Assembly: GCA_018402085.1 (NCBI GenBank)
Contig: JAGYJM010000002.1
Span: 2,619,501 to 2,683,500 of the forward strand
From: Flavobacteriales bacterium
Lineage (GTDB): Bacteria > Bacteroidota > Bacteroidia > Flavobacteriales_D > Sanyastnellaceae
DNA: 64,000 bases
Direction: 5' to 3'
A program made the position numbers and the translations under genes. The notes beneath the pieces are model-generated. The model had not been told where the DNA came from and did not search any database. It worked only from the letters and a program-made list of their open reading frames with translations. Positions 1-64,000 of the stretch are shown in pieces; the first letter of the stretch is position 1; each line of letters begins with the position of its first letter.

Positions 1-915
1 ACACCTTTCGACGCTGTCAATAATGGCTCCATCGCATTTGCGGATGTAGACGGAGACAATGATCCGGATGTTCTCATTACCGGGCAAAATGACACTTACG
101 TTGAATATGTCTCAACTCTCTATATCAATGACGGCCTTGGGAACTTTTCCGAAGTCATGGATACGCCCTTTGAAGGAGTGATGTACAGTACGCTCGCTTT
201 TGCTGACGTGGATGGCGACAACGATCAGGATGTACTTATTTCCGGATTGAACACATCTCTGGAGCGTGTTTCACACCTTTACCTGAATGACGGCGCCGGC
301 AACTTTATTGAGGCGTTGGAAACTCCCTTTGCCGGAACTCAGGATGGCTCAATCGCTTTCGCTGACATAGACGGGGATGGCGATCAAGATGTGCTTGTAA
401 CGGGCTGGAGTGACTCCGGATACATCTCTAAACTATACAGCAATGACGGCGCCGGCGTATTCACCGAAGTAATGAACACGCCTTTCGATAACGTGGGTAA
501 AGGCTCGGTTGCTTTCGCAGATGTAGACGGTGATAATGATCAAGACTTGATGCTTACGGGAGAATATTTCTCAAACCCCGATTATATGGACGTTGCAAAA
601 CTATATATCAACAATGGTGTTCCATCTTCTGTTAATGATGGCGCATTCAATAGCGCAAAGGGTATAAACATGCTTCTTTACCCGAACCCGGTAGTTTCAG
701 AACAATTGTTCGTCCGTTATCAATCAACGCAGAGCGGTTCTGTTATAGTGAGTGTGCATGATGTACGTGGACAGCTCATCAGCCAGCAAAACGAATTTGC
801 AGTAACGGGAGAGCAGAACTTCGAAGTGAATACTGCTTCATTAACTTCAGGAAGTTACTTCCTGAAACTTGAGAGTGCTCAAGAAACAGGCACTGCGCGG
901 TTCATGGTGCACTGA
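1..915 (+). CDS. FG-GAP/VCBS-repeat surface protein with T9SS sorting domain (3' part)
   Basis: The frame is open from the first base, so the gene begins upstream and only its last 304 codons are seen. Four units of about 53 residues start at bases 1, 163, 322 and 478. Each reads TPF, then AFADVDGDNDQDV, then TG, then LYxNDGxGxF, the acidic Ca2+-loop pattern of FG-GAP/VCBS beta-propeller repeats. After about base 670 comes a C-terminal domain opening with LLYPNPV and ending in SGSYFLKLES, which matches the type A sorting domain that sends proteins through the type IX secretion system. The protein is therefore probably exported and attached to or released from the cell surface. This agrees with porU and porV further along the window. 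Ligand or enzymatic role is unknown, and an upstream catalytic domain cannot be excluded. Confidence 0.9.
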   Translation, partial: TPFDAVNNGSIAFADVDGDNDPDVLITGQNDTYVEYVSTLYINDGLGNFSEVMDTPFEGVMYSTLAFADVDGDNDQDVLISGLNTSLERVSHLYLNDGAGNFIEALETPFAGTQDGSIAFADIDGDGDQDVLVTGWSDSGYISKLYSNDGAGVFTEVMNTPFDNVGKGSVAFADVDGDNDQDLMLTGEYFSNPDYMDVAKLYINNGVPSSVNDGAFNSAKGINMLLYPNPVVSEQLFVRYQSTQSGSVIVSVHDVRGQLISQQNEFAVTGEQNFEVNTASLTSGSYFLKLESAQETGTARFMVH

Positions 916-935
916 CGTATAGGCCAAGACCTTCG

Positions 936-974
936 AACAAAAAAGCGAGACCGAAAGGTGCTCGCTTTTTTGTT
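936..974 (+). terminator. Intrinsic terminator after the FG-GAP gene
   Basis: The stem AACAAAAAAGCGAG pairs with CTCGCTTTTTTGTT. An inner ACC-GAAA-GGT helix caps it with a GNRA-type loop. The T-tract is part of the 3' arm. It lies 20 bases after the stop codon. Confidence 0.85.
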
Positions 975-1254
975 GCCTATCGGAAAGGCCGATTATTTAA
1001 TGGAAGTCAAGAGAGATCATTTGGAAATTGCACTTGACAAAAGCCATCACGACGCAGTCATGGGGGGCATGGGTTCAAACTGAACACGGCTTTTACGACC
1101 TGTTGCCACTCAGCCTTGTTGGGCAACAGTGCTCTGCTCTTTCATTTGGCAACACCTTCACCAAACTGAAAATCAATATCCTGATGAATCACGTTCAGGA
1201 TCGCTTCGGAGTTTGGCACGCTCCTTGTTTCAAGTTTATGAAAACACGAACGCA
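975..1254. other. Gap before the XRE gene; weak ORF only
   Basis: No convincing gene is visible. A TTG-started frame at 1028-1258 (76 codons) has no recognisable domain, but its TGA overlaps the ATG of the XRE gene as ATGA, so translational coupling is possible. I saw no clear TAnnTTTG promoter box here and no tRNA-like fold. Confidence 0.4.
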
Positions 1255-1473
1255 ATGAGATCACATCCTTACAGCCTTATGTTCAGACACGCGCGCCTTG
1301 CGCAAGGTGTTTCTGTGAGAAGTTTTGCGTGTCAACTCGGTGTTTCGGCGGCCTTCCTGAGTCGGATCGAAAACGGAGTGCGGCAACCTTCGCCTGAAAC
1401 CCTGTCGAAATTGATCGAAATCGCTGAAGTGCCACTGACAGAACTTTACCTGAAAGCTCGTTTTAAATCCTGA
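1255..1473 (+). CDS. Small XRE-family helix-turn-helix regulator
   Basis: This 72-residue protein is almost entirely one Cro/C1-type helix-turn-helix domain. The segment RHARLAQGVSVRSFACQLGV is followed by SAAFLSRIENGVRQPSPETL and then SKLIEIAEVPLTELY, the standard five-helix layout with the SxxxLSRIENG recognition helix at about residues 31-41. The frame runs upstream to a GTG at 1129, but that part has no domain, so I place the start at the ATG at 1255. It most likely binds DNA as a dimer to regulate nearby genes, possibly itself. The coiled-coil gene follows 42 bases later on the same strand and may be co-transcribed. The target is unknown. Confidence 0.75.
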   Translation: MRSHPYSLMFRHARLAQGVSVRSFACQLGVSAAFLSRIENGVRQPSPETLSKLIEIAEVPLTELYLKARFKS

Positions 1474-1515
1474 CACCTCTTTCATCAGGGAATTGCACAC
1501 AAAAACAAACATGCC

Positions 1516-2160
1516 ATGCTTGAATTGAATGAATTATCGACTTCCGAACTGAAATACCTCCATGCCATCTGGTCTGCAGAAATACTGACCACGCAGCGCA
1601 ACATTGAAAAACGTGCTGTGCGTTTGCGCAAACGCACTGAAATATGTCGCCAGGAATCAGCCCTGAAACGGGCTGTTCAACAACGTCTTGACGATGCACG
1701 CACTGTACTGCAAGCCTTGATAGACACTGCTGTCAATCCGGAGATTATACAGAAACAACACGAAATCGTGCGCGACCACGAAGCGGCGGTTGAAGAAGTA
1801 GCGATGATCGGGCAACGTAGCGATGCACGAGACCTGCAAAAAGAACTGCTTGAACTTACCATGCTCGAAACATCCGTAGAAGTCCTCAAAGCTAAAGTGC
1901 GCGAGCTTGAAACGCTGCTCGCCCCTGCTCCCGAAGGGAGTCAACAGGCAGAAGAAACTTCAGATATTCACCCAAAGAGCTCCGGACAAGTATCGGCGCT
2001 GTATAAATCTGATTTGAAAGAAACCTTAGGTACCGGAAAACGAAAGAGAAGTCAACCCGCACTTCCCGATCGATCAAGACAGCAATCCCGCGGCGAGCCG
2101 GCAATGGTCAGAGGTCATCGTCAAAGGCACGTCGTCAACAGAGAGAGAGATGACTTATGA
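1516..2160 (+). CDS. Coiled-coil protein of unknown function, possible 3' frameshift
   Basis: This 214-residue protein is not recognised. Residues about 15-145 are rich in Glu, Lys, Leu and Ala with heptad-like spacing and no membrane segment, so a long cytoplasmic coiled coil is likely. After residue 145 the sequence becomes low-complexity, and the last 40 residues are unusually Arg-rich, unlike the body. The +1 frame from about base 2030 reads a more ordinary composition (for example NPHFPIDQDSNPAASRQW) to a stop at 2205. A single-base indel near 2030 would therefore give a different, more plausible C-terminus. The gene follows the XRE gene closely. Whether the two form a functional pair is speculation. 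Confidence 0.6.
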   Translation: MLELNELSTSELKYLHAIWSAEILTTQRNIEKRAVRLRKRTEICRQESALKRAVQQRLDDARTVLQALIDTAVNPEIIQKQHEIVRDHEAAVEEVAMIGQRSDARDLQKELLELTMLETSVEVLKAKVRELETLLAPAPEGSQQAEETSDIHPKSSGQVSALYKSDLKETLGTGKRKRSQPALPDRSRQQSRGEPAMVRGHRQRHVVNRERDDL

Positions 2161-2359
2161 TGTTCGAACTTTCACCCGGTGACGCTGGCGGTGACCCGAT
2201 TGTCTCACCCTGATCGAAACCGTTCGTTTCATGCCTTTTGCTGAAGCAAGAGTAAAAGGTATTCTCATGGTCAATATTCAACTTCTAAAGGCAGCAAACT
2301 TACAGGCCATGACAAGGCCAAAAAGAGAGGGATGCGCCATGCATCCATTACCTTGAGCC

Positions 2360-2449
2360 GCAAACCTAAGCCGGCTGTAAGCCGGCCCCTCAGGTTTGCC
2401 GGGATCACATATAGCAGCGCAAGAATGCGCTGCACTCCTGGCTCCCGAC
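2360..2449 (+). repeat. REP-like palindromic element, copy A
   Basis: The gap 2161-2475 holds no gene. Its second half is a nested palindrome: GCAAACCT (2360-2367) pairs with AGGTTTGC (2392-2399) around an inner GCCGGCT/AGCCGGC hairpin. A second hairpin follows, GCAGCGCA-AGAA-TGCGCTGC (2414-2433), and then a tail ending CTCCTGGCTCCCGAC. The 25 bases 2425-2449 match the reverse complement of 29691-29715 with two differences, and the same two-hairpin plan recurs at 61360-61440. A further hairpin (GAAAGGCG/CGCCTTTC, 2458-2476) touches the nhaD stop codon and could end nhaD transcription, though it lacks a clear T-tract. Confidence 0.7.
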
Positions 2450-2475
2450 CCCGGACGGAAAGGCGACACGCCTTT

Positions 2476-3990
2476 CTACAGGATAAACATCAGGTAGTAG
2501 GTTGCAGCGCCGGCAAAATAGCCGAGAATCGCCAGCAGGCTGATCTTGCGGAGGTACCAGATAAAATCGATGCGCTCAAGGCCCATTACCGCAACACCGG
2601 CGGCTGACCCTATGATGAGTGCGCTACCGCCTGTACCGGCGCAATACGCGAGAAACTGCCAGAAAATACCGTCTTGCACGAAGTTTTGATCCCAATCCGT
2701 AACGGCTGCCGCGGCCGGAATTACGTCGTACATGCCCATCGACGCTGCTACAAGCGGCACGTTGTCCACCAGGGCTGAAAGCAACCCGATCGCAAGGTCA
2801 ATCGCAAACACATTCGCGAGTTTCACTCTTAACCAGTCGGCCATCACCAGAAGGTGCCCCACCTCCTGCAGGGCAGCCACTGCAAGCAGAATACCGAGGA
2901 AGAAGAGTACAGAAGAAGAATCGATCTTCTTCAACACGCTGATCACCGATAGCTTGCTCTTGGCTTCAATGCTCTTCTTGCGATGGAGTATCTCCGTAAC
3001 CAGCCACATTGCGCCAAGCGAAAGCATCATGCCCATGAATGGGGGTAAGTGCGTAATGGTCTTAAACACCGGCACGAACAGAAGTCCGGCTACACCCAGA
3101 AAGAAAATCAGGTTGCGCTCGCTTTTCGTTAGAATGTCACCATGTCCTGAGTCGCGTAATTTCGGACGCTCAACCTCTCCTTTCATCGTAAATGTGAGCA
3201 AGCCAAGCGGCACGAGCAGACAAACGAGACTAGGCACAATAAGGTGTGTGATAATCACGGGCGTGGTGAGCTGATTTCCGATCCAGAGCATGGTCGTGGT
3301 AACGTCACCGATCGGCGACCACGCTCCTCCTGCATTGGCAGCAACGATCACGATACCCGCAAAAAACCAGCGCGTCTGTTTATCCCCTATGAGCTTCCTA
3401 AGCAACGATATCATTACGATACTCGTTGTCAGGTTATCAAGCGCTGCCGAGAAGAAGAAGGTCAGCAGCGATATGATCCAAAGCAGCTTAACCTTATTGG
3501 TCGTTTTGATTTTATCGGTAATAACGGCAAATCCTTCGTGGGCATCTACCAGTTCTACGATGGTCATGGCACCGAGCAGGAAAAACAGAATACTCGCGAT
3601 CTCTTGCAAGTGGTGCAGCAGCCTGAACTCATAAAAGTTGTGCGGCCGATACTCAACACCTTCTTTCCATCCTGACGGCTCTTTCAGTGCATCCACTAGT
3701 TCGGCTTTCGCAATGCCTTTACCGGCATGCGAAAGCTCCGGATGTGCTTTTTGTTTGTCTTCAGGCATGACAAAGACCCCCTCACCGGCAATCTCTTCAG
3801 AAGGTGTGATGATGGCTTCGTATTCATGCGAAAGGTGTTCTGGCACGTGTGCTTTACCTCCTATGACGAAGACGGCCCAGCAGAGTGTCCCGGCTAAGAG
3901 CGCGAAGGCCGATTTATCAACATGCAATGGGTGCTCTAGAGCTATACCTAAATAGCCTACAATGAAAATAACAAGTATCAGTACCTCCAT
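2476..3990 (-). CDS. nhaD: Na+/H+ antiporter, NhaD family
   Basis: This 504-residue integral membrane protein of the ArsB/NhaD ion-transporter superfamily should expel Na+ (and possibly Li+) in exchange for protons at the inner membrane. The NhaD-type motif NAGGAWSPIGDVTT is at residues 219-232, and SAALDNLTTSIVM, with a candidate ion-binding Asp, starts at 181. A second half-site, SALVDNVPLVAASM, lies nearer the C-terminus, as expected for two inverted repeats. Residues about 45-115 form a His- and Glu-rich soluble loop between the first helices, which may be a pH or ion sensor (inference). The start is at 3990. It sits 24 bases after the dehydrogenase gene on the same strand, so the two may share a transcript. 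A sodium antiporter fits a marine lifestyle. Confidence 0.92.
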   Translation of the reverse strand: MEVLILVIFIVGYLGIALEHPLHVDKSAFALLAGTLCWAVFVIGGKAHVPEHLSHEYEAIITPSEEIAGEGVFVMPEDKQKAHPELSHAGKGIAKAELVDALKEPSGWKEGVEYRPHNFYEFRLLHHLQEIASILFFLLGAMTIVELVDAHEGFAVITDKIKTTNKVKLLWIISLLTFFFSAALDNLTTSIVMISLLRKLIGDKQTRWFFAGIVIVAANAGGAWSPIGDVTTTMLWIGNQLTTPVIITHLIVPSLVCLLVPLGLLTFTMKGEVERPKLRDSGHGDILTKSERNLIFFLGVAGLLFVPVFKTITHLPPFMGMMLSLGAMWLVTEILHRKKSIEAKSKLSVISVLKKIDSSSVLFFLGILLAVAALQEVGHLLVMADWLRVKLANVFAIDLAIGLLSALVDNVPLVAASMGMYDVIPAAAAVTDWDQNFVQDGIFWQFLAYCAGTGGSALIIGSAAGVAVMGLERIDFIWYLRKISLLAILGYFAGAATYYLMFIL

Positions 3991-4014
3991 AATTTCCGGG
4001 AATCGACTGCTGTC

Positions 4015-5244
4015 TTATAAAAGTTTATTCAATGCAATTTCAAACGCCGTGGCCGTAATGCGGGTCTTTTCATGGCTGCGTTCATGTGTCGCTTTGAGCG
4101 CAGATTCAATGGTTTCAGACGTATCGTTAAAAATACCGGCATCGCTCATATCCAAATCGACATCAGACATCAGGTATGCAAACACCCGCGCCATTCCGCA
4201 GTTCGCGATAAAGTCAGGTATGACAGCCACGGCCTGGTCTGCATATTCTGCAATTGGCCCATAGAAGATTTCCTGATCAGCAAAAGGTACGTTGGCACCA
4301 CTCGCCACCACTTGCAATCCACTCGAGATCATTCGATCCATCTGGTCTCTGCTGATCAGACGCGAAGCCGCACATGGCAGAAAGACCTCCGCCTCAACAT
4401 CCCACACTTTCTCATTGATCTCGTCAAACGACATCATGTCGGGCGAACGCAGCGCGTTACCTTCTTTATTCAGAAACAACTCACGTATTTCCGCGAACGA
4501 AAAACCATCCCGGCGAATCAGTCCTCCCTCGCGATCAATGATTCCTACAATTTTCGCGCCTTGTTGAGCCAGGTAGTACGCTGCTGCTGAACCTACATTT
4601 CCCCAGCCTTGAACGATAACGCGACGATTGGTTAGGTCTCCGCCGTAAATGCGGTAGTAATGACGCACGCTTTCAGCCACACCGAAACCGGTAATCATAT
4701 CGGCCACACAGTATTTCCGATCGATGCTCGGACTGTACTGTTCGTCTTCAAGTACCTTAATCACACCCTGGCGCAGTTGACCAATACGTCGAACTTTCTG
4801 CGCCTCATTCGGCTGAAAATGCCCGTTGAACACGCCTTCTTGCGGATGCCACACGCCGCAGTCTTCGGTAATAGGAATGACCTCATGGATTTCATCCACA
4901 TTCAGGTCGCCACCTGTACCGTAATAATGTTTGAGGAGCGGAGTCACAGCCGCGTACCAGCGCTCAAGCACTTGCTTTTTGCGAGGGTCACGCGGGTCAA
5001 AATTGATTCCTGATTTGGCACCTCCGATCTGCGGCCCCGAAACGGTGAACTTGATCTCCATGGTTTTCGCGAGCGACTCCACTTCGCGCTTGTCAAGACC
5101 GAGTCGCATACGTGTACCCCCACCGGCTGCTCCGCCCCGAAGCGAATTTATAACCACCCATCCTTCTGCGTCTGTGAATGGGTCTTTCCATTCAAATACA
5201 ATTTCCGGATTTTTCTCTTCGTAGGCTTTCAGCAGATCTTTCAT
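4015..5244 (-). CDS. Glu/Leu/Phe/Val dehydrogenase
   Basis: This NAD(P)-dependent amino-acid dehydrogenase carries out oxidative deamination of an amino acid to its 2-oxo acid and ammonia, or the reverse. The catalytic-lysine segment QIGGAKSGINFDP has Lys77, and the dinucleotide-binding Rossmann motif is GWGNVGS at residues 213-219. The frame opens seven codons earlier at 5265, but MKDLLKAYEEKNPEI at 5244 is the more usual start, giving 409 residues. The substrate cannot be fixed by eye: glutamate is the default guess, and leucine/valine dehydrogenase is the main alternative. It lies directly upstream of nhaD on the same strand. Nothing looks damaged. Confidence 0.88.
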   Translation of the reverse strand: MKDLLKAYEEKNPEIVFEWKDPFTDAEGWVVINSLRGGAAGGGTRMRLGLDKREVESLAKTMEIKFTVSGPQIGGAKSGINFDPRDPRKKQVLERWYAAVTPLLKHYYGTGGDLNVDEIHEVIPITEDCGVWHPQEGVFNGHFQPNEAQKVRRIGQLRQGVIKVLEDEQYSPSIDRKYCVADMITGFGVAESVRHYYRIYGGDLTNRRVIVQGWGNVGSAAAYYLAQQGAKIVGIIDREGGLIRRDGFSFAEIRELFLNKEGNALRSPDMMSFDEINEKVWDVEAEVFLPCAASRLISRDQMDRMISSGLQVVASGANVPFADQEIFYGPIAEYADQAVAVIPDFIANCGMARVFAYLMSDVDLDMSDAGIFNDTSETIESALKATHERSHEKTRITATAFEIALNKLL

Positions 5245-5348
5245 AAAGCATAAAAATCGCGTCAAAAATAGGAAAAGGAACGGCTGACCTGTGCAAGAAT
5301 CAAGACCTTCTCACGAAAGCAGGGCAACTTCAGTCGCTGCCACCCGAA

Positions 5349-6419
5349 TTATTTTGCCAGCACACCTGCCACAGAGTCGCGGCTCGCGCCCGTTACCTCT
5401 GCCCAGATATTGGGTTCATCGCGCAGATAGAGCACACCCAAAAAGCCAAAAATCAGCGCTTCTTTGTAGTCAATCAATTGCATATCCGGAACCTTGAGTT
5501 CGACCCCTTCTTTTTCAAGAAGCTCGATCAAGTAACTGTTGCGTGCGCCACCGCCGGTTACAAGGGTGGGCCCTTTCACGGTTCTCAATGCCCACGCGAG
5601 TCTTTTTGCCACGTGCAGGGTAAAAGTTGCCAGCTTGTCTTCAGGTGCGAGTTCAACATCAAGCAAAGGCATTACCTGCGCTTCTGCCCATTCACGCCCC
5701 AAACTTTTAGGCCCGGCCTTTTTGTAGTAGTCAAGTGCCTCAAGTTTGCGCAAGAGCTTTGCGCTCACTTCTCCCTTACGCGCCAGTGCGCCGTCTTTAT
5801 CAAACGGATAACCGCGTTCGCGGCTCAGCGCGTTGAGTACGTAATTACCAGGACATACATCCCAGGCGGTGCGTCTTCCATCTTGCGCCACAGAAACATT
5901 TGCAAAGCCCCCCAGGTTGAGGCTTGCTCTGTAATCACCAAAGAGCAACGCATCTCCCACCGGAACCAGCGGTGCGCCTTGTCCACCCAGCGCCATATCT
6001 GTGCTGCGCAAATCTCCAAGCGTAGGAATACCGGTCAGCGCCGCAATGACGGCCGGACTCCCAATCTGCAGGGTAAAACCTTCGTCCGGCGAGTGAAAAA
6101 CCGTTTGCCCGTGTGACACGATCAACTCCGGGAGCTCTTCCTGTTTCAATCCCTGCAGAAACCCATCCACCGCTTCTGCGGTGAAATGCGCAAACTGACG
6201 ATCAAGACGCGTCAGAGCTAATCCGTCTAACTCATGGGCAGACCGCAACACCATCTCAAGGTCGGGGTCAAAATCAATCGTTTCTGCCTTTTCAATGCGA
6301 AAAGACCACGAATCTTTCTTTTCAAACGTGCAGAGCGCAAGGTCAAGTCCGTCAAGTGATGTACCTGACATCGTGCCCAATACCCTGTAGACAGGAGCTT
6401 GGTCCATATAGATTGGCAT
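5349..6419 (-). CDS. anmK: Anhydro-N-acetylmuramic acid kinase
   Basis: AnmK cleaves and phosphorylates 1,6-anhydro-MurNAc to MurNAc-6-phosphate, the entry step for recycling peptidoglycan sugars in the cytoplasm. The protein has 356 residues, the normal family length. The signature VLGTMSGTSLDGLDLAL is at residues 13-29, the sugar-binding segment GDLRSTDMALGGQGAPLVP lies mid-protein, and VTGGGARN is the late ATP-site motif. A second Met at residue 5 is an alternative start. It is transcribed divergently from the acyl-CoA dehydrogenase gene, with 62 bases between them. Confidence 0.95.
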   Translation of the reverse strand: MPIYMDQAPVYRVLGTMSGTSLDGLDLALCTFEKKDSWSFRIEKAETIDFDPDLEMVLRSAHELDGLALTRLDRQFAHFTAEAVDGFLQGLKQEELPELIVSHGQTVFHSPDEGFTLQIGSPAVIAALTGIPTLGDLRSTDMALGGQGAPLVPVGDALLFGDYRASLNLGGFANVSVAQDGRRTAWDVCPGNYVLNALSRERGYPFDKDGALARKGEVSAKLLRKLEALDYYKKAGPKSLGREWAEAQVMPLLDVELAPEDKLATFTLHVAKRLAWALRTVKGPTLVTGGGARNSYLIELLEKEGVELKVPDMQLIDYKEALIFGFLGVLYLRDEPNIWAEVTGASRDSVAGVLAK

Positions 6420-6443
6420 TTGGGTGTGAATGGACTAAATTTG
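6413..6443 (+). promoter_or_regulatory. Bacteroidota-type promoter of the acyl-CoA dehydrogenase gene
   Basis: A -7 box TAAATTTG lies at 6436-6443 with a TTG (6413-6415) 20 bases upstream, close to the TTG/TAnnTTTG arrangement used by the Bacteroidota primary sigma factor. It predicts a 5' leader of about 34 bases. The -33 part overlaps the start of anmK on the other strand. Confidence 0.6.
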
Positions 6444-6481
6444 CGCGACCTGTGCAAGAGCAGGCCTAAAAAATCTGAACC

Positions 6482-7624
6482 ATGCAGTTTGAGTTGACCG
6501 AAGAACAAATCGCCGTGCGCGACGCCGCAAGAGATTTCACACAGAACGTATTAAAGCCGGGTGTTATTGACCGCGACACCAGGCAGGAGTTTCCGAAAGA
6601 AGAAATGCGCCAGCTGGGTGAACTCGGCTTTATGGGCATGATGGTGGATCCTAAATATGGTGGTTCTGGCATGGATACCGTGAGCTACGTGCTCGCCATG
6701 GAAGAGATTTCAAAAATTGACGCCTCAGCTTCGGTCTGTGTTTCGGTAAATAATTCTCTCGTATGCTGGGGGCTTGAGACTTTCGGTACAGAAGAGCAAA
6801 AGCAGAAGTACCTCGTGCCACTGGCGAAAGGTGAGAAAATCGGTGCATTCTGTCTCTCTGAGCCTGAAGCCGGTTCTGACGCTACCAGCCAGCGCACCAC
6901 AGCCATCGATCAGGGCGATCACTACTTGTTGAATGGCACCAAAAACTGGATCACCAATGGCAGTTCTGCATCAGTTTACCTGGTCATTGCACACACCGAC
7001 ATCGAAAAAGGTCACAAAGGCATCAATGCATTTATCATTGAGCGCGGCATGGATGGCTTCATTGTAGGAGCGAAAGAAGACAAAATGGGAATCCGGGGGA
7101 GCGACACCCACACGCTCATGTTCCAGGATGTGAAAGTGCCAAAAGAAAACCGAATCGGCGACGATGGATTCGGGTTCAAGTTTGCGATGAAAACGCTTGC
7201 GGGCGGGCGTATCGGCATTGCTGCACAGGCGCTCGGAATTGCCTCCGGCGCATACGAGCTCGCTCTGGCTTATTCAAAAGAACGCAAAGCCTTTGGTAAA
7301 GAAATTTCAAAGCACCAGGCCATTGCCTTCAAACTTGCCGACATGGCCACTGAAATCGAAGCCGCACGCCTCCTTTGCCTCAAAGCAGCTTGGCTGAAAG
7401 ATCAGGGCAAAGATTACGCTACGGCAAGTTCTATTGCCAAGCTCTATGCGTCGCAGGTCGCCATGAAGCACACCACTGAAGCGGTTCAGGTACACGGCGG
7501 CTATGGCTACGTGAAAGAATACCATGTAGAGCGCCTCATGCGTGATGCGAAGATCACCCAGATATATGAAGGCACCAGTGAAGTGCAGAAGATCGTAATC
7601 TCACGCAGCCTCCTGCAAGATTAA
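6482..7624 (+). CDS. Short-/branched-chain acyl-CoA dehydrogenase
   Basis: This FAD enzyme of 380 residues makes the alpha-beta double bond in acyl-CoA during fatty-acid or branched amino-acid breakdown. All three regions are present: an N-terminal helical part, a middle beta-barrel with AFCLSEPEAGSDA, and a C-terminal helical part with VQVHGGYGY and IYEGTSEVQ. Glu363 in the YEGT motif is the expected catalytic base, the butyryl-CoA-dehydrogenase type of placement. Transfer of electrons to ETF is expected from the family. It stands alone on its strand, and no other beta-oxidation gene is nearby. The exact chain length used cannot be read from sequence. Confidence 0.93.
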   Translation: MQFELTEEQIAVRDAARDFTQNVLKPGVIDRDTRQEFPKEEMRQLGELGFMGMMVDPKYGGSGMDTVSYVLAMEEISKIDASASVCVSVNNSLVCWGLETFGTEEQKQKYLVPLAKGEKIGAFCLSEPEAGSDATSQRTTAIDQGDHYLLNGTKNWITNGSSASVYLVIAHTDIEKGHKGINAFIIERGMDGFIVGAKEDKMGIRGSDTHTLMFQDVKVPKENRIGDDGFGFKFAMKTLAGGRIGIAAQALGIASGAYELALAYSKERKAFGKEISKHQAIAFKLADMATEIEAARLLCLKAAWLKDQGKDYATASSIAKLYASQVAMKHTTEAVQVHGGYGYVKEYHVERLMRDAKITQIYEGTSEVQKIVISRSLLQD

Positions 7625-7701
7625 TTCCAACATCGCGCTGTTCAATCGTTGCGCCGCACTGAAACGCGGCATGTGCACACATCCCCTAACTTGCCCGCAC
7701 A

Positions 7702-10239
7702 ATGTGGGTTAAGCGTTTATTTATTTTACTGGCCGCCCTCGGGCTTTGCGCCGGCTCTGCCTGGTTCTTCGTGCAATCGGGAGACAGGGCGTTGCATGCA
7801 CCTGCGCCTGATGCCTTCATGCCGGAAGATCTTGCGGCTTTCACTCATGTGCAAGAGCCTTTCACGTTGGCCGAGCACATGCGATCAACACCCGTTTATC
7901 AGTCTGTTCACCCCCAGTTGAATTGGTTCACCGTACTCTGCCCGAAGGGTAAAGAGCGTCATGACTGGTATTTCGAAAACGGTGCCTACCTCCTGACGCA
8001 GCGCGATACAGCAGCGCTGATCTTTGGCTTGCCTGACCGTTGGCGACAGCAAGAATCTGAGGCCTGGCTGACCACCTACCTAGGTGCCCGGCCGGTGCGC
8101 AGTGGGCTTCTTCGCTTGAATGACACCTTATTTGCCCACCTCTCTCAAGAAGCGGTGTGTGTCAGTACCGGTGATCAACCGCCTGTTTTTTTCCGCGCAA
8201 AAGCGCGGGATGAGAACGCCCACCTACTGAAGGCCCTTTCCCATGCCGGTGCGGCAACCTTCAGTCAATTCTCTCACGGCGGTGAACTCAGCTTACCCTT
8301 CATGCCGGTGCACTCAACATCCCGCACCATTCGCGATGTATACTTCGAGGCTGAAGGCATCATTGCTGAAGAGGTGATCACACCTGACAGTGCTTACATA
8401 ACGGAACAAAAACTACCCGCAGCCTGGCAGACCTTGCTCCCGGCCAATCTGCTGCGTTTTGACGGTATTGCCTTGCCCGAACCCAAACTGACATCTGATC
8501 AAATGCGGGCAGCTCTGCTCATGGCAGAGGATTCTGCATCTACCGAAAGGCGCAATGCAGGGCACGCCGCGTTCAATGGCCGACTTGCTGACCTTGAAAC
8601 AGCCTCCGGTATCAGCGCATCGGTGCTGCTTGAAGACTGGTGGACCACCGGTATTGCAGCCATAGAGACCGCATCAGCGAGCTATTTGATGCTGGCCAAT
8701 GGAGACGCAAGCATCGCGTTGGGTAGCTTGCGCAGCTACCTCACACCGAAAGAAACCCGCCTCAGCGATGGCATTGTACTCTCATGGGAGACGCCGGAAT
8801 TGCTGCAGCACCTTCTTTCACCCTTCACCAAACTGAAGGTGGGCGCCGCATGGATCAATGACAAAACAGTCATCTTCGCTGAAACAGAACAAGCACTCAT
8901 TCGCCTGGTTACCGAAATAGCTACCGGACAAACCCTCAGCAATGAGCACCTGCTTGTGCGGGCACTTGATCGCGGTGAAAGTTTCATTCGTTACCACCAC
9001 GGCGACCTTGATTGGAGTAGCAAAAACCCGGAGATGCACTTACCCGCCCTAACCGGTGAAGAAGGTGCAGCGCCACATTTCATCTACAGTGGTGTTCCAA
9101 TGCGCGACGGACGCATAGTGACCCGACTCGAGCTGCAAACCAGCTCAGAAGCCAGAAGTTCGATCAAGCTTAAATGGGAAAGCACGCGCCCCGGCCTACT
9201 CGGCCAACGCCTTTGGTCAGCACGCAATCACCATACCAATGGTTTTTACATCTTACTGCAAGACAGCAACCACACCCTGCATGCCATTGATGCCAATGGC
9301 CGGGAAATGTGGAAACTCGCACTGAACGGCCCCGTAATGGGTGAGCTTCATGAAGTGGATATCTACCGCAACGGAAAAGTTCAGGTCGCCTTTGGCACCG
9401 CTGGAGCCTTGCACATGGTCGCCGTGAACGGCCAATACGTAGAGGGCTACCCCATCAAATTTAAGGCCGGTATTCAGGCCACTTCACCTTTGTATGTGGC
9501 CGATTACGACCGGCAGCGAAATTATCGTCTGCTTGTAGGCACGAGTGACGGCAAGCTCCGGAACTACCGTAATGAAGCCGAGGTCACACCGGGTTGGAAC
9601 TACGAATCCGGACAGCAAACGATCGTACAGGTAGAACATCTCAAAACCGGCAACAAAGACTACCTCTTCGCTCTGTTCGATGACGGAAGTGTGAAGCTGC
9701 TCGAACGTGACGGCACACCGCGTTACGAAACTCCTGTTAATCTTTCCGACATTACACCACCCGTGCAATTTCGCCTGACTGGCGACATCCGCACGAGTAC
9801 AGCTATTGGCATAAATACGGCTATGCAAGTGTTAGAATACACTTTTGGCGCTAAAGAAAACACCGCCCCGGCGGTATTAGGCAAAGGCAGCACCTTTGTG
9901 CTGGCAGATCTCGATGGTGATCGCCTGACTGATTTCGCGCTAGCTGACAGCACAAGAGTAGAGGCCTATACCGCTGATAAAACCCTAATGTTTGAGCGCG
10001 AATTTCTCGAGCCCGTAGCACCTGAACTTTATACCTACACCTTCAGCACTGGTAAAAAAGTGGGTGTCTCTGTGCCTGCTCTGGGCCAAATACACTTGCT
10101 TGAAAGCGATGGCAGCAGTTCAGAAGGCTTCCCCTTATTTGGTAACAGCCGCTTTGTTATTCGTGATTTGGATGGTGACGGAAAACTCGAGCTGGTGACT
10201 ACAGACGGTGAAGGCTTAGTACTCTGCTACGAACTATGA
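7702..10239 (+). CDS. Large membrane-anchored protein with C-terminal propeller-like repeats
   Basis: I do not recognise this 845-residue protein as a named gene. An N-terminal hydrophobic segment (residues about 4-25, MWVKRLFILLAALGLCAGSA) is a signal anchor or signal peptide, so the rest is probably periplasmic. Residues about 30-500 show no motif I can name. From about 510 onward the sequence reads like a beta-propeller, with recurring units such as HAIDANGREMWKL, LLVGTSDGKLRNY, LADLDGDRLTDFALAD and IRDLDGDGKLELV. The last two resemble FG-GAP Ca2+ loops and the others PQQ-like blades. It lies between an acyl-CoA dehydrogenase and convergent recG, with 2 bases between the stop codons. A role in envelope maintenance or surface binding is only a guess. 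Confidence 0.8.
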   Translation: MWVKRLFILLAALGLCAGSAWFFVQSGDRALHAPAPDAFMPEDLAAFTHVQEPFTLAEHMRSTPVYQSVHPQLNWFTVLCPKGKERHDWYFENGAYLLTQRDTAALIFGLPDRWRQQESEAWLTTYLGARPVRSGLLRLNDTLFAHLSQEAVCVSTGDQPPVFFRAKARDENAHLLKALSHAGAATFSQFSHGGELSLPFMPVHSTSRTIRDVYFEAEGIIAEEVITPDSAYITEQKLPAAWQTLLPANLLRFDGIALPEPKLTSDQMRAALLMAEDSASTERRNAGHAAFNGRLADLETASGISASVLLEDWWTTGIAAIETASASYLMLANGDASIALGSLRSYLTPKETRLSDGIVLSWETPELLQHLLSPFTKLKVGAAWINDKTVIFAETEQALIRLVTEIATGQTLSNEHLLVRALDRGESFIRYHHGDLDWSSKNPEMHLPALTGEEGAAPHFIYSGVPMRDGRIVTRLELQTSSEARSSIKLKWESTRPGLLGQRLWSARNHHTNGFYILLQDSNHTLHAIDANGREMWKLALNGPVMGELHEVDIYRNGKVQVAFGTAGALHMVAVNGQYVEGYPIKFKAGIQATSPLYVADYDRQRNYRLLVGTSDGKLRNYRNEAEVTPGWNYESGQQTIVQVEHLKTGNKDYLFALFDDGSVKLLERDGTPRYETPVNLSDITPPVQFRLTGDIRTSTAIGINTAMQVLEYTFGAKENTAPAVLGKGSTFVLADLDGDRLTDFALADSTRVEAYTADKTLMFEREFLEPVAPELYTYTFSTGKKVGVSVPALGQIHLLESDGSSSEGFPLFGNSRFVIRDLDGDGKLELVTTDGEGLVLCYEL

Positions 10240-10241
10240 CC

Positions 10242-12347
10242 TTAGCTGACGAGGCTCCAGTCGGGTCGGTTCTTCTGCAGGCGCTCAAGCGCCCTGGCAA
10301 GCGGCCGGTTCTCAGGCATGTTTAAATCAGGATCCGCATCAAGCAATTCGTTTGCAAGATGCCTCGCAGTCTTCAGCAATTCACCGTCTTCGTTGAGATC
10401 TGCATACTGAAACTGCATTTGTCCGCTCTGTTGAGTACCTGAAATATCTCCCGCTCCGCGCAAGTCAAGGTCAACTTCGGCAATCTCAAAACCGTCATTG
10501 GTTCGGCACATGGTCTCAAGGCGCACCACGGCCTCTTTGCTGAGCTCATCACCGGTCATCAGTATGCAATAGCTCTGCTCGGCTCCGCGACCTACACGTC
10601 CGCGAAGCTGATGCAATTGAGACAGTCCGAATCGCTCGGCACTTTCAATCACCATCACACTGGCATTGGGCACATTGACGCCTACTTCAATGACCGTAGT
10701 AGCCACGAGTATCTGCGTTTTCCCGGTTGAGAACTGGCGCATCTCAATCTCTTTATCTTCAGGCTTCATCCTTCCGTGTACGATACTTACCCGGTACTCT
10801 GGCATCGGAAATGCGCGGGTGATACTTTCGTAGCCATCCATCAGGTCTTTGTAATCCATGACCTGGCTTTCTTCAATAAGTGGATACACAACATAGACCT
10901 GACGTCCTTTTGCAATCTCATCTTTCAAGAAGCGAAAGACCTTCAGCCTCGCGTTATCAAAGCGGTGTACCGTCTTCACCTCTTTACGCCCGGGTGGCAA
11001 CTCGTCGATCGTAGACACATCCAGGTCGCCATACAGCGTCATGGCAAGGGTTCTTGGTATGGGGGTGGCCGTCATTACCAGAATATGTGGAGCGACCTTT
11101 GACTTTTTCCAGAGTCTTGCGCGTTGCGCAACCCCAAAGCGATGCTGTTCATCAATCACTGCGAGGCCGAGGTTTTGAAACTTCACCTTAGGTTCAATCA
11201 GCGCATGTGTACCGATGAGGATATGCAGCTCGCCTGAGTCAAGCATTTCATGAATTTCGTTGCGTTCTTTGGTCTTCGTGCTACCGGTCAGCAGCCTGAC
11301 ATTGACGGGCAGTTTGTTGAGCATCGAGCTGAAACTTTCAAAATGCTGTGTGGCGAGTATCTCAGTAGGAGCCATTACCGCTGCCTGGTAACCATTGTCA
11401 ATTGCCAGCAGAGCACAGAGCATCGCGACGATGGTCTTTCCACTACCCACATCGCCCTGAACGAGACGGTTCATGTGCCTGCCGGTGTTCACATCACCCC
11501 GAATTTCTCTCATGACGCGTTTCTGGGCGCTCGTAAGCTCAAACGGGAGGTACTTTTCATAGAATTGCATGAACAGGTCACCAACGGCTTCAAAGCGAAC
11601 ACCTGGAAGTTCAACAGTGGTTTGCCGTTTTCGAATGAGCAAGAGCAACTGCAGCATCAGCAGTTCTTCGAGCTTGAGACGATTGCGATGTCGTTCAACC
11701 TGTTGGAGGTCTTCAGGAAAATGGAGGTAGTGAAGTGCGTCGTCTTTCGAAGGAAATCGGAGCTTCTTCAAGAACGACTCCGGCAATGGATCGGGCACCA
11801 GTCCTTTGACCTGCGGCAGCAGTTCACGCACGAGGCGTGCAATACCGTTACTGTTGAGACCTCGACTTGAAAGTTTCTCGGTGGTAGAGTACACCGGTTG
11901 TATGCGTGGTAGGTTACGTTTTTTTACTTCGTCTTCATCTTCGAGTTCAGGGTGAGGAATGTTCCAGCGACCATTGAACCTTGATGGCTTACCGTAGCAG
12001 ACATAGGTTTTGCCGTAATGCAGTTTTGGTTTGATCCATTTCACACCTTTAAACCATACCAGTTCAATGCTGCCGCTTTCATCTTCAAACACTGCCGTCA
12101 GACGTTGTTTTTTTCCGGCGCCCATTTCCTGAACGCGGCTGAGGGTTCCTTTTAACTGTACGGCCGACACATCTGAAACGATGTCAGCAACGCGATGAAA
12201 AGCAGTGCGATCTACATAGCGAAAGGGCAGGTATTGCAATAGGTCACCAAAGGTTCGCACCCCCAATTCTCCGGCCAGCAATTCTGCACGGGCTGCACCA
12301 ACCCCTTTCAGGTATTCAATAGATGTCTGCAGATCCTTCTCAGGCAT
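10242..12347 (-). CDS. recG: ATP-dependent DNA helicase RecG
   Basis: RecG remodels stalled replication forks and branch-migrates Holliday junctions. It has 701 residues, a normal length. An N-terminal wedge/OB domain (about 60-150) is followed by the helicase core with Walker A GDVGSGKT (298-305), motif Ia MAPTEILATQHF, the DEQH box VIDEQHRFG (399-402 region), MTATPIPRTLAM, and the late motifs QLRGRVGRG and DLRGAGDISGTQQSG typical of RecG. The start ATG lies only about 11 bases beyond the hairpin of the pdh terminator, so its promoter probably overlaps that T-tract. Confidence 0.97.
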   Translation of the reverse strand: MPEKDLQTSIEYLKGVGAARAELLAGELGVRTFGDLLQYLPFRYVDRTAFHRVADIVSDVSAVQLKGTLSRVQEMGAGKKQRLTAVFEDESGSIELVWFKGVKWIKPKLHYGKTYVCYGKPSRFNGRWNIPHPELEDEDEVKKRNLPRIQPVYSTTEKLSSRGLNSNGIARLVRELLPQVKGLVPDPLPESFLKKLRFPSKDDALHYLHFPEDLQQVERHRNRLKLEELLMLQLLLLIRKRQTTVELPGVRFEAVGDLFMQFYEKYLPFELTSAQKRVMREIRGDVNTGRHMNRLVQGDVGSGKTIVAMLCALLAIDNGYQAAVMAPTEILATQHFESFSSMLNKLPVNVRLLTGSTKTKERNEIHEMLDSGELHILIGTHALIEPKVKFQNLGLAVIDEQHRFGVAQRARLWKKSKVAPHILVMTATPIPRTLAMTLYGDLDVSTIDELPPGRKEVKTVHRFDNARLKVFRFLKDEIAKGRQVYVVYPLIEESQVMDYKDLMDGYESITRAFPMPEYRVSIVHGRMKPEDKEIEMRQFSTGKTQILVATTVIEVGVNVPNASVMVIESAERFGLSQLHQLRGRVGRGAEQSYCILMTGDELSKEAVVRLETMCRTNDGFEIAEVDLDLRGAGDISGTQQSGQMQFQYADLNEDGELLKTARHLANELLDADPDLNMPENRPLARALERLQKNRPDWSLVS

Positions 12348-12388
12348 GATGTAAAAATAAAAGCGGAGGATCGATGTCCTCCGCTTTT
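12348..12388 (-). terminator. Terminator between the pdh genes and recG
   Basis: Bases 12359-12388 form AAAAGCGGAGGA-TCGATG-TCCTCCGCTTTT. On the minus strand it is followed by TTTTATTTTTAC, a good T-tract. It ends the pdhA-pdhC transcript just before the recG start codon. The A-rich 5' arm may make it work in both directions. Confidence 0.85.
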
Positions 12389-12430
12389 CAAGATAAACTT
12401 TATAAACAGACTATTTTGCTTTACCATTGT

Positions 12431-13747
12431 TCAACTCAGCATCCGCACAGGATTCTCGAGAAGGCTGCGGAATGTCTGGAGGAATGCAGCACCTGTAGCG
12501 CCATCAACCACCCGGTGATCGCAGCTCAGGGTCACTTTCATGACATTGCCCGGAACGATTTGCCCGTCACGCACCACCGGCACCTGACTGATACCTCCAA
12601 CCGCCAGGATACAACTGTCTGGCGGATTGATAATTGCGGTAAACTCTTCTATACCGAACATTCCGAGGTTTGAAATCGTGAAGGTGTTGCCCTCCCAGTC
12701 TTGCGGTTGTAGCTTTTTGTTGCGCGCCTTTTCGGCGTATTCTTTTACTTCTGCATTGATGGCCGTGAGGCTTTTCGCGTCAGCAAAGCGTACCACCGGA
12801 ACGAGCAGGCCTTCATCTACCGCCACGGCCACACCAACGTGAACATGTTGGTTGTATCGGATTTTATCTTCGAGCCAGGCAGCGTTTGCTGCGGGGTGCT
12901 TTTTAAGTGCAATGGCGGCGGCCTTGATCACGAGGTCATTGAACGAGACTTTGACACCTTCTTGCGCATTAATTGCTTTACGGGCAGCCATGGCCTGATC
13001 CATATCAATCGAAATGGTCAGGTAGAAGTGCGGAGCGGTAAATTTGCTTTCTGCCAACCGTCGCGCGATGGTCTTGCGCATCTGCGACACCGGCACTTCT
13101 TCGTAGTTCTCTTCTCCCGGAGCGGAGGTGTATGTTGAGAATGCCGGGCCTGATGACGCCGCAGAAGCGGCGGATGGCTGATAGTTTTCTATATCGCGTT
13201 TAACGATGCGACCGGCATCACCCGAGCCGCTGACCAGAGAAAGATCAATGCCTTTTTCTGAAGCCAGTTTTTTGGCAAGTGGCGAGGCTTTTATACGTCC
13301 GTTGCTCTGATGCTCTGATCCGGCTGGTATTTCAGGCCGGGGCGAAGCTGAAACTGACTCAGCGCGAGAGGATTCCTCAGGCTTCACGTCTTCTTTCTTC
13401 CCTTCGGGAGCCAACTGTCCTGACGCATCCGCTGTTTTTACAGCGTCATCATCACCTTTTTCAGCTCCTTCACTTTCTGCTTCTTTCAGCAGTGCCGAAA
13501 CATCTTCACCCTCTTCACCGAGGATGCAGAGAATTGCATCAACGGGTGCCCCTTCTCCTTGATCAACACCGATATGCAGGAGTGTACCGTCTTCAAACGA
13601 TTCGAACTCCATGGTGGCTTTGTCGGTTTCAATCTCTGCGAGAAGTTCTCCAGATTCAACTTTATCACCGACCTTCTTATGCCATTCAGCGACCACACCT
13701 TCGGTCATGGTATCGCTCAATTTGGGCATGCGAATGATTTCTGCCAT
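12431..13747 (-). CDS. pdhC: Pyruvate dehydrogenase E2, dihydrolipoyl acetyltransferase
   Basis: E2 moves the acetyl group from E1 via lipoyl-lysine to CoA and forms the core of the pyruvate dehydrogenase complex. An N-terminal lipoyl domain carries Lys43 in EIETDKATMEF. An acidic, Pro/Ala-rich linker follows, then a peripheral-subunit-binding domain (about 152-190, ASPLAKKLASEKGIDLSLVSG) and the catalytic domain ending with CDHRVVDGATGAAF, with active His about 411. There is one lipoyl domain; some E2s have two or three. It is 21 bases downstream of pdhA on the same strand. E1-beta and E3 are not in the window. Confidence 0.95.
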   Translation of the reverse strand: MAEIIRMPKLSDTMTEGVVAEWHKKVGDKVESGELLAEIETDKATMEFESFEDGTLLHIGVDQGEGAPVDAILCILGEEGEDVSALLKEAESEGAEKGDDDAVKTADASGQLAPEGKKEDVKPEESSRAESVSASPRPEIPAGSEHQSNGRIKASPLAKKLASEKGIDLSLVSGSGDAGRIVKRDIENYQPSAASAASSGPAFSTYTSAPGEENYEEVPVSQMRKTIARRLAESKFTAPHFYLTISIDMDQAMAARKAINAQEGVKVSFNDLVIKAAAIALKKHPAANAAWLEDKIRYNQHVHVGVAVAVDEGLLVPVVRFADAKSLTAINAEVKEYAEKARNKKLQPQDWEGNTFTISNLGMFGIEEFTAIINPPDSCILAVGGISQVPVVRDGQIVPGNVMKVTLSCDHRVVDGATGAAFLQTFRSLLENPVRMLS

Positions 13748-13768
13748 AATATCCTTGCTCTTCGCGGT

Positions 13769-14827
13769 TTAGTCTTTAACGAACGGGTAATCTTCTTGCA
13801 CGTAAACGTCTTCGTAGAGTTCTGATGCATCAGGATAGGGCGATTCTTCAGCGAATTTCACACTTTCTTCGACCTTCTCTTTGACCTCTTTACCGATGGC
13901 TTCGATTTCATCATCGCTCAGCCATTTATTTTTCTCGATTTTCTCGAGCACCACTTTGATAGGGTCTTTATCCTGGTATTCTTTCACCTCATCTTTGGTG
14001 CGGTACTTTTGCGGATCAGACATTGAGTGCCCCTTGTAGCGATAGGTGCGGATATCGAGCAGCGTAGGCCCCTCGCCTTTTCTTGCGCGTTCGGCCGCTC
14101 TTGCAATAGCATCTGCCACCGCTTCGGGGCTCATACCATCAACTGCTTCAGACGGCATCTCATAAGAGAGCCCGAGCTTGGTGAGGTCAGTGACGTTAGA
14201 CGTACGTTCAACGCTTGTGCCCATCGCGTAGTTATTGTTCTCAATAATGTAAATCACCGGCAGCTTCCAGGTCATCGCCATATTGAACGATTCATGAAGG
14301 GCACCCTGACGTGCGGCACCGTCTCCAAAGAAGCAGAGGGTTACATTGTCTTCTTTACGGTATTTATCAGCGAATGCGATGCCTGCACCGAGCGGGATTT
14401 GTGCTCCAACGATGCCATGCCCGCCGAAGAGATTTCGTTCTTTATCGAACATGTGCATCGATCCGCCTTTTCCTTTGGAGCATCCGGTTTGTTTACCGTA
14501 GAGCTCAGCCATGACGTATTTAGGATCCATACCCAGGGCAATGGGGTGAGCGTGATCGCGATAGGCCGTAATGACGCGATCGGTTTTCCGGATCACCTCC
14601 GTCATTCCTACGAGAACAGCTTCCTGTCCGATGTAGAGGTGACAGAATCCGCCGAACTTCTGCTGGATATAGAGCTGACCGCACTTCTCTTCGAATTTAC
14701 GCATGAGAAGCATGTCTTTATACCAACGGATGTAAGACTCTTTCGGGTACCCCGTTGTCTTATTGTTTCCGGAAGTACGCGGCTTGGTGCTTCCTGTGGT
14801 TTTTTTCTTGCTTGTTGACGTGGCCAT
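13769..14827 (-). CDS. pdhA: Pyruvate dehydrogenase E1 component, alpha subunit
   Basis: The thiamine-diphosphate-dependent E1 alpha subunit decarboxylates pyruvate and acetylates the E2 lipoyl group together with E1-beta. The 352-residue protein has the ThDP/Mg motif GDGAARQGALHESFNMA, starting at GDG 168-170 and closing at NNN 197-199. It also has GGKGGSMH-like SKGKGGSMHMF (about 117-127) and RTYRYKGHSMSDP, typical of E1-alpha. The first 25 residues are a Lys/Thr/Ser-rich extension without an obvious role. It heads the pdhA-pdhC unit, behind a TATATTTG box, and ends at the terminator before recG. An E1-beta gene must lie elsewhere. Confidence 0.95.
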   Translation of the reverse strand: MATSTSKKKTTGSTKPRTSGNNKTTGYPKESYIRWYKDMLLMRKFEEKCGQLYIQQKFGGFCHLYIGQEAVLVGMTEVIRKTDRVITAYRDHAHPIALGMDPKYVMAELYGKQTGCSKGKGGSMHMFDKERNLFGGHGIVGAQIPLGAGIAFADKYRKEDNVTLCFFGDGAARQGALHESFNMAMTWKLPVIYIIENNNYAMGTSVERTSNVTDLTKLGLSYEMPSEAVDGMSPEAVADAIARAAERARKGEGPTLLDIRTYRYKGHSMSDPQKYRTKDEVKEYQDKDPIKVVLEKIEKNKWLSDDEIEAIGKEVKEKVEESVKFAEESPYPDASELYEDVYVQEDYPFVKD

Positions 14828-14850
14828 AAGCTGGTTCCGTGTTTAGAGGG

Positions 14851-14858
14851 CAAATATA
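14851..14858 (-). promoter_or_regulatory. Promoter -7 box of pdhA
   Basis: The minus strand reads TATATTTG followed by CC, matching TAnnTTTG about 24 bases upstream of the pdhA ATG. I see no clear -33 TTG. Confidence 0.5.
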
Positions 14859-14886
14859 AGGGGTATCCCTCGTGTAGACCGAAGAC

Positions 14887-15366
14887 TCAGTGCTTTTTTA
14901 GCACGTTCCATGTGAAGCACAGCGGCATCAGGTCACTTGCAGAGGCTGCCACGATGACTCTTTCTTCACTTCCCCCCATGATAATGCGTATTGGAGCAAC
15001 CTGTCGGGCTTCATACTCCACCAGTACCTGGCGGCACGACCCACAAGGAGCGGCGGGGTTTCCGTCAGTCACTCCTGAGCGTGTTGCAATGGCAATGCGT
15101 TCAATCTTTTCTTTCGGAAACTGCGCTCCCGCGGCGAAGAGTGCGACGCGCTCAGCACAGAGGCCACTCGGATAGGCGGCATTCTCCTGATTGTTCCCTA
15201 TTACGATGCGCCCCCCTTCAAGCAGGAGAGCCGCGCCTACAGAATAATTGGAGTAGGGTGCGTAAGCGTTTTCAAGAGCCTTCTCAGCGGCTTCAAGTAA
15301 GGTGCGGTCAACTTCAGGAAGGCCGTTGCGGCCCTCGTAGATGTCTAGTTCTATTTTTAATTCCAA
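14887..15366 (-). CDS. cdd: Cytidine deaminase
   Basis: Cdd hydrolyses cytidine and deoxycytidine to the uridine forms for pyrimidine salvage. The 159-residue homotetrameric-type enzyme shows the zinc site: Cys70-Ala-Glu72 in GLCAERVALF (Glu72 is the proton shuttle) and PCGSCRQVL with Cys108 and Cys111. The substrate-side NNQEN is just before. The only available start in frame is TTG at 15366, since no internal Met precedes the domain. It is divergent from the VTC gene, with 53 bases between starts. Confidence 0.95.
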   Translation of the reverse strand: MELKIELDIYEGRNGLPEVDRTLLEAAEKALENAYAPYSNYSVGAALLLEGGRIVIGNNQENAAYPSGLCAERVALFAAGAQFPKEKIERIAIATRSGVTDGNPAAPCGSCRQVLVEYEARQVAPIRIIMGGSEERVIVAASASDLMPLCFTWNVLKKH

Positions 15367-15419
15367 TGAATTGCGTATTTTAGGGAGTTACGAGTCATTT
15401 ATAAACCTGCCAGCGACTC

Positions 15420-16196
15420 GTGCAGATTGATATTGTGAAGAACGAGTTGAATATACTGCAAGGATTTGAAACCGTGAGCCTGCAGACCATTCTGGAGACC
15501 GCTCTCCTGGATCGTGAGGATACGAAATATCTTCTGAACCGGAGCGATTTTCAGCGCCTTCTACCCCGGTTGAAAGAGGAATATTTCGTTCTCGAGACCC
15601 AAGGCACCCGTTCTACTGTATACCAGACGCTCTATTTTGATTCAACTTCGCTAGAATGTTACAATCTGCATCAGCGCGGCAAGCGAAACCGCGTGAAGAT
15701 ACGGATTCGAAAGTATATGGACTCACAAGACACCTTTCTCGAAGTCAAAAAGAAGAATAACAAGGGGCGTACCGTTAAATTCCGGAAGCCAATCTCTGAC
15801 ATCCATACGAGTCTTTCAGAAGAAGACTTGAACTTCGTTCGGTCTGTTTGTGACTTTCCGAATGAATTACAGCCCACCCTTCTCAACACCTTCAGGCGCG
15901 TCACCTTGCTACACAAAAAGCGGGATGAACGCATCACATTTGACATTGACCTATCTTTCAAACAACAGGAAAAAGAAGACATCGTACTTGATGACATCGT
16001 CATCGCAGAATTGAAACAAGAACATTTTGACAGGGAAACGCGGTTTGCACAAGTGGCAAAACAGATGCAAATTCGCCCCGTGCGCGTCAGCAAGTATTGT
16101 CTTGGGGTTGCGTTGTTGCTTGACAACGTAAAAAAGAACCGCATCAAGTCAAAACTTAGACGCATAGCCAAGCTGGCGGGTAAAGCCGCCAGTTGA
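15420..16196 (+). CDS. VTC-domain (polyphosphate polymerase-like) protein
   Basis: This 258-residue protein matches the bacterial VTC domain, a triphosphate-tunnel fold related to the yeast vacuolar polyphosphate polymerase Vtc4. Visible strands of basic and acidic tunnel residues are DREDTKYLLNRSDFQRLLP (about 30-50), TLYFDSTSLECYNLHQRGKR, RVKIRIRKY, FLEVKKKNNKGRTVKFRKP, and a late IAELKQE. These are expected to hold the phosphate chain and metal. The start is GTG at 15420. It is 22 bases upstream of a DUF4956 membrane protein, a pairing often seen in bacteria. Synthesis or binding of polyphosphate, or of another polyanion, is inference from the fold. Confidence 0.85.
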   Translation: MQIDIVKNELNILQGFETVSLQTILETALLDREDTKYLLNRSDFQRLLPRLKEEYFVLETQGTRSTVYQTLYFDSTSLECYNLHQRGKRNRVKIRIRKYMDSQDTFLEVKKKNNKGRTVKFRKPISDIHTSLSEEDLNFVRSVCDFPNELQPTLLNTFRRVTLLHKKRDERITFDIDLSFKQQEKEDIVLDDIVIAELKQEHFDRETRFAQVAKQMQIRPVRVSKYCLGVALLLDNVKKNRIKSKLRRIAKLAGKAAS

Positions 16197-16218
16197 GAAC
16201 CTATAAGCCTGATAACGA

Positions 16219-16959
16219 ATGAATCAACGCAGTGCCTCAATCCGCACGTGGAAGAAGTATATACTGTTTCTTCTGGTCGTTTTTATGCCTTTCACCGGTC
16301 TGATCGCGCAACAACCCACCGAAGAGTGGATTTTCTTTGACGCGTCTTCTTTTCTTCCGCTTATTGCACGACTGGGCATCAACATCGGGATTGTGCTTGT
16401 TCTGGTGAGGTTCATTTACTACCCCGTAGCTCGGCGAAAAGACTTTCTTTTCACCTACATCTTGATCTCCGTTGCCATTTTCTTTCTCTGCTACCTTCTT
16501 GCGAATGTAAACCTTGAACTGGCCTTCGCGCTCGGGCTTTTCGCCATCTTCGGGATCATACGTTACCGAACAGACCCCATTCCGATCAAGGAAATGACCT
16601 ACCTCTTTGTGATCATCGGGCTTGCGGTCATGAATGCACTCGCGGCAGGTGTATCGATTGCCGAAATTGCATTGGCGAATGTGCTGATCCTTGCGCTCAC
16701 CCACGGCTTAGAGAAAGTGTGGTTGGTGCGGCACGAGTCGTTCAAAATCGTACTCTACGAAAAAATTGATCTGGTAAAAGCCGGTAACCGGGATGCACTC
16801 AAGGCCGATCTTGAAGAACGCACTGGGATCAAGCTCAACCGCGTTGAGATTGGACGGATTGACTTTTTGAGAGATACGGCAATACTGAAGGTTTATTTTT
16901 ACGAAGACGAACAATCAGAGGCTCACTACGAAGAACGATCTACCGACAGCATTATTTAA
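16219..16959 (+). CDS. DUF4956 membrane protein, partner of the VTC protein
   Basis: This 246-residue protein begins with a signal-like hydrophobic stretch (about 13-30) and has about four further membrane segments (for example ARLGINIGIVLVLVRFIYYP, LLANVNLELAFALGLFAIFG and YLFVIIGLAVMNALAAG). A soluble C-terminal tail of about 90 residues contains LKADLEERTGIKLNRVEIGRI. GIIRYRTDPIPIKEMTYLF between helices is the most conserved-looking stretch and matches DUF4956. It could anchor the VTC protein at the membrane or move its product. The stop overlaps the ispF stop by 3 bases on the opposite strand. Confidence 0.8.
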   Translation: MNQRSASIRTWKKYILFLLVVFMPFTGLIAQQPTEEWIFFDASSFLPLIARLGINIGIVLVLVRFIYYPVARRKDFLFTYILISVAIFFLCYLLANVNLELAFALGLFAIFGIIRYRTDPIPIKEMTYLFVIIGLAVMNALAAGVSIAEIALANVLILALTHGLEKVWLVRHESFKIVLYEKIDLVKAGNRDALKADLEERTGIKLNRVEIGRIDFLRDTAILKVYFYEDEQSEAHYEERSTDSII

Positions 16960-17438
16960 AGTACTTCGAGAAGCACGACTGCGTACGCCTTCACTCCTTT
17001 TTCAGTGCCTACAAAACCTAATTTCTCTGTGGTCGTAGCTTTCACACTGATCCTGGAAACATCTACCGATGCTGCCTGAGCAATGGCTTCGCACATGCGC
17101 TCAATGTAGGGCTTGACCTTGGGCGTTTGCAGAGCCAATGTGACGTCTACATTTCCCAGCTCAAACCCTTTGCTCCGAGCGAGCTTCATGGTGTCGCGCA
17201 GCAATATCTTACTATCGACTCCTTTATAAGCGGGATCTGTATCCGGGAAATGATAACCAATATCGCGCATATTGGCGGCTCCAAGCACCGCGTCACAGAT
17301 AACGTGCAGTACTACGTCTGCGTCTGAATGACCTACAGCTCCTTTGCTATGCGGAACCAATATACCCCCAAGCCAAAGCTCTTCCCCCTCGGCGAGCTGG
17401 TGTACGTCATATCCGAATCCGATCCGAAAACCCTTCAT
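16956..17438 (-). CDS. ispF: 2-C-methyl-D-erythritol 2,4-cyclodiphosphate synthase
   Basis: IspF forms the cyclic diphosphate in the non-mevalonate isoprenoid pathway. The 160-residue protein has the metal ligands Asp11 and His13 in GYDVHQL and His45 in ADVVLHVICDAVLGA. It also has the substrate motif GHSDAD (36-41), DIGYHFPDTDP, and the C-terminal KATTTEKLGFVG loop. It starts 3 bases after the porV stop on the same strand, so it is probably expressed from the porV transcript. Confidence 0.97.
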   Translation of the reverse strand: MKGFRIGFGYDVHQLAEGEELWLGGILVPHSKGAVGHSDADVVLHVICDAVLGAANMRDIGYHFPDTDPAYKGVDSKILLRDTMKLARSKGFELGNVDVTLALQTPKVKPYIERMCEAIAQAASVDVSRISVKATTTEKLGFVGTEKGVKAYAVVLLEVL

Positions 17439-17441
17439 CGA

Positions 17442-18683
17442 TTAGCCTTCTGAACGCCCGGCGTTATCAAGGTTATTGAACTCAAGGCGAAGCGAGAAGC
17501 GCAATGTATTCGCCAGGGGGTTTTGCTGTGTAGTCGCAATGAGGTATGAAAGATCAATGGCAAACACCGTATACTTAAGTCCGGCGCCTAGCGTCAGGAA
17601 CTGTCGGTTTCCTTTCGTGAAGTGCTCGTAAAAGTAACCCGCGCGGAAAGCGAATTGCTGATCATACCAATACTCGATGCCACCACCGAGGTTAATCTCT
17701 CTTAATTCTTCACGCAAGCGGCTACCGTCTTCAACAATCACATCACCATTTTCTCCGAAAAGCACACTCCCCGGTGCGTCGTAGAACGACTGAACGATTG
17801 CCGTAGCCACACCTACATCCGGGTTCAACCCAGAAACAATCTGCGAGCCGTCTTCCTGATCATATACCGGCGGTGTTGGCACCAGCAACTTATTCGCGTC
17901 AAGTGTTACCGTTAAGGCATTGTAATCATCAAGCAAGGTAGTCAGCGCTGCGCCAAGTCTCAGGTTTGCCGGAATGAAATCCTGCTGAGCGGTTTCGGTG
18001 TAGCTCATCTTCGCACCAATGTTCGAGATGTTCATTCCCCAGTTCAGAATCGCATCTTTATCGCCTAGTTCAATATCATCATTGCTGTAGAAAACACCTA
18101 CATCAACCGCCACTGAACGTCCGGGACGTGAGTCTGCCCCCTGTATATTGGTGCTTCCGGTGAGGTTTGAGTTGATGAAGCGCGCTGCGATGCCCCCGCT
18201 GAAGCGATCTGAAAGCTTTTGTGAGAAGGCGGCATCAAGGCTGAATTCAGCCGGACGAAAATCGCGGATTTCCGTACCATTTTCATCCGTAAAGGTGATA
18301 TTACCCAAGGAGAAGAAGCGAATCGCCCCACCAACGGCCTGGTTTTTATTCAACTTACGGTATCCGCTGAGGTATGCCAGATTCATGTCATCAACAAGCG
18401 CCCGCAGCCAGGGTGAATATGAAAGCGCCACTTCAAACTCTTTATCTGAGAAGGCCATTTTAGCGCTGTTCCAGTGAATGCTGGACGCATCAGGCGAAAG
18501 GGCAACCCCCGCATCACCGATCGCACCTGAACGAGAGTCTGGCGCAATCATCAAAAACGGAACTGCGGTGGTGATGGTATTCAACTGCACCTGCTGAGCG
18601 CGATCATTCTGATTGGTCAGCTGACCATATCCCTGCAAAACAAGGGATAAAAGAAATGCGCTCAACGTCAATACTTTTCCCAT
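17442..18683 (-). CDS. porV: Type IX secretion outer-membrane protein PorV
   Basis: PorV (LptO) is a FadL-like outer-membrane barrel. It escorts T9SS cargo from the translocon to the PorU attachment complex. I start it at MGKVLTLSAFLLSLVLQGYG (18683), a signal peptide, rather than at the frame start 39 bases upstream. The mature part has a typical early segment, TTAVPFLMIAPDSRSGAIGDAG and SIHWNSAKMAF, then alternating beta-strands to a final strand ending in LRFSLRLEFN. It is next to porU, as in other Bacteroidota, and is followed closely by ispF. Confidence 0.93.
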   Translation of the reverse strand: MGKVLTLSAFLLSLVLQGYGQLTNQNDRAQQVQLNTITTAVPFLMIAPDSRSGAIGDAGVALSPDASSIHWNSAKMAFSDKEFEVALSYSPWLRALVDDMNLAYLSGYRKLNKNQAVGGAIRFFSLGNITFTDENGTEIRDFRPAEFSLDAAFSQKLSDRFSGGIAARFINSNLTGSTNIQGADSRPGRSVAVDVGVFYSNDDIELGDKDAILNWGMNISNIGAKMSYTETAQQDFIPANLRLGAALTTLLDDYNALTVTLDANKLLVPTPPVYDQEDGSQIVSGLNPDVGVATAIVQSFYDAPGSVLFGENGDVIVEDGSRLREELREINLGGGIEYWYDQQFAFRAGYFYEHFTKGNRQFLTLGAGLKYTVFAIDLSYLIATTQQNPLANTLRFSLRLEFNNLDNAGRSEG

Positions 18684-18709
18684 AACGGGTGGCTTTTTTT
18701 GATAGTTTG

Positions 18710-18717
18710 CAAATATA
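18710..18717 (-). promoter_or_regulatory. Promoter -7 box of porV
   Basis: The minus strand reads TATATTTG followed by CA, 26 bases before the chosen porV start and inside the porU-porV gap. It would let porV be transcribed apart from porU. Confidence 0.5.
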
Positions 18718-18741
18718 CGCATAACGCGTGAAAAGGTTAGA

Positions 18742-21700
18742 TTATCGTAGGATTACAAGCCGCTCGAACTTCTCGGCCTTTTGACCTTCCGGTGTAGTAA
18801 CTTTAACTCTATATACATACACACCCCGGCCGATGGCGTCGCCGAAATCGTCAAGCCCATCCCATGAGATGGGTTCACTTCTAAACCCGTCGGTTTGCAC
18901 GGTGCGGTTAATTGATTTGACGATCTTTCCCGAAACCGTAAACACTTGCACCTGCACTTCGAGCAGATCACAGGCCTGGTTGTGTTCAAACATGAATTCA
19001 GTGTATGTTGTAAAAGGATTGGGATAGTTCAGCACGTGATCCAATGCCAACTCCGCTGAGGGTGCCACAACGAACTCTGTGTAAGCTTCAGAAGAATTGT
19101 TGTGTACATCCCAGACTTTCAGGCTCAGGTTGTGAGTGCCGTCTGACAAGCGATTCAGCTGGTATCGGATGCTTCCACTCTGATAGGTATCCAGATCAGC
19201 TTCGTAAAAATCATTGAGTATGATGGGGTCATTGGTATTTCCATCAAGTACCGCCTTGATGTCATGGCCGATGCCGCTCCCAACCGTATTGACCCCGTTT
19301 TCGTCGAAGACTTTCGCGAAAATCAGCGGGCGCTCATCCGTTAGTCCGCCGAAAACGAAAGTACTGTCGTTGAGATAGAGGTTCACTTCCGGACCTATAT
19401 CATTCAGTTCTGCCCCTTCAAGGGCGCCACCAATTACAAAATCTTCAGAATGACCATGGGCGTCCAGATCACCGTCAACAGCATAATAGCTGATGCGCCC
19501 TACACCAAAATCATAAGCGATATCGCGCGGCACAATGAACGTGAACTGAAAATCACCGTTGGTCACCGAAGCCTTACCTTTATACAATATGTTGTTCCAC
19601 ACCTCATAATCATAAGCTGCGAAGGCGCCATCGTTGTTTAAGGTGGTGACCTCAGACTTCTTATCATACACCGTTGGATAAACAAAACCGTTGAAATCGG
19701 TGAGTTTATTGCCATTGCTGTCGCCTACAAACCCGTTGATGGTAACCTCCTGCAGCGAGCGAATGGTATCTGGCTGTGCCGGAATGATCTCAGCTCCGTT
19801 GATTTGGGTAGTGTAAACTTCTTGTTTTGGATAAACCATTTTCAGAGCCGCATCACCAAGTAAGCTGAAATTGCGCTTATTCGAGGTATTGCTCACCCCA
19901 TCGTTATTTTTAGTTTCCATGCTGATGAAGCCAAGGGTCAAGTCTTCTCCAAAGGTCTCATCACGCAATGCGACATCAAAAAACGCCCTGTTCAGTTGCT
20001 GGTTGCTTCCACTAAAGACAATCCGTGTTGTGGTGAGCATCGCGATGGCGCCTCCATTGGGATTCATGATCAGAAACTCGCCGGCGGTTTCTGCCTCCGG
20101 ATCATCAAACCGCGCTAACTCGCATGTTGCAGTGACAAACACGGGTAACCGGTTGATATTCTCGAACTCCTGAATCGTAGTCGTATTCAACACCCGCTCG
20201 TGCGCCCAGCCACGTTCACCTCCGTGACCGATGTAGTTTACGATCAAAGAGCCATTTTCAACCCTTCTGCGAATGGCATCGTTTACCTCCGGATAGCGTT
20301 CGCCACCCGGAGTAGTCTCCTGCTGATACGCATCCATGTATATTTTTACCACATCATAGTCATTGTAACGGCTGTAAATCGTGTCGCTGTGTTCTTCACT
20401 GTTGCTCGTATGTTGAATCTCAATAGGCGCGCCATTACCGTCGAAGTCATCAGCGACGAGGGTGATGATGTTTCGCCATGCACCATACGGCGACAGGTTA
20501 GCATCACCGATGCAGTGCGCACCGCCGTCGGGAGTTGAGTTTGAAGCCAGGTAGCGCTCAAGTTTATCGAGGTACTGGAAACCGGCGTTGACAGACCCGC
20601 AAGGGATTCTACCCACCCCGATCGACATCTTGTCACCAATGCCTTCACCGTACTCATCTTCAAGAAAGCCGAAGTAATCGTCACTCACATATGAATTCAC
20701 GGGAGAAAGCGAATTCGAACTTTGATACGTTATAATAGCATTTGAACTCGATGTCAAAAAGCGATTGAGGTACGTTCCGTCACCAATGATCTGAAGGTAT
20801 TTGGGCTGCAACTCCGGATTTCCGCTGGCGCGGTCCCAGAGCATCTTCATCAGCATCTTGATCGCCGTCACGTCGGGGTTCCCACTTGAAAACTCATTAT
20901 ACACCTGCTGCACATCGACCAAAGCAATTGACAGTCCGTCATCTTCATGTATCTCGACGTAGCGCTCTGCCACCGGACGAAACCGTTCATTGGTGAGCAC
21001 CACCAGATCGATATCATTGAACGCGTGGAGGTTTTGGTTCTCGACTGCTCCGTTTGGTGCCGGGCTCAGGTAGTTGAATCCGGCAAATGCAATAAACTCA
21101 CGGATCTGATCAGCGGGAGCGGTGAAAGTAATGGCGTTAGGTTCATCCGGATCAGGTTCTGCATTTATGCGCTGCGGAAGCAGCGGATTGGTAATGTCCC
21201 AGACCTGAAAGATATTACCCGCATTTGAAATGCGGTATCGGTTGACACCTCCCGGGTTCACCGATTGCGGGTCACGAAAGCTCAATTGAGTACCGGTAAA
21301 ACTCAGATCGCGCCGTGCATTCACCAGGATATAGTCAAGCCATCCCTGCGCATCCGGCACCGCCTGGTCAAAAGCTACATTTACGGTAAGCGTAGTTGCA
21401 CCTGCAGAAGGTACGAATGTGCTTGCATTGGCTTCATCTTGCGCCACGCTTGACACAGAGCTCGTTCCTACCTCATCGACCACCATTCCGAAGGTACTTC
21501 CTTCAACTTCTACATTGAACTGGCTTTGGGCTCCCACCGAGCGAGCGGCGACGCGCACCTCACAATAACCTTCTTCTGCCCGCAGAAAAGGCATGGCAAA
21601 GGTGAACGGTATATTCTGACTTGTTGAGAAGCTGTTGCCGTAAAATTCGCGTCCGGATCGGGCGAGATTTACCGATTCATTCTCGATAAACGCCCTGTCA

Positions 21701-22608
21701 GTGAAAGCGGTAACGGTTTGATCGGGCGTACCTGCATCCATCGCTTCTGCGATGCGCAAAGGAGCAGGATCATCGACCCGGATGAAATAATATGCTGAAT
21801 CGGAATACTCGTGACGTTGGTGCCTGTAAATAGCCTCTTCACTCTCGTAAGCCCAGCTATTGGCACCGCGACCGTAAAAGAGGATGTAATCACCCTGATC
21901 AAAAGAACCGTCATTTTCACCCTGAATGAAAATGGCATTCTTCTGTGGGTCATTTGGGCGGTCTACCGAGTTATCAAAAGGTAACTGAGCGCCGCCATTA
22001 CCGTAGATATTTATCTGTTGTGGATTAACATTGCTGATATCGACCCCCAGACTTTGCAGGAAATCACGATCTATCTGGTAGACCCCGTCTTGAGCGATGC
22101 CGATTTTATACCACTGCCCCTCTGCGAGCACTGAATTGGTTTCCCAGTCAATGGTTCGGTTACCGCGTTGACCCTGACCGCTGAATTGCACCTCAGTGCG
22201 CAGCCGATTCACCCTGCGAATGCTTCTGCCGTCGCGGTAAAGTGCGGGGTAAATCACCTGAACATATGATTTGTTTCGTGCCCGCGCGATGCGCACTTCC
22301 GGATTGAACCCTTCAGGCACGCGTTTACGTTGCTGCAAAGTGAGGTCTTCAGGCGAAACGACTTCACTCTCTACATCCAGCATTCCAATTTTTGCTGAAG
22401 AATGTGCTCGTTCGAGTTGCTGTTCCACCAACGTGTACGGAATATCCTCTTCGTACCACGAATCATCAAAAGCAAGCTGCCCGACCGGTGCCGGACGCTC
22501 ATCAGAGGATCGGTACCAGTCAAGGGATTGCTCTAGCGTAATGGTTTGCTGAGCAGCGGCTCCGAGCGTAATAAAAAGTAACAAAATGGTACCCGCGCTA
22601 TTGGTCAT
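18742..22608 (-). CDS. porU: Type IX secretion system sortase PorU
   Basis: PorU is the surface-exposed gingipain-like (peptidase C25) sortase. It removes the C-terminal signal of T9SS cargo and attaches it to anionic lipopolysaccharide. The chosen start MTNSAGTILLLFITLGAAAQ at 22608 is a signal peptide and gives 1288 residues. An N-terminal propeptide/beta region precedes the C25 domain. The catalytic dyad is visible as IGHGGERGW (His795) and VTATCELARF (Cys829). The C-terminus has a CTD-like fold with NYPNPFTTYTEFMFEHNQ and GVYVYRVKVTTPEGQ. It lies upstream of porV and diverges from the SprF-like gene. Confidence 0.94.
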   Translation of the reverse strand: MTNSAGTILLLFITLGAAAQQTITLEQSLDWYRSSDERPAPVGQLAFDDSWYEEDIPYTLVEQQLERAHSSAKIGMLDVESEVVSPEDLTLQQRKRVPEGFNPEVRIARARNKSYVQVIYPALYRDGRSIRRVNRLRTEVQFSGQGQRGNRTIDWETNSVLAEGQWYKIGIAQDGVYQIDRDFLQSLGVDISNVNPQQINIYGNGGAQLPFDNSVDRPNDPQKNAIFIQGENDGSFDQGDYILFYGRGANSWAYESEEAIYRHQRHEYSDSAYYFIRVDDPAPLRIAEAMDAGTPDQTVTAFTDRAFIENESVNLARSGREFYGNSFSTSQNIPFTFAMPFLRAEEGYCEVRVAARSVGAQSQFNVEVEGSTFGMVVDEVGTSSVSSVAQDEANASTFVPSAGATTLTVNVAFDQAVPDAQGWLDYILVNARRDLSFTGTQLSFRDPQSVNPGGVNRYRISNAGNIFQVWDITNPLLPQRINAEPDPDEPNAITFTAPADQIREFIAFAGFNYLSPAPNGAVENQNLHAFNDIDLVVLTNERFRPVAERYVEIHEDDGLSIALVDVQQVYNEFSSGNPDVTAIKMLMKMLWDRASGNPELQPKYLQIIGDGTYLNRFLTSSSNAIITYQSSNSLSPVNSYVSDDYFGFLEDEYGEGIGDKMSIGVGRIPCGSVNAGFQYLDKLERYLASNSTPDGGAHCIGDANLSPYGAWRNIITLVADDFDGNGAPIEIQHTSNSEEHSDTIYSRYNDYDVVKIYMDAYQQETTPGGERYPEVNDAIRRRVENGSLIVNYIGHGGERGWAHERVLNTTTIQEFENINRLPVFVTATCELARFDDPEAETAGEFLIMNPNGGAIAMLTTTRIVFSGSNQQLNRAFFDVALRDETFGEDLTLGFISMETKNNDGVSNTSNKRNFSLLGDAALKMVYPKQEVYTTQINGAEIIPAQPDTIRSLQEVTINGFVGDSNGNKLTDFNGFVYPTVYDKKSEVTTLNNDGAFAAYDYEVWNNILYKGKASVTNGDFQFTFIVPRDIAYDFGVGRISYYAVDGDLDAHGHSEDFVIGGALEGAELNDIGPEVNLYLNDSTFVFGGLTDERPLIFAKVFDENGVNTVGSGIGHDIKAVLDGNTNDPIILNDFYEADLDTYQSGSIRYQLNRLSDGTHNLSLKVWDVHNNSSEAYTEFVVAPSAELALDHVLNYPNPFTTYTEFMFEHNQACDLLEVQVQVFTVSGKIVKSINRTVQTDGFRSEPISWDGLDDFGDAIGRGVYVYRVKVTTPEGQKAEKFERLVILR

Positions 22609-22743
22609 TTGAATTGAATTGCCTTGGTTCAAGCAACAAAGTAAACGAAGTCTCAGTTCTCTTATTGTAAGGTAGATGTAAAGAGCCCTATGATTTTTTG
22701 TATTATTGTCTGCTTAGAGGAGAAGCAGATCCAATTGAAAGAA

Positions 22744-23727
22744 ATGAAGCGAACGATACTGTTCTTAGGTGTATTGCTTGGTTTTATGCTCTTAACTCCC
22801 ACGGAGTCAAGGGCTCAGGACCCTGAATTCACACAGTTCTACGCGAACCCGCTATACCTAAATCCGGCCTTTGCCGGTACAGCCAGGTGTCCGCGACTGA
22901 CAATGAACTACCGCAATCAGTGGCCAGCGCTAAGTGGCACATTCGTAACTACCAGCGCCAGCTATGACCAGCATGTAGAAACGGTTCAGGGAGGCCTGGG
23001 CCTTCTGGTGACTAATGACCGTGCAGGTCGTACACTGAATACTACGTCGGTGAGTGGTATATATTCGTACCAGCAACCGATTAGTCGAACCTTTTCGATT
23101 AAAGCAGGCTTTCAGGCCACATATTTCCAAAAGTCAGTAGACTGGAACCAACTTCAGTTTGGTGATCAGATTGATCCCCGACGCGGTTTCATTTACGAAA
23201 CACAAGATGTACCTCGCGGCGGAACCATTAACAACGTAGATTTCTCTGCGGGTCTCCTGGGCTTTAGCGAGAATTTTTTTGCGGGTGTTGCTGTTCACCA
23301 CCTTAACGAGCCAAATGAGTCACTCGTAGTAGGCACGAGCCGGCTACCTATGAAACTAACTGCCCATGCAGGTGCGAACATCCCGATTGATCGTCGCAGC
23401 CGCTACAGCGAGTCAAGTATCTCCCCAAACATCCTTTACCGTCGACAGGGAGAGTTCCAGCAACTTAATCTCGGGATGTACGTAAATAAAGGACCGATTG
23501 TTGGTGGAATATGGTACCGTGCCCTCTTCTTCACTGACTATCGAGACGCGTTTATTGTATTGGTAGGTGTGCAAACAGATGTGATTCGCTTCGGCTACAG
23601 TTACGATGTGACCGTGTCTGAGCTGACGCCGGCTACCGGCGGATCTCACGAAGTGAGTATGACCATCCAATTCGATTGCCGTCCGAAAAGAAGAAAGTTC
23701 AGGACAATATCCTGCCCTTCTTTTTAG
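22744..23727 (+). CDS. PorP/SprF family outer-membrane protein
   Basis: This 327-residue outer-membrane barrel belongs to the PorP/SprF family. Members work with the T9SS and with surface adhesins such as SprB. The start MKRTILFLGVLLGFMLL (22744) gives a signal peptide cleaved near SRAQ. The mature protein opens with DPEFTQFYANPLYLNPAFAG, the family hallmark, followed by CPRLTMNYRNQWP. C-terminal strands end in SYDVTVSELTPATGGSHE and MTIQFDC. It diverges from porU and runs into gldJ 40 bases later. Which cargo it serves is unknown. Confidence 0.92.
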   Translation: MKRTILFLGVLLGFMLLTPTESRAQDPEFTQFYANPLYLNPAFAGTARCPRLTMNYRNQWPALSGTFVTTSASYDQHVETVQGGLGLLVTNDRAGRTLNTTSVSGIYSYQQPISRTFSIKAGFQATYFQKSVDWNQLQFGDQIDPRRGFIYETQDVPRGGTINNVDFSAGLLGFSENFFAGVAVHHLNEPNESLVVGTSRLPMKLTAHAGANIPIDRRSRYSESSISPNILYRRQGEFQQLNLGMYVNKGPIVGGIWYRALFFTDYRDAFIVLVGVQTDVIRFGYSYDVTVSELTPATGGSHEVSMTIQFDCRPKRRKFRTISCPSF

Positions 23728-23767
23728 TTTAGCATTATAGGAAATCACGCAAGGAAACGTTTTGATT

Positions 23768-25531
23768 ATGAACAAGTTCAAAAACCTGCTTCCCGCAGCA
23801 GCCGTTGTTTTCGGACTTCTTTTTATGGCCTCTTGTGCCAAAGATCGTTCGGGAGCTACCGGATGGGCCTACAATGACCCATCAAACGGTGGTTTTGAAA
23901 AGACCCCTTTTGTAGAACAAGAAACAGGCCCCGGTCTGGTACTCATTGAAGGAGGTACCTTTACGATGGGTCGTGTTGAAGATGACCTCGGATACGAATG
24001 GGATGCGATTCCACGTCGTGTTACGGTATCGTCTTACTACCTTGATGAAACAGAAGTTACTAACTTCTTTTGGCTCGAATACCTCCACTGGCTTGACCGG
24101 ATTTACGGTGACAGCTATCCGGAAATCGTCAATAAAGCATTGCCAGACACCCTGGTATGGCGTGAAAAAATGGAGTACAACGAACCTTACGTTGAGTACT
24201 ACCTGCGCCACCCGGCCTACCGTGACTACCCCGTAGTTGGAGTTAACTGGCTTCAGGCGAATGACTTCTGCGCATGGAGAACCGATCGTGTGAATGAGTT
24301 GATCCTCATTCGTGAAGGCCTGCTCGTGCACAACGCAGAAGCTCAGGTGGATGAAGACCACTTCACCACTGACGCTTATTTCGCCGGACAGTACGAAGGC
24401 GAAAAGGCTGCTGACGGTCTTCCTGACCTCCGTCCGAATTCAAGCGGTTACCGTAACGTGCGCATGGAAGATGGTATCCTCCTGCCGCGTTACCGCCTCC
24501 CAACTGAAGCAGAATGGGAGTACGCAGCGCTCGGACTGATCGGCAACTCCTACCAGGAGTTGATCAGCGATCGTCGCACTTACCCCTGGAATGGACACTA
24601 CGTGCGTAACGACGACTCCGGTGGTCGTTTTTATGGCCAGTTAAATGCCAACTTCGTGCGTGGTCGAGGCGACATGATGGGCGTCGCTGGCGCACTGAAT
24701 GACAATGCAGATATTACCTCTCCCGTTTTTGCCTATGCACCTAACGACTATGGCCTTTACAACATGGCCGGCAACGTTTCTGAGTGGGTGATGGATGTTT
24801 ACCGTCCACTTTCAGCACAAGACAAAAGTGAGTTCCGTCCTTTCCGTGGTAATGTTTACCAAACACGGGTACTCAATTCCGAAGGTGGTGTAGAAGACAA
24901 ATACGATTTCGTGGTTTATGACCTTGAAGGAGTCGAGTACTTTCTGAAAGAATACCAAAAGAAATCTCAGGGTCGACTGACCGATACTGATCAAAATCTT
25001 ATTGACAACCTGCTCACCTACGTCGAGCAAGCTAAGCAAGATGAGAAGAATCGTTTGATCGACGAGGCAAACCAACGCATTCAAGACGGTATGGACCTGA
25101 TCGCTACGAGCGACTCGAAGATTGCCCCCGACTTGCGCGATGGTATCGCCGATTACATTGACTACACGCCGGGCGATCTCCGCCAACGTGAAGTGACCGT
25201 TGCGGAGAATATCGATCGCCGCAATTACCGCCAGGCTGACAATATTGACTATCGTGATGGAGACCTGAGCAGCTCGATTTATTACAACCGTCAGGATCGA
25301 AATGACGATCCATTCAAAATGTATGATTCGAAGCCGACCACCCCGGGGGGGCCATCCACGCTGATCACCAATCGCACCCGCGTATACAAAGGTGGCAGTT
25401 GGAGAGACCGCGCCTATTACACCATTCCCGGAACACGTCGTTTCCTTGATGAACGGCAGGCAACAGCAACCATTGGATTCCGCTGCGCCATGACCCGCGT
25501 CGGAAGTCCGGTTGGATTCAACCAGGAATAA
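23768..25531 (+). CDS. gldJ: Gliding motility / T9SS lipoprotein GldJ
   Basis: GldJ is an outer-membrane lipoprotein needed for gliding and for stability of the T9SS ring component GldK. The signal ends in a lipobox, FMASC, with Cys23. The body is a formylglycine-generating-enzyme (sulfatase-modifying factor) fold: IEGGTFTMGRVEDD, YYLDETEVTNFFWLEYL, RLPTEAEWEYAALG, YNMAGNVSEWVMDVY and IGFRCAMTR. An acidic insert (about residues 380-500) separates the last two motifs. The start is the ATG at 23768; a TTG two codons upstream is also possible. A strong terminator follows, and murF is next, as in other Flavobacteria. Confidence 0.94.
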   Translation: MNKFKNLLPAAAVVFGLLFMASCAKDRSGATGWAYNDPSNGGFEKTPFVEQETGPGLVLIEGGTFTMGRVEDDLGYEWDAIPRRVTVSSYYLDETEVTNFFWLEYLHWLDRIYGDSYPEIVNKALPDTLVWREKMEYNEPYVEYYLRHPAYRDYPVVGVNWLQANDFCAWRTDRVNELILIREGLLVHNAEAQVDEDHFTTDAYFAGQYEGEKAADGLPDLRPNSSGYRNVRMEDGILLPRYRLPTEAEWEYAALGLIGNSYQELISDRRTYPWNGHYVRNDDSGGRFYGQLNANFVRGRGDMMGVAGALNDNADITSPVFAYAPNDYGLYNMAGNVSEWVMDVYRPLSAQDKSEFRPFRGNVYQTRVLNSEGGVEDKYDFVVYDLEGVEYFLKEYQKKSQGRLTDTDQNLIDNLLTYVEQAKQDEKNRLIDEANQRIQDGMDLIATSDSKIAPDLRDGIADYIDYTPGDLRQREVTVAENIDRRNYRQADNIDYRDGDLSSSIYYNRQDRNDDPFKMYDSKPTTPGGPSTLITNRTRVYKGGSWRDRAYYTIPGTRRFLDERQATATIGFRCAMTRVGSPVGFNQE

Positions 25532-25551
25532 TCTTTCCCACTGATATTCAC

Positions 25552-25582
25552 AACCCCGTCGTTTAAGCGACGGGGTTTTTTA
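25552..25582 (+). terminator. gldJ terminator overlapping the murF promoter region
   Basis: AACCCCGTCG-TTTAA-GCGACGGGGTT is followed by TTTTA. The T-tract continues into TATTTTCG (25580-25587), a near-match to TAnnTTTG only 5 bases before the murF ATG. Confidence 0.9.
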
Positions 25583-25592
25583 TTTTCGGGGT

Positions 25593-26876
25593 ATGGAACT
25601 CTCAACTCTATACAATAAAGTCATCAGCGCTGCAGGCGTATCTTACGACTCGCGCAAACTCAAGCAGGGTGAAGTATTCTTTGCTATACGCGATGACAGA
25701 GACGGCAATCAGTTTGCCGAGAATGCTATTGAGCGCGGTGCTGCTTTTGCGGTGATCGATAATCCCGAATTCCAGCAGCCGGACGGCAAAACCATCCTCG
25801 TTGATCATGCCCTGGAGACCCTGCAGGAGCTTGCGCGCATGCATCGATCCCAATTCAAAGGAACCATTATCGGATTGACCGGGAGCAATGGTAAAACCAC
25901 CTCCAAAGAGCTGGTGCGCGATGTACTCGCTACGAAGTATACAACCTATGCCACAAAAGGTAACCTGAACAATCATATCGGCGTTCCGATCAGCATACTC
26001 GAACTACGTGATGAACACGAGTTTGCCGTCATCGAAATGGGTGCGAATGCCCAAGGTGAAATTCGCCTGCTCAGCTCGATCTCTATGCCAGACATCGGAT
26101 ACATCACGAACATCGGCAAAGCACATCTGGAGGGTTTTGGCGGGCTCGAAGGCGTGAAGAAGGGTAAAAAGGAGCTCTTTGACAACCTGCGGGAACGAAA
26201 TCGTAAAGTATTTGTGAACGCCTCTGATCCGGTTTTACTCGAAATCTCTGAAGGTATGGATCGCATACTCTTTGGCACAGACGTCGATTCTCCCGATGTA
26301 TACCCGCTGCAGCAGTCTCCTACCCTTTCGTTTGGCTGGTCACATCATCATTATGTTTCACCCGAAGTTAAAACGCAGCTGACCGGTAGTTACAACATTT
26401 CGAACATCGCCACAGCTGTGTGCATCGGACGCTACTACGATGTCTCTCCGGAAGACATTAATAACGCCATAAGCGGCTACGTGCCAGAAAATAATCGATC
26501 ACAGCGCACAACGACAACTTCGAATACACTCATTCTTGATTGCTACAATGCCAATCCATCTTCGATGGAGCATGCCATTCGCTCTTTTGCCGAAGGAAAT
26601 GACACTGATAAAATGGTCATCGTTGGTGACATGAAAGAACTGGGACCGGATGAAGAAAAGGAGCACCGGGCGATCGCCGAACTGATCAGCCGACTCGGAC
26701 TTGAAGCACTTTACGCAGGTGCGGCGTTCTCAAAAGTCGTTGACGACCCCTCGTGCTCGTTTCCGGATACAGATGCCTTGAAAGAGCACCTGCAAAATAC
26801 CCCCGTCAAAGGCAAAACCATCCTACTCAAAGCCAGCAACAGCTTAAATTTCTCGAGCCTCGCAGCACACCTCTAA
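25593..26876 (+). CDS. murF: UDP-MurNAc-tripeptide--D-Ala-D-Ala ligase MurF
   Basis: MurF adds D-Ala-D-Ala to UDP-MurNAc-tripeptide, the last cytoplasmic step of the peptidoglycan precursor. The 427-residue protein has an N-terminal UDP-binding region (SYDSRKLKQGEVFFAI), the ATP loop LTGSNGKTTSKE (GSNGKTT 97-103), the central GNLNNHIGVP, EMGANAQGEI and ITNIGKAHLEGFGG, and a C-terminal domain with LDCYNANPSSM and GDMKELG. The ATG is almost at the predicted transcription start, so the mRNA may be leaderless. MurF next to gldJ is a familiar order in this phylum. Confidence 0.97.
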   Translation: MELSTLYNKVISAAGVSYDSRKLKQGEVFFAIRDDRDGNQFAENAIERGAAFAVIDNPEFQQPDGKTILVDHALETLQELARMHRSQFKGTIIGLTGSNGKTTSKELVRDVLATKYTTYATKGNLNNHIGVPISILELRDEHEFAVIEMGANAQGEIRLLSSISMPDIGYITNIGKAHLEGFGGLEGVKKGKKELFDNLRERNRKVFVNASDPVLLEISEGMDRILFGTDVDSPDVYPLQQSPTLSFGWSHHHYVSPEVKTQLTGSYNISNIATAVCIGRYYDVSPEDINNAISGYVPENNRSQRTTTTSNTLILDCYNANPSSMEHAIRSFAEGNDTDKMVIVGDMKELGPDEEKEHRAIAELISRLGLEALYAGAAFSKVVDDPSCSFPDTDALKEHLQNTPVKGKTILLKASNSLNFSSLAAHL

Positions 26877-26900
26877 ACCGAGCTGACTGCTTAAAACAGC

Positions 26901-26908
26901 TATCTTTG
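26901..26908 (+). promoter_or_regulatory. Promoter -7 box of tyrS
   Basis: TATCTTTG followed by CG matches TAnnTTTG and lies 20 bases before the tyrS ATG. I see no clear -33 TTG. Confidence 0.55.
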
Positions 26909-26928
26909 CGCCCGAAAACACCGGCAAG

Positions 26929-28206
26929 ATGAACCTGATCGACGAATTGAAATGGCGAGGCATGTTGCATGACATGACGCCCGGAACTGAAGAACAACTC
27001 GCCAAAGAGCTGACGGCCGGTTATGTAGGCTTCGATCCTACGGCTGATTCACTGCATATAGGCAACTTCGTCCCGATCATGTTGCTGGTGCACTTGCAGC
27101 GCGCCGGACATAAACCTGTTGTGCTGGTAGGTGGTGCTACCGGCATGGTTGGTGATCCGAGCGGGAAAACTGCAGAGCGTCAGTTGCTCGACCTTGAGAC
27201 CATTCACCACAACCTCGAATGTCAGAAGAAGCAGCTAGAGATGTTTCTGGACTTCGACTGTGGCGAGAACAGCGCGGAGGTGGTGAACAATTACGACTGG
27301 TTCAAAGAATTCACCTTTCTTGACTTCATACGCGACGTTGGTAAGCACATCACGGTGAACTACATGATGGCCAAAGACTCCGTGAAAAAACGTCTTGAAG
27401 ATGGTATGAGCTTCACTGAGTTCACGTACCAGCTCGTACAGGGCTATGATTTTCTGCACCTCTACAGCGAAAAAAATGTCAAGTTGCAAATGGGCGGTTC
27501 AGATCAGTGGGGCAACATCACCACAGGTACCGAACTAATTCGCAAGAAAGTGTCTGGAGAAGCCTTTGCGCTGACTGCGCCGCTGATTACAAAGGCTGAC
27601 GGAAGCAAGTTTGGCAAGTCAGAAGGTGGTAATATCTGGTTGGATCCTGAGAAAACATCACCTTACAAATTCTACCAGTACTGGATCAATGCTTCAGATG
27701 AAGATGCGGCAAACTACATCCGCATCTTCACACTAATGAGTCGCAACGAGATTGAATCAGTGCTCGCACAACATGCAGAAAACCCCGGCGCACGGCACCT
27801 TCAAAAAACGCTCGCGGCGGATATCACCGTTCGTGTGCACGGCGAAGCCGGACTCGAAAATGCATTGGCGGCATCAGGCATCCTTTTCGGTAAGGCTACC
27901 CGGGAGTCGCTCGCCAAACTTTCTGCAGATGACCTTCTGAGCGTCTTCGACGGCTTACCGCAAGGCAGCATTTCACGCGCACAACTTGAGGGAGACGGCC
28001 TTGATATCATTGAAGCCCTTGCCGGAGCGACCAATTTCCTTCCTTCCAACGGTGAAGCCCGGCGCGCCTTGAAAGAAAACAGCATTCAGGTCAACAAAGA
28101 AAAAGTGGGTGCCAACAAGCGCATTTCTACCAATGACCTCATCAATGATCGCTTTGTCGTGCTGCAGCGGGGCAAGAAAAACTACTTCTTGCTGACGGTA
28201 GACTGA
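26929..28206 (+). CDS. tyrS: Tyrosyl-tRNA synthetase
   Basis: TyrS charges tRNA-Tyr. The 425-residue class I synthetase has the HIGH-type motif [13 protein letters not shown] (HIGN 43-46), the tyrosine-site segment [18 protein letters not shown] with [11 protein letters not shown], and the KMSKS-type loop KFGKS at 227-231 within [15 protein letters not shown]-terminal S4-like RNA-binding domain includes [20 protein letters not shown]. It is the bacterial (TyrRS-F-like) type with a KFGKS loop. It stands alone after murF, with its own promoter box. Confidence 0.97.
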
Positions 28207-28257
28207 TCACGAGCGCAGCCTTTGCGACTTTCTGTGCGAAGGTAAAGAGTTAGCATC

Positions 28258-28323
28258 CCGCCATTTCTGGCGGAAATGATCTATGAACAATTCAACGTTT
28301 TCTTTTCGCCGTAAAAACGGCGG
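28258..28323. repeat. Two short hairpins between tyrS and the PiT-like gene
   Basis: CCGCC-ATTTCT-GGCGG (28258-28273) and CGCCGT-AAAA-ACGGCG (28307-28322) lie between convergent genes. Neither has a T-tract. The 17 bases CGCCGTAAAAACGGCGG occur again at about 30674-30690 inside the LuxE-like gene. Confidence 0.5.
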
Positions 28324-28384
28324 ATGCGAACAACCACCTGCATACGCGGGCTGTCTTGTACTATCGTTCGAAGGGAAACCGTAT

Positions 28385-29431
28385 TTAATCCATTCCGAAG
28401 AGCACCGATATATCGCGACCTTCTACGTAATAAAGGATTATCACCAGAGTGATAGACACGATAAGACCAAGTGCTGCCTTACCGATGTCTGAGAAGATCA
28501 TGAGACCGAGTTGACGATCCGGCTTTGGCCCAAGTTGATAGCGCATAGCGATTTCACGTCCGGCCAGCAAACCAAGGAATACCCAGGTGGTACTCATTGG
28601 CATTTTCGCTTCCCATAAACCAAGCACGTTATACTTGAAGAACAGCAGTACGAGGCCGTAATAAAGGTCAATAAAGGTAGCTGAACGGATATCATCGGTA
28701 TTGGTCTTGGCTCGCACGATACCTTGAATGGCACCACCACGCTGGTAGAAGATGTAGCCAAGCATACCAACGATTACGACCAGTGCAAAAACGAACATCC
28801 ATGGTGAAAGTTCTTCGGGATTTCCGAGATAGATGAAGATATTGGCGAGGTCTTGTGTCAGCCACTGAGACCAGAGGAACCCGGTGGAGAGCCATTGCAA
28901 GACCGTCCAGAACCGGCGATTGGTCCAGAGCGACTCGCTCTGCGGCGTCATGTTTCGCTGAATGAAAATACGTTCAATCAGTTTCGCGAAGATCAGGTAG
29001 AGAAAGAGTGCCACCGAGAAAGCCAGCGCGTAGCCCAGTAATGACTTGAACAGCATACCCGGCAGCGACTTGATCGAAAAGAAAGAGAGGATGAGGAAGG
29101 TCGTGGATACGGGAATCCCGAGGCGGGTGATCAAGAGGAGGATCAGCGGTGGCAAGAGGTAGATCAATCCCAATGAGCGATCGAAGGTGCCATTATCGAT
29201 GAATTTATCGAGACGGTCAAAGGTGACATCATTACCTCCGAGAAATAAACCATTACCTGTGTAGCCCAAGACGAGCAGTACAGTCAGTATTCCACCGGCG
29301 AAAGCCCAAAGCACCCACCAGGGTTTGCGATCGTTTGATGCGAGAAAGGTTCCCAATGTTTGAATAACGTCGTTTCCGACGACTGAGTAGGCGGCGAGTG
29401 TGAACCCGACCATCATAACGAATAACTCCAT
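28385..29431 (-). CDS. PiT-superfamily (phosphate) transporter-like membrane protein
   Basis: This 348-residue protein has about nine hydrophobic segments. GNDVIQTLGTFLAS (residues 19-32) resembles the GANDVANAFGT motif of PiT transporters. IPVSTTFLILS and MPMSTTWVFLGLLAG resemble their PVSTTH motif, in which the conserved His is replaced here by Phe and Trp. The two-repeat plan of PiT is therefore present but divergent. Low-affinity ion-driven phosphate uptake is the family role, but the altered motifs leave the substrate open. An Na/Pi cotransporter is encoded 2 kb away, so phosphate traffic may be a shared theme. Confidence 0.7.
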   Translation of the reverse strand: MELFVMMVGFTLAAYSVVGNDVIQTLGTFLASNDRKPWWVLWAFAGGILTVLLVLGYTGNGLFLGGNDVTFDRLDKFIDNGTFDRSLGLIYLLPPLILLLITRLGIPVSTTFLILSFFSIKSLPGMLFKSLLGYALAFSVALFLYLIFAKLIERIFIQRNMTPQSESLWTNRRFWTVLQWLSTGFLWSQWLTQDLANIFIYLGNPEELSPWMFVFALVVIVGMLGYIFYQRGGAIQGIVRAKTNTDDIRSATFIDLYYGLVLLFFKYNVLGLWEAKMPMSTTWVFLGLLAGREIAMRYQLGPKPDRQLGLMIFSDIGKAALGLIVSITLVIILYYVEGRDISVLFGMD

Positions 29432-29515
29432 CTTCTACCTGCAATTCGTAAGGAGCCGCAAACTAGCCATGCCTTTGAAAAGTTGCAAGCGATCAATGTT
29501 AACATTGAGGTAACA

Positions 29516-29543
29516 AAAAAGGGGATGCCGTTGCGTCCCCTTC
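29516..29543 (-). terminator. Terminator-like hairpin without an intact upstream gene
   Basis: AAGGGGATGC-CGTT-GCGTCCCCTT is flanked by six A's, which give a T6 tract on the minus strand, where there is one C-A mismatch in the stem. On the plus strand the stem is fully paired with one G-U, but the following tract is weaker. Orientation is therefore probable, not certain. Confidence 0.65.
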
Positions 29544-29690
29544 TATTGTTTAGGAAATCATATGTGTTGGTTAGTCGGATTATCCGAAATCTGGAAACGT
29601 TCTAACCAGCGTTTTTATTCGATTTTCTACGGCATTACCGTCATATTCAATGACGCTGCGGAGGTGCGGATGGTTGCATGGTGGTCGGGT

Positions 29691-29765
29691 GTCGGGAGTC
29701 AGGGGTGCAGCGCATACTTGTTCTGCTTCATGCGCCCCTGGTGTGGTGGCGGCTATTGCCGCCGG
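29691..29765 (-). repeat. REP-like palindromic element, copy B
   Basis: On the minus strand CCGGCGGCAATAGCCGCC (29765-29748) is identical to 61360-61377 and continues into a shared CCACAC. The tail ATGCGCTGCAC..CTCCCGAC (29715-29691) matches copy A at 2425-2449 with two differences in 25. It has the same plan of a GC hairpin, a spacer, then the TGCGCTGC block. Confidence 0.75.
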
Positions 29766-30020
29766 TTTGTTGAAGCGCAACGCATCGACCTATGGACTCA
29801 TGGACCTATCGACGATTCGGGAAACCGGGAAACTGGGAGAATAATAAAAGCTGAATAATGAGCAATGAATAGTAAATCAGCAATTTTTTAGAGACTTGCT
29901 TGAGTAGTGTACGTTATCGAACAAGGCTCACCTCAGATGAGGAGAGCTGCCCCGCGGTTGCGGTGCTGAGAGGCTGATTGGGGTGTTTCATTAGCAGAAA
30001 GGAGAGATCAGTTAAACCTT

Positions 30021-30989
30021 CTATTCCTGCACGAGGAGATTGCATCCTCTGACATCAGAGGCATCAAAACGTCCGAGGATTTCGAAGCTGCCGTCAGCGT
30101 GGATACGTCCGAGGTCGCTGGTGGCCAGAAAGGCGCAGCTATCGACATTTGCGAGGTCAATAATATTGACGCCACCTGTGCGTCCTATGGTTACCCGGGC
30201 GAAAGGATCATCGGTGGCTCTCAACAGAATGCGCATCCAGGGCGGCGAGCTGAATTGTCCGTCCCCTTTACTGTATGCCTGGCTGAGCAGTTCGGTCATT
30301 CCATATTCGCTGTGCACCTGATCTACCATGAACGCGGCTTTGAGTTGGCGGTGCACCTCATCTCGGGTGATCTCTTTGCGCTTACCTTTCATACCTCCGG
30401 TTTCCATGATAATGAGTTCGGGAAAAGCAAATCCGTTTGATTCAGCAAAATCAAGCAAGGCATGGGTGACTCCAAGAAGAATGACCTTTCGGTTTTCAGT
30501 TTTTTTCTTTCTGAGCAAAGATTCAAGTCGTTCAAAGTCGTTGAGGAAGAACCCGGCATCCGGATCGCCGCACGCCCTGATAAGACCGGCTGTCATTTCG
30601 ATCAGTGAGGAGCCATTGCGTTCGAGGTATCCCGGCAGGAGTGCGAGGATTGTGAAGCCATCCGGCGCTTTTGCGCCGTAAAAACGGCGGAAGATCTCAA
30701 GGTACACCTTTGTATACCAGTCTTTCTCGCGCACAAAATGCCGCGAAACCTGATCACCTGTAGTGCCACTGCTAGTGAAAATGACCTCCGGCTCAAAGTT
30801 ACCGGTGACCACCTTATGCTGTTTGAAGGTCTCTATGGGCAAGAAGGGTATTTGAGCGAACTCTTGTACCTTAGACAAGCGATGGGGTAAATGCGTCAAG
30901 AACTTCGCATAAACAGGATTATTTTCCCGTTGATAGTGAAAAAGTTCGAGCGCCAGGGCCTCAAAAGCTGCTTCTGTGTCGATATTCAA
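30021..30989 (-). CDS. LuxE/PaaK-type acyl-protein synthetase-like enzyme
   Basis: The protein resembles LuxE, the ATP-dependent acyl-protein synthetase, and related AMP-forming enzymes. The N-terminal FHYQRENNPVYAKFL and IPFLPIETFKQHKV are LuxE-like, FTSSGTTGDQVSRH is the adenylate P-loop, and IIMETGGMKGKRKEITRDE and VHSEYGMTELLSQAY are the later ATP-site motifs. The frame extends upstream to ATGs at 31046 and 31067. I prefer the TTG at 30989, because the upstream part is not LuxE-like and leaves no room for the divergent lipoprotein gene's promoter. No luciferase or fatty-acid reductase is nearby, so bioluminescence is not implied. Activation of an acid for surface-lipid or glycan modification is a guess. 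Confidence 0.8.
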   Translation of the reverse strand: MNIDTEAAFEALALELFHYQRENNPVYAKFLTHLPHRLSKVQEFAQIPFLPIETFKQHKVVTGNFEPEVIFTSSGTTGDQVSRHFVREKDWYTKVYLEIFRRFYGAKAPDGFTILALLPGYLERNGSSLIEMTAGLIRACGDPDAGFFLNDFERLESLLRKKKTENRKVILLGVTHALLDFAESNGFAFPELIIMETGGMKGKRKEITRDEVHRQLKAAFMVDQVHSEYGMTELLSQAYSKGDGQFSSPPWMRILLRATDDPFARVTIGRTGGVNIIDLANVDSCAFLATSDLGRIHADGSFEILGRFDASDVRGCNLLVQE

Positions 30990-31049
30990 AAGCCGTTCTG
31001 TGTAGTGGTGACGATTCAAGCGGCAGGTTTTGACAAAAATACACATGCT

Positions 31050-31553
31050 ATGGAGGTAAGACAGCACCTGGTCATTTTAGTGGTGATGATGCTCGCTTTG
31101 AGCGCATGCCTTGAGCCGGAATCCTACCCGCCGGAGCCGCGTATTTCATTCAAGGCATTAGAGCCGAGCGGAATGCAGGCAGTGCTTCGGTTAAACTTCA
31201 CAGATGGCGATGGTGATATCGGTTTGGATCAAAACGACACCAGTGGTGTGTTTTGTCCGGATACCTGTCGCTACCACTACAACCTGTTTCTGGAATATTA
31301 CGAGTTGCAACATGGCGAATGGGTACACATCGAGCTTGATCCGGAGGCCGGTCAGGTTCCTTTTTACTACCGTGTTCCGCGAGTGGAGCCCTCAGGGCAG
31401 AATCCCGCTTTGAATGGCGAGATTAAGCTGGATATGCCGGCGTACTATCTGTTCACAGACTTTGATACGGCCCGGTTTGAGATTCAGTTGGTAGACCGAT
31501 CGTTGAATGAATCGAATATTGCGACCACCCCTCTATTTGTAAAGCCTGATTAA
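31050..31553 (+). CDS. Putative lipoprotein of unknown function
   Basis: This 167-residue protein starts at the ATG at 31050; upstream codons in the frame run into the opposite gene. The signal MEVRQHLVILVVMMLALSAC has a good lipobox, LSAC, with Cys20. The mature part begins EPESYPPEPRISFKALEPSG. It has an acidic FTDGDGDIGLDQNDTSG segment that looks like a Ca2+ loop, then beta-rich sequence ending VDRSLNESNIATTPLF. It is the DUF-like lipoprotein type common in Flavobacteria. The stop overlaps the Na/Pi gene stop on the other strand. No function is proposed. Confidence 0.82.
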   Translation: MEVRQHLVILVVMMLALSACLEPESYPPEPRISFKALEPSGMQAVLRLNFTDGDGDIGLDQNDTSGVFCPDTCRYHYNLFLEYYELQHGEWVHIELDPEAGQVPFYYRVPRVEPSGQNPALNGEIKLDMPAYYLFTDFDTARFEIQLVDRSLNESNIATTPLFVKPD

Positions 31554-33235
31554 AGATGTTCTTCGAGTCCTTCTGTGATGCTCAGGATATGGTCTGCAAT
31601 TTCTTCAAGAGCGGTGAAGGTATCCATGTAGAAGATACCGCTTTCGATAGAGTATTTTCCTTTCCCGACGTCTTTCAGGTGTTTGTGCCGAAGTAAATTG
31701 CGGTGTTCGTTGATTTCCTCTTCTTTTTTGAATGCGGGTTCTTTATTGAGTTCATCACCGATGCTTTCAACGTTACCGAGCATTATGGAGAAGGCCTCAT
31801 CGATCAGTTCGGTCATTCGCTTGAGGTTCTGACGTTGTTTAGGCACAAAATATACGCGCCTGACCTGCTTACTCTCGAGGTTCATGGCCGTTTGGAAGTA
31901 CAGGTCACCGATACGTTCGAGGTCATTGGTTGCACTTAGCAATCCGCGTACCCTTTGTGAGGTTTCATCTGACATTTCTTCCCTGGAGAGTTCAGTGAGG
32001 TAATTGGCCACTTCAACCTCGAGGCGATCAGTAATTTCTTCAGCCCTGCGCATTTCTTCAAGCACATTTGCGCGTTCAACGGGGTCAGTGCTATTAAGCA
32101 GGCGATCAAGGGATTTATTCATGCCGGCAGCGATGCGCGCAAAGCGTTTCACTTCTTTTTGCGCCTCCAGGAGAGCGAGCTCAGGTGTGCCCACCACCCC
32201 GCTTCCGATATACTCAAGCCGGAAGGTTCGTTTGACATTGCCTTGAAGAACGAGACGGCGGCTGAGTTTCAAGATATGCGGTGTGAGGCCTACCAGCAGC
32301 AGCATATTGATGACATTGAAAGAAGTGTGAAAAAGTGCGAGTGTGAGCTTCTCCGGGTTATCAATTTCAACGAAGCTGAAAGCACCCAGGAAGTCTTCAA
32401 ACCCGTTTCCGATCGTTGACAGAAACACCCCGAGGAAGGCAAACATCCAGGTGGTACCTATCAGGTTGAATAGGAAGTGTGATCGAGCCGCAGTTTTGGC
32501 ATCCGGATTGCCTACTACGGCGGCGATATTGGCAGTAAGCGTCGTGCCGATGTTTTCACCCATGACCATGGCAGCTGCAAGCTCGAGGGGCAAAATTCCG
32601 GATGACAGCAAGGTCAGCGTGAGTGCAATGGCCGCGCTTGACGATTGAAGGATGAGCGTGACTCCAATTCCGAAGAGAATAAATAAGAATCGACTCAAGA
32701 GGCCTCTATCCATGAACGAGGAAAGGAAGTCAACCAATTCAGGTTGTGCTTTCAGATTGGGTACGGAGTCTTTGAGCAAGACCAGACCAATGAGAAGGAT
32801 CGCAAATCCGATAAACGCTTCAGCGCTGTGACGCAGGCGTTGCTGCTTGAGAAACAGAAATGGCAGGGCGATGGCAACGATGGGTAGTGCGAGATCACTG
32901 ATATCAAGTTTACCCAGCGCTAATGCAACGAGCCAGGCCGTGAAGGTTGTTCCGATGTTGGCGCCCATGATCACCCCAAAAGCTTCGCGCAGACGCAAGA
33001 GGCCGGCATTTACAAAGCTCACGACCATGACCGTGGTAGCTGAAGAAGACTGCAGTACAACTGTGGTGATGAAGCCGGTGCTTACCGAGCGCCACTGGCT
33101 TTTGGTCATCGCCTCCAGGATTTTCCTCATGGAGGCACCTGCAGCTCTTTGCAAACCGTCACTCAACACTTTCATACCGAAAATGAAGAGTCCGAGCGCA
33201 CCGATAATCGTAAGTACGTCGAACAGCAGACTCAT
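31550..33235 (-). CDS. Na/Pi cotransporter family protein with PhoU-like domain
   Basis: This NptA/YjbB-type Na+-phosphate cotransporter has 561 residues. The two inverted repeats each carry the QSSSA signature: LQSSSATTVMVVSFVNAG (QSSSA 62-66) and LQSSSAAIALTLTLLSSG (196-200), with GANIGTT and GENIGTT after them. After the membrane part, about residues 345-555 are helical with charged heptads, the PhoU-like regulatory tail. In E. coli YjbB the family exports phosphate; import is known for NptA, so direction is open. The start is at 33235; no promoter box was seen. Confidence 0.92.
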   Translation of the reverse strand: MSLLFDVLTIIGALGLFIFGMKVLSDGLQRAAGASMRKILEAMTKSQWRSVSTGFITTVVLQSSSATTVMVVSFVNAGLLRLREAFGVIMGANIGTTFTAWLVALALGKLDISDLALPIVAIALPFLFLKQQRLRHSAEAFIGFAILLIGLVLLKDSVPNLKAQPELVDFLSSFMDRGLLSRFLFILFGIGVTLILQSSSAAIALTLTLLSSGILPLELAAAMVMGENIGTTLTANIAAVVGNPDAKTAARSHFLFNLIGTTWMFAFLGVFLSTIGNGFEDFLGAFSFVEIDNPEKLTLALFHTSFNVINMLLLVGLTPHILKLSRRLVLQGNVKRTFRLEYIGSGVVGTPELALLEAQKEVKRFARIAAGMNKSLDRLLNSTDPVERANVLEEMRRAEEITDRLEVEVANYLTELSREEMSDETSQRVRGLLSATNDLERIGDLYFQTAMNLESKQVRRVYFVPKQRQNLKRMTELIDEAFSIMLGNVESIGDELNKEPAFKKEEEINEHRNLLRHKHLKDVGKGKYSIESGIFYMDTFTALEEIADHILSITEGLEEHL

Positions 33236-33405
33236 GAGGGGTGGAGTTTGTGGCTAAGCAGTGTCATCGTTTTTTCAGTCGAAGGTCAAGCTCTTTTCGG
33301 ATCGCCTGAATTTGTTCTTGAAAAGAGGATGCAAGTAACGACGCCGCCGAGATATGCGAAAACAATCAGCCCGCCCTTTAGTTAATTTTTTGTTATCTTA
33401 GTATT

Positions 33406-33843
33406 ATGTTAAAGTTAATTATAGTGATTGCAGGGTTGTATCTTATGGGGTTGACCACTGCATCATCGCAAACATCCCCCGATCGATTGATCCTTGTTGA
33501 TTCTACCTTTTGCACTATCGACAGTATACCTTACACCGGCGAATATGTAGTACACTACCCCACCGGTCATGTCAAAGCCAACTACCGTTTTCTTGATGGT
33601 ACCCGGCACTTCACCAGCAGTCATTTCCACCCCAACGGGAGGCTCTATAAAATTGAGCACCATGACCACAACAAGCCCGTGGGTTTATGGCAAGAATGGG
33701 ACATAAACGGCGTCTTGCTCAGCAGTGCCACCTTTGTAAATGGAGAGCGCTCAGGTCACTGGCGCATACGACACCCGCATACCGATCTCACGTTGATCAT
33801 GGATTTCAGCAGAAACGATCTCATATCCGCCTATTACGAATAA
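33406..33843 (+). CDS. Small secreted protein with MORN-like repeats
   Basis: This 145-residue protein has a signal peptide (MLKLIIVIAGLYLMGLTTAS, cut near SSQ). The mature part reads as MORN-variant repeats: PYTGEYVVHYPTGHVKANYR, HFHPNGRLYKIEHH, PVGLWQEWDINGVLLSSATF and RSGHWRIRHPH. Such repeats usually form a small beta-sheet used for binding. A TATCTTAG stretch near 33394 is a weak promoter candidate only a few bases before the ATG. It is followed by a shared terminator and converges with the giant surface protein. Cellular role is unknown. Confidence 0.8.
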   Translation: MLKLIIVIAGLYLMGLTTASSQTSPDRLILVDSTFCTIDSIPYTGEYVVHYPTGHVKANYRFLDGTRHFTSSHFHPNGRLYKIEHHDHNKPVGLWQEWDINGVLLSSATFVNGERSGHWRIRHPHTDLTLIMDFSRNDLISAYYE

Positions 33844-33870
33844 AAAAGGGGGCGCTCACGCGCCCCCTTC
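33842..33870 (-). terminator. Bidirectional terminator, MORN-like gene and giant gene
   Basis: GGGGGCGC-TCAC-GCGCCCCC spans 33848-33867. On the minus strand six T's (33847-33842) follow it, covering the last codon of the plus-strand gene, so it ends the giant gene well. On the plus strand the tract is CTTCTCTTT, weaker. Confidence 0.85.
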
Positions 33871-33889
33871 TCTTTCTGTTTTATATCAG

Positions 33890-36800
33890 TTATGGACAAG
33901 CCGTACCAAACTGTCCGAGGAAGTCAAGAAGATCAGCAGAGTTAACAAGACCGTCTTCATTCAAATCAGCCGGGCAATCATTCGAGAATGTACAAGAGCC
34001 ATCATCTACGGTAGCAGAAGCATCGTAGTTGTCAGCATCTTCGTAAGTACATCCGAGACAGCTTACGAGGTCACAAGAACCATCGTCGTCATTTGCAGCA
34101 GGATCATAGTTACAAGCAGTAGGATCCGTACAACCGGAGATCTGCTGTGAGTTCTGAGCTCCTGGTGTGCCGTCGAACACGAAAGAACCTTGCCAGTTGT
34201 TTCCGTCTGTGTTGTCGAGAGCCGGATCAATCAGCTCAAGAGACACACATGATCCATCCGGTGAGAATGGCCACGGAGAGGCATTGCTGTACGTCACTTC
34301 ATCGATCACGTTACCGAAACCATCTTCGAGGGTGAGGGTTTCACCACCGTTGCTGAGGTTACCTGTTGCCATTTCGAATACCTGGTAACCGTTGCCGCTG
34401 TATGAGGCCGCGTTAACCGCGATGATGATGTACTCACCTGCGGCGATGGTGGCACCTGCAGGGAAGGTAAACTCAAAACCGTTTGTGAATGTGAAGCCTT
34501 CGAGGTTCACAGTAGAAGCGTCTGCATTATAAATCTCCATGAACTCCCAATCGAAGTCATCTCCTTGCACTACACATGGGTTGTAGTGAATCTCGTTGAT
34601 CACGAGGTTCGGCAGTGTAAAGTAGCAAGAACCGTCATCGTTGTCCGCTTGCGCATCATAGTTCAACGCTGTATCGTCCGTACAACCACTGTAAATACAA
34701 GATCCGTCTTCGATTCCGGCAGACGCATCATAGTTGTCTGCCTCAGGGTCCGTACATCCCGGTGTGTTACTACAGCTACCGTCGTCAATAACTGCTGCAG
34801 CATCGTAATTCAGGAAGGAATCATCTGTACAACCCCAACGCTGAATGTCATTCAGATCACGTGGCTCGAACTTCCAGTTACCGAAGCTGTAGAGGCTAGG
34901 ACCAACTACTGTGTACTGGATGCCCTCGTCTACAGGAATCACATTGATACCGTAGTCGTCAACCAGCGCGAGACCTGACCCGTCATCAATAGACCACTCG
35001 CCGAAGCCGACGTCGCCGTTCTGAACGATACCTGTCGTTTCGAGAAGTACACCTTCCCACTGCTCGTCATTCATTGCTGAAGTTGAAAGGACTTCAGTCG
35101 CAGGGAGCGGGTTGCCGCTGGTAAGAACGGAGATCAGTGCCGCCGGGCTGATGATGGTGTTACCGAAGTCTTCGATAACTGTACCTGTAACATCCACCTC
35201 ATCACCGAGTGACACGCCAGTACCTTCTACCCAGATACCTGAGAAAGGACCTGTACCATCCTGGATGGTGAACACACCTTCACCCGGGTAAATGGCAGTT
35301 ACGATACCTGAGGTGGTTACAAACTCACCAACGGTATTCGAGTTGCCACTTCCATCAACATCCGACTGGATTTCGAAGATCGTGTACGAGGTAGATGGTG
35401 GCAGTGTTGAGTTCACAGCACCAGGTGTACCATCGTTCACGAAAGACGCCTGCCAGTTTTCAGGCAGTGAGTTATCAAGTGCAGGGTCAATCAGCTCAAG
35501 GCTTGCGCAGTTGCCGTCAGGCGATGTTGGCCATGGCGAAGCATCATCAAACGGAACTGCATCTACCACGTTACCGAATGCATCGCTAAGCTCGAGTGTC
35601 TCGCCATTGTTGCTCAGTCCGCCACTCAACCACTGGAATACCTGATAGCCGTTTCCGGTGTATGAAGTAGAGTCATATGCCACGATGATATACTCACCGG
35701 CTGCAATGGTGGTTCCAGGCCAGAATGTGAAGTCAATACCCTGAGAGATAACGTAACCTGAAATATCTACTGAAGTAGCTTCAGCGTTATAGATCTCAAA
35801 GAACTCCCATTGAGAATCATCGCCCTGATCCGTACAAGGATTGTAGTGAATCTCATTGAGTACGAGGTTTGGCAGTGTGAAATAACAAGAGCTATCGTCG
35901 ATCGTCGCCTGTGGGTCGTAGTTCAAAGCAGTGTCGTCTGTACAACCGCTGTACTCGCAAGAACCATCGTCAGCATCTGCCGCGGGGTCGAAGTTGTCCG
36001 CTTCTGAATCTGTGCATCCGAGGGTGTTTCCGCAGTTACCGTCATCGATTACAGCATCCGGATCAAAGTTGAGGAAGTTGCTGTCTGTACAACCCCACTT
36101 GCGGATATCCTGAGCGTTATCGCGCGGTTCTATTTTGAAATTACCGAACGAGAAGTAGAGCGGACCGGTTACGGTGTAGGTATCACCCACAACTAAGGGG
36201 GTTACTGCTACGCCATTCAGGTCATCAACACGTACATCTCCGGTGAGGTCATCTACGATCCACTCTCCAAATCCTGCATCGCCGTTAGAAACGTCTCCGG
36301 TTGTTTCAACCAAAACACCTTCCCACTGCTCGTCATTGATGGCGAATGTACCGAGTACTTCCGGTGCAGGAAGCGCATTGCCCTGGGTATTGACTGTGAT
36401 CACTGCTTGAGCGATGATGGTGAGGTCAAACCACTCGAGTACCGTACCCTGAACAGTGATCTGATCACCCTCAGCTACTCCGTCGCCTTCTACCCAAATA
36501 CCTGAGTGTGCGCCGGTGCCATCTTGCAAAGAGAAGAGCGTGCTACCGGCAAATGTTCCGGTCACAATACCCGATACTTCTACTACGTTTCCGGTATCAA
36601 GTGAGCCGCCTTCAGCGTCAACATTCGACTGAATAGAAACGATCGTAGTTGCTGTAGGTGCTGCGTCACAAGGGTGCGAGCTAACCGCCAATCCTGGTGT
36701 TCCGTTGATCGGACAAGAGGTCTGCCAGTTACCATAGAAGGTATTGTCAGAAGTGAGGTCAATCAGCTCCAGAGAGTAGCCTTCACCATCAGCGCCGATT

Positions 36801-39800
36801 GGCCATTGGCCACCGTCATCGTAAGGAACTTCATCAACTGTATTGGCAAGATCATCAAAGAGCGTTACTGTCTCACCACCGTTGCTTAACCCACCGGTGT
36901 AAGGACCAAAGACCTGATAGCCGTTACCTGTGTAGAAGGCAGGGTTGAACGCAACAATGGCGTACTCACCTGCTGCGAGAGAAGCACCGGCCGGGAAGGT
37001 GTAATTCACACCGCCAAAGCTCCATCCTTCCAGATCAAGTGGAGCACCAGAGTTATTGTAAATTTCTACAAACTCATAATTGGCATCGGTAAAGCCGAGG
37101 TCGTCATTCGGGTTGTAGTGAATCTCGCTGATTACAACGTCGCCAGGCAGAGCGACACCTGCACAAGAGCAGTCACCACCGAATACATCACCTACAGTAT
37201 TGGCATCGCCATCGTCGCAAACATCGCCGGGGAAGAGGCATGAGCCATCATCGATGGTAGCGCTTGGATCGTAGTTACACGCCGCTTCAGTCGTACAACC
37301 TGAAACCGGTGCACCGCAAGTACCTGTGAACGTATGCATACCGAGGTCGCTCCAGTCTTCGTTTGCTTCAACGATCCATTCAGAATCGTTTGCATCCGTA
37401 CCGGCAGAAGCAAACCAATCGTCATTACCTGAGTTAATGGTTGACTTACGAACGAGTACTGCATCTTGGGTAGCGTTGTTTACGCCGGCTACAGCCCAGC
37501 CGCTGCCCGGGTCACCATCCCAGTTACCGAGCCAGTCAACAATAACGTAGCTCATTTCTGTTCCTTCAACCAGTGCAAAACCATCGTCTCCGTTTGACAG
37601 CGAATTAAACGTATGATCTGCTTCGGCGAGGATAGCAGGATCAGCAGAGCCGTGTGCTACAACGTACACATCTCCAGCAGCTACAACTGCCCCTGCCGGG
37701 AAGGTATTCCAGTTTTCATACTCCCCAACAACTGATGGATCATTCACTACATTCGGGAAAGCGTAGCCGTCAAGGCTGATTGCCGCATCGGTTGGGTTGT
37801 AAATCTCAAAATACTTGTTGTTACTCGATCCTTCAGCATATTCCGAGAAGAAGAGCGAACAATCATTTGAAGGTGCAGGTGTACCAGCACAAGAACAATC
37901 ACCCTGAATCGTATCACCTGTGGTGTTTGCATCGCCATCGTCACATGCATCACCGATGTTGGCCATTTCTACAGGGCAATCGAAGGCTGCTACCGGAGCC
38001 GGGCAATCACCGATGATCTCGATAGCTGTTACTTCCCAATCACTGTAACCGTCAGCACCATCATCAAGATACTGGAATCCGAAGTAGACTTCGGTCAACC
38101 CATTCAGTGCTGAAAGGTCAACGACATAACTATCACCTGTTGACACAACGAGTAAGCTTGTCCAGCTAGAAGCTGCAGGATCTCCGTTATACGAAGTTGT
38201 GTACTGAAGGTCCAGATCTGTGGTACCGAAGTTTTCTGCTGCATCAAACACGAGTTCGGCAGCAGCTACACCGGTAAAATCAAATCCGTTAGAAACAATC
38301 CAGGTATCTACTGCTTCCTGGCAGCCACCGCCGCAGAAGCCATTTACAGAGAAACCACCTGCGATGGTCTCCCATGCGCCGTTTGCATTGAAACCGTTAT
38401 TGGTCACTACCTCTGCAGCGGTCCACATCGGAGCAGGAGTACAAATTACTGTACCTGCACAAGAACAATCACCCTGAATAACATCACCTGTGGTGTTTGC
38501 GTCACCGTCATCACAAGCGTCACCGATGTTCGCCATTTCTACAGGGCAATCGAAGGCTGCTACCGGAGCCGGGCAATCACCGATGATCTCGATAGCTGTT
38601 ACTTCCCAATCACTGTAACCGTCAGCACCATCATCAAGATACTGGAATCCGAAGTAGACTTCGGTCAACCCATTCAGTGCTGAAAGGTCAACGACATAAC
38701 TATCACCTGTTGACACAACGAGTAAACTTGTCCAGCTAGAAGCTGCAGGATCTCCGTTATACGAAGTTGTGTACTGAAGGTCCAGATCTGTGGTACCGAA
38801 GTTTTCTGCTGCATCAAACACGAGTTCGGCAGCAGCTACACCGGTAAAATCAAATCCGTTAGAAACAATCCAGGTATCTACTGCTTCCTGGCAGCCACCG
38901 CCGCAGAAGCCATTTACAGAGAAACCACCTGCGATGGTCTCCCATGCGCCGTTTGCATTGAAACCGTTATTGGTCACTACCTCTGCAGCGGTCCACATCG
39001 GAGCCGGGGTGCACACTACCGTTCCGGCGCAACCGCAATCGCCCTGCACGGTGTCATTAACGGTATTGGCATCACCGTCATCGCAAGCATCGCCCACGAA
39101 GAAGCAAGAGCCATCATTCTGGTTAGCAGTATTGTCGAAGTTGCATGCATTGCTATCTGTACATCCGGGAATGGTTGGAACACTCGCATTCCACAGTTGA
39201 ATGTAATCAATAGCTACATCCTCGTCTGCTGCATTCAATCCTTCGAAAACGATGCGAATGTCTATCACCGAACCGGTGCCGGCGATCGCAGCAGTAAATT
39301 CAGCAAACGTATCGGTCAACGCTGCTCCCTCTACGCCATCAAAAACTCCATCAAGGTTGGCATCAAAGCCAGGCTCTGTGTTGAAGGTTGCACCGTCGTT
39401 TGCGAAGATCATAACGGTTGTAAACGTACCTGAGTTGTCGATATCAACCTCTACACGAAGCTTATCACCGGCATCCCAATCCTCATTTCCGTCTCCTGAA
39501 TCGTCTTCAGCAACGAGCATGCGCAACTCAAGGTTAGATTCACCTGCGATGCTCACATCGTCAAAGAACATTTCCAAAGGCGATCCCCCTGTAGGTTGAC
39601 CGTCGATGTCTTGCGCAGCAAAGTAACCGGTGTTGTTTTGACCGGTTACTACATATCCGCCGGATACGCTATTTGATGGAATCTGCGTAAAAAAGTCATT
39701 GGACCCATCTGAAAACTGGAGTCCGTCTGAAGTTGAGAGGGTATAGGTAACCCCCGCGTTGTCAGCTTCAAAATCTTCGTTCCAGAACATCTGGGCAGAA

Positions 39801-39868
39801 GCTGAGCTGAATGCAAAGGCTGCGAGGGTCATGAGTGACCAGCGCAGTATGCTAGCTAAGTTTTTCAT
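33890..39868 (-). CDS. Giant modular surface protein: lamin-tail, OB-fold-like and GCTD repeats, dockerin-like end
   Basis: This 1992-residue secreted protein starts at MKNLASILRWSLMTLAAF (39868), a signal peptide ending SASAQ; the frame's first 24 codons upstream are unlikely. In order it has an N-terminal beta domain, two nearly identical 190-residue units, and a lamin-tail-like domain at about 670. A full lamin-tail domain follows at about 908 (VVISEIHYNPNDD), then an OB-fold-like domain at about 1073 (IVSIQSNVDAEGG). These are followed by lamin-tail (1333), OB-like (1493) and lamin-tail (1752, LVINEIHYNPC). Ten GCTDxxAxNYDxxAxxDDGSC units link the parts. The last residues, ADLNEDGLVNSADLLDFLGQF, look like one dockerin/EF-hand loop. 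No type A T9SS domain is visible at the end. It is likely an extracellular adhesin or scaffold; no nuclease motif was found. Confidence 0.9.
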   Translation of the reverse strand: MKNLASILRWSLMTLAAFAFSSASAQMFWNEDFEADNAGVTYTLSTSDGLQFSDGSNDFFTQIPSNSVSGGYVVTGQNNTGYFAAQDIDGQPTGGSPLEMFFDDVSIAGESNLELRMLVAEDDSGDGNEDWDAGDKLRVEVDIDNSGTFTTVMIFANDGATFNTEPGFDANLDGVFDGVEGAALTDTFAEFTAAIAGTGSVIDIRIVFEGLNAADEDVAIDYIQLWNASVPTIPGCTDSNACNFDNTANQNDGSCFFVGDACDDGDANTVNDTVQGDCGCAGTVVCTPAPMWTAAEVVTNNGFNANGAWETIAGGFSVNGFCGGGCQEAVDTWIVSNGFDFTGVAAAELVFDAAENFGTTDLDLQYTTSYNGDPAASSWTSLLVVSTGDSYVVDLSALNGLTEVYFGFQYLDDGADGYSDWEVTAIEIIGDCPAPVAAFDCPVEMANIGDACDDGDANTTGDVIQGDCSCAGTVICTPAPMWTAAEVVTNNGFNANGAWETIAGGFSVNGFCGGGCQEAVDTWIVSNGFDFTGVAAAELVFDAAENFGTTDLDLQYTTSYNGDPAASSWTSLLVVSTGDSYVVDLSALNGLTEVYFGFQYLDDGADGYSDWEVTAIEIIGDCPAPVAAFDCPVEMANIGDACDDGDANTTGDTIQGDCSCAGTPAPSNDCSLFFSEYAEGSSNNKYFEIYNPTDAAISLDGYAFPNVVNDPSVVGEYENWNTFPAGAVVAAGDVYVVAHGSADPAILAEADHTFNSLSNGDDGFALVEGTEMSYVIVDWLGNWDGDPGSGWAVAGVNNATQDAVLVRKSTINSGNDDWFASAGTDANDSEWIVEANEDWSDLGMHTFTGTCGAPVSGCTTEAACNYDPSATIDDGSCLFPGDVCDDGDANTVGDVFGGDCSCAGVALPGDVVISEIHYNPNDDLGFTDANYEFVEIYNNSGAPLDLEGWSFGGVNYTFPAGASLAAGEYAIVAFNPAFYTGNGYQVFGPYTGGLSNGGETVTLFDDLANTVDEVPYDDGGQWPIGADGEGYSLELIDLTSDNTFYGNWQTSCPINGTPGLAVSSHPCDAAPTATTIVSIQSNVDAEGGSLDTGNVVEVSGIVTGTFAGSTLFSLQDGTGAHSGIWVEGDGVAEGDQITVQGTVLEWFDLTIIAQAVITVNTQGNALPAPEVLGTFAINDEQWEGVLVETTGDVSNGDAGFGEWIVDDLTGDVRVDDLNGVAVTPLVVGDTYTVTGPLYFSFGNFKIEPRDNAQDIRKWGCTDSNFLNFDPDAVIDDGNCGNTLGCTDSEADNFDPAADADDGSCEYSGCTDDTALNYDPQATIDDSSCYFTLPNLVLNEIHYNPCTDQGDDSQWEFFEIYNAEATSVDISGYVISQGIDFTFWPGTTIAAGEYIIVAYDSTSYTGNGYQVFQWLSGGLSNNGETLELSDAFGNVVDAVPFDDASPWPTSPDGNCASLELIDPALDNSLPENWQASFVNDGTPGAVNSTLPPSTSYTIFEIQSDVDGSGNSNTVGEFVTTSGIVTAIYPGEGVFTIQDGTGPFSGIWVEGTGVSLGDEVDVTGTVIEDFGNTIISPAALISVLTSGNPLPATEVLSTSAMNDEQWEGVLLETTGIVQNGDVGFGEWSIDDGSGLALVDDYGINVIPVDEGIQYTVVGPSLYSFGNWKFEPRDLNDIQRWGCTDDSFLNYDAAAVIDDGSCSNTPGCTDPEADNYDASAGIEDGSCIYSGCTDDTALNYDAQADNDDGSCYFTLPNLVINEIHYNPCVVQGDDFDWEFMEIYNADASTVNLEGFTFTNGFEFTFPAGATIAAGEYIIIAVNAASYSGNGYQVFEMATGNLSNGGETLTLEDGFGNVIDEVTYSNASPWPFSPDGSCVSLELIDPALDNTDGNNWQGSFVFDGTPGAQNSQQISGCTDPTACNYDPAANDDDGSCDLVSCLGCTYEDADNYDASATVDDGSCTFSNDCPADLNEDGLVNSADLLDFLGQFGTACP
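37962..39005 (-). repeat. Recent tandem duplication inside the giant gene, period 570 bp
   Basis: Bases 37962-38435 and 38532-39005 are offset by exactly 570 and read the same. I saw one substitution (AAGC versus AAAC near 38155/38725). The flanking parts of each unit (37891-37961 against 38461-38531) differ at many third positions. The unit is 190 codons, so the frame is kept. Confidence 0.9.
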
Positions 39869-40097
39869 AATGCATTGATTTGGTTTAAGACACGCGATGT
39901 GAGCGTTCATTTTTAGTACTTGGTTACCATCCATTGGCAATGTAAAATTAGCTTTTCGTGTGGGCGCTCAGAAGTCTGAAAACAGGCATCGCGAAGGTTA
40001 AGAACTGTCTTTCTTCTCTTCTGTCTGACTCACTGCGCAAAAGCGCAGGATGGCGACAAGGCTCCTTTAACGAAAGATTAACGCACAATTAATCCGG

Positions 40098-40694
40098 TCA
40101 AAAAAGTCTCAATTGATCAGGAATCAATCGGAAAGACTGCCTGTGATGCGGTGTGATGCCCACCTCCATGATGGCAAGTCGGTGCGCCTTAGACGGATAC
40201 CCTTTATTTGATCGCCATGCATAAGCCGGATATTGAAGGTGCAACTCTTGCATGAAAGCATCGCGATGGGTTTTTGCCAGTATGCTTGCTGCGGCAATAC
40301 TTTGATAAAGACTATCTCCTCTCACCACACAAGTGAAGGGAATGTTGTCACCCTTAAAACGGTTGCCGTCAATGAGTAAGTGCTCGGGCTTCACGGTGAG
40401 CTGTTCAACCGCTTTTCGCATGGCTTCGAATGATGCATTCAGAATATTGATTTCATCGATACGTTCTGGCGGAATGTGCATAACCGCCCAAGCTGCGGCC
40501 TTCGTTTCGATCTCCTCTCTGAGTCGTTCACGCTCTTTTGCCGTAAGTTTCTTCGAGTCATCAAGACCATTGATTCGTCTGCCGGCATCAAGCACAACAG
40601 CTGCCGCTGTGACCGGACCCGCCAGGCACCCTCGTCCTGCTTCATCGCAACCGGCCTCCAGCCGACCTTTTTCCAACCAACGCTTCAGCCCCAT
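40098..40694 (-). CDS. rnhB: Ribonuclease HII
   Basis: RNase HII cuts the RNA strand of RNA-DNA hybrids and starts removal of single ribonucleotides from DNA. The 198-residue protein has the metal-binding motif CDEAGRGCLAGPVTAAAVVL near residue 17, DSKKLTAKERERL, LIDGNRFKG and the late IAAASILAKTHRD. It starts 2 bases after the glycosyltransferase stop on the same strand, so it is co-transcribed with it. The gap after it (39941-40097 side) holds only a short CTGCGC-AAAA-GCGCAG hairpin at 40033-40048. Confidence 0.97.
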   Translation of the reverse strand: MGLKRWLEKGRLEAGCDEAGRGCLAGPVTAAAVVLDAGRRINGLDDSKKLTAKERERLREEIETKAAAWAVMHIPPERIDEINILNASFEAMRKAVEQLTVKPEHLLIDGNRFKGDNIPFTCVVRGDSLYQSIAAASILAKTHRDAFMQELHLQYPAYAWRSNKGYPSKAHRLAIMEVGITPHHRQSFRLIPDQLRLF

Positions 40695-40696
40695 TG

Positions 40697-41830
40697 TTAT
40701 AAATCAAGCGCGGCTTCTACACTCTTCCACATTCGCTCAGCCGTCTGATCCCATGAAAAGTAAGAAAGGCGTTCACTTCCTTTGCTTACGAGTTCAGACC
40801 TTAATCCGGCATCTGCTTTCATTCGTTTCATGGCGCCTACAATTTCGCTGATACTTTTCGGATCCACGAATAATGCCGCGTTACCTGCTACTTCCGGAAT
40901 GGATGTCACATTAGAGGTAATGAGCGGCACACCGGCAGCAAAGCTTTCAAGCACCGGAATTCCAAAGCCTTCAAAGAGGGGCACAAACACCATTGATTCG
41001 GCGGCTCCGAGCAGCAATGCAAGATCTTCTGGTTCCTGCCGTCCTTTGAAAACAACATCGTCTTTGTGCTTCATGGCCTTAACGATCTCTTGCAATTCTC
41101 CGCTGCTCCACATTACTTGCCCAACGATCACCAATTGATGTGGTGCATTGGTATCGGTTTTAAACACATCGAATGCACGCAACATTCGGGCAATGTTTTT
41201 TCTCGGGTGCATAGAACCGACATAAATAAAGTAGGGTTTACCGCCACAGTGTTCGATCCTGACAGCCTCCACCTGGTCATCATTGAGCGGGTGGAATTCA
41301 GCGTTCACCCCGTTATACACCACGTCAATGCGGTGTGAAGGTACAGCGTATATGCGGGCAATATCGCGTTTACTGTACGCAGATACCGTCGCTATTCGTT
41401 TAGCCACCGCCGCATAGCGCGGAAACATCGTTCTATAAAAGTCAGCAACTTTCGGCGGAAGAAATTCAGGGTGGTGCTCGAAATTGAGGTCGTGAATCAC
41501 AATCAGTTGCGGTATTTCTGTACGCAGCGAAGCGAATCCATCGGGCGAAATGAATAGATCTGCACCTATTTTGCTCAACATGCGTGGTACGCTTCGATCA
41601 AACCACCATCGGTAAAGAAACCGTCTTCGGGCAGGCGGAAAAACCTGATGCACATGAATATTCTCTGCATTCGGCACCATACTGGGGTGAGGCTTTTCAT
41701 CATAGAGAAAGTGAAACTCAACCTCAGGGTGTTGCGCTGCCATCCTGCGAAAGGTTTCCCAGGTGAACCAACCGATGCCCTCCAGTCTACCGGCCCTCAA
41801 CAATCGGGTATTGACAGCTATTTTCAGCAC
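40697..41830 (-). CDS. Glycosyltransferase family 4
   Basis: This GT-B fold retaining glycosyltransferase has about 377 residues. I prefer GTG at 41830 (LKIAVNTRLLRAGRLEGIG) over the frame start six codons upstream. The N-terminal half is the acceptor side. The linker IYVGSMHPRKNIARMLRAF and the donor-side motif PLFEGFGIPVLESFAAGVPL, an E-x7-E arrangement, are typical of GT4. It probably adds a sugar to an envelope polysaccharide or glycolipid on the cytoplasmic face. It is divergent from the flippase gene that opens the polysaccharide cluster, and rnhB follows directly. The sugar donor is unknown. Confidence 0.9.
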   Translation of the reverse strand: MLKIAVNTRLLRAGRLEGIGWFTWETFRRMAAQHPEVEFHFLYDEKPHPSMVPNAENIHVHQVFPPARRRFLYRWWFDRSVPRMLSKIGADLFISPDGFASLRTEIPQLIVIHDLNFEHHPEFLPPKVADFYRTMFPRYAAVAKRIATVSAYSKRDIARIYAVPSHRIDVVYNGVNAEFHPLNDDQVEAVRIEHCGGKPYFIYVGSMHPRKNIARMLRAFDVFKTDTNAPHQLVIVGQVMWSSGELQEIVKAMKHKDDVVFKGRQEPEDLALLLGAAESMVFVPLFEGFGIPVLESFAAGVPLITSNVTSIPEVAGNAALFVDPKSISEIVGAMKRMKADAGLRSELVSKGSERLSYFSWDQTAERMWKSVEAALDL

Positions 41831-41901
41831 GGCGGCAATATACAGCAATCAATAGTTGTGTCTTACATTGAATAAGTAACTTTCCGGGCTGACGCTAGAG
41901 C

Positions 41902-43362
41902 ATGATGCAGCGCACATTTTTATCGAACCTCACCGTACTTCTGATCCTCAACCTGTTGATCAAACCGGCCTACCTCCTTCTCGTTGAGACGGAAGTACAG
42001 AATCGGGTGGGCGCAGAAGTATACGGCAAGTATGCAGCGTTACTGAGCCTTTCTTTTCTGTTGAACATTGTACTTGACCTCGGACTGAACACCTTCACAT
42101 CCCGCGCTATTGCGCGGAATAAAAAACTAGCCGGAGCCTACCTGAGCACCATCAGTTTGATGCGCATTTTGCTGGGCATTCCATACTTCCTTCTGCTTTT
42201 CACCACGGCATGGCTGCTTCAATATGAAAGCGGTGCGCTGAAGATGCTGGGGTGGATCGGTCTGAATCAGTTACTCGCCATGAGTATTCTATATCTGCGT
42301 TCAAACTTATCCGGCATGTTGTACTTCAGACAAGATGCCATACTCTCGGTGCTGGATCGAGGTCTGCTGCTGATCGGTTTGGGCGGATTGCTCTTATGGC
42401 GTTCTTCAGACAGCGCTTTCGATATCTTCTGGTTCATCTATGCCCAGACAGGTGCCTATCTCGCAGGGTTTATGATTGCCCTGATCATGGTTTGGCGCAA
42501 AACCGGACGACTGAGCCTTCGCTGGCGTCCGTCGTTCAAACGAATCATCCTGAAAGAAAGCCTTCCTTATGCCCTGCTGGTCATGTTGATGATGATCTAT
42601 TATAAAACCGATTCAGTGATGCTGGAGCGCATGCTGCCTGACGGAGCCTATCACGCAGGTATTTATGCCATGAGTTACCGGCTTTTTGAAGCGACCAATA
42701 TGCTGGGTTATCTGTTTGCGACCCTCTTGCTACCCATCTTTTCGCGTCTGCTCACTGACCGCGGCCAGCTTACGCTCATCAGCGACAACGCCTATCGAAT
42801 CATCCTGACCGGAGGCAGTCTGCTCGCAACCATCTGTCTGATCTGGCCCAACGAGATACTGTCATTGGTATATGACCACCACATCAGCGAAGCTGCATCA
42901 AGCCTGCAGGTGCTGATGACGAGCTTTTTCTTCATTATGCTCTCGTACCTGTGGGGCACCTTGTTGACGGCGAAAGGATCGATGAAACAAATGAACCGCA
43001 TTGCGCTGAGTGCGGTAGCAATAAATATCTTCCTGAACTATTTGCTCATCCCAACTTACACCGCCTTTGGATCCGCTCTTGCCAGCCTGCTCACTCAGGC
43101 ACTCGTAGCCTTGTTGCAATGGTTTCTGGCCATGCGACTTACCGGAGTGCGGCTACCACGGATTACCCATGTGCGATCTTTGGCGTACCTATTGATTCTC
43201 GGACTATCCGGATGGGTTTGCACAATAACAGACGTTCATTGGTGGTTGATGCTTGTGACGCTCATTGCAGTGGCCGGCGTTAGTGCCTTCGGGCTTCGCC
43301 TGTTAAAGGTGGGAGACGCGGCACGACTTATCCGGGAACGGAAAACCGAGGTCAATCGCTAA
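41902..43362 (+). CDS. Polysaccharide flippase, Wzx/MATE-type
   Basis: This 486-residue polytopic membrane protein has about 12-14 helices of the MOP (polysaccharide-transporter) superfamily. It should flip lipid-linked oligosaccharide units across the inner membrane. Supporting segments are an N-terminal amphipathic helix, DLGLNTFTSRAIARNKKLAG, SLPYALLVMLMMIYYKTDSV (the usual mid-protein charged helix) and NYLLIPTYTAFGSALASLLT near the C-terminal third. It leads the plus-strand cluster of a Wzz-like protein, an O-antigen-ligase-like protein and a WecA-like transferase, which fits Wzx-dependent assembly. Confidence 0.88.
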   Translation: MMQRTFLSNLTVLLILNLLIKPAYLLLVETEVQNRVGAEVYGKYAALLSLSFLLNIVLDLGLNTFTSRAIARNKKLAGAYLSTISLMRILLGIPYFLLLFTTAWLLQYESGALKMLGWIGLNQLLAMSILYLRSNLSGMLYFRQDAILSVLDRGLLLIGLGGLLLWRSSDSAFDIFWFIYAQTGAYLAGFMIALIMVWRKTGRLSLRWRPSFKRIILKESLPYALLVMLMMIYYKTDSVMLERMLPDGAYHAGIYAMSYRLFEATNMLGYLFATLLLPIFSRLLTDRGQLTLISDNAYRIILTGGSLLATICLIWPNEILSLVYDHHISEAASSLQVLMTSFFFIMLSYLWGTLLTAKGSMKQMNRIALSAVAINIFLNYLLIPTYTAFGSALASLLTQALVALLQWFLAMRLTGVRLPRITHVRSLAYLLILGLSGWVCTITDVHWWLMLVTLIAVAGVSAFGLRLLKVGDAARLIRERKTEVNR

Positions 43363-43367
43363 TCTTT

Positions 43368-43375
43368 TACTTTTG
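43368..43375 (+). promoter_or_regulatory. Promoter -7 box of the Wzz-like gene
   Basis: TACTTTTG (TAnnTTTG) begins 6 bases after the flippase stop and lies 20 bases before the Wzz-like ATG, followed by CC. No clear -33 TTG. Confidence 0.5.
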
Positions 43376-43395
43376 CCAAAATTTCAACTATTCTC

Positions 43396-44421
43396 ATGGA
43401 GAAGCAACGAACCCAACAACCGGACACCGCACTTGGCTCGGTGAATTTGCTGGTTTTTCTTTATAAATGGCGCCTTTACCTGATCGCTGTGGTCGTGCTG
43501 GCTGTAGTTGGTTCGAGCGTTGCATCCTTTCTGATCGAGGAGAAGTTTAAGTCAGTGGTGGTGATGTTTGCGGCTCCGCAACATTCAATTGGTGAGCAGT
43601 TCTATGAGGAGACCAAAAACAAAGACCTCCTTGAGTACGGTGAGAAAGAAGATGCCGAACGCCTGCTTCAGATCCTCAACTCAGACCGCATCCGTTCGCG
43701 GATCATTGAAAAGTATGACCTGTGGACGCACTATGAGATACCGCGTGAAACGCAAGGAGCTTACACCTTGATGCAAAAAGAATACAACGGCAATGTTTCG
43801 TCAAGACTGACCAAATTCGGATCAATTGAGGTAGAGGTGCTTGATAAAAGTAACACGATGGCACGGGATATGGCCAATGACATCGCCTACCTGACAGATT
43901 CCGTTTCGAACCAGATGCGAAATCAGCGTGCGCTTGACGCATTTGAATACGCCAAGTCGTCTCTTGAGCAGGTACAAGATGAGATTCGGGCGATGGAAGA
44001 CAGCCTTTCTGTATTATATGCAGCCGGTGTCTATGACTTCACCACCCAGATTGAAGGTCTGAACGAGCAGTACGCTACTGCGACATCTGAAGGCCGCTCA
44101 AAGCAGGCAGATCAGCTCGCAGAAAAGATGTCAGAAATCTCCGGTTATGCAAACCGCTACAACAAACTAACCAACCTGCTTGAGGCAGCCTATGACCGTG
44201 AAGCGATCCTTAAAAAACGCTATGACCTGATGCGTATAGATGCGACATCAAAGTTGCCTTCCACCTTTGTGGTTGACTATGCCGCAGCTTCTGACAAGAA
44301 AGCCTATCCTGTGCGTTGGTTGATTGTTGTCATGAGCGTGGTTTCTGCATTCATCTTTGCCGTGATTGCCATTTTAGTCGTGGAGAACATACGCCAATTG
44401 AGAACGGAAGGACGTATCTAA
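43396..44421 (+). CDS. Wzz-like chain-length determinant protein
   Basis: This 341-residue protein has the two-helix polysaccharide co-polymerase plan. A first membrane helix at about 28-48 (LYLIAVVVLAVVGSSVASF) is followed by a large periplasmic part with coiled-coil segments (AFEYAKSSLEQVQDEIRAME and RYNKLTNLLEAAYDREAIL). A Pro-containing second helix near 307-332 is preceded by DKKAYPVRWL. It would control polymer length in Wzy-type synthesis. No tyrosine-kinase domain is fused. Its stop overlaps the next gene's ATG by one base (TAATG). Confidence 0.87.
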   Translation: MEKQRTQQPDTALGSVNLLVFLYKWRLYLIAVVVLAVVGSSVASFLIEEKFKSVVVMFAAPQHSIGEQFYEETKNKDLLEYGEKEDAERLLQILNSDRIRSRIIEKYDLWTHYEIPRETQGAYTLMQKEYNGNVSSRLTKFGSIEVEVLDKSNTMARDMANDIAYLTDSVSNQMRNQRALDAFEYAKSSLEQVQDEIRAMEDSLSVLYAAGVYDFTTQIEGLNEQYATATSEGRSKQADQLAEKMSEISGYANRYNKLTNLLEAAYDREAILKKRYDLMRIDATSKLPSTFVVDYAAASDKKAYPVRWLIVVMSVVSAFIFAVIAILVVENIRQLRTEGRI

Positions 44422-45872
44422 TGCGGATCGCGTTTAACAAACGTATCCTTGCATGGCTTCTGGGTGGGAGCTTCATCGCAATAAACTCAGTGCTTGTCGC
44501 CCTTGAGTTCTATTATTTCGCGTTACTTCCGCTGATACTTTTAATTGTCTGGGCTGCCTTTATGCGGCTTGACTGGCTCATGATGTTCATTGTGGCCTGT
44601 GTTCCGTTAAGCCTGAACCTTGAGCAGCTTGAGCTCGGTGGGGTTGGCTTTTACCTTCCTACTGAACCGCTCTTATTCGGGGTTCTTCTTCTGTTCATCT
44701 TTAAAATTTTCAGCGGCAAGAGTATCGATCAGCGGATTTTCAGGCACCCGGTGAGCTTCGTACTCTATTTCTACTTAGGATGGATGGCCTTTACAAGCAT
44801 AACGAGTGAAATGCCTTTCGTCTCCTTTAAGTTTTTACTCGTGAAGCTATGGTTCATCACCGGCTTTTACTTCGTGATAGCGCACATCCTATCGAAACCG
44901 GGGAATATTCGGAAATTTCTGCTTTTCTACCTTTTTCCTCTTTTCGCAGTCATCATTTACACCGTTGTGAGGCATGCCTCTTATGGATTTGAGAAGGATC
45001 CGGGACATTGGGTCATGGAGCCCTTTTACAAAGATCACACTTCATACGGTGCGGTGCTCGCGATGTACTTCCCCCCTCTGCTGGCTATGCTGCTTCGGCG
45101 TAAAATGAACACCCTTCTTCGTGTGTTTCTGGCGTTGGGTACCGTAATCATTTCAATCGGTATTGTATTGAGTTACACCCGGGCGGCTTGGGTAAGCCTC
45201 GCGGCGGCAGCCGTGCTTCTCGCATTTATGTCTATCAGGGTCCGTCTACGCACCCTGATCACTGCCTTTCTGAGCCTGGCTGCCTTCGTCTGGTTTGCAC
45301 AAGATGAACTGCTGATCACCCTAGAACGCAACAAACAGGATTCGTCTGACAACCTTACTGAGCACGTTGAGTCGATTTCAAACGTCTCGAGTGATGCCTC
45401 TAACCTGGAGCGACTCAACCGATGGAATTGCGCTGTGGCCATGTTCGAAGAACGCCCCATTCTCGGCTGGGGTCCGGGCACCTACCAGTTTGTTTACGCC
45501 CCTTTTCAGCGCAGTCAAGACAAAACCATCATCAGCACCAACAATGCAGACGGAGGCAATGCGCATAGTGAGTACCTGGGGCCGCTCAGCGAACAAGGCC
45601 TTTTCGGGATGCTGGCCGTTATACTTCTTGTGCTGGTCGTATCTGACCTTGCCTTTCGTGTCGCTTACCGCGCTCGCAACACAGATGTGAAGTGGCTGGC
45701 TATTTCAGTGTACCTCGGTTTGTTCACCTATTTCGTTCACGGCGTGCTGAACAACTACCTCGATACTGACAAGGCCAGTGCGCCATTTTGGGGCTTTATT
45801 GCCATTCTGGTAGCAATCGATCTCTATCACAAAGATTTACCCGATCACGATGAAGAAGCGATGAAGGTCTGA
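44421..45872 (+). CDS. O-antigen ligase / Wzy-like polymerase
   Basis: This 483-residue membrane protein starts at MRIAFNKRILAWLLGGSFIA (44421); the frame extends 35 codons upstream into the Wzz-like gene. About 10-12 helices are seen, with the large periplasmic loop typical of the WaaL/Wzy family before ILGWGPGTYQFVYAPFQR and GGNAHSEYLGPLSEQGLFG, where the His in NAHSEYL matches the family's key His. It may ligate polymer to a lipid acceptor or polymerise units; sequence alone does not tell which. It overlaps the Wzz-like gene, so the two are co-translated. Confidence 0.87.
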   Translation: MRIAFNKRILAWLLGGSFIAINSVLVALEFYYFALLPLILLIVWAAFMRLDWLMMFIVACVPLSLNLEQLELGGVGFYLPTEPLLFGVLLLFIFKIFSGKSIDQRIFRHPVSFVLYFYLGWMAFTSITSEMPFVSFKFLLVKLWFITGFYFVIAHILSKPGNIRKFLLFYLFPLFAVIIYTVVRHASYGFEKDPGHWVMEPFYKDHTSYGAVLAMYFPPLLAMLLRRKMNTLLRVFLALGTVIISIGIVLSYTRAAWVSLAAAAVLLAFMSIRVRLRTLITAFLSLAAFVWFAQDELLITLERNKQDSSDNLTEHVESISNVSSDASNLERLNRWNCAVAMFEERPILGWGPGTYQFVYAPFQRSQDKTIISTNNADGGNAHSEYLGPLSEQGLFGMLAVILLVLVVSDLAFRVAYRARNTDVKWLAISVYLGLFTYFVHGVLNNYLDTDKASAPFWGFIAILVAIDLYHKDLPDHDEEAMKV

Positions 45873-45930
45873 ACCGTTCTGACACGTTTTTGATTCGCTA
45901 CCTTGCATCCGTTTTTAAAGCCTTTTTTTC

Positions 45931-46872
45931 GTGGAAAAAAACAGCAAAATATATGTAGCCGGTCATCGCGGCATGGTAGGATCTGCCATCCTTCGTGCTT
46001 TAAAGGGTGCCGGGTACCATAAGATCATCACGCGCAATTCTTCAGAACTCGATTTGACGGATCAACAGTCCGTCCGGCGATTTTTCGCCGAAGAGAAGCC
46101 GGAGTATGTCTTTCTTGCCGCCGCCAAAGTGGGTGGGATTCATGCCAATAACGTGTATCGCGCTGAGTTCATTTACAACAACCTGATGATTGAGGCGAAT
46201 GTGATTCATGCAAGCCATGCACACGCGGTGACAAAGCTTCTTTTCTTAGGCAGTTCCTGTATTTATCCGAAAATGGCGTCACAGCCTCTCACTGAAGAAA
46301 GCCTGCTCACAGGCCAACTTGAGCCCACCAATGAGCCTTATGCCATCGCTAAGATCGCGGGCATCAAGCTTTGTGAAGCATACCGAGACCAGTATGGTGA
46401 TAATTTCATATCCGCCATGCCTACAAACCTCTATGGTCCCAATGATAATTATGATTTGCAGAACTCGCATGTGCTACCGGCGTTGATCCGTAAATTTCAT
46501 AACGCAAAAATCACCGGTGAGCCTTCCGTTACCCTCTGGGGCACCGGAAGTCCGATGCGCGAATTCCTACACGTTGACGATCTCGCCGAAGCCTGTCTTT
46601 TCCTGATGTTGCATTACAACGAAAAGCCCTTTGTCAATATCGGAACCGGAAGCGATGTCACCATCCGGCAGCTGGCTGAATTGATTCAGGAAATCACCGG
46701 TTTTGAAGGACGTATCGAATGGGACAGCTCAAAGCCTGATGGCACACCGCGCAAGCTCATGAACGTAGACCGCATTCATGCATTAGGCTGGCAGCATAGC
46801 ATTGCGCTTGAGAAAGGTGTGCGCGCCGTTTACGAAGACTTTAAGGCTCTGAACCTTCCGGTTGAATCATGA
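45931..46872 (+). CDS. fcl: GDP-L-fucose synthase
   Basis: This NADPH-dependent epimerase/reductase turns GDP-4-keto-6-deoxy-mannose into GDP-L-fucose. The 313-residue SDR-type protein has the Rossmann motif [13 protein letters not shown] near the N-terminus, KVGGIHANN, the active-site FLGSSCIYP, and the Tyr137/Lys141 pair in [11 protein letters not shown]. The GTG at 45931 is the start. The partner GDP-mannose 4,6-dehydratase (gmd) is not in the window. Its TGA overlaps the next ATG (ATGA), so it is coupled to the RemB-like gene. Fucose in the surface polysaccharide is implied. Confidence 0.94.
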
Positions 46873-48422
46873 TGGCTTCTTCATTTCGCTGGTTTCTTTT
46901 TTTCTTTTCCTGCCTGACGGCAGGGATGCTACAGGCGCAATCATGGCAGATACCCCTTGAGCGTCGACTGACCACTGCCATTGAATCGCACCTTTCAGCT
47001 ACTGACACCATTGTACAGACCTCGCTCAAGCCTTTTCACTACAATCAATTTGACTGGAAAAGTGTTGAACGATTGCGCACAGATGACATGCGCTACTTCA
47101 ATCTGTTTGAAGTAAAAACCCTGAAAGAACATCTGTTTGAATTTGAGGGTGAAGATTTCACCCTTTATATAGATCCGGTACTCGATCTGAATGTCGGGCT
47201 TGACTTTGGCGACACAAGCAGTTGGCAAGACACCGTTACCCTTTACAACAACACGCGTGGAGCAGCCATATACGGCAGAATTGGCGACCGAGTTTCTTTT
47301 CATGCAACTGCTTTTGAAAACCAGACCAACTTACCGTTTTGGCTCTTTAACTATACCGATTCACTGGGGGTCATCCCGGGGCAAGGACGCTGGAAGCTGA
47401 TTAACGGCAGTAGAGGAAGGGATTACAATTCTTCTACCGGGCTAATAAGTATCAAGGCAGCCGACTGGTTATATGTTCACTTTGGTCACGGAAAGCACTT
47501 CATAGGAAACGGCTACCGCTCAATGCTGCTTTCAGACGTTGCTTTCAACTACCCTTACATCCGTATACAGGCTGAAAGCCGGAACCAAAAGTGGCGATAT
47601 ACTACCGTCAATGCTGAATTGAACAGCCTGAACCGTCTGCCTATCGGGGAAGTACCCGAAAGCATGTTCAGTAAAAAAGGATTCAGCTTTCGCTACCTTA
47701 GCTACATGCCACACCCACGCATAGAGCTTGGCCTCTATGAGGGGGTCATCTGGCAGCGATGGGACAGCACAGGTACGCAGCGTTACCCGGCCGCTTACTT
47801 CACCCCACTGCCTGTTGCATCGGCACTTTATGGACTTGACAGCACGCAAAACGTGGTGGCCGGTTTGAACATCAAACTCAAGCTTGCTGACCAGAGTTTT
47901 TTGTATGGTCAAGCCGTAATTGACCAGAATGGAGAAGGGTTCAGTGGTTATCAGGCGGGTATATTTCTCGGCCGCGTCTTTAGAAACTTGCGGCTTCGGG
48001 TTGAATACAATGATGGTGGCGAAGGTCTCTTTACCCATCGCACACCCCTTCAGAATTACACCCATATGAATCAGGGGCTTGCGCACCCTCTGGGCACAAA
48101 TTTCAGCGAGGGGCTGTTTATACTCAGGCACGAGCGCAAGCGATGGTGGTCAGAGCTGAAAATTGTGCGTCAATGGCACGATGACGGCGCTCGGGGTGCC
48201 ATATTCACTGCATCGGATGTACTTCCGGAAATTGCTCCCGAAAAAGGCAATACCTGGCTTGCTGATGTTCAGCTTGGTTATCTCCTGAACCCAACGTCGA
48301 ATATGAATGCACTCATTGGCTGGGCCTATCGTGACCGAGAGACAGAAAGCGGTCACCTCATCAGCTCATTTTATTATTTCGGCTTTAGGGTAGCCTTATT
48401 CAACCGGTACTATGACGTATGA
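46869..48422 (+). CDS. RemB/Wzi-like outer-membrane beta-barrel protein, paralogue 1
   Basis: This 517-residue protein has a signal peptide (residues about 1-23, ending MLQAQ) and a mature part rich in alternating beta-strands. It resembles the capsule-assembly Wzi family and the gliding protein RemB. The hallmark is [20 protein letters not shown], matched in paralogue 2 by IGHDKHFWGNGYRSLVLS. Both also share a late [13 protein letters not shown]-type stretch. It would attach or organise polysaccharide at the surface, or support motility. The ATGA overlap with fcl and position in the polysaccharide cluster support the first option. Confidence 0.82.
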
Positions 48423-48476
48423 GGATCCATGCTCTACGATGCACCGCAAAAAGCCCGCTTAAATGACACAAGGTTG

Positions 48477-48484
48477 TACTTTTG
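48477..48484 (+). promoter_or_regulatory. Promoter -7 box of the WecA-like gene
   Basis: TACTTTTG followed by AA, matching TAnnTTTG, lies 16 bases before the GTG start. No clear -33 TTG at the usual spacing. Confidence 0.5.
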
Positions 48485-48500
48485 AAACAAAACCGGAACC

Positions 48501-49607
48501 GTGTTAGAAATTGCATCTGGCTTCTTTACAGCTTTCTTTCTTGTGGTGGTTGCCATGCCCTCGCTTATAAAAGTTGCGAAGATGAAGCATTTGGTAGACG
48601 AACCCGGTGACAAGCGCAAATTGCACCGAAAGAGCATTCCCACCGTAGGAGGTGTTCTTATCTTCGCCGGAACCATTCTGGGTTTTTCGCTTTGGTTTCC
48701 TTCGAAAAGCCCGTATCAACTCGGGATGGTTTACGATCCTCTTCGGGCGCTTCATGAGTTCAAGTATCTTGTGGCGAGCATGTTCATTCTATTCTTCATG
48801 GGGCTCAAAGATGACATCATCGGCGTGAGTCCGAGTAAAAAGTTACTCATTCACTTTGTGGTAGGCGCCATTTTGGTGTTTATGGCAGACATCCGTATTC
48901 GTGACTTTTGTGGTTTGTTCGGTTTTGATCAGATCCCGGACCCCTTCAGCTACCTTTTTTCTGTTTTCGTGTACATCGTTATTGTGAATGCGATCAACCT
49001 GATAGATGGTGTTGACGGACTTGCCGGTGGAATCGGCTTGATAGCAGGCACCACCTTTACCCTTTGGTTCTATCGAACCGGAGACCTACCGCTCGCATTG
49101 TTAGCCGCTGGTTTATCAGGCGCTTTACTCGGGTTTCTGGTGTTCAACTTCAACCCGGCGCGCATTTTTATGGGAGATGCGGGCTCACTGACTATCGGTG
49201 TGGTGGCCTATGTACTGGCTGTACGTATGATTGACTTCCCCACAGATCGTTTACCGGAAAACATCAAGTATGTCTCAAAGCCCGTACTTGCAATGGCCAT
49301 ACTTGCTTACCCTCTGATCGATACCCTGCGGGTGTTCTTCATTCGCACCATTCAAGGGCGGTCTCCGTTCAGTGCTGACAAAAACCACATTCACCACCGT
49401 TTGCTGGCACTCGGGTTGAACCATCGTCAAACAGTGCTTGTGCTTTACGTTTATACCATTGTATTGATCGTTCTGCCATTTGTGCTACCTGACAATCGAC
49501 CGAATGTGTCTTTCCTGATTGTGGGTGCCACGGCTATTCTGCTTTCGCAGGTTGTCTTTTTCATTCCGATACCTAAAAAGGCAGAAACTGCTAATTCTTC
49601 GACATGA
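48501..49607 (+). CDS. Undecaprenyl-phosphate glycosyl-1-phosphate transferase (WecA/TagO/MraY family)
   Basis: This enzyme moves a sugar-1-phosphate, usually GlcNAc-1-P, from UDP-sugar onto undecaprenyl phosphate to start a polysaccharide. The 368-residue protein has about 11 helices. LKDDIIGVSPSKK and NAINLIDGVDGLAGG carry the metal-binding Asp pairs. FNFNPARIFMGDAGSLTIG and KNHIHHRLLALGLNHRQ (the HIHHRL motif) identify the WecA/TagO branch rather than MraY. GTG start. Its TGA overlaps the ATG of the second RemB-like gene. The exact sugar is unknown. Confidence 0.93.
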   Translation: MLEIASGFFTAFFLVVVAMPSLIKVAKMKHLVDEPGDKRKLHRKSIPTVGGVLIFAGTILGFSLWFPSKSPYQLGMVYDPLRALHEFKYLVASMFILFFMGLKDDIIGVSPSKKLLIHFVVGAILVFMADIRIRDFCGLFGFDQIPDPFSYLFSVFVYIVIVNAINLIDGVDGLAGGIGLIAGTTFTLWFYRTGDLPLALLAAGLSGALLGFLVFNFNPARIFMGDAGSLTIGVVAYVLAVRMIDFPTDRLPENIKYVSKPVLAMAILAYPLIDTLRVFFIRTIQGRSPFSADKNHIHHRLLALGLNHRQTVLVLYVYTIVLIVLPFVLPDNRPNVSFLIVGATAILLSQVVFFIPIPKKAETANSST

Positions 49608-51121
49608 AAAGTTCACTGTTTGTTGTTCTGATCGTGTTCGCATCCTGCGCTTCTGCGCAGTTACCTGAAGGCAGCCAACATTGGGACCCCATCAGCTTTG
49701 AAGGCAAGCGCATTGCAGAAAGCGGTGCCAGACACACGCATATTCGTCCGATTTCGCCTTTCATAGAATCAGAAGTAGTCACATTCACCCGCGACTCTAT
49801 ACTGACTGATACCACAAAGGGAAAATGGCGCGGATTTATTCGTCCGGTTATCGATGCGCAGGCCGGTGGTTCTGCGGGACCATCACCTGGATTCTCAAGC
49901 TTTGGAAGCGGCGGATTTTCAGCTGCAGCAGCTTACCGCGACCGGTTCTACGTGCGTTCAAACATGCAGGCCGGCTGGTTATTCTTTCCTGACCATCTCG
50001 AAATAGAACGAATAGAGCGCGGTGTAATCACAGGTATCGGACCAGCACATGAGCTAGGCAATGCGCATTACGCGCCGTACCTCACCGGAGCCGCGGGCAT
50101 GCGAATGGGCGAGCATTTCAATCTTGAAATTGGTCATGACAAGCACTTTTGGGGCAATGGCTATCGCTCGCTGGTATTGAGTCACCATGCCGCACCTTAC
50201 ACATACGGCAGGCTGACCACTCGTTTCTGGAAAGTCAAATACACGAACCTTTGGACCTCTATGCGGCACAACATGGATCCGCGCAATAACGGAGAGGTTC
50301 GCATCAAGTATATGACCCTTCACGCTTTGAGCATGCAAGTATCGCGGCGCGTGAATGTTACCCTGTACGAATCGATTGTATGGCAAGGGCAAGACACTTT
50401 GAACCGAAGGGGATTTGAGCCGGCCTATCTCAACCCCTTGATTTTTTATCGTCCGGTTGAATTTGCGCAGGGTTCAGCAGATAACGTGCTGCTAGGGGCT
50501 GAAATCAGTGTTGACGTGTATCCGGGCGCTACAGCCTATGCTCAATTTTACTTTGACGAAATTCAGATTGGTGAGCTCCGCCGGGCGCTGGGCTGGTGGG
50601 GCAATAAGTTTGCGATCCAACTCGGGGTAAAGAGTTTTGGTGTTTTTGCTGACAGCCTTGGTCTTCAAAGTGAATTTAACATTGTGAGGCCTTTCACCTA
50701 TACCCACGGAAGTGTGGTACAGACCTACGGTCATTTTAACCAATCGCTCGCTCACCCGTTGGGGGCAAACTTTATAGAATGGGTGAATCGCGCCCGTTAT
50801 TACCGCAATGAATGGGCCTTTCAGGGCACCTTCATTTTTGCTCAGGCCGGTCGCAATGAAGAAGGTCTGAATCTCGGCGGGGATGTGTTCACAAATGACA
50901 GGGGTCCGTGGCGCCAATACGGTAATAAAATGCTTCAAGGTGAGCCGAATACGCTGCTCTTTCTTGATGCGGAAGCCGCGCGGAAGCTCGGGACGCATGG
51001 CCTCTGGGGCTTTGTGCGTGTAGGAGGCCGCGCATTGATAAACCGCACAGGAAGCCCTGCTGACGCCTGGGTGTTGTTCGGCATCCGCACCGATTTAGTA
51101 CGTCCGTATCGTGATTTCTGA
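49604..51121 (+). CDS. RemB/Wzi-like outer-membrane beta-barrel protein, paralogue 2
   Basis: This 505-residue protein has a signal peptide (MKSSLFVVLIVFASCASAQ). A Cys at residue 15 lies before the Ala-Gln cleavage site, so a signal peptidase I site is more likely than a lipobox. The body is beta-rich, with IGHDKHFWGNGYRSLVLSHH, YLNPLIFYRPVEFAQGSADN and FNQSLAHPLGANFIEWVN, clearly related to paralogue 1. It is translationally coupled (ATGA) to the WecA-like gene. Two barrels of this family around an initiating transferase suggest they handle the polymer made here. I cannot say whether they are redundant. Confidence 0.82.
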   Translation: MKSSLFVVLIVFASCASAQLPEGSQHWDPISFEGKRIAESGARHTHIRPISPFIESEVVTFTRDSILTDTTKGKWRGFIRPVIDAQAGGSAGPSPGFSSFGSGGFSAAAAYRDRFYVRSNMQAGWLFFPDHLEIERIERGVITGIGPAHELGNAHYAPYLTGAAGMRMGEHFNLEIGHDKHFWGNGYRSLVLSHHAAPYTYGRLTTRFWKVKYTNLWTSMRHNMDPRNNGEVRIKYMTLHALSMQVSRRVNVTLYESIVWQGQDTLNRRGFEPAYLNPLIFYRPVEFAQGSADNVLLGAEISVDVYPGATAYAQFYFDEIQIGELRRALGWWGNKFAIQLGVKSFGVFADSLGLQSEFNIVRPFTYTHGSVVQTYGHFNQSLAHPLGANFIEWVNRARYYRNEWAFQGTFIFAQAGRNEEGLNLGGDVFTNDRGPWRQYGNKMLQGEPNTLLFLDAEAARKLGTHGLWGFVRVGGRALINRTGSPADAWVLFGIRTDLVRPYRDF

Positions 51122-51157
51122 TCGCTGAACCATTCCGGTCTGACTTTGTTTTTTACG

Positions 51158-51165
51158 TACATTTG
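51158..51165 (+). promoter_or_regulatory. Promoter -7 box of the cyoE-cox operon
   Basis: TACATTTG followed by CA matches TAnnTTTG and ends 6 bases before the cyoE ATG at 51172, so the transcript would be nearly leaderless. This places the main start of the oxidase operon here. Confidence 0.55.
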
Positions 51166-51171
51166 CAGCCA

Positions 51172-52083
51172 ATGAACGAGCCCGTTAAGACAGCATCAGG
51201 CCTGTCTAAATCTGTTTCTTTTGCCCGCTTCAGAGATTTGGCGGCATTTTTCAAGCTCCGGCTGTCGTTGATCGTTGTGCTCTCAGCAATCCTCGGCTAC
51301 TTTATGGGTACGTCAACGGCCGACTGGGGAGCCCTTGCGGCGCTGTCACTTGGCGGCTTGCTTCTTACAGGAGCGAGCAACGGATTTAACCAGGTCTGGG
51401 AACGTGACCTCGATCGTCTGATGCGCCGAACCGAAGATCGTCCACTGCCGTCTGGACGCATGTCAGTGGTTGAAGGACTCCTCATTGCCGGTGTAAGTGC
51501 CATAAGCGGAATCCTTATTCTGTGGTTCTTTCTGAATCCGTTGTGTGGCATTCTCGGGGTGATCGCGATCTTCTTCTATGTATTTCTATACACTCCGATG
51601 AAGCAGAAGAGTGCGCTTGCGGTGTTCATCGGTGCTTTTCCGGGGGCGATTCCTCCAATGCTAGGCTACGTGGCCGCAACCGGCGAGTTCGGTGTTGAAC
51701 CTGGCGCCTTATTTGCCACTCAATTTATGTGGCAATTTCCTCACTTTTGGGCAATAGCATGGGTCGCTCATGACGATTACCAGCGCGCCGGATACAAATT
51801 ACTGCCTTTCAATGCAGGACGCAGCAAGCGTTCAGCCTTTCAAATTCTACTTTACAGTTTGTTCCTGATTCCAGTCAGCCTTCTACCCTGGGCCTTGCCC
51901 GCAGAGGCCCCGATGATTGGCAATGCAGGGATGACGATTGTGCTTGCGTCAGGTCTGGCTTTTGCCTGGCTGGCTTTCCGCCTGTACCGCTCAAGCACCA
52001 CCAAAGATGCCAAAATCCTGATGTTTGCTTCATTCATCTACCTTCCGATCGTTCAAGTTATGTACGTGATCGATAAACTCTAA
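51172..52083 (+). CDS. cyoE: Protoheme IX farnesyltransferase (heme O synthase)
   Basis: CyoE/CtaB adds the farnesyl group to heme B to make heme O, the precursor of heme A for the oxidase. The 303-residue protein starts at the ATG at 51172; a TTG at 51163 is an alternative. It has about nine helices of the UbiA family, with the first Asp-rich loop NQVWERDLDRLMRRTEDRPL and the second, WAIAWVAHDDYQRAGYKLLP. It heads the operon of subunit-III-like, subunit IV and SCO genes, the usual Bacteroidota order. Confidence 0.96.
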   Translation: MNEPVKTASGLSKSVSFARFRDLAAFFKLRLSLIVVLSAILGYFMGTSTADWGALAALSLGGLLLTGASNGFNQVWERDLDRLMRRTEDRPLPSGRMSVVEGLLIAGVSAISGILILWFFLNPLCGILGVIAIFFYVFLYTPMKQKSALAVFIGAFPGAIPPMLGYVAATGEFGVEPGALFATQFMWQFPHFWAIAWVAHDDYQRAGYKLLPFNAGRSKRSAFQILLYSLFLIPVSLLPWALPAEAPMIGNAGMTIVLASGLAFAWLAFRLYRSSTTKDAKILMFASFIYLPIVQVMYVIDKL

Positions 52084-52085
52084 GT

Positions 52086-52886
52086 ATGAGCACAGACCAA
52101 ATTGAAGTAAGCGAGGAAGGAAACAACAAAAAAGATGTATTTGCTGACTTCTCACCCGAAGTAAGAGAGCGCACGAAAAAGATGCTGATGTACTTCATCA
52201 TCTTCGCAATAGTTATGCTCTTTGCCGGCTTTACCTCGGCCTATATTGTGAGCAATATGGGCAAATACTGGGTGCATATAGAAGCGCCTCCGAGCCTTTG
52301 GATCAGCAACCTTATCATCATCGCCAGTAGCGGAACGATCTGGATGGCTCTTCGTGCGATGAAGCAGGGAAAGAAGCAACAGTCTTTGATCTTGATGGCA
52401 GTAACCCTTCTGCTGGGCATTTTTTTCACGCTTACCCAAACCAAAGCCTGGGAAACCCTCAGCGAAAGAGGTATGGGCTGGACGGTCTCAGAAAACGGTC
52501 AGGGACTCGAAGCATACAAGTGGAACAGCGTTGACAAGATTCAGGGTGAGTACGGTGAAGACTACTACATTCAGAAGAATGGGCAGCAACTGATCTTTAA
52601 CAACGGCGAGTATTATGCAGCGAATGATGTACTCATGACCGAACCGCTGACCCGTGAAGTGAAACAAGTGACCAACAGCTCCGGCTCTTACATCTGGGCG
52701 TTGATCATCGTACACGTCCTTCACCTGGTTTTCGGACTGATTTACCTCTCAATCAATACGATACGAATTTACACAGGCGTAATTCACCCCGGAGACACCA
52801 TTCGTCTTTACACAAATGGGATGTACTGGCATTTCTTGGGTATATTGTGGCTGTATTTGTTCGTCTTTTTGTTCCTTATTCACTAA
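52086..52886 (+). CDS. Cytochrome c oxidase subunit III-like protein, first copy
   Basis: This 266-residue membrane protein belongs to the heme-copper oxidase subunit III family. It opens with a soluble acidic stretch (to about residue 33), then membrane helices (MYFIIFAIVMLFAGFTSAYI and others), and ends with YWHFLGILWLYLFVFLFLI, the usual subunit III C-terminal helix. Between TQTKAWETLSERGMG and SYIWALIIVHVLHLVFG is a soluble insert of about 60 residues, at the place where the second copy also has one. It starts 2 bases after cyoE. Subunits I and II are not in the window. Confidence 0.88.
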   Translation: MSTDQIEVSEEGNNKKDVFADFSPEVRERTKKMLMYFIIFAIVMLFAGFTSAYIVSNMGKYWVHIEAPPSLWISNLIIIASSGTIWMALRAMKQGKKQQSLILMAVTLLLGIFFTLTQTKAWETLSERGMGWTVSENGQGLEAYKWNSVDKIQGEYGEDYYIQKNGQQLIFNNGEYYAANDVLMTEPLTREVKQVTNSSGSYIWALIIVHVLHLVFGLIYLSINTIRIYTGVIHPGDTIRLYTNGMYWHFLGILWLYLFVFLFLIH

Positions 52887-52910
52887 AATTGCGGAAATTT
52901 TTTCCCGGCT

Positions 52911-53903
52911 ATGGCAGGAGAAGCAACGAAATCGATCCCTAAAGAAGTTCTCTGGGGAGGTGGTAGGTCACCATTCAGCGTGAGCTACGGTAAAATGATG
53001 ATGTGGTACTTTCTGGTGTCAGATGCACTGACATTCGGAGGGCTATTGGTAGCATACGGCTTCGTCCGTCACGGCGCAGAGGTGCCATGGCCGATTGGAG
53101 AGCAAGTGTTTGAGGCACTACCTTTGCTGGAGGGGCATTACCCTCTCGCTTACGTGGCTTTAATGACCTTCATCCTGATCATTTCATCTGTAACGATGGT
53201 ACTTGGCGTTGAAGCCGGGCACCGTAATGATCGGAAAGGGGTAACCAAATGGCTCGGTCTTACCATCGTTGGTGGCTTCTTCTTCCTCGGCTCACAAGCC
53301 TGGGAGTGGTCGCACTTCATTCACGGTTCAGGTGGTGCCTTTCAGCTTTCTGAGAGCGTTACGGTCACCGGCACACTTGCAGGAAGTGAAGAGACTAAAG
53401 AGTTCACCCTTACTGCGGGTGATCGCGTTTACATGGATCACCACTTCGGCAGCCTGATGGAAAAATACCACGACGGAGACCGAATGGTTACCATGGCAGC
53501 AGGCAATGGCGTCGCGCTCATGGAAATGGGTGAACACAGCCATGAAGTGCAGCTCGAATCACTTACACTCAACAAGTATATCGAAGACCGTGCTTATGTC
53601 AGTGGCGATGATATGATGAAGCTCTGGAACGCCCGCTCAGAGAACTTCATTTTTGGAGCCAATCTGCAACACAGCGAATATTCAGAACACCAAGACTATG
53701 CTGGCTTCTTCTTTTTCATCACCGGATTTCACGGTTTTCACGTATTCTCGGGGGTGATTCTCAACATTGTCATCTTCCTGATGGTGTTGAATGGCGTTTT
53801 TGAACGCAGAGGTCATTACGAGATGGTAGAAAAAGTCGGTCTATACTGGCACTTTGTAGACCTGGTATGGGTCTTCGTATTTACCTTTTTCTACCTCGTA
53901 TAA
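52911..53903 (+). CDS. Cytochrome c oxidase subunit III, second copy
   Basis: This 330-residue subunit III has helices starting with SYGKMMMWYFLVSDALTFGG, and EWSHFIH and GFHGFHVFSGVILN carry the family's conserved polar and His positions. It ends in LYWHFVDLVWVFVFTFFYLV. A large insert of about 110 soluble residues between QAWEWSHF and FFFFITGFHG includes YMDHHFGSLMEKYHDGDRM. It is followed 11 bases later by the subunit IV gene. Confidence 0.92.
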   Translation: MAGEATKSIPKEVLWGGGRSPFSVSYGKMMMWYFLVSDALTFGGLLVAYGFVRHGAEVPWPIGEQVFEALPLLEGHYPLAYVALMTFILIISSVTMVLGVEAGHRNDRKGVTKWLGLTIVGGFFFLGSQAWEWSHFIHGSGGAFQLSESVTVTGTLAGSEETKEFTLTAGDRVYMDHHFGSLMEKYHDGDRMVTMAAGNGVALMEMGEHSHEVQLESLTLNKYIEDRAYVSGDDMMKLWNARSENFIFGANLQHSEYSEHQDYAGFFFFITGFHGFHVFSGVILNIVIFLMVLNGVFERRGHYEMVEKVGLYWHFVDLVWVFVFTFFYLV

Positions 53904-53914
53904 AACTTTGAAAG

Positions 53915-54292
53915 ATGGAAAGAGACGACCTGATTGTTAACGATTCTTACGCCGCGAATGCTACGCACTCTGAAGAAGATGGTGTAAAGATTCGCCGAAA
54001 TATCTGGAAGGTGACCGGTATCTTGACCGCGCTGACCTTTCTAGAGGTGATGATGGGTATTTACTTCAAACGCAGTGAAACCTTCACCTGGGAGGCGATC
54101 AAATGGAGCTTCATCGTTTTGACCCTGGTCAAAGCGGGCTACATTGTTATGGTGTTCATGCACCTCGGTGAAGAGCGCAAGAACCTGAGACGTATAATCC
54201 TTGTTCCTTATGCGATATTTGTCTTATATCTGATCTTTATCGCTCTGAGTGAGGGGCTCTCCCACTTCGATCTCTGGGAAACCTGGAAGTAG
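53915..54292 (+). CDS. Cytochrome c oxidase subunit IV family protein
   Basis: This 125-residue protein has three hydrophobic helices, including WKVTGILTALTFLEVMMGIY and LVKAGYIVMVFMHLGEERKN. The VMVFMHL stretch is typical of prokaryotic subunit IV (CyoD/CoxD-like). A soluble acidic N-terminus of about 30 residues precedes them. It is a small stabilising subunit of the oxidase. Its TAG stop is immediately followed by the ATG of the SCO-like gene, so the two are tightly packed, yet a terminator-like hairpin begins 24 bases later. Confidence 0.9.
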   Translation: MERDDLIVNDSYAANATHSEEDGVKIRRNIWKVTGILTALTFLEVMMGIYFKRSETFTWEAIKWSFIVLTLVKAGYIVMVFMHLGEERKNLRRIILVPYAIFVLYLIFIALSEGLSHFDLWETWK

Positions 54293-54982
54293 ATGAACAA
54301 CCGAAAGAAAATTTTAAAGTACACCCTTCTGATAGGTGTACTTTTTTTATTTCCACTGAGTTTGCTGCTCTTCTTTGGAGTGCTGACAAGGCATGAATTC
54401 AATACCATGCCTTACCTCGGGCCTCATAAGATAAACCCGGAGCAGCCAGAAGACACCATCTACCATCGGCTCCCTGACTTTAAACTCCTGAATCAAGAAG
54501 GTGAGGTGTATACCCTCGATTCGCTTCAAGGTAAAGTCTGGCTTGCAGCATTTTATGCCACAAATGCACCGTACATCAAAAAAGTCACTGCGCGTCTGCT
54601 CTGGCCCAACTTCAGGTACAGACATGAAGATGATATTTTGCTTGTTTGCTTCACGCTCGACGCTGATCACGATACTCCTGAAGTGCTCAAAACTTACACT
54701 GAGCAAATGGTTAAATACCATGACTACCCCGGCAAATGGCAATTTCTGACTGGTGACCAGCCCCAGATCGACCAGATCACTGAAAGAGGATTTCTCCTCG
54801 AAAATCCTGACTCTACCGCATATATGTACCTTGTAGATACAAATGGTCACCTAAGGGCACGGTACAATGCTAACCTTGAAGACCATATTAAAGATGCGAT
54901 TGAAGATATCGCTCTGTTGAAGAAAGAATTAGACCGTGAAGAATATGAGCTTGAAAAGCGTACGAATACTGATTCTGACTAG
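54293..54982 (+). CDS. SCO-like protein lacking the copper ligands
   Basis: This 229-residue protein has an N-terminal membrane anchor (about 9-31) and a thioredoxin-like SCO1/SenC domain in the periplasm. The domain is recognisable from LPDFKLLNQEGEVYTLDSLQ, FTLDADHDTPEVLKTYTEQM and YLVDTNGHLRARYN, each with a counterpart in the next gene. Where SCO proteins have CxxxC, this one has ATNAPYIKK, and the ligand His position reads Ser174. The only Cys is Cys119. It therefore cannot bind copper in the known way. It may be a chaperone partner of the intact SCO, a redox-independent adaptor, or decaying. Length and reading frame are intact, and the gene stays in the operon, which argues against simple decay. 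Confidence 0.85.
   Translation: MNNRKKILKYTLLIGVLFLFPLSLLLFFGVLTRHEFNTMPYLGPHKINPEQPEDTIYHRLPDFKLLNQEGEVYTLDSLQGKVWLAAFYATNAPYIKKVTARLLWPNFRYRHEDDILLVCFTLDADHDTPEVLKTYTEQMVKYHDYPGKWQFLTGDQPQIDQITERGFLLENPDSTAYMYLVDTNGHLRARYNANLEDHIKDAIEDIALLKKELDREEYELEKRTNTDSD
54316..54350 (+). terminator. Terminator-like hairpin inside the 5' end of the SCO-like gene
   Basis: AAAGTACACC-CTTCTGATA-GGTGTACTTT is a perfect 10-bp stem, and T's continue to 54348, seven in all from 54342. It spans codons 8 to 19 of the SCO-like gene and starts 24 bases after the subunit IV stop. It could reduce transcription from the oxidase genes into the SCO genes, with ribosomes on the short leading codons influencing folding. 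Confidence 0.75.
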
Positions 54983-55628
54983 CCTCTCGGCGACGCTCTT
55001 CGCTTGCGGCATCGACTCCACCTCTTCAGCCAATTCGGAGAAGCCCGCCACCCTGCCCCACTTTGGCAATCATGACATTGCTCTTATTAAGCAAGATGAC
55101 GGCTCTATGAAAGCCGACACCCATTATTTCTCCGTCCCTCCTTTTGCGTTTCGCAACCAAAGCGGACGTGAGGTGTCCCACTACGATTATCAAAATCACG
55201 TATATGTGAGTGACTTCTTCTTCACAACCTGCCCAACGATTTGTCCCGTCATGAGCTCACAAATGAGCCGCCTGCAGGAAAAACTGAAGAAAGCCAGGCT
55301 TTTTGGCGAGGTCAAACTACTCTCCCATACAGTTGACCCTGAACACGACACTCCTGAAGTGCTACGTGCGTATGCTGAACGACTTGGTGCCGACACTGCT
55401 CACTGGCATTTTGTAACCGGCGAAAAAGATGATCTTTATGACCAGGCGCGCTACGGATACTTTATGACCGCCCTTGAATCAGATACCGCCGCAGGTGGTT
55501 TTTTCCATTCAGACCAATTTGTTTTGGTAGATCAATCTGGCCACCTTCGAGGATATTACGACGGCACCTCAACAAGTGAGGTCGATCAGCTGTTTAAAGA
55601 CTTACAACTTTTACTCCGAGACCAATGA
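54945..55628 (+). CDS. SCO1/SenC/PrrC copper-chaperone lipoprotein
   Basis: SCO proteins load the CuA site of cytochrome oxidase. I start at the ATG at 54945 (GTG at 54936 is possible), which overlaps the upstream gene by 38 bases. The signal MSLKSVRILILTSLSATLFAC has a lipobox with Cys21. The ligands are complete: Cys96 and Cys100 in FFTTCPTICPVM, and His188 in FFHSDQFVLVD. DPEHDTPEVLRAYAERLG is the shared SCO helix. The start codon of the DUF420 gene overlaps its end by 4 bases. Confidence 0.93.
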   Translation: MSLKSVRILILTSLSATLFACGIDSTSSANSEKPATLPHFGNHDIALIKQDDGSMKADTHYFSVPPFAFRNQSGREVSHYDYQNHVYVSDFFFTTCPTICPVMSSQMSRLQEKLKKARLFGEVKLLSHTVDPEHDTPEVLRAYAERLGADTAHWHFVTGEKDDLYDQARYGYFMTALESDTAAGGFFHSDQFVLVDQSGHLRGYYDGTSTSEVDQLFKDLQLLLRDQ

Positions 55629-56188
55629 GTGCATTGAGCATTGTTCAGGATCAGCGAAAAACACGCATGATCATTATCGTTGTCAGCCTGGTGATTCCGA
55701 TTGTTGTCACAGCGCTGCGGTACATTCCAACGCCCGAACTCTCTGATGAAGCAAGGGCCAACTTGTACTTCCTGCCACTTCTCAACGCAATACTGAACGG
55801 TACCACTTTCTTACTGCTGCTTTCAGCACTCGTTGCCATAAAAAAGAAAAACATCAGCGCTCACCGCAAACTCACCACAACGGCAATGGTGCTGTCTGCC
55901 CTTTTTTTGGTGTCGTACATTGTATTTCACTGGACTTGTCCTGAAACAACTTACGGTGCAGATGGCACCGCCCGGTACATCTACTATTTCATTCTCATCA
56001 CACATGTGATGCTTTCGGCTGTGATTGTGCCTCTGGTATTGTTCGCCTTTACCCATGCCTTCGCAGGACGCTACGACAAGCATAAGAAGATTGTCAAATA
56101 TGCTTACCCAATGTGGCTATACGTGACGCTGACCGGGGTTATTGTGTACGCCATGATACAGCCGTTCTATCCTTACAGCATCTTTTAA
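55625..56188 (+). CDS. DUF420 membrane protein
   Basis: This 187-residue protein matches DUF420, a family usually next to SCO and oxidase genes and thought to help oxidase assembly. It has five or so hydrophobic segments, and LVSYIVFHWTCPETTYG and THVMLSAVIVPLVLFAFTHA carry conserved His and Thr positions. It is coupled to the SCO gene by an ATGA overlap. No catalytic motif is visible. Confidence 0.88.
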   Translation: MSALSIVQDQRKTRMIIIVVSLVIPIVVTALRYIPTPELSDEARANLYFLPLLNAILNGTTFLLLLSALVAIKKKNISAHRKLTTTAMVLSALFLVSYIVFHWTCPETTYGADGTARYIYYFILITHVMLSAVIVPLVLFAFTHAFAGRYDKHKKIVKYAYPMWLYVTLTGVIVYAMIQPFYPYSIF

Positions 56189-56199
56189 CACCATCGCGC

Positions 56200-56451
56200 A
56201 TGACAAATAAGTATCTTCAGGGTATGAAACCGTTTGTAAGCATTCTTCTTGTCATCTTCTTGACCCTTACCCCAGAGATACTTGATGCTCAATGCGTTAT
56301 GTGCAGAGCCGTGGCGGAAGATTCAGCTGCCCAGGGTGGTTTGGGTCGTGGGTTAAACAGTGGTATCCTCTATCTGATGGGAATTCCTTACTTTTTGCTT
56401 GCAATCCTGTACTTCGGGTTTTTCCGAAAAAAAACACAGGCGAAAGTATAA
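56200..56451 (+). CDS. Small membrane protein with CxxC, end of the SCO-DUF420 unit
   Basis: I use the ATG at 56200 (MTNKYLQGMKPFVSILLVIF); the frame extends 29 codons into the DUF420 gene, and MKPFV at 56224 is another option. The 83-residue protein has a signal-like helix, then DAQCVMCRAVAEDSAAQG, and a final helix (LYLMGIPYFLLAILYFGFF) with a basic tail. CVMC could bind a metal or be redox active, which would suit oxidase assembly. Small proteins of this shape often follow DUF420 genes in Bacteroidota; I know no function. Confidence 0.75.
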   Translation: MTNKYLQGMKPFVSILLVIFLTLTPEILDAQCVMCRAVAEDSAAQGGLGRGLNSGILYLMGIPYFLLAILYFGFFRKKTQAKV

Positions 56452-56511
56452 AGGCCGGAAGAATACTTCTGAACAAGGAACATTTTTCGGGTCTTTGCAG
56501 TACAAAGCACT

Positions 56512-57240
56512 ATGACACTTCGCACGCTTAAGACTACTTTTTTTCTCCTTGCGGCATTGGGCTTCCTTCACTCAAGCGCTCAATTTGTTGAAGAACGCAG
56601 CATTGTGGATGATGAACGATCGATCTCCGGTCAGGTGATGGATATTGAAGTCGTTGATGCCGGCAGCGGAAAACCGCTGGAAGCAGATGTGACCGTTTAT
56701 GGCTTGAACCCTCGAAAACCTATTCTCTTTGAGGCCATCCAAGACACCTCGTTCGAAATTAAAACCTACCGACTCTACACGGTTTCTTGCGTGAAACAAG
56801 GCTACATGTACTACGCTGAGAAATTCTGGCCCTCTGAAAAGCAAGTACACACCCAGGTGGTTAACCTGAAACCTCTCGAAGTCGGACTCAAAACAGATAT
56901 ACGCAATATTGTTTTTCTTGGCGATCGAACTGAGATCTATCACAAAAGTAAGCCCGCTCTCGAAGAACTGATCCAGTTTCTGAAGCTCAACCCCTCTGTT
57001 GAACTTACCATTATCGGTCACGTGAATGGTCCGGATAACAACCGTAGCACACGGTTTTACCGCAAGGCCTCTGAAGAACGTGCCGATGCGGTGAAAAAGT
57101 ACCTTGTTGAGCAGGGCGTTGCCCCCGATCGTCTTGCGATTCGAGGCGCTGGCAATGATGAGATGCTCTACCCCAATCCGGTCACCGACTGGCAGAATGA
57201 AGCCAACCGGCGTGTAGAAATTGAGGTCTCAGCACTCTAA
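56512..57240 (+). CDS. OmpA-family protein
   Basis: This 242-residue protein has a signal peptide (about 1-24, cut near SSAQ). An N-terminal carboxypeptidase-regulatory-like beta domain (SGQVMDIEVVDAGSGKPLEADV) precedes a C-terminal OmpA-like peptidoglycan-binding domain: ELIQFLKLNPSVELTIIGHV, RKASEERADAVKKYLVEQGV, DRLAIRGAGNDEMLYPN and NEANRRVEIEV. It is expected in the outer membrane or periplasm, tethering the membrane to the wall. It stands alone after the SCO-DUF420 genes. Confidence 0.9.
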   Translation: MTLRTLKTTFFLLAALGFLHSSAQFVEERSIVDDERSISGQVMDIEVVDAGSGKPLEADVTVYGLNPRKPILFEAIQDTSFEIKTYRLYTVSCVKQGYMYYAEKFWPSEKQVHTQVVNLKPLEVGLKTDIRNIVFLGDRTEIYHKSKPALEELIQFLKLNPSVELTIIGHVNGPDNNRSTRFYRKASEERADAVKKYLVEQGVAPDRLAIRGAGNDEMLYPNPVTDWQNEANRRVEIEVSAL

Positions 57241-57373
57241 ATCCACAAGAACCGTTATTCTCTTCTGCTTTTCAGGCATTACTTGCCGCTCATCATCGGA
57301 TTCCTGACTTTCGTAATAATACATGCCATTGCCGTGGGGATATGCATAAGTTTGTTCTTGCAGATATCTCGTT

Positions 57374-58807
57374 ATGGTAAAAAAGGTTCTTTTCACACTC
57401 GTTTTCTTCATTCCGTTCGCATCGGTCAATGCACAAGAAGACTGGACATTGCAGAAATGCATTGACCATGCTTTTCAGCATAATATCCAGATCAAGCAAA
57501 GTGAACTCAACCTCGAGATCACCGAAATTGGTAAGCAGCGAAACCTTGGCAACATGTTGCCAACGCTCAATGCCTCCGGTTCGCATGGATATAACTGGGG
57601 ACAAACCATTGACCCCTTCACCAACCAGTTTGCAACCGAGCGCATTCAAAGCAACAGCCTCGGTATCGGTACTAGCCTGACCATATTCAATGGCTTTCAG
57701 AACCTCAATCGCTATCGACAGAGCGATATCGACATTGCGGCGCAAAAAGCTGAGCTCGATCGCATGAAGAATGACGTGGCTTTGAACGTGGCCAATGCTT
57801 TTCTGAATGTGCTTTTTCAAGAAGAATTTGTCAATATCGCACGGTTCAACGTAGAGAATTCGAGCCAGCAGGTCAATCGCATCCAGGCCCTTGTTGATGC
57901 AGGTGCGGCCCCGCTCGGCAACTTGGTTGACATACAGGCACAGCTCGCCTCCGATGAGGCCTCTCTCGTAAGCGCAGAAAACAACCTCAATATCGCATAC
58001 CTCAACCTGCGACAGCTTATTCTGCTGCCGGATGAAAAAGCCCCTGACTTCACTATCGTGGCTCCGGATGTACAGCTTGAACAAATGCAGCTTCCCCCAT
58101 CCGCCGCTTCTGCGGCGAACAACGCCTTGAACAGCTTCCCGGAAATCAAAAGTGCCGAGGCCAATGTGGCCAGCGCTGCGAGCGGGCTCAGCATTGCAAA
58201 AGGGGGCAAATCACCGCGGCTCACGGCAAGCTATTCATACGGGTCAGGCTACTCGGGTGCTCGTACCGTGCCCGTAGGCGACCTCATTCCGGCCGGCACC
58301 GTTCCGATCGGCTTTGTAGAAGGCTCAGGAGAAGTAGTTGTCGCACCTGATTTCGAATACAGTGGTGGCTTCGAGACCAAATCATTTGATGCCCAAATTC
58401 GAGACAATGTGAACCAAAGTCTCTTCTTCAATCTTTCGATTCCGATCTTCAACGGATTCAGCGTCAAAAGCAACATCGAACAGGCTGAAGTGAACATGAA
58501 AAGCGCCGAACTGAGCCTGGAACAAACCCGATTGCAATTGCGGCAGAATGTAGAATCAGCCTATGCTGATGCACTGGCCGCCTTCAACAATTACAGTGCC
58601 GCTGAAAAAAGCGTCGAGGCCGCCCGTCTTGCGCTTGATTACGCCACCGCCAGTTATGAAGAAGGCGCATCAAACATCGTAGACTATACCAACGCTCGTA
58701 TTCGTCTTGACAACGCTAGAGCCGATCTCGTACGCAACAAGTATGACTATATCTTCAGGCTGAAAGTGGTCGAATTCTACATGGGGCAACCTCTAACTTT
58801 TCGTTAA
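57374..58807 (+). CDS. TolC-family outer-membrane efflux protein
   Basis: This 477-residue outer-membrane channel subunit has a signal peptide (about 1-21, ending NAQED). Two homologous halves of long helices are visible: WTLQKCIDHAFQHNIQIKQS opens the first, and the second has NLSIPIFNGFSVKSNIEQAE, VESAYADALAAFNNYSAAEK and NARIRLDNARADLVRNKYDY. TolC trimers export drugs, toxins or polymers together with an inner pump. Its stop and the adaptor's start share one base, so the two are one unit. No pump gene follows. Confidence 0.93.
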   Translation: MVKKVLFTLVFFIPFASVNAQEDWTLQKCIDHAFQHNIQIKQSELNLEITEIGKQRNLGNMLPTLNASGSHGYNWGQTIDPFTNQFATERIQSNSLGIGTSLTIFNGFQNLNRYRQSDIDIAAQKAELDRMKNDVALNVANAFLNVLFQEEFVNIARFNVENSSQQVNRIQALVDAGAAPLGNLVDIQAQLASDEASLVSAENNLNIAYLNLRQLILLPDEKAPDFTIVAPDVQLEQMQLPPSAASAANNALNSFPEIKSAEANVASAASGLSIAKGGKSPRLTASYSYGSGYSGARTVPVGDLIPAGTVPIGFVEGSGEVVVAPDFEYSGGFETKSFDAQIRDNVNQSLFFNLSIPIFNGFSVKSNIEQAEVNMKSAELSLEQTRLQLRQNVESAYADALAAFNNYSAAEKSVEAARLALDYATASYEEGASNIVDYTNARIRLDNARADLVRNKYDYIFRLKVVEFYMGQPLTFR

Positions 58808-60129
58808 TGAGTAAGCGTAAAAAAACCCTCTTCATCGTACTCGGGATCGTCATCGTATTGATCCTTGTGGCTGTTTTTGCAGGTGGACGCCGGAAAGGTG
58901 TTCAGGTGGCCACTGAAGCCGTTGAACGCAGAACCATCATTGAAACAGTCTCGGCCAGCGGCAGAATTCAGCCCGAAGTAGAAGTGATGATATCTGCCGA
59001 AGTGAGCGGACTGATTCTTGAGCTTCCCGTGAAAGAAGGCGATGTGGTTGCGCCCGGACAATTGCTGGTGGGCATCAATCCTGACATCTACGAATCTGCT
59101 CTAAACCGGTCAGAGGCTGCTGTAAATACGGCACAGGCTTCCCTCGCCAGTGCCCGATCAAGAAAAGTGCAGGCAGAGGCGCAGTTGGTTGCCGCTGAAC
59201 GTGCCTTCAGTCGAAGTAAAGAACTGTTTGAAAAAGGGGCGGTCTCACAAGCTGATTATGAACAGGCACTCTCGTCATTCGAAGTAGCCAAAGCTGAAGT
59301 CGAAGCGACCGCGCAAAGCATAAAATCAGCAGAATTCTCTATCCGAAGCGCTGAGGCTTCCCGACGTGAAGCCGCTGACAACCTCAACCGAACCAACCTC
59401 AAAGCGCCTATGGCCGGCACCGTTACCGCACTTACCAAAGAAGTGGGCGAAGCCGTACTCGGCACCAGCATGATGCAAGGAGAAACCATCATGAAAATCT
59501 CTGACATGAGTACCATGGAGGTCAATGTTGAGGTCAATGAAAGCGATATTGTTCGTGTCAGCGCCGGTGACACCGCCGTCGTTGAAGTAGATGCCTATAC
59601 AGGTCAGAGTTTTACCGGTATCGTAACCGAGATCAGCAATACTGCGCTGAATGCGCTTGACAACAACATGCTCAGCATGGATCAGGTCACCAATTTCAGT
59701 GTGAAAGTGCGTATTTTGCCCGAAAGCTATGCTCACCTCACCACTGATCTGCCCAAAAGCACCTCTCCTTTCAGACCGGGTATGTCAGCAACCGTTGATA
59801 TTCGCACCGCAAAAGCGGTGGATGCGTTGAGCATCCCAATCAAAGCAGTGACTACCCGTCAAGACACATCCTCTTCCGCTGTTCCGTCATACCTGAATAA
59901 TGCAGTCGATGAAGAAGACCTCATCTGTGTGTTTGTCTACGAAGATGGCAAAGCCGCGCTGCGAGTCATCGAAACCGGTGTACAAGACAATAAACACATC
60001 GAAATCAAAGCAGGAATAGACAACGGCGAACAGGTCATCACCGGCCCGTATGATCAGGTTTCGCGTAAACTGCGCAACGGAAAACGGGTAGAGCTCGAAA
60101 GTGATACCGATGCACCTGACGCCGAATGA
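58807..60129 (+). CDS. Periplasmic adaptor (membrane fusion protein), MacA/HlyD-like
   Basis: This 440-residue protein has an N-terminal anchor (about 8-25) and a lipoyl/barrel-sandwich half at VSASGRIQPEVEVMISAEVS. A long coiled-coil hairpin follows (about 100-200, ASLASARSRKVQAEAQLVAA), then the second half-lipoyl LKAPMAGTVTAL and the beta-barrel/MPD region. The pattern fits MacA-type adaptors that pair with a MacB ABC transporter. The expected inner-membrane pump is missing; tsaB follows instead, overlapping by 4 bases. Confidence 0.92.
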   Translation: MSKRKKTLFIVLGIVIVLILVAVFAGGRRKGVQVATEAVERRTIIETVSASGRIQPEVEVMISAEVSGLILELPVKEGDVVAPGQLLVGINPDIYESALNRSEAAVNTAQASLASARSRKVQAEAQLVAAERAFSRSKELFEKGAVSQADYEQALSSFEVAKAEVEATAQSIKSAEFSIRSAEASRREAADNLNRTNLKAPMAGTVTALTKEVGEAVLGTSMMQGETIMKISDMSTMEVNVEVNESDIVRVSAGDTAVVEVDAYTGQSFTGIVTEISNTALNALDNNMLSMDQVTNFSVKVRILPESYAHLTTDLPKSTSPFRPGMSATVDIRTAKAVDALSIPIKAVTTRQDTSSSAVPSYLNNAVDEEDLICVFVYEDGKAALRVIETGVQDNKHIEIKAGIDNGEQVITGPYDQVSRKLRNGKRVELESDTDAPDAE

Positions 60130-60803
60130 CGGTTCTCTGTATTGAAACAGCCACCAAAATCTGCTCCGTTGCAATTGGCACTTCGGCTGCAGACTGCGCA
60201 CTTTTTGAAGAGTCAGCTGAGCGTTACATTCATGCCGAACGCTTGCATATCCTGCTTGAAAAAGCATTGAAAACCGCCGCACCTGATGCCATTGCCGTGA
60301 GCATTGGCCCTGGGTCCTATACCGGACTTCGGATTGGGGTCGCCGCTGCCAAAGGCTTGTCTTTCGGATTGGATGTTCCGCTTGTTGGGGTTCAGACTCT
60401 TGAAGGAATGACACAGGCTATGCGCGCCGCACAACCCGGAATGTCGCGTTACATCCCAATGCTTGACGCCCGCAGAATGGAGGTCTACACCGCTACCTTC
60501 GATGCTGAAGGAAACCGGCTCAGTGAAACCCAAAGTCTTATTCTTGAAGAAGACAGTTTTGCACCTTCTGCTACTCAAACTCTTTTCTTCGGTGACGGAT
60601 CAGGTAAATTTGAACAACTGCTGAGTGAAGGGCGCGGGGTACCGCAAAACTTCTCTTTTGAGAATGACTTTGTGCCGGGCGCATCCGGACTCTTTGCACC
60701 CGCCAATGCACGTCTTGAGGCATCAGAAATCGAAGATCCGGCTTATTTCGAACCATTTTACCTCAAAGACTTTATTGCCGGCAAACCAAAGCGACTGCTG
60801 TAA
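60126..60803 (+). CDS. tsaB: tRNA N6-adenosine threonylcarbamoylation protein TsaB
   Basis: TsaB supports TsaD in making the t6A modification of ANN-decoding tRNAs. The 225-residue ASKHA-fold protein opens with MTVLCIETATKICSVAIGTS and has YIHAERLHILLEKALK, then the hallmark SIGPGSYTGLRIGVAAAKGL. It is coupled by an ATGA overlap to the adaptor gene, an accidental-looking partnership. Its C-terminal half is short and variable, as usual. Confidence 0.95.
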   Translation: MTVLCIETATKICSVAIGTSAADCALFEESAERYIHAERLHILLEKALKTAAPDAIAVSIGPGSYTGLRIGVAAAKGLSFGLDVPLVGVQTLEGMTQAMRAAQPGMSRYIPMLDARRMEVYTATFDAEGNRLSETQSLILEEDSFAPSATQTLFFGDGSGKFEQLLSEGRGVPQNFSFENDFVPGASGLFAPANARLEASEIEDPAYFEPFYLKDFIAGKPKRLL

Positions 60804-60821
60804 CGTTATATCTTTACAGTG

Positions 60822-61235
60822 ATGTACCGAATATTCAGTGCCTTTCTTTTGCTCAGCCTTCTGGGTGGCGCCCGCTGCAACGAACAACGGCAAATTCCTT
60901 TTGTGCAGGTTAACTTTCAGATTGACCTGAACCTCCCTGCATACCAGCCGCTCACAGCGACTGCAGGCTGGATATACGTCAGCGGAGGGTCAAGAGGCAT
61001 CATCATTTACCGCAGAAACCAGGATGAGTTCATGGCGTACGACAGGCACAGTACCTACAAGGTTGATGATGCCTGCCGAGTAGAGGTTGATGAAGATGGC
61101 GTACTCATCTCTGATCCCTGCTCTGAATCGCAATGGGTCATTACGGATGGATCAGTTGTGAACGGACCGGCAGTACAGCCGCTTCAACAGTACAACACGT
61201 CCTGGAATCCACCCACACTGCGCGTGTTTAATTAA
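60822..61235 (+). CDS. Small Rieske-fold-like exported protein without cluster ligands
   Basis: This 137-residue protein starts at the ATG at 60822 (GTG one codon before is possible). A hydrophobic signal is followed by GGARCNEQRQIPFVQVNF; the Cys could be a lipid site, but Arg before it is unusual. The body resembles small Rieske-like lipoproteins of Bacteroidota: WIYVSGGSRGIIIYRRNQDE, MAYDRHSTYKVDDACRVEV, ISDPCSESQWVITDGSVVNG and PAVQPLQQYNTS. Where CxH and CxxH cluster ligands would stand, it has RHS and CSES. A [2Fe-2S] cluster therefore looks impossible in the normal way. Role unknown. Confidence 0.7.
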   Translation: MYRIFSAFLLLSLLGGARCNEQRQIPFVQVNFQIDLNLPAYQPLTATAGWIYVSGGSRGIIIYRRNQDEFMAYDRHSTYKVDDACRVEVDEDGVLISDPCSESQWVITDGSVVNGPAVQPLQQYNTSWNPPTLRVFN

Positions 61236-61246
61236 GTCGTCTGCAG

Positions 61247-61329
61247 TCGAAGCCCCTCACCGAAGCTTGATGCAAAGCATGAGCTTCGGTGCTCCTCTAA
61301 AATTAAGGAAGCCTTAGAATATTTGCACG
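61247..61329 (+). repeat. 83-bp direct repeat, copy 1
   Basis: The segment from TCGAAGCCCCTCACCGAAGC to TTAGAATATTTGCACG differs from copy 2 at two bases (GGTG versus AGCG near the middle). It contains a hairpin, GAAGCTTGATGC-AAA-GCATGAGCTTC with one bulge, and a smaller TAAGG-AAG-CCTTA. Confidence 0.9.
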
Positions 61330-61359
61330 CCCCCCAAAGGAGTCCCGAACTTCAATAAC

Positions 61360-61440
61360 CCGGCGGCAATAGCCGCCGCCACACTTGGGCCACCTTATTA
61401 GATAGAATCAGCGCAAATATGCGCTGCCCTCTGATCTCCT
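61360..61440 (+). repeat. REP-like palindromic element, copy C
   Basis: CCGGCGGCAATAGCCGCC (61360-61377) and the following GCCACAC match copy B on the other strand. A second hairpin, CAGCGCA-AATA-TGCGCTG, is at 61409-61426. The tail is more divergent than A and B. It lies exactly between the two 83-bp direct repeats. Confidence 0.75.
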
Positions 61441-61454
61441 AACACCTCCCCCTC

Positions 61455-61537
61455 TCGAAGCCCCTCACCGAAGCTTGATGCAAAGCATGAGCTTCAGCGC
61501 TCCTCTAAAATTAAGGAAGCCTTAGAATATTTGCACG
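61455..61537 (+). repeat. 83-bp direct repeat, copy 2
   Basis: Offset 208 bases from copy 1 and nearly identical to it. The spacer of 125 bases holds palindromic element C. No gene is visible between 61236 and 61601. Confidence 0.9.
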
Positions 61538-61550
61538 TCCCGAAGGAGAC

Positions 61551-61580
61551 AAAAAAGCCCCGCAATGCGGGGCTTTTTTT
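61551..61580 (-). terminator. Bidirectional terminator at the end of ahcY
   Basis: AAAAAAGCCCCGC-AAT-GCGGGGCTTTTTT is symmetrical, with T-tracts on both strands. On the minus strand it begins 22 bases after the ahcY stop. Confidence 0.92.
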
Positions 61581-61601
61581 AAGTCGTTATCGTCGTTCAG
61601 A

Positions 61602-62921
61602 TCAGTAGCGGTAATGCTCAGGTTTGAACGGCCCTTCTTTTTCCACGCCGATGTACTTCGCCTGATCTTCAGTCAGCTCATCGAGCTCAACGCCGATCTT
61701 CGCGAGGTGCAGACGTGCTACTTTCTCATCGAGGTGCTTAGGAAGTAAGTACACCTGGTTCTCGTATTGGTCGTTATTGTTCCAGAGCTCCATTTGAGCG
61801 AGTGTCTGGTTGGTGAACGAGTTAGACATCACAAACGAAGGGTGACCGGTTGCACAACCGAGATTCACGAGACGGCCTTCTGCAAGCAGAATGACGTCTT
61901 TACCGTCAATGGTGTACTTATCAACCTGTGGTTTGATCGTGTCTTTGGTGTTACCGTAGTTGCTGTTCAACCAGGCGACGTCGATTTCGTTGTCAAAGTG
62001 ACCGATGTTGGCAACAATTGCCTTGTCTTTCATTGATTCGAAGTGACGTCCGGTAAGGATATCTTTATTACCTGTGGCGGTGACTATGATGTCACCTTCT
62101 TTCACGGCATCATCCATCTTCTTTACCTCAAAGCCTTCCATTGCAGCCTGCAGCGCGCAGATAGGGTCAATTTCAGTCACGATCACGCGGCAACCTGCGT
62201 TGCGCAGTGAGTCTGCAGAACCCTTACCAACGTCTCCGTAACCTGCAACGACCGCCACTTTACCAGCCATCATCACGTCAGTGGCACGACGGATCGCATC
62301 CACACAAGATTCGCGGCATCCGTACTTATTGTCGAATTTTGACTTGGTAACGGAGTCATTCACATTGATCGCCGGCATCGGGAGAGTACCCGCTTTTACG
62401 CGATCGTAGAGGCGCAGCACACCCGTGGTGGTTTCTTCAGAAATCCCCTTTACACCCTTAGCAATCTCCGGATAGTTATCAAGCACGATGTTGGTGAGGT
62501 CACCTCCGTCATCGAGAATCATATTCAACGGCGCTTTGTCTTCGCCAAAGAACAGCGTCTGCTCGATACACCAATCGTATTCTTCTTCTGTCAGCCCTTT
62601 CCATGCAAAGACCGGAATACCGGCTGCGGCAATTGCGGCAGCGGCGTGATCCTGTGTTGAAAAAATGTTGCATGAAGCCCAGCGCACATCAGCACCCAGG
62701 TCTACAAGCGTCTCAATCAGCACAGCGGTCTGAATGGTCATGTGGAGGCACCCTGAAATACGCGCACCGGCGAGTGGCTTAGCAGCGCCAAACTCTTCTC
62801 GCAGCGCCATCAATCCTGGCATCTCTGCTTCAGCGAGTTCAATTTCTTTACGGCCCCAATCTGCAAGGGTAATGTCTTTTACCTTGTAGGGCAGTACTTC
62901 GGTTTGTGTTGATACACTCAT
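61602..62921 (-). CDS. ahcY: Adenosylhomocysteinase
   Basis: AhcY splits S-adenosylhomocysteine into adenosine and homocysteine, clearing the product inhibitor of methylation. I start at [20 protein letters not shown] (62921), giving 439 residues; the frame extends 27 codons further through a region holding the promoter. Motifs are [50 protein letters not shown], the NAD loop [12 protein letters not shown] (227-234), and the C-terminal MELWNNN and KPEHYRY-like FKPEHYRY end. It is divergent from the phosphopantetheinyl transferase gene. Confidence 0.97.
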
Positions 62922-62954
62922 TGGAAAACGTTGATTTACATTGTAATCTAGGTG

Positions 62955-62962
62955 CAAAGGTA
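62955..62962 (-). promoter_or_regulatory. Promoter -7 box of ahcY
   Basis: The minus strand reads TACCTTTG followed by CA, matching TAnnTTTG, about 34 bases before the ahcY ATG. A TTG is present upstream but at 11 bases, shorter than usual. Confidence 0.5.
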
Positions 62963-63049
62963 TGCAATTCGCACAACCTTTTCTTTGCACAATTGCCTTC
63001 ATTACACCTGAAGTTTCCTTTTGTTCGCGGGAGAAGATATCTTAGCAAC

Positions 63050-63676
63050 GTGTCGCTGATAGCAAGAATAGAGTGGCCTGAAGGGCATCGAATGGCCTTT
63101 TGGAAATTAGACGAGCCGGTCAATGACCTTTTGGTGCGTCTGCCCCTGAATCCGGCCGATGAGGCCGAAAAAGAAAAGATCAATCACCCGAAGCGACTGA
63201 AAGAATGGTGTGTGTCGCGCGCAGCCCTGCGGCTCGGACTATCGTCTGACCTACCCGTTCGGTACCACGCCAATGGCAAGCCTTATCTTGATGGCGCTGA
63301 ACTGACCCTCTCTCACTGTCTGCCAATTGCCGGGGCGTTGATTCATCCCCAGTTTGCCGGCATGGACATTCAGGTGCCTGATGAAAAACTTGAGCGGATT
63401 CAAGAGAAGTTCGCACATCCTGAAGAGCTTGATTTCGCGCTGAAAAGCGCGGATGCGTTAGACGCTCTGACCATTCTGTGGAGTGCCAAAGAGGCCTTAT
63501 TTAAGGTATACGGACAAGAAAAGGCCTTCGCCGATCAGCTGCGTATTGATCCTTTTACACCGGGACAGACACACCTTTCGGCATCCGTGGAAGTCAGGCC
63601 AGGTGAGTGGGTTCCTCACGGCATCCGATGCTTTCGCATCGAAGATCACTGGGTGGTCATCGTCACCAGTATTTAA
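63050..63676 (+). CDS. 4'-phosphopantetheinyl transferase
   Basis: This enzyme moves the phosphopantetheine arm from CoA onto a carrier protein. I place the start at GTG 63050 (208 residues), since the upstream part of the frame runs through the ahcY promoter; an ATG at residue 15 is another option. It is the Sfp-like (two-half) type: FAGMDIQVPDEKLERIQEKF carries the Mg ligand Asp106, and WSAKEALFKVYG (144-155) is the second motif. RLKEWCVSRAALRLGL precedes them. It is the only PPTase in the window; its carrier is not seen. Confidence 0.9.
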   Translation: MSLIARIEWPEGHRMAFWKLDEPVNDLLVRLPLNPADEAEKEKINHPKRLKEWCVSRAALRLGLSSDLPVRYHANGKPYLDGAELTLSHCLPIAGALIHPQFAGMDIQVPDEKLERIQEKFAHPEELDFALKSADALDALTILWSAKEALFKVYGQEKAFADQLRIDPFTPGQTHLSASVEVRPGEWVPHGIRCFRIEDHWVVIVTSI

Positions 63677-63684
63677 ACCCTCAA

Positions 63685-63715
63685 CAAAAAAGCCCTCCAA
63701 TTGGAGGGCTTTCTG
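63685..63715 (+). terminator. Bidirectional terminator between the PPTase gene and rpmH
   Basis: AAAAAAGCCCTCCAATTGGAGGGCTTTCT is a near-perfect palindrome (AGCCCTCCAA/TTGGAGGGCT, 63691-63710). It serves both convergent genes: TTTCT on the plus strand and TTTTTT on the minus strand. Confidence 0.9.
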
Positions 63716-63733
63716 TATTTCTTGGTCAGTGGC

Positions 63734-63901
63734 TTAGCGCTCAATGCCTTTGTGGCGACGCTCGTCACTAACAGTGAGTTTCTTGCGACCTTTCTTGCGA
63801 CGTGATGCCAAGACACGACGACCATTGGCCGTGGCCATGCGGCTGCGGAATCCGTGCTTATTGCGACGCTTGCGCTTGGATGGTTGGAATGTTCTTTTCA
63901 T
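63734..63901 (-). CDS. rpmH: 50S ribosomal protein L34
   Basis: This 55-residue, strongly basic ribosomal protein reads [20 protein letters not shown] followed by [20 protein letters not shown] and a C-terminal extension [15 protein letters not shown]. The [22 protein letters not shown] start is the universal L34 signature. The extension beyond the usual 44-46 residues is typical of Bacteroidota. It has its own well-formed promoter and ends at a shared terminator. Confidence 0.98.
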
Positions 63902-63937
63902 CGTTTCCTGGTTTTTCGCCTTTTCTCAAAGGGAGTG

Positions 63938-63968
63938 CAAAGATAAGCTTTCGTGCTAAAACCACAAA
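63938..63968 (-). promoter_or_regulatory. Promoter of rpmH, complete -33/-7 pair
   Basis: On the minus strand TTTG (63968-63965) and TATCTTTG (63945-63938) are separated by 19 bases, the textbook Bacteroidota arrangement. The leader to the L34 ATG is about 30 bases. This is the best-formed promoter in the window. Confidence 0.75.
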
Positions 63969-64000
63969 CATCTGTTCGCTTTTCAGCGCTTTACTGTGAC

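Follow-up and report, generated by a model that had tools for sequence, protein, structure and literature searches.

Organization of the locus

The window, i.e. the whole stretch of 64,000 nucleotides analysed here, contains an oxidase operon with the gene order cyoE, cox3a, cox3b, cox4, A, B, DUF420 and a small ORF (Table 1). A and B are the tandem SCO-like genes that the initial annotation had placed in the operon, and indeed A was found between cox4 and the intact SCO gene B. Coordinates and frame of the ORF 54293-54982 were verified exactly and its product, A, comprises 229 aa. The genes are tightly packed: A begins at the very next base after the cox4 stop, B initiates at the ATG at 54945 within A, and the DUF420 gene starts inside the end of B with an overlap of 4 nt. 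With the start at 54945 the residue numbers initially assigned to the metal ligands of B are exact, and all three are kept. DUF420 represents the CtaM family, which is described as required in oxidase biogenesis (PMC9145763).

Table 1. Features of the oxidase operon in the window
Feature	Position	Strand	Evidence
Gene presumed to encode a cyoE-like heme farnesyltransferase	51163..52083	+	same place in related loci; named from the sequence
cox3a, subunit III homologue	52086..52886	+	Pfam COX3
cox3b, subunit III homologue	52911..53903	+	Pfam COX3
cox4, subunit IV	53915..54292	+	Pfam COX4_pro
A, SCO-fold protein without metal site	54293..54982, stop counted	+	Pfam, model, alignment
A, N-terminal membrane helix, residues 3-31	54299..54385	+	helix in AlphaFold2 model
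A, ATNAPYIKK, residues 89-97, former CxxxC site	54557..54583	+	alignment
A, conserved helix and loop T99 to R110, just past the lost site	54587..54622	+	55 sequences
A, Ser174, His position	54812..54814	+	alignment
A, long C-terminal helix, residues 196-227, EDIALLKK motif	54878..54973	+	model, alignment
B, intact SCO, 227 aa; LFAC, Cys21 (predicted lipoprotein); Cys96, Cys100, His188	54945..55628	+	
Overlap of A 3' end and B start, 38 nt	54945..54982	+	
DUF420 membrane protein (CtaM family)	55625..56188	+	Pfam DUF420, E 3.1e-41

Two further observations concern the neighbouring genes. The cox3b product has 330 aa here compared with open frames of 283-290 aa in families f2, f4 and f7, and long forms are present in some, not all, of the other two-SCO families. 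The small ORF 3' of DUF420 (56203-56451) carries a CVMCRA motif, is found at the corresponding position in most family loci and matched nothing in Pfam up to E 1.

Besides A and B, the genome contains a third SCO match, which is intact and unlinked to them. The CuA ligand pattern C-x3-C-x3-H-x2-M is kept in the genome's only COX2 match, as CNKVCGAAHFNM, and therefore the oxidase should need copper delivery. Subunits I and II are encoded on another contig (near 250070 of G000:C1, locus L258). Subunit II contains a His-rich stretch, EHGHHGHHDDAQDHEGHAHG, which is located between the membrane part and the CuA part and might bind metal.

Loss of the metal site in A

A matched the Pfam family SCO1-SenC (PF02630) with E 2.2e-10 and 41 bits at a cut-off of 22.8 and is 27% identical to B; neither A nor B had an NCBIfam match up to E 1. 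The AlphaFold2 model of A (mean pLDDT 89.0; a predicted model only) adopts the SCO-type thioredoxin-like fold. Its best VIA-align match was 4hde (Z 21.1, rmsd 2.1, 158 aligned) and the first eight rows were all SCO proteins, with Z from 21.1 to 17.5. The residues that define a SCO1/SenC copper chaperone are nevertheless gone: as read initially, ATNAPYIKK replaces the CxxxC motif, Ser174 occupies the position of the copper-binding His, and the sole Cys of A, Cys119, is located off the site.

We compared 55 loci of the same family, comprising the window, 34 relatives with A and 20 more genomes picked by DUF420. CxxxC was found in none of the A copies (0/55). The proposed loss of the Cys pair thus extends to the whole set; that of the His does not, since this position is occupied by Asn in 44 copies, His in six, Ser in two and Gln, Glu and Arg in one each, and both same-genus relatives are among the six with His. 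The family copies vary in the site loop (residues 89-98). Nine residues are invariant in the 55 sequences, namely H34, F36, T99, L103, N106, R188, Y191, D205 and K211. A replacement metal site in A was considered and rejected because no nearby Cys or His is conserved in the family.

The two proteins also differ at their N-termini. In all 28 tandem pairs of the family A has a hydrophobic N-terminus without a lipobox, and both sequence and model predict that an N-terminal helix anchors it. B has a lipobox by pattern in 26 of these 28 pairs, and in the other two the region resembles one by eye. We class A as a putative SCO-fold pseudo-chaperone and not as an SCO copper chaperone.

Retention and selection

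Of 36 family relatives sampled, 34 have A, and the two that lack it are genomes of 86-87% completeness. Seven pairs with finite dS yielded dN/dS ratios (NG86) for A of 0.030, 0.042, 0.045, 0.047, 0.059, 0.074 and 0.079; one further pair was saturated. These ratios are rough, because dS exceeded 1 in four of the seven pairs and one locus is common to two pairs, but all are far below 1. The corresponding values were 0.023-0.067 for B (six of the seven pairs) and 0.073-0.089 for whole fused ORFs (three pairs). Moreover, 90 of the 2061 possible single-base changes in A create a stop, so that 0.5 neutral changes per site would be expected to introduce about 15 new stops. The relatives nevertheless have an open frame, which together with the low dN/dS goes beyond chance.

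The initial annotation had regarded frame and operon position of A as intact and the gene as retained; both views withstood the comparison, as the frame is exact and open in relatives, the operon slot is fixed, none of the 55 family copies of A has the cysteines and dN/dS is not near 1. The strong conservation, together with the fusion of A to B in some relatives, suggests that A is probably a membrane-anchored helper and not a decaying gene.

Fusions of A and B

A single ORF encodes A and B in 25 of the 55 family loci and keeps both domains and the A anchor. Eight aligned fusions consist of the A anchor, the whole A domain including its C-terminal helix, a short linker and B with CPTIC and His; the linkers of these eight contain no lipobox. 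Four fused loci were found in a second family, f3. A contig collection, which partly repeats the family genomes already sampled, was scanned with a single EDIALLKK-like peptide pattern, which restricts the yield to copies bearing this motif. Of the 37 loci obtained, 36 were taken as true and 20 of these are fused. The match in L107 (Leptospiraceae) spans residues 178-212 only and was taken as chance.

On the slot tree (without L129, L147, L170 and rows below 170 aa) the fused label needs four changes, three of them within the window's family, and hence the fusion likely arose at least two times. Within this family the tree may reflect repeated gain of the fusion or later splitting, as it is compatible with both. 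Such natural fusions argue for joint action of the two proteins, and also that the A domain, beyond its helix, is worth keeping. The proposal that A acts as a partner of the intact SCO is accordingly well supported at the sequence level, by fusions in two families and by the overlapping frames. The model of a fused protein has two good domains, but with a pTM of 0.61 their placement is untrustworthy and the interface is not fixed.

Distribution in Bacteroidia and ancestry

DUF420 served as operon locator in 147 of 150 genomes of the order and 111 of 119 of the class, both draws including the window's family. From its hits 120 regions were hand-picked and other collected loci were added; no SCO was found in 11 fetched loci. 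The sampled Bacteroidia contained two SCOs in 99 loci, in 70 as a tandem and in 29 as a fusion. The upstream SCO lacked CxxxC or His in all 99, and the downstream one had both in 98, the remaining locus having an ambiguous base at a Cys. How the site was lost depends on the group. The Cys pair is gone from A in 53 of 53 two-SCO loci of the window's family; in the other families of the order A has lost the His and keeps CxxxC, some with wider spacing, in 41 of 41. Among the class-level pairs it is gone in five of five, where two of the A copies are weak SCO calls (L178 with 19 bits, L215 with 26 bits). The pattern of an A without a complete metal site reaches far beyond the operon of the window. 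The class-wide counts are not independent events because the genomes are related.

Where the slot holds a lone SCO, it is intact in 17 of 18 loci of the order, three of which (L042, L161, L164) are of doubtful lone status as an upstream A may lie beyond the stretch. In the class 27 of 44 lone copies are intact and the other 17 are degenerate with no B alongside; weak calls among lone copies are L184 (17 bits), L196 (24 bits) and L181 (29 bits). All 18 genomes with a degenerate lone slot copy, the set to which this count is confined, have an SCO with CxxxC and His elsewhere. By hand, L170 (73 aa, contig end) and L057 (B over two frames) were left out of the lone-copy tallies and L129 (A over two frames) out of the 99; the contig-collection loci L071-L106 are not part of the class-wide counts. 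The splits in L057 and L129 represent either sequencing error or decay. In L135 (G067) both Cys of the lone slot SCO are replaced (RSSTNGP) and the His is kept; the other sampled copies of its family are intact and its genome carries an intact SCO elsewhere. The Cys loss in L135 may be recent.

For the ancestry tree, pieces shorter than 180 aa (from L035 and L057) were left out. The A copies of the window's family form one clade (SH-aLRT 99), whose sister (95) is the clade of His-less A copies of other families (98). Both A clades are placed together with intact single SCOs that carry a TM anchor and belong to the same order (SH-aLRT 87), and apart from B; L042 and L043, two other single copies, fall with B. 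This topology fits a duplication after which the helix anchor stayed with A and the chemistry with B. Seven changes of Cys state were counted on the slot tree, which is a rough figure because that tree joins long branches.

Relation to known SCO proteins

The closest known case to A is plant HCC2, likewise a paralogue with SCO fold and N-terminal membrane anchor that lacks both Cys and the His and exists beside an intact paralogue (PMC3971200, PMC6696091, PMC6307045). The HCC2-type definition, an SCO homologue that has neither CxxxC nor His and is accompanied by an intact paralogue (PMC3971200), applies to A. In contrast to HCC2, A is bacterial, lies in an oxidase operon and overlaps or is sometimes fused to an intact SCO, which is a predicted lipoprotein. 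The grouping of A with TM-anchored intact SCOs, in a tree of Bacteroidia sequences, hints that A lost its metal site independently of HCC2. HCC2 is reported to interact with the metallochaperone module in a review (PMC6696091). The same review calls the replacement of other SCOs by family members without copper ligands, such as HCC2, very surprising and infers that the family has a further role (PMC6696091).

The human SCO1/SCO2 and yeast Sco1/Sco2 pairs resemble the operon in that two SCO paralogues accompany one CuA site; however, the copper motif is kept there and lost here in one member (PMC6696091, PMC3971200). The A of other families, which has lost the His but keeps CxxxC, would be nearer to a pair of reductase and chaperone. 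Among bacterial structures A resembles BsSco (YpmQ, 1xzo; VIA-align Z 20.1, phmmer E 5.9e-12) and the SCO1/SenC lipoprotein 4hde (phmmer E 1.3e-11), but differs from both in lacking CxxxC and His and in its predicted anchor, a helix and not a lipid.

The titles and abstract openings among the literature matches listed contained nothing on bacterial metal-less SCO pairs or fusions. Cys-less bacterial SCOs may have been mentioned earlier, for instance by Banci et al. (2007), who dealt with SCO function on the basis of genome analysis. Bizionia argentinensis is a member of the Flavobacteriaceae. For this species a paper describes two SCO proteins, both with CxxxC, and the text consulted mentions no metal-less one (PMC11213822). 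The operons described here are bacterial cases in which a metal-less SCO is tied to an intact SCO by frame overlap and fusion, and therefore a role of the SCO fold beyond copper and thiols becomes directly testable. They also call for caution, as an SCO annotation by itself is no proof of a copper site.

Proposed role of A

With moderate confidence, and on comparative grounds, we favour that A is a membrane-anchored SCO pseudo-chaperone which would dock B at the nascent oxidase. A would be an SCO domain on a membrane anchor that has given up copper and thiol chemistry and been retained as partner of B; it would hold or orient B beside the nascent oxidase and contribute the anchor and a docking surface. 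The chemistry would be left to B, the intact lipoprotein SCO, which would deliver copper to the CuA site in subunit II. Candidate contact surfaces on A are the patch of T99, L103, N106, Y109 and R110 and the C-terminal EDIALLKK helix. The distances of A and B correlate with a partial r of 0.39 when three other genes are allowed for (0 of 999 permutations as high; 50 of the 55 family loci, the five without complete gene sets being left out). We give this little weight, since the permutation ignores relatedness and the value for A and cox3b is nearly equal (partial r 0.37). A may therefore belong to the oxidase as much as to B, and the degenerate lone copies of the class indicate that adjacency to B is dispensable in some lineages.

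These two points, together with the position of A immediately 3' of the subunit genes, would suit a role of A as accessory structural subunit in the oxidase complex, its tie to B reflecting ancestry and gene order. Adjacent genes can fuse without a functional tie, a point that also counts against the docking reading. Yet in the fusions seen the partner of A is always B and never a subunit, and two A proteins (that of the window and one of another family) had no sequence match among PDB oxidase chains, which would still be compatible with a subunit; we consider a subunit role rather unlikely. It is less probable still that A serves in stress, redox or copper sensing outside oxidase assembly, as proposed for HCC2. 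That protein is without the same residues, and it is reported as dispensable for oxidase function and as protecting yeast from oxidative stress (PMC3971200, PMC6307045). A is, however, locked into the oxidase operon, and 13 of the 55 family copies have no Cys past residue 40, so that a thiol-based redox role is not general.

As another option, A could serve B or CoxB as a thiol partner; human SCO2 is described as a thiol reductase alongside SCO1 (PMC6696091). The CxxxC kept without His throughout the two-SCO loci of the order's other families points to a thiol role there and counts against the pseudo-chaperone reading. For the window's family, where every A copy lacks the Cys pair, such a role is very improbable; it may hold for the relatives instead. 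Decay of A, to which only the variable site loop would correspond, was rejected on the dN/dS values and on the retention among relatives and is hardly credible.

Extending the docking role of A to other lineages, we tentatively propose, at somewhat under even chances, that many Bacteroidia possess a two-domain SCO machine for CuA, in which a metal-dead anchored half and a live lipoprotein SCO would act as heterodimer or fused. The dead half would have arisen repeatedly once copper delivery had passed to a second intact SCO, in some lineages perhaps through a thiol stage that retained CxxxC only. A copies without His and with CxxxC were found in L038, L047, L054, L058-L061 and L128-L167, and this upstream SCO of the other families is a candidate for a thiol partner to the intact copy.
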